Shown here: positions 1 through 8,811 of the stretch, one piece after another
Position numbering within the stretch: the stretch's first letter is position 1
Layout: each line of letters starts with the position of its first letter
Assembly (NCBI GenBank): GCA_020216845.1
Contig: JAIWNK010000164.1
Coordinates: 1-8,811, forward strand
Length of the DNA: 8,811 nucleotides
Direction of reading: 5' to 3'
Origin: Anaerolinea sp.
Lineage (GTDB): Bacteria > Chloroflexota > Anaerolineae > Anaerolineales > Anaerolineaceae
Notes under the pieces: generated by a model
Told to the model about the DNA's origin: nothing
The model's database searches: none
What the model saw: the letters and a program-made list of their open reading frames with translations, nothing else
Program-made: the position numbers and the translations under genes

Positions 1-10
1 CCTTTTCTTT

Positions 11-36
11 TGGGCGGCCTTACAGGTCGCCCTTAC
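11..36. repeat. REP-like imperfect hairpin downstream of the RAYT gene
   Basis: The stem GGGCGGCCT (12-20) pairs with AGGTCGCCC (24-32) over a 3-nt loop, with one G.T wobble. Read on the minus strand it begins GTAAGGGCGAC, which matches 10 of 11 bases of the arm GTAGGGGCGAC of the perfect palindrome at 331-358. REP/RAYT systems are known for short palindromes flanking the transposase gene, so this is probably a diverged member of the same palindrome family. There is no T-run after the stem on the minus strand, so it is not a classical intrinsic terminator. Confidence 0.5.
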
Positions 37-65
37 GCTTTAAGCGCTAAGCGCATCTTGAGGTT

Positions 66-90
66 GCCGATCCCCCATTGAGGGGGCGGC
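66..90. other. GC-rich imperfect stem-loop after the RAYT stop codon
   Basis: GCCG (66-69) and CCCCC (72-76) can pair with GGGGG (82-86) and CGGC (87-90), leaving a 2-nt bulge and a 5-nt loop. It lies 23 bases past the RAYT stop codon on the minus strand. No U-tract follows, so it could be a 3'-end protecting structure, a Rho-related site or part of the REP region. It shares no clear sequence with the palindrome family. Confidence 0.3.
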
Positions 91-112
91 GTTGCTTGGG
101 GCGGCAGGGCAA

Positions 113-811
113 TCAGTTTTCGCGGTCTTTTTTCCAGCGCGACGGGTTGTTTTGAATATATGCAGCAATGCGCCGCCATTCTTCTTCGTTGCGCACAATG
201 TGTTCATAATAATTGCGCTGCCAGACGGACGCGCCGGGTGTGCCGCGTTGTTGGTTAATCCGTTTGGTGACGGCCGATTTAAACGAACCCACGATGGATG
301 AAACGGATTGACGTTGTGGCCCGCGCGCCGGTAGGGGCGACGCATGCGTCGCCCCTACGTGCGTCGCCCCCATATTTGTCGTCCCCATATTCGTCATCCC
401 CACATTCGTCATCCCCACATTCGTCATCCCCACATTCGTCGTCCCCACATTTGTCATCCCCACATTCGTCGTCCCCACATTCGTCGCCCCCACATTCGTC
501 GTCCCCACATTCGTCGTCCCCACATTCGTCGCCCCGGATGGATTCACCAACACGATAATGCCATGAACATGATTCGGCATGACCACAAATTCATCCAATA
601 CCGCATTCGGAAAATGCGCCGGGATTTCAACCCAACATTGCCACACAATTTGCCCCCATTCATTCAATTGCATTTTCCCGTCTACAATCGAACCGAACAG
701 GCTAACGCGATCCTGCGTGACAATGGTGATGAAATACGCCCCCGATTGCGAGTAATCATACCCGGCAAGGCGAATGCTACGGCGGTGATGAACAGGCAAG
801 TTATCCGGCAT
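113..811 (-). CDS. REP-associated tyrosine transposase (RAYT, IS200-like HUH/Y1 family)
   Basis: A 232-residue single-strand DNA transposase-like protein of the RAYT group, thought to process REP palindromes. The N-terminal half has the typical stretch HHRRSIRLAGYDYSQSGAYF and the HUH motif MPNHVHGII (H81, H83), which binds the metal. The C-terminal half has FKSAVTKRIN, TPGASVWQRNYYEH (catalytic tyrosine probably Y201 or Y202) and the closing AAYIQNNPSRW, as in intact family members, so all catalytic parts are present. Between them, in the normally variable loop, residues 95-154 are a five-residue repeat of the type T-N-V-G-X, followed by THASPL encoded by a REP-like palindrome. The start at 811 is preferred to the longer option at 844 because AAGGAG lies 7 bases upstream. 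It stands alone, with a 77-bp gap to the upstream gene. Family assignment is secure; activity is unknown because of the inserted repeat. Confidence 0.93.
   Translation of the reverse strand: MPDNLPVHHRRSIRLAGYDYSQSGAYFITIVTQDRVSLFGSIVDGKMQLNEWGQIVWQCWVEIPAHFPNAVLDEFVVMPNHVHGIIVLVNPSGATNVGTTNVGTTNVGATNVGTTNVGMTNVGTTNVGMTNVGMTNVGMTNMGTTNMGATHVGATHASPLPARGPQRQSVSSIVGSFKSAVTKRINQQRGTPGASVWQRNYYEHIVRNEEEWRRIAAYIQNNPSRWKKDREN
331..358. repeat. Perfect 28-bp REP-like palindrome inside the RAYT coding region
   Basis: Each 14-base arm reads GTAGGGGCGACGCA on its own strand, and the two arms abut with no loop, so the sequence equals its own reverse complement. It encodes about residues 152-161 (VGATHASPLP) of the RAYT. 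Sequences of this kind, giving GATHASPL-like peptides when translated, are recalled as dispersed repeats in Chloroflexota, cyanobacteria and others (memory, not searched). It is probably a target or relic of REP spread by a RAYT, here inserted in frame in the transposase gene. Confidence 0.85.
348..535. repeat. 15-bp minisatellite, about 12 units, within the RAYT gene
   Basis: Twelve contiguous 15-base units begin at 348, 363, 378 and so on to 513, with a partial unit from 528. The plus-strand consensus is GTCGTCCCCACATTC. Units differ mainly at the fourth and fifth bases (GT, AT or GC) and the last base. The first unit (348-362, GTCGCCCCTACGTGC) overlaps the right arm of the 28-bp palindrome and matches the consensus at 11 of 15 positions. 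The next two units are intermediate (CATATT where the others have CACATT). The period is five codons, so changes in copy number keep the RAYT frame. The repeat also keeps several other frames open, creating spurious plus-strand ORFs. Confidence 0.95.
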
Positions 812-876
812 GTTGCAGCTCCTTGTAGCGAACCGGTCAAGCATCGGTCAGGCAGCCCGAAGTCGGCCGAAAGCGG

Positions 877-904
877 CTTTGCCCCGATTCACAATCGGGC
901 AAAG
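877..904. other. Stem-loop spanning the stop codon of the DUF4268 gene
   Basis: CTTTGCCCCGATT (877-889) pairs with AATCGGGCAAAG (893-904) around a CAC loop, giving a 12-bp stem with one bulged base. The TGA stop of the minus-strand gene (889-891) lies at the loop. It may act as a 3'-end structure separating this gene from the RAYT gene, but no U-tract follows on either strand, so a terminator role is only a guess. Confidence 0.4.
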
Positions 905-1821
905 TGCGTTTTGAGCGCAGCTTCCAGGCGCGCCATCGCATCAATCATGGCGTCTTGAAGCGCATCCCAGTTTTCCTGGTCAGGAAGTCCACCGTGCCCA
1001 TGAATCAGATAAGCAATGCGCGACGCACGCTTCTGGTCCAAACGCTGCCATTCCAATGGCGCGCCAAAACTGGCTTCGATCTCGTTTTTGTGCTTCAAGA
1101 GCGCGTCGAAATAACGTTTGTTTTTGTCAACTTCCAATGTATCAATATAAAGTTCCACCCGCGCATGATCCATGAGAACGACATAGGCCCAGGTAACCCC
1201 GCTCTTCCCGGCGCCAGCACTTACCCATTGACCTTTGCTGGGGGAGATATTGGCAAACACGGTAGACTTTTGCTTCGCCTTTGTCAACAAGCCTTGCCAA
1301 AACTCCTGACATAAAATGTGATGGTGTGCCAGTTCCTTGCGCTGTTCGCCGATTCGGCGGCTCTCCGCACTTGGGCCAGCAATGACCGTGAAAAGCGGCG
1401 CAGGCGGGGAGTCATCAATGCGCACCGCTTCGACCTGAAGCAGGTAAAAAGAGGTGTCGTCGGGCAGGGTTTCGTTGAGCCAGTGCACCGCTTTTTCGTG
1501 TTCGGGGCGCGGTTGGCTGGTAATCCAGATCGCTGTTTTGGCATCATGGTTGCTCATGTAAGTAATCAGTTTGCCCAAATGGTCGTGATCGGTGCGATCC
1601 AGTTGATTTTCGATGACGACCTGATTGCCATTTTCATCTTCCGCCAGGATGTCCACGGCAAAATCTCCGGCAGCAGCCTCGGTTTGCACCAGCAAGAGGT
1701 GCAAACCGGTGAGTTCGGAAAGCAGGTCAAGGTTTTCTGCCAGCCAGCGGGTAAAGTTCAGGGCTTCGTGATGCCAAACTACACGCAGGGGAACACGGGT
1801 GAGACGGGCTATGGGCTTCAT
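889..1821 (-). CDS. DUF4268 domain protein with PD-(D/E)XK-like nuclease N-terminus
   Basis: A soluble 310-residue protein. Residues about 25-130 look like a restriction-endonuclease-like fold: GDFAVDILAEDENGNQVVIENQ gives a candidate active-site pair D57 and E71-x-Q73 (Q in place of the usual K), followed by DRTDHDHLGKLITY and the strand AKTAIWIT. Residues about 165-305 match the DUF4268 type, with the segments FWQGLL, RVELYID, KRYFDALLKHKNEIEASFG and PLEWQRLD. The family is found across bacteria and archaea, often in variable regions, and has been linked by context to DNA modification or defence, but its reaction is not established. The start at 1821 has GGAG 11 bases upstream, which is a little far. 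No methyltransferase or other defence gene is in the window; the RAYT downstream is separated by a stem-loop. Family is fairly sure, function is not. Confidence 0.85.
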   Translation of the reverse strand: MKPIARLTRVPLRVVWHHEALNFTRWLAENLDLLSELTGLHLLLVQTEAAAGDFAVDILAEDENGNQVVIENQLDRTDHDHLGKLITYMSNHDAKTAIWITSQPRPEHEKAVHWLNETLPDDTSFYLLQVEAVRIDDSPPAPLFTVIAGPSAESRRIGEQRKELAHHHILCQEFWQGLLTKAKQKSTVFANISPSKGQWVSAGAGKSGVTWAYVVLMDHARVELYIDTLEVDKNKRYFDALLKHKNEIEASFGAPLEWQRLDQKRASRIAYLIHGHGGLPDQENWDALQDAMIDAMARLEAALKTHFARL

Positions 1822-2010
1822 GGCGGCGGTTTCTCCGGTTTAAAGGACTAAATGTTATTCCACGCACCAATCATGCAAACCCTGAGAAAGGTATGCACAA
1901 CGCTGTATTTTATTTGCCTGGTAGGAGCATTAAATGGGGTTGAAGTGGTCAAGAATTGAAGCATTGGTTCCGAGATTCATTTTTCGTAGCAAAAACCCTC
2001 AATGGATAGA

Positions 2011-2058
2011 CTGTAACATTTTGGCAAACTCTCCTGTCTGTGAAACCAAAATGTACAG
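2011..2058. repeat. Inverted repeat, 13-bp stem with 21-nt loop
   Basis: CTGTAACATTTTGG (2011-2024) pairs with CCAAAATGTACAG (2046-2058), with only A2015 unpaired. The loop is 2025-2045. It is AT-rich, lies far from either flanking start codon, and no U-tract follows on either strand. It could be an operator-like site, a remnant end of a mobile element or a small structured RNA; nothing in the sequence decides between these. Confidence 0.6.
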
Positions 2059-2251
2059 TTTGGGCTGATCTTCAACCAACTGCCCATGCGCTCAGCACAT
2101 CCGCACCCCAAGCCCTTGCCCAAGGCAAACACGCCTTGAGGCGATGATTTAAGCATACAAGAAAAGCCCCATTTTGTCAAAGCGCTGCGGCCCAAAGAGC
2201 CGTGCCCCCACCAATCCGCCTCGTCAGCGAGCCGGGGCTGTCGCCAACTTC

Positions 2252-2260
2252 TGATACAAT
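2252..2260 (+). promoter_or_regulatory. Probable extended -10 promoter of the permease gene
   Basis: TGATACAAT contains the extended -10 TG and the hexamer TACAAT (2255-2260). No good -35 is seen at the proper distance, as is common for extended -10 promoters. Transcription would start near 2267, about 27 bases before the ATG. The same nonamer occurs before the minus-strand operon at 4951-4959. Confidence 0.5.
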
Positions 2261-2293
2261 ACTTTCATCCATCCTTTTCTATGCGAGGCAAGC

Positions 2294-3835
2294 ATGAACC
2301 TTCTTTTGGCACTTGCGCCGGTTGTGGTCATCTTGTTGCTGCTGACCCTGCGCCGCATGGCAGCAGACCTGGCCGGGGCGATTGGCTGGGCGCTGACCCT
2401 GCTGATTGTCTGGCTCTATTTCCGCACCCCCTTGCTGATTGCGCTGCAAGTCAGCCTGGCCGGGGTTGTTGCTTCCCTGCCCATCGCCCTGATGGTTGTC
2501 ACCTCCATCTTTCAGATTACGCTGATGCAAGAGACAGGCGCCATCCGGCGCATTGTGGCACTGATCAAGACCATTTCGCCGCGCGATCAGATCGTTCAAA
2601 TCATGATCATCAACGTCGGCATCGGCACGCTGCTCGCCGCCATGGGCGCAACGCCGGTCTCCATCCTGCCGCCGATCATGCTTGCCCTGGGCTATTCCTC
2701 GCTGGTTGCCATTGCCCTGCCGGCCATCGGCTATGATGCGCTCTGCACCTACGCCCTGCTCGGTGTGCCGGTTGTGGTCTTTTCCAACTTTGTCGGTCAG
2801 CCGGTCAACGAAGTGGGGCACTACTTTGCCCGCTACATGCCCGTCATCAGCACCTGCATTGCCCTCGGCATGTTGTGGATTGTGGGGGGCTGGAAGCTGC
2901 TATGGAAAGGGTTGCTGCCGGCCCTGCTCACAGGTCTGACAGCCGGCGGCATTGCCATCGGCATGAATGCCCTTGGCCTGGTCACGCTGACCGGCATCGC
3001 CGCCGGTTTGGGGGTTGTGTTGGTCATGCTTGCCTACCTCAAACTTTCCGGCAAACCGCTGCGCGACCCGGCCATCCTGACAGACAGCGATCAGCAAGCC
3101 ATGCGCAGCATGTCGCTTGGACGGGCCCTCTCCCCCTGGATGATTTTGATCGCCTTCTCGTTATTGGTCAATGCGCCCTTTTTGCCCTTCTTCAAGCTAA
3201 CCTTCAGCACCTGGGCCATGCCGCTGGAGATCATCCCCGGCGCGCCCGAAAAGCTGCGCCTGTTCTGGCAGGCCTATTTTTGGATTCTGATCAGCAGCTT
3301 GTTGGCCCTGCCGTTCCTCCGCCCCGGACGCGCCATATGGCGCGTCACCCTGCAAAAATGGTCACGGCGCTGCCTGCGTCCCGCCCTGGCGGCGGCCATC
3401 TTCTTCGCCATTGCCTTTCTTTTCAACCATTCCGGCAAGGGCAGCGACTGGCTGCTGACAGACCCAAGCCGCAACATGGTGCAAGTCATTGCTGCGGCTT
3501 CGGCACAGGCGTTCGGGCGCGGCTACCCGTTGGTTGCGCCCTTCCTCGGCCTTCTGGCGGGCTTCATCAGCGGCTCCGAGGCTTCGGCCATTGCCATGTG
3601 GACGGGCATCAACCTTTCCACCGCCGAAAAGATCGGTGCGCTGGGGCTGCTCATCGCCGCCTCAGGCGGCATTGGCGGCGGCTTGGCCAGCGTCATCTCC
3701 CCGGCCAAGCTGCAAAACGCCGCCGCGACGATTGACCGCATCGGCGACGAAGGCCGCGTCATCCCGATGGCCTTCGTCATCTCGCTGGTCATCACTGCCG
3801 TATGCGCCGTGATGACCCTGCTCTGGGCCTTCTAA
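2294..3835 (+). CDS. L-lactate permease family (LctP/LldP-type) transporter
   Basis: A 513-residue polytopic inner-membrane protein, slightly shorter than the usual roughly 550 residues of LctP/LldP and GlcA. Hydrophobic segments run nearly throughout, including residues 4-19, 24-43, 47-78, 103-117, 125-146, 152-168, 183-199, 205-250, 281-299, 326-342, 362-377, 411-427, 446-469 and 491-511. Family signatures are LPIALMVVTSIFQITLMQETGAI (62-84), PFLGLLAGFISGSEAS (416-431) in place of the usual gaFltGSnTas, and VISPAKLQNAAATIDRIGDEG (467-487). GAGG lies 5 bases before the ATG. Known members import lactate or glycolate by cation symport; here the GS-E-AS change and weak overall likeness make the substrate uncertain. 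It is monocistronic, and its TAA interlocks with the TAG of the convergent gene, leaving no room for a terminator between them. Confidence 0.85.
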   Translation: MNLLLALAPVVVILLLLTLRRMAADLAGAIGWALTLLIVWLYFRTPLLIALQVSLAGVVASLPIALMVVTSIFQITLMQETGAIRRIVALIKTISPRDQIVQIMIINVGIGTLLAAMGATPVSILPPIMLALGYSSLVAIALPAIGYDALCTYALLGVPVVVFSNFVGQPVNEVGHYFARYMPVISTCIALGMLWIVGGWKLLWKGLLPALLTGLTAGGIAIGMNALGLVTLTGIAAGLGVVLVMLAYLKLSGKPLRDPAILTDSDQQAMRSMSLGRALSPWMILIAFSLLVNAPFLPFFKLTFSTWAMPLEIIPGAPEKLRLFWQAYFWILISSLLALPFLRPGRAIWRVTLQKWSRRCLRPALAAAIFFAIAFLFNHSGKGSDWLLTDPSRNMVQVIAAASAQAFGRGYPLVAPFLGLLAGFISGSEASAIAMWTGINLSTAEKIGALGLLIAASGGIGGGLASVISPAKLQNAAATIDRIGDEGRVIPMAFVISLVITAVCAVMTLLWAF

Positions 3836-4623
3836 CCCGCCGCAACCGGCAGCGCGGCCAGGCAAATCAGCAATGCGGCCACAAACAGCCCCCGCCCAAG
3901 CCAACGTTGCCATGGGCTGACAACAAACAGGTTCTCCTCGACCAGGAAGACAAGGCGCGAGGCCAAATAGAGCATGGAAAACATCACCCCGGCCCCCAAA
4001 TAGCCCAAGGCCCTTGCATTCGCTTCAATTGGCGGCACAGTCGCCGCCAGATAATCCCACGTGCTGGTGAAACCGGTTGCCGCACCCAGCAACAGAAGCA
4101 GCTCTGCCACCATTTCCAACAGCCCGCTGAACGGCCAACGCTGTAACATGCTTTGCAGCCCTGGCCACCTGGGAGGCCGATAGCTCGTCGGCTGATAAAT
4201 GAGCTTCAGGATCGTACCCTCCTTGAGGATCATCAAAAAGAACAGGGCCAAAAGCAACCCCCCGCCCTCGTTCTGCTGCACACGATAGCCAAAGACGATG
4301 CAAATCGTCATCAGCAGCAGAAAGACATACAAAAACCGGAACAGGCCCGTTGCCCCCAAGAGCAGCAGATTTGCGATCGGCAGCGCGGCCCCATGGCTGG
4401 GTCGCCGCGCAAGACAGGCAAATTTGATTTGCGCCCCCACCCATTCCACCCCCTGTGCCGCAATCAGCATCAGCCCCATCGGCACATCTGCGGCGCCATA
4501 GGCAGTGGCGAACAGCTCCTTGCGCAACAGCACCGGGTGAAGCCACTGCAAATAAGCCAGGAATAATACTGCCGACCACACGCTGCGCCAACGATAGGCC
4601 CAGCCAACGATCAGGGCACCCAT
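3832..4623 (-). CDS. Uncharacterised multi-pass membrane protein
   Basis: A 263-residue integral membrane protein I cannot assign to a known family. Hydrophobic segments lie at about residues 14-31, 48-66, 81-112 (probably two), 122-141, 167-190, 206-228 and 245-262, giving seven or eight helices; the linker 142-166 is polar and proline/arginine-rich. The start at 4623 is inferred: it overlaps the end of the upstream gene by 13 bases in another frame, suggesting translational coupling, while the in-frame ATG at 4704 would overlap it by 94 bases. AGGAG is present but only a base from the ATG, and another GGAG lies 12 bases away, so initiation probably relies on coupling. Its stop codon interlocks with that of the permease gene. 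Confidence 0.75.
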   Translation of the reverse strand: MGALIVGWAYRWRSVWSAVLFLAYLQWLHPVLLRKELFATAYGAADVPMGLMLIAAQGVEWVGAQIKFACLARRPSHGAALPIANLLLLGATGLFRFLYVFLLLMTICIVFGYRVQQNEGGGLLLALFFLMILKEGTILKLIYQPTSYRPPRWPGLQSMLQRWPFSGLLEMVAELLLLLGAATGFTSTWDYLAATVPPIEANARALGYLGAGVMFSMLYLASRLVFLVEENLFVVSPWQRWLGRGLFVAALLICLAALPVAAG

Positions 4624-4919
4624 TCTCCTATCTCGCTCCAGGCATAAGAAAGGTGCGACGCCAACGGGTCTTTCAGTTTGCGGCGCACGCGACGATGCAC
4701 CCACTCCAACAGCGCCAGGCCGCCCAGCTCATTCAAGCGTTTGCCAATCTCACGGGCGCGCACATGCCGGCATTGCGCATTGAAAGGCGAGCCCGGACGC
4801 TCAGACAGAAAATCATCCTTGTGTCCAATCTCGATCAGCTCCTGCAACAAGCGCTGCACCTCGCCGCGCGCCGCCGGCGCGCAAGGTGCAGCACCGAAGA
4901 AATCTTCCAAAATACCCAT
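4611..4919 (-). CDS. Small hypothetical protein, first gene of a two-gene operon
   Basis: A 102-residue soluble, charged, mostly helical protein. The stretch VQRLLQELIEIGHKDDFLSE (21-40), then FNAQCRHVRAREIGKRLNELGGLALLEWVHRRVRRKL (46-82) and ASHLSYAWSEIGEW (87-100), look like a conserved domain. I have an impression of similar proteins in Anaerolineae but cannot name a family. The start at 4919 is chosen over 4937 because GGAGG lies 5 bases upstream. Its stop overlaps the start of the following membrane protein gene by 13 bases, so the two are likely co-translated and functionally linked. The promoter at 4951-4959 gives a leader of about 25 bases. Confidence 0.8.
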   Translation of the reverse strand: MGILEDFFGAAPCAPAARGEVQRLLQELIEIGHKDDFLSERPGSPFNAQCRHVRAREIGKRLNELGGLALLEWVHRRVRRKLKDPLASHLSYAWSEIGEWVP

Positions 4920-4950
4920 CGCGACCTCCATCAACAATTACAGATAAAAA

Positions 4951-4959
4951 ATTGTATCA
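4951..4959 (-). promoter_or_regulatory. Extended -10 promoter of the minus-strand two-gene operon
   Basis: On the minus strand this reads TGATACAAT, an extended -10 with hexamer TACAAT, followed by a run of six T. Transcription would begin near 4944, about 25 bases before the ATG at 4919 and just upstream of GGAGG. It is identical to the nonamer before the permease gene. No matching -35 was found. Confidence 0.55.
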
Positions 4960-4975
4960 CACGCTTGCAAATTTA

Positions 4976-4984
4976 TGCTACAAA
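4976..4984 (+). promoter_or_regulatory. -10 element placing transcription start at the ATG of the PIG-L gene
   Basis: TGCTACAAA is an extended -10 (TG, one base, TACAAA) ending six bases before the ATG at 4991. Start of transcription would fall at or within a base or two of the ATG. There is no Shine-Dalgarno sequence in the gap, which supports a leaderless transcript. The element is 16 bases from the opposing -10 at 4951-4959, so the two promoters probably interfere with each other. Confidence 0.5.
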
Positions 4985-4990
4985 TAAGTC

Positions 4991-5758
4991 ATGCGCTGGA
5001 TTTATCTTTCCCCTCATTTGGATGATGTCGTCCTCTCGTGCGGCGCCATCGTCTGGCAACAAGTGCAAGCCGGGCACAAAGTGGAGATTTGGAGCATCTT
5101 CGCCGGAGATCCCCCCGAAGGCGACTTGCCGCCCTTTGCCCTGACCCTGCACGAACGTTGGCAAACCGGCCCGCAGGCTTATGCCGTGCGCCGTGCGGAA
5201 GACCGCGCCGCCTGTGCCGTGTTGGGTGCGCAGGCGCGTCACCTGCACTTTGCCGATTGCATCTACCGTCGCCTGCCCTCCGGCGAGCCGCTGATTGCCG
5301 AAAACGAGCAGCTGTTTGCCCCGCTGCACGCGCAAGAAGCGCCGTTGCTGCAAGAAATCAGCGATTTGCTTGCCGCCTATCTGCCGCGCAACGCCATGCT
5401 GATCAGCCCGCTTTCCATTGGCGGGCATGTAGACCATCGCCTGGTGCGCGCCGCCGCCGAGCGCCTCGGTCGTCGCCTGGGCTACTATGCCGATTATCCC
5501 TACGCCATCACCCGCCCCACACAAGTCGGTTCCCAAGCCGCCGGGCGAGCACGTCATTTTCCCCTGCCCCCGCCCGCCCTACAGGCCTGGATGGATGCCA
5601 TTGCCTGTCACGTCAGTCAGCTAAGCACCTTTTGGCCAAGTGAAGCAGCCATGCGGCAAGAACTGCAAGCCTACGCTGCCCAAGGCGGAGGACAAACGCT
5701 TTGGTTTCAACCCTGCCAAAGAACTATTTACAAAAATCATCATCAAAACTCCCCTTAA
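4991..5758 (+). CDS. PIG-L/LmbE family zinc-dependent deacetylase
   Basis: A 255-residue cytoplasmic hydrolase of the PIG-L (LmbE) family, whose members remove N-acetyl groups from GlcNAc-type sugars or related conjugates using zinc. The N-terminal SPHLDDVVLSCG (7-18) is the zinc and catalytic motif usually written PHPDDE: H9 and D12 are likely ligands and D11 the likely base. The second signature GGHVDHRLVRAAA (144-156) supplies the third ligand (H149, with H146 nearby). YADYPYA (166-172) is also typical of a subset of the family. The PHLDD form with V in place of E is seen in a common bacterial subgroup. No cofactor- or sugar-specific neighbour is present, so the substrate is unknown; glycan or antibiotic/thiol (bacillithiol, mycothiol) precursors are only possibilities. 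The gene seems leaderless and is divergent from the two-gene operon. Confidence 0.9.
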   Translation: MRWIYLSPHLDDVVLSCGAIVWQQVQAGHKVEIWSIFAGDPPEGDLPPFALTLHERWQTGPQAYAVRRAEDRAACAVLGAQARHLHFADCIYRRLPSGEPLIAENEQLFAPLHAQEAPLLQEISDLLAAYLPRNAMLISPLSIGGHVDHRLVRAAAERLGRRLGYYADYPYAITRPTQVGSQAAGRARHFPLPPPALQAWMDAIACHVSQLSTFWPSEAAMRQELQAYAAQGGGQTLWFQPCQRTIYKNHHQNSP

Positions 5759-5785
5759 AAAGCCCTTTTCTTTAACATTTTAAGG

Positions 5786-5791
5786 TATAAT
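5786..5791 (+). promoter_or_regulatory. Consensus -10 hexamer before the response regulator gene
   Basis: A perfect TATAAT lies in the 108-bp gap between the PIG-L gene and the regulator gene; no convincing -35 stands 16-18 bases upstream. Transcription would start near 5798, giving a leader of about 70 bases. At the expected start there are two GACAT copies six bases apart (5797-5801 and 5803-5807) and a small palindrome ACATCATGT (5804-5812), which could be a binding site, possibly for the regulator itself; this is a guess. Confidence 0.5.
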
Positions 5792-5866
5792 GAAATGACA
5801 TAGACATCATGTTAGCAGTCTCCAGGAATTCCCCGAAACGCACCATCTCAATGAACGAAGTGATCC

Positions 5867-6589
5867 ATGAAAACAAAAATTTTGCTCATTGAAGGAAAGC
5901 ACTCTGATCACCCTTCTTTTGTCAGCGGTCTGACCAAGAAGGGTTTTCAGGTGGAAAGCGTTCCCAACGGGAATGCGGCCCTCAAACGCATTCACGAAGC
6001 GCATCCGCACCTGCTGATTGTAGATGCGGCTTCGTTGCGCACAAGCGGCACGCGCATCTGTCAGGCGCTGCGGCGCGCTGCGCCGGGCATTCCGCTGCTT
6101 GTCATCCTTGAAGAAGCCGCTCTGGAAGATAAAAAGCTCCAGGCGGATGCTGTCTTGCACCTGCCGTTCACCCTGCAAAAATTGGTCAACCGCATTCAAC
6201 CATTCCTGCCCACCGCTCCGACCAACCTGTTGCAGGCCGGGCCGATCCAACTGGATATCCAAAACCATGTTGTGCGCTGCTACAACCGCCAAACACGCCT
6301 GACGCCGCGGCTGATGACCTTGTTGCGCATGTTGATGGAACACCCTGGCGAGGTGATCGAGCGCGAAAAACTCTTCCGCGAAGCCTGGCAAACCACCTAC
6401 GCCGGCGATATGCGCACCCTGGATGTACACATCAGCTGGTTGCGCCAGGCCATCGAAGAAGACCCGCGCAACCCGCGCCTGATCAAAACATTGCGCGGCC
6501 AGGGCTACCGCTTGGATGTTGAAAACTTTGATACGCCAACGCAGCCATTGGTGACGCAAGAAAGCACAGAAATCACCCAGGTTCTATAA
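5867..6589 (+). CDS. OmpR/PhoB-type response regulator with degenerate receiver
   Basis: A 240-residue transcription factor. Residues 1-115 form a receiver-like domain: D53 (LLIVDAAS) remains at the phosphoacceptor place, but the acidic pair is reduced to E9-G10, the conserved Thr/Ser after strand 4 is replaced (E82), and the Lys before the cis-Pro is L99 (LHLPF). Residues 124-217 are a complete winged-helix Trans_reg_C domain, with LTPRLMTLLRMLMEHPGEVI, LDVHISWLRQAIEEDP and the wing TLRGQGYRLD. A polar 22-residue tail follows. No histidine kinase gene adjoins it. The lost pocket residues suggest that activity does not depend on ordinary phosphorylation, perhaps depending on dimer formation or a ligand. 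The ribosome site is weak (GAAGTGA a few bases before the ATG). The targets are unknown. Confidence 0.9.
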   Translation: MKTKILLIEGKHSDHPSFVSGLTKKGFQVESVPNGNAALKRIHEAHPHLLIVDAASLRTSGTRICQALRRAAPGIPLLVILEEAALEDKKLQADAVLHLPFTLQKLVNRIQPFLPTAPTNLLQAGPIQLDIQNHVVRCYNRQTRLTPRLMTLLRMLMEHPGEVIEREKLFREAWQTTYAGDMRTLDVHISWLRQAIEEDPRNPRLIKTLRGQGYRLDVENFDTPTQPLVTQESTEITQVL

Positions 6590-6621
6590 AAAAAGCAGGG
6601 CTGCCTCATTCGGCAGCCCTG
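6588..6621 (-). terminator. Intrinsic terminator of the decarboxylase operon
   Basis: CAGGGCTGCC (6596-6605) and GGCAGCCCTG (6612-6621) form a perfect 10-bp GC-rich stem with a 6-nt loop. On the minus strand the stem is followed one base later by seven T (6594-6588), so it is a strong Rho-independent terminator for the mmd operon. The T-run overlaps the stop codon of the convergent regulator gene. On the plus strand it is followed only by TTGCTT, so it may stop regulator transcripts less efficiently. A smaller hairpin, GGCCA-GGAA-TGGCC (6642-6655), lies between it and the mmdB stop. Confidence 0.92.
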
Positions 6622-6658
6622 TTGCTTACCCAAACTTGCCTGGCCAGGAATGGCCGGT

Positions 6659-7828
6659 TTAGCCGAAGCCCAACCCCTTGACCAGCGCCAGCAGCAAGCC
6701 GCCGGCAATCACCGAGCCAAGCTGCCCAGCCGTGTTCGAGCCCATGGCGTGCATCAGAATAAAGTTGCTGAAATCTTCATCCTGTGCCATCTTGGCAGAG
6801 ATGCGCCCGGCCATCGGGAAGGCGCTGATGCCGCACGCACCAATCAGCGGGTTGATCTTGTAGCCCGAAATGAAGCACATCAGCTTGCCAAACAGCAGCC
6901 CGGCAACCGTATCAATCACAAACGCCAGCAGGCCCAGCCCCAAAATCTTCAGCGTATCCCACTGTAAGCCTATCGCCGGGTCGAACAAGAATTTGCTCGC
7001 CGTCATGGTTGCGCCAACCGAAAGCCCCAAGAAGAGGGTGGAAATGTTGATGATTTCGTTCTGAACGGCCTTGTTCAACCGATCCACCACACCGCTTTCC
7101 TTGATCAGGTTGCCCAGCATCAACGAGGCAATCAGCGGGGCAGCATCGGGTGCCACCAGGCTAACGACAATGGTAACAATCACCGGGAAGAGCACCACCG
7201 CCAAATGCGGCACCGGAATGGGCGAATAATCCATGCGCACCAGGCGCTCGCGGCGCGTCGTCAGCAGCTTCATGATCGGCGGTTGGATAATGGGCACCAG
7301 GCTCATGTAGGAATAGGCCGCCACAGCCACCGGTCCCAACATATCGGGGGCAAGTTTGGTGGTGACGAAGATTGCCGTCGGGCCGTCAATGGCGCCAATC
7401 ACACCAATCGAGGCAGCCTGATTCATATTGAAGCCCAGCCACAGCGCCAGCAGCAGCGTGCCATAAATGCCAAACTGACCCGCAGCGCCCAACAACACCA
7501 TCTTCGGCTGCGAAAGCAACGGGCGGAAGTCAATCATTGCGCCCACGCCAACAAAGATGAGCAGCGGGAAGAGCTCAGTCTTGATGCCAGCACGGTAAAT
7601 GATATTCATCCAGTTGTCTTGCAACTCCGCCGGAATGCCATCCCCAGCCGGCATGCCGATATTGGCAAAAATACAACCAATGCCAATCGGCAGCAACAAG
7701 ACCGGTTCAATTTCTTTCTTGACCGCCAGCCAAATCAGCACACAGCCCACCAGCAGCATCACCCCGTTGGCCCAGGTGAAGGCCGATAAGCCTTTGGTGA
7801 GAAACATCAACACATTGGAGAAGTCCAT
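6659..7828 (-). CDS. mmdB: Sodium-pumping decarboxylase beta subunit (carboxybiotin decarboxylase)
   Basis: A 389-residue inner-membrane subunit of the OadB/MmdB/GcdB family. It removes CO2 from carboxybiotin on the carrier protein, consuming a periplasmic proton, and couples this to export of Na+. Hallmarks are GAIDGPTAIF (145-154; D148 is the counterpart of the essential Asp in Klebsiella OadB), SYMSLVPIIQPPIM (173-186; Y174), GLSVGATM (268-275) and HAMGSNTAGQLGSVIAGG (360-377; N365 near the second Na+ site). FVGVGAMIDF (92-101) and LMLGNLIKESGVVDRL (236-251) are also typical. Length is normal and all key residues are present. AAGGAG stands 5 bases before the ATG. It is the last gene of the operon, 15 bases after the biotin carrier gene, and followed by a strong terminator. 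The Na+ rather than H+ specificity is from family knowledge. Confidence 0.96.
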   Translation of the reverse strand: MDFSNVLMFLTKGLSAFTWANGVMLLVGCVLIWLAVKKEIEPVLLLPIGIGCIFANIGMPAGDGIPAELQDNWMNIIYRAGIKTELFPLLIFVGVGAMIDFRPLLSQPKMVLLGAAGQFGIYGTLLLALWLGFNMNQAASIGVIGAIDGPTAIFVTTKLAPDMLGPVAVAAYSYMSLVPIIQPPIMKLLTTRRERLVRMDYSPIPVPHLAVVLFPVIVTIVVSLVAPDAAPLIASLMLGNLIKESGVVDRLNKAVQNEIINISTLFLGLSVGATMTASKFLFDPAIGLQWDTLKILGLGLLAFVIDTVAGLLFGKLMCFISGYKINPLIGACGISAFPMAGRISAKMAQDEDFSNFILMHAMGSNTAGQLGSVIAGGLLLALVKGLGFG

Positions 7829-7843
7829 TGCATCTCCTTGGGG

Positions 7844-8275
7844 TTAATCTTTGAACTCGACCAACGGCTGTCCATGCCGGACAGTATCACCGGCGCTGAT
7901 CAACACAGAAGCAATGACGCCCTCACGCGAAGCGCGAATGATGTTCTTCATCTTCATTGCTTCCAGAATACACAGCTCCTGACCGTGCTTGACGGCATCA
8001 CCGGGCTTGACCGCCACGCTGATAATCACGCCGGGGATGGGCGCGGTGACGGCCTTGCTGACATCTGCGACCACTGCGGGGGTCTCGGCACTCGTGGCCG
8101 CCACCGGGGGCGTCACAGACGCACAGCCAGGAAGCGACGCAGCAACGGGCGCTTCATCCGCCTCGGGCCAAACAGCAAACGTCTCGCCTTCGATCGTCGC
8201 AAGCACCGGGCGAGCAGACAGGTCGGCTACCTCAACTTCAAAAATTTGGTCTTCAATCTTGACGCGTATTTTCAT
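7844..8275 (-). CDS. mmdC: Biotin carboxyl carrier protein of the decarboxylase
   Basis: A 143-residue biotinyl-domain protein that carries the carboxyl group from the carboxyltransferase to the membrane beta subunit. The C-terminal biotinyl domain (about 76-142) has the motif EAMKM, with K108 as the biotinylated lysine, preceded by PIPGVIISVAVKPGDAV and followed by a matching half-domain. The N-terminal part (1-40) is a small beta-rich region usual in this family, joined by an Ala/Pro/Thr-rich flexible linker (41-75). The ATG overlaps the upstream TGA by one base (TGATG), so translation is coupled. A free carrier, not fused to the carboxyltransferase, fits methylmalonyl-CoA and glutaconyl-CoA decarboxylases rather than oxaloacetate decarboxylase. 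Confidence 0.94.
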   Translation of the reverse strand: MKIRVKIEDQIFEVEVADLSARPVLATIEGETFAVWPEADEAPVAASLPGCASVTPPVAATSAETPAVVADVSKAVTAPIPGVIISVAVKPGDAVKHGQELCILEAMKMKNIIRASREGVIASVLISAGDTVRHGQPLVEFKD

Positions 8276-8643
8276 CAGGCACCTCGATTCTTACGAGTGA
8301 ACAGGCTGGCACGATCGCCCAAGACAGCTGCACGCCCGGCAGCCTGCCAGGGACTGACAGACACCGCGGATTGCTGCGGGCGCACCTGCGCCCGTTGCCG
8401 GGCCAGGGCAACCGCAACCGCCGCGGCTGCGGCGCGGGCCTTACGGCCATCCGGCGCAGCAATTGTTTCGGCAACAGGCTCACCGGCCTCTTCTTCATCT
8501 TCTTTTTCTTTTGCACGGATCGTCTCAAGCCATGCTGCACCGCGCACCATCAGGTACATCAGCCCCCACAGCAAGATGATCATGACAAAGACCAGGCCCA
8601 TGCCAATGCCGGTGATGATCAAACCAGCAACGAAATTGCTCAT
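8275..8643 (-). CDS. mmdD: OadG-like small membrane subunit of the decarboxylase
   Basis: A 122-residue protein with one N-terminal membrane helix (about 5-32, IITGIGMGLVFVMIILLWGL) of the OadG/MmdD type, then a charged segment (43-55, KAKEKEDEEE-like acidic/lysine-rich) and an Ala/Arg-rich tail. Such subunits hold the soluble carboxyltransferase on the membrane beta subunit and stabilise the complex. AGGAG lies 7 bases before the ATG at 8643, which is 12 bases past the stop of the carboxyltransferase gene. The order alpha, OadG-like, carrier, beta agrees with mmd operons such as that of Veillonella, except that no mmdE-type small gene lies between. The alanine-rich tail is probably flexible and lineage-specific. 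Confidence 0.85.
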   Translation of the reverse strand: MSNFVAGLIITGIGMGLVFVMIILLWGLMYLMVRGAAWLETIRAKEKEDEEEAGEPVAETIAAPDGRKARAAAAAVAVALARQRAQVRPQQSAVSVSPWQAAGRAAVLGDRASLFTRKNRGA

Positions 8644-8655
8644 GACAGGCTCCTG

Positions 8656-8811
8656 TTAGACCGGCATATTGCCGTGCTTGCGCGGCAGGGGCTGAGCGAC
8701 CTTGTTGCGCAGGGCCGCCAAGGCAGCGATGACACGTGCCCGCGTCTCGCGCGGCTCAATCACATCATCAATGTAGCCGCTGCTTGCCGCCGCATAGGGG
8801 TTGAGGAAGCG
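8656..8811 (-). CDS. mmdA: Acyl-CoA carboxyltransferase (methylmalonyl-CoA decarboxylase alpha), C-terminus only
   Basis: The last 51 residues and stop codon of a gene whose 5' part lies beyond the right edge of the window. The tail NPYAAASSGYIDDVIEPRET followed by RARVIAALAALRNK and ending PRKHGNMPV is the signature C-terminus of the MmdA/PccB carboxyltransferase family (usual form ...KHGNIPL). In the decarboxylase it moves the carboxyl group from the CoA ester, probably (S)-methylmalonyl-CoA, to biotin. Its distance of 12 bases to the OadG-like gene supports one transcript. The methylmalonyl specificity is inferred from the tail and operon order; the substrate pocket is not visible here. 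Confidence 0.9.
   Translation of the reverse strand, partial: RFLNPYAAASSGYIDDVIEPRETRARVIAALAALRNKVAQPLPRKHGNMPV

Follow-up and report, generated by a model that had tools for sequence, protein, structure and literature searches.

Tandem copying of one arm of the neighboring palindrome best accounts for the 15-bp minisatellite inside a RAYT-like gene of an Anaerolinea sp. (GenBank contig JAIWNK010000164.1). In the reading that we favor, and consider likely, the array is the multiplied arm of a GTAG-footed, REP-like palindrome that lies in frame within a linker predicted to be disordered. The window referred to throughout is the whole stretch of DNA analyzed, 8,811 nucleotides in length.

The RAYT/TnpA-REP-like gene occupies positions 113..844 on the minus strand (243 aa as listed), and its homologues P0001 and P0002 place the start at the ATG at 811. 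It matches the Pfam profile Y1_Tnp above the cut-off (30.3 bits vs 23), and the NCBIfam equivalog REP_Tyr_transpos (NF047646) with E=1.2e-18 but at 67.3 bits, below the curated cut-off of 80. The latter match comes in two stretches and is likely split by the linker insert, hence the score below the cut-off. The best structural match of the predicted model is 4er8, a TnpA-REP with its REP hairpin, which is also the sole PDB sequence match at E 0.001. The profile matches and the fold support the identification of the gene as a RAYT in an earlier note on this DNA; we name it RAYT-like because of its fold, motifs and GTAG palindrome, the equivalog cut-off not being reached. A PHROGs search returned two families of unknown function, and an Rfam search gave no match at the gathering score.

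Residues H92-V93-H94 within MPNHVHG (563..571, minus strand) form the HUH motif, and Tyr229 of the YI..NP motif (158..160, minus strand) is presumably the catalytic tyrosine, a predicted role; this tyrosine is invariant in 16 aligned sequences, as are MPNH.H and YI..NP as a whole. Between strand 92-99 and helix 181-200 of the structure model, which was built from an alignment of these 16 sequences and has a mean pLDDT of 65, lies a linker of residues 104-174 (323..535, minus strand) with pLDDT <50 that is predicted to be disordered. On the coding strand it holds 12 units of 15 bp followed by the palindrome GTAGGGGCGACGCATGCGTCGCCCCTAC in frame. The gene adjoins a DUF4268 gene (889-1821, minus strand), and a short imperfect inverted repeat (TTTGCCCCGATTCACAATCGGGCAAA) lies across the 3' end of the latter at 878-903. 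Genes resembling the beta subunit, biotin carrier and gamma subunit of a sodium-pumping decarboxylase are present at 6659-8643, also on the minus strand.

The palindrome (331..358, assigned to neither strand) is a perfect 28 bp whose two ends carry the feet GTAG and CTAC, the 'double foot' REP form, and its in-frame reading is V-G-A-T-H-A-S-P-L. As a single strand it is predicted to form a hairpin whose stem is 12 bp and whose loop is 4 nt; when the neighboring unit is added to the fold, that unit's arm pairs with the far arm instead in the best predicted structure. It abuts the 15-bp tandem repeat, just as the earlier note had described; outside the palindrome this repeat comprises 12 units (359..538, minus strand), mostly GTGGGGRYGACRAAT on the coding strand, which encode V-G-A/T/M-T-N and are each a variant of the palindrome's 5' arm. 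Tandem Repeats Finder reports the array as 343-535 with 12.9 copies and 89% matches, the first copy being the palindrome arm, and the 12 units at 359-538 lie outside the palindrome. The 11 of 15 positions at which 348-362 had been said to match the repeat consensus are exact. Placed in the register of the array, the arm (344-358) matches the array-only consensus at 12/15 positions and the next 15 bases (329-343) at 4/15; among the 17,146 15-mers elsewhere in the window, on both strands, one reaches 12/15 and three reach 11/15.

From the palindrome outward, the 12 units are identical to the arm at 12, 10, 11, 11, 11, 12, 10, 12, 13, 12, 12 and 11 of 15 positions, with no trend with distance, and the closest unit is number 9. 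The units near the palindrome had been described as intermediate in sequence, and the direction of growth had been drawn from that gradient. Neither is supported: only unit 1 is intermediate (ending in GCAC, not GAAT), and the gradient, when computed over the 12 units, is absent. Of the broader proposal that copies of a palindrome arm were tandemly duplicated within the transposase gene, the duplication gains from the 12/15 match of the arm and from the recurrence of arm-derived arrays in relatives, and the growth direction is left without support. The accompanying idea that the units were homogenized is fitted by identical neighbors (units 3-5 and units 10-11). The GCG codon of the arm is kept in both end units, with ACG or ATG in nine of the ten interior units, as expected if the edges of an array escape homogenization; the growing end is not told thereby.

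The repeat peptide also matches the Pfam profile Pentapeptide_2 above its cut-off (E=2.7e-12), as it should if a selected repeat domain had been fused into the transposase. We find this scarcely credible, given that the middle residue switches among Ala, Thr and Met within the array, that the stretch is predicted to be disordered (pLDDT <50, in a model built from 16 sequences), and that homologues differ in their period, which ranges from 9 to 54 bp. An array that is the multiplied arm of the palindrome is most likely a by-product with no function of its own, a neutrality that we infer.

Alleles with other unit numbers, for which the earlier note had proposed a search, are found among close relatives. 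The two best protein matches, P0001 and P0002, show 4 and 1 differences at the protein level in 172 flanking residues and have 10 and 8 units, to the window's 12. The reading VGATHASPL is present in 71 of the 120 proteins among the matches listed, and seven of these 71 have at least three arm-like words by a rough word count that misses some, e.g. P0079. Paralogues within one genome, L197 and L221, have 14.7 vs 2.7 units of GGGGCGAAAAACGTA beside GTAGGGGCGAAAAATTTTTCGCCCCTAC in linkers that are otherwise the same, and their cores are identical at 213/222 and 161/165 bases. Loci L196 and L207, with cores identical at 219/222 and 163/165 bases, have 10.9 vs 4.9 units of a 12-bp repeat near exactly the window's palindrome, the arm not being reached, and L007 and L053 have 6.3 vs 2.5 units with cores identical at 200/222 and 141/162 bases. 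L197 and L221 are near-identical RAYT copies lying ~2 kb apart on contig 3. Positions 810-1118 of L036 hold a paralogue of L008 with fewer right-arm units and the two halves of the gene in different frames.

Linkers of related genes were scored in two samples, both chosen by similarity to the window's gene, so that they may favor such linkers. The first comprises 156 distinct genes from 196 records (195 loci plus the window), with 155 linkers of at least 45 nt scored; its sources were 151 genomes, 94 of them with matches (29 loci and 80 stretches), and 80 species-collection loci, the best 80 of 475. The second comprises 79 genes from 105 loci in genomes outside the first sample, with 75 linkers scored, and was drawn from genomes of the phylum, at least 162 of 400 of which had matches. 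Scoring was +1 per match and -2 per mismatch, with a palindrome spacer of at most 8 nt and thresholds of at least 10 for a palindrome and at least 14 for a tandem array. The controls were codon shuffles and the stretches upstream and downstream of the linker in the same genes; 12 of the 155 upstream stretches and 25 of the 155 downstream ones fall short of the linker's length. Only genes open across the linker were scored, and nine non-open genes were seen.

Palindromes are present in 86 of the 155 linkers of the first sample, vs none of the upstream stretches, two of the downstream stretches and 0.2% of codon shuffles; arrays are present in 34 of 155, vs one upstream, none downstream and 0.3% of codon shuffles. 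The second sample gives palindromes in 38/75 linkers (controls 1 and 0) and arrays in 18/75 (controls 0 and 1). A palindrome without an array, a form that the earlier note had suggested looking for, is common (58/155 linkers), and arrays made of the linker palindrome's arm recur in these genes as they do in the window. Among the 86 palindromes, 63 have GTAG and CTAC at both ends and 14 have neither. The GTAG lies in codon frame 0 in 49/66 and in frame 1 in 17/66 cases in the first sample (24/31 and 7/31 in the second); the third frame, which would put TAG in phase as a stop codon, is never used, as must be so in an open gene. That two GTAG frames are in use shows that the linkers have no single inherited peptide in common. 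The array period is a multiple of three in 34/34 and 17/18 arrays in the first and second samples respectively, a regularity that is partly imposed because only genes open across the linker were scored. The linkers of L047 and L055 contain runs of N in two assemblies, possibly unassembled repeat.

Array and palindrome tend to occur together: pooled, a palindrome is present in 40/52 linkers with an array vs 84/178 others (Fisher p 1.4e-4). This is a strong tendency, not a rule. The occurrence of arrays lacking a palindrome, which the earlier note had named as evidence against its proposal, is seen in part, since 12 of the 52 arrays lack a strong palindrome (score >=10), 10 of these 12 keep a weak one with a score of 8 or 9, and some arrays touch no arm. 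In L184, L192 and L193 the array units do not resemble the arm, and these and other exceptions show that repeats of different origin can lodge in the linker as well. The L222 linker has an array of ~480 bp with a 45-bp period, of the MDTDVMGTDV type; it stops 3 nt short of a GTAG palindrome, and its unit is unlike an arm.

Such exceptions are what would be seen if the linker were simply a tolerant spot in which array and palindrome are independent guests, an explanation that also draws on the predicted disorder of the linker and on the second sample, where the association taken alone is not significant (12/18 vs 26/57, p 0.18). We nonetheless consider it unlikely, because the window's arm follows on from the array without a break in register, because units resemble their own palindromes, and because array edges cluster at the dyad center. 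In 19 of the 24 arrays tested, the unit adjacent to the palindrome ranks in the top 5% for its own palindrome, being strictly first in 10; for the window's unit, its own palindrome is equaled in score by one of the 75 others.

The clustering of edges was assessed where one simple palindrome and an array touch, by counting the arrays whose inner edge is at most 3 nt away from the dyad center. The first sample has 17/25 such cases (against an even spread, p 2e-5; against simulated random breakpoints, p 2e-4). This center rule was first noticed on the first sample, and the second is the fair test: there it holds in 5/8 cases (p 0.015 against an even spread and 0.07 against the stricter simulation), or 4/6 with homologous pairs merged (p 0.08), so that the second sample alone is weak. 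Pooled, the count is 22/33 (p 3e-5), or 20/30 with homologous pairs merged (p 8e-5), and the 22 center-edged arrays have periods of 15 to 51 bp. Arrays set aside number 9/34 in the first sample and 10/18 in the second, for composite palindromes (4 and 2), no overlap of array and palindrome at all (4/34 and 4/18), a palindrome wholly inside the array (0 and 3), or a palindrome score <8 (1 and 1). In the arrays tested, the multiplied arm is the 5' one in 9 and the 3' one in 16 of the first sample, and the 5' one in 7 and the 3' one in 1 of the second.

On the best tree of the gene cores, the array label needs 24 changes, and starred branches alone force at least six changes for arrays with a palindrome; an independent-pairs test yields just 6 pairs on starred branches, a number too small to settle the matter. 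Array origins look recurrent on this poorly resolved tree of sequences, in which 18 of the 152 inner branches are starred.

The REP character of the palindrome is clearer in relatives than in the window's own genome. Among the 76 of 86 linker palindromes that are at most 45 nt long, 27 have a copy with at most 4 mismatches in the flanks of their own gene, vs 0.5% for unrelated palindromes. The form GTAGGGGC...GCCCCTAC occurs at 352 places in 73 of the 151 genomes, with up to 24 in one, vs 62 places in 42 of the 151, with up to 5 in one, for the reversed control pattern. The search of the window's own genome that the earlier note had suggested, for the unit and palindrome elsewhere, came back empty: in the assembly (1.83 Mb, 75.7% complete) there is no further copy of the palindrome with 3 mismatches allowed, and the array matches nothing else. 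REPs are expected in many copies per genome, and the palindrome has one in 1.83 Mb; because it is single-copy in the assembly, the label REP rests here on form and on relatives, and mobility of the palindrome in this genome is left unsupported. The second RAYT of this genome, on contig 19, has a linker without a strong palindrome. Upstream of that gene (match 699-1184), positions 158-560 of the same contig (L006) hold 5.6 copies of a 72-bp REP-like repeat.

An alternative history, in which an inverted template switch at the last unit created the palindrome beside an already existing array, would likewise put the edge at the dyad center. Such an order is very improbable in view of the 58 linkers with a palindrome and no array, the recurrence of palindromes in gene flanks, and the spread of the GTAGGGGC...GCCCCTAC form over related genomes. 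We infer the opposite order, palindrome then array, with the hairpin as trigger.

The course that we propose would begin with a double-foot REP landing in frame between the HUH and tyrosine motifs. Its hairpin would provoke, at replication or repair, a duplication that starts at the tip (the dyad center), takes in the arm and ends a little beyond the GTAG foot. Once at least two tandem copies were present, slippage or unequal exchange could alter their number and homogenize the interior; only changes in multiples of three would keep the gene open, and the linker would tolerate these. Three features suggest such a hairpin-provoked duplication followed by ordinary change of repeat number: the inner breakpoint is close to the hairpin tip, either arm can be the one multiplied, and the outer end lies beyond the GTAG foot. 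The agent of the duplication may be polymerase slippage, a hairpin nuclease or the RAYT itself. At 28 bp, the palindrome is on the small side for the hairpin nuclease SbcCD, a point against the proposed course.

If the RAYT were the maker of the array, it would nick the hairpin of its own gene near the GTAG foot, and a strand-transfer or primed-repair product would duplicate the arm. The linker palindrome is plausibly the enzyme's own substrate, given its presence in the gene's flanks in 27/76 cases, and the portions of PMC8266576 considered here report that TnpA-REP cleaves and rejoins single-stranded REP hairpins beside the stem in vitro. The cleavage described there, however, falls to one side of the stem or the other (5' or 3'), at the dinucleotides C|T or C|A, in contrast to the dyad-center breakpoint seen here; cleavage outside the stem speaks against the RAYT as the direct cause, and we regard this route as decidedly unlikely. 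A broader speculation, possible at best, is that a RAYT gene harbors the hairpin on which its product acts and thereby generates repeats from within: breaks would fall preferentially at the tip, either arm could be amplified in frame, and the linker joining the two catalytic halves of the enzyme would stay hypervariable through the same DNA that the enzyme recognizes.

If multiplication of a palindrome arm is the correct explanation, these genes give coding minisatellites a clear origin, with the tip of a short hairpin marking the start of the repeat and many natural replicates across bacteria, and the likely REP of a RAYT could be read from its own linker. The natural alleles also offer a way to test how linker length affects TnpA-REP activity.

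Several elements of this arrangement are already known. In the account of subclass 2.4 TnpA-REP proteins by Quentin et al. 2018 (PMC6006769), as far as the text was available, in-frame internal REPs lie between HuH and Y (the HUH name being used in the same sense as here), the 'double foot' form is given as GT[AG]G...C[TC]AC, and an insertion domain between beta3 and alphaC is highly variable in length and sequence and contains short repeats found by MEME. The window's gene is alike in its variable linker with short repeats and in its internal double-foot REP, an in-frame element between HuH and Y at 331-358 that is a REP by form only. The same portions of that account do not describe the repeats as one REP arm, a start at the dyad center, or allelic variation in unit number. 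A literature search, with subscription papers and the supplement of PMC6006769 (S6, S10) outside its scope, turned up neither a description of arm-derived arrays in RAYT genes nor one of the center rule, and the parts of PMC12306157 covered gave nothing on internal REPs. What is added here, and was not found in print, is the reading of the repeats as the arm of an internal REP, the edge at the dyad center, the recurrence on either arm, and the alleles. The intragenic GTAG REPs of Di Nocera et al. 2013 (PMC3733652) are similar in that GTAG palindromes occur within coding regions and REPs form tandemly reiterated clusters; the sections considered concern REP singletons, dimers and groups, and not single-arm arrays inside a RAYT gene. 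BrickBuilt, which lies in a Porphyromonas gingivalis MITE (PMC4596501), differs in being intergenic with a 23-nt unit, and a palindrome-arm origin in a transposase gene is not described in the part of that report consulted; like the array in the window, it is a minisatellite tied to a small mobile element.
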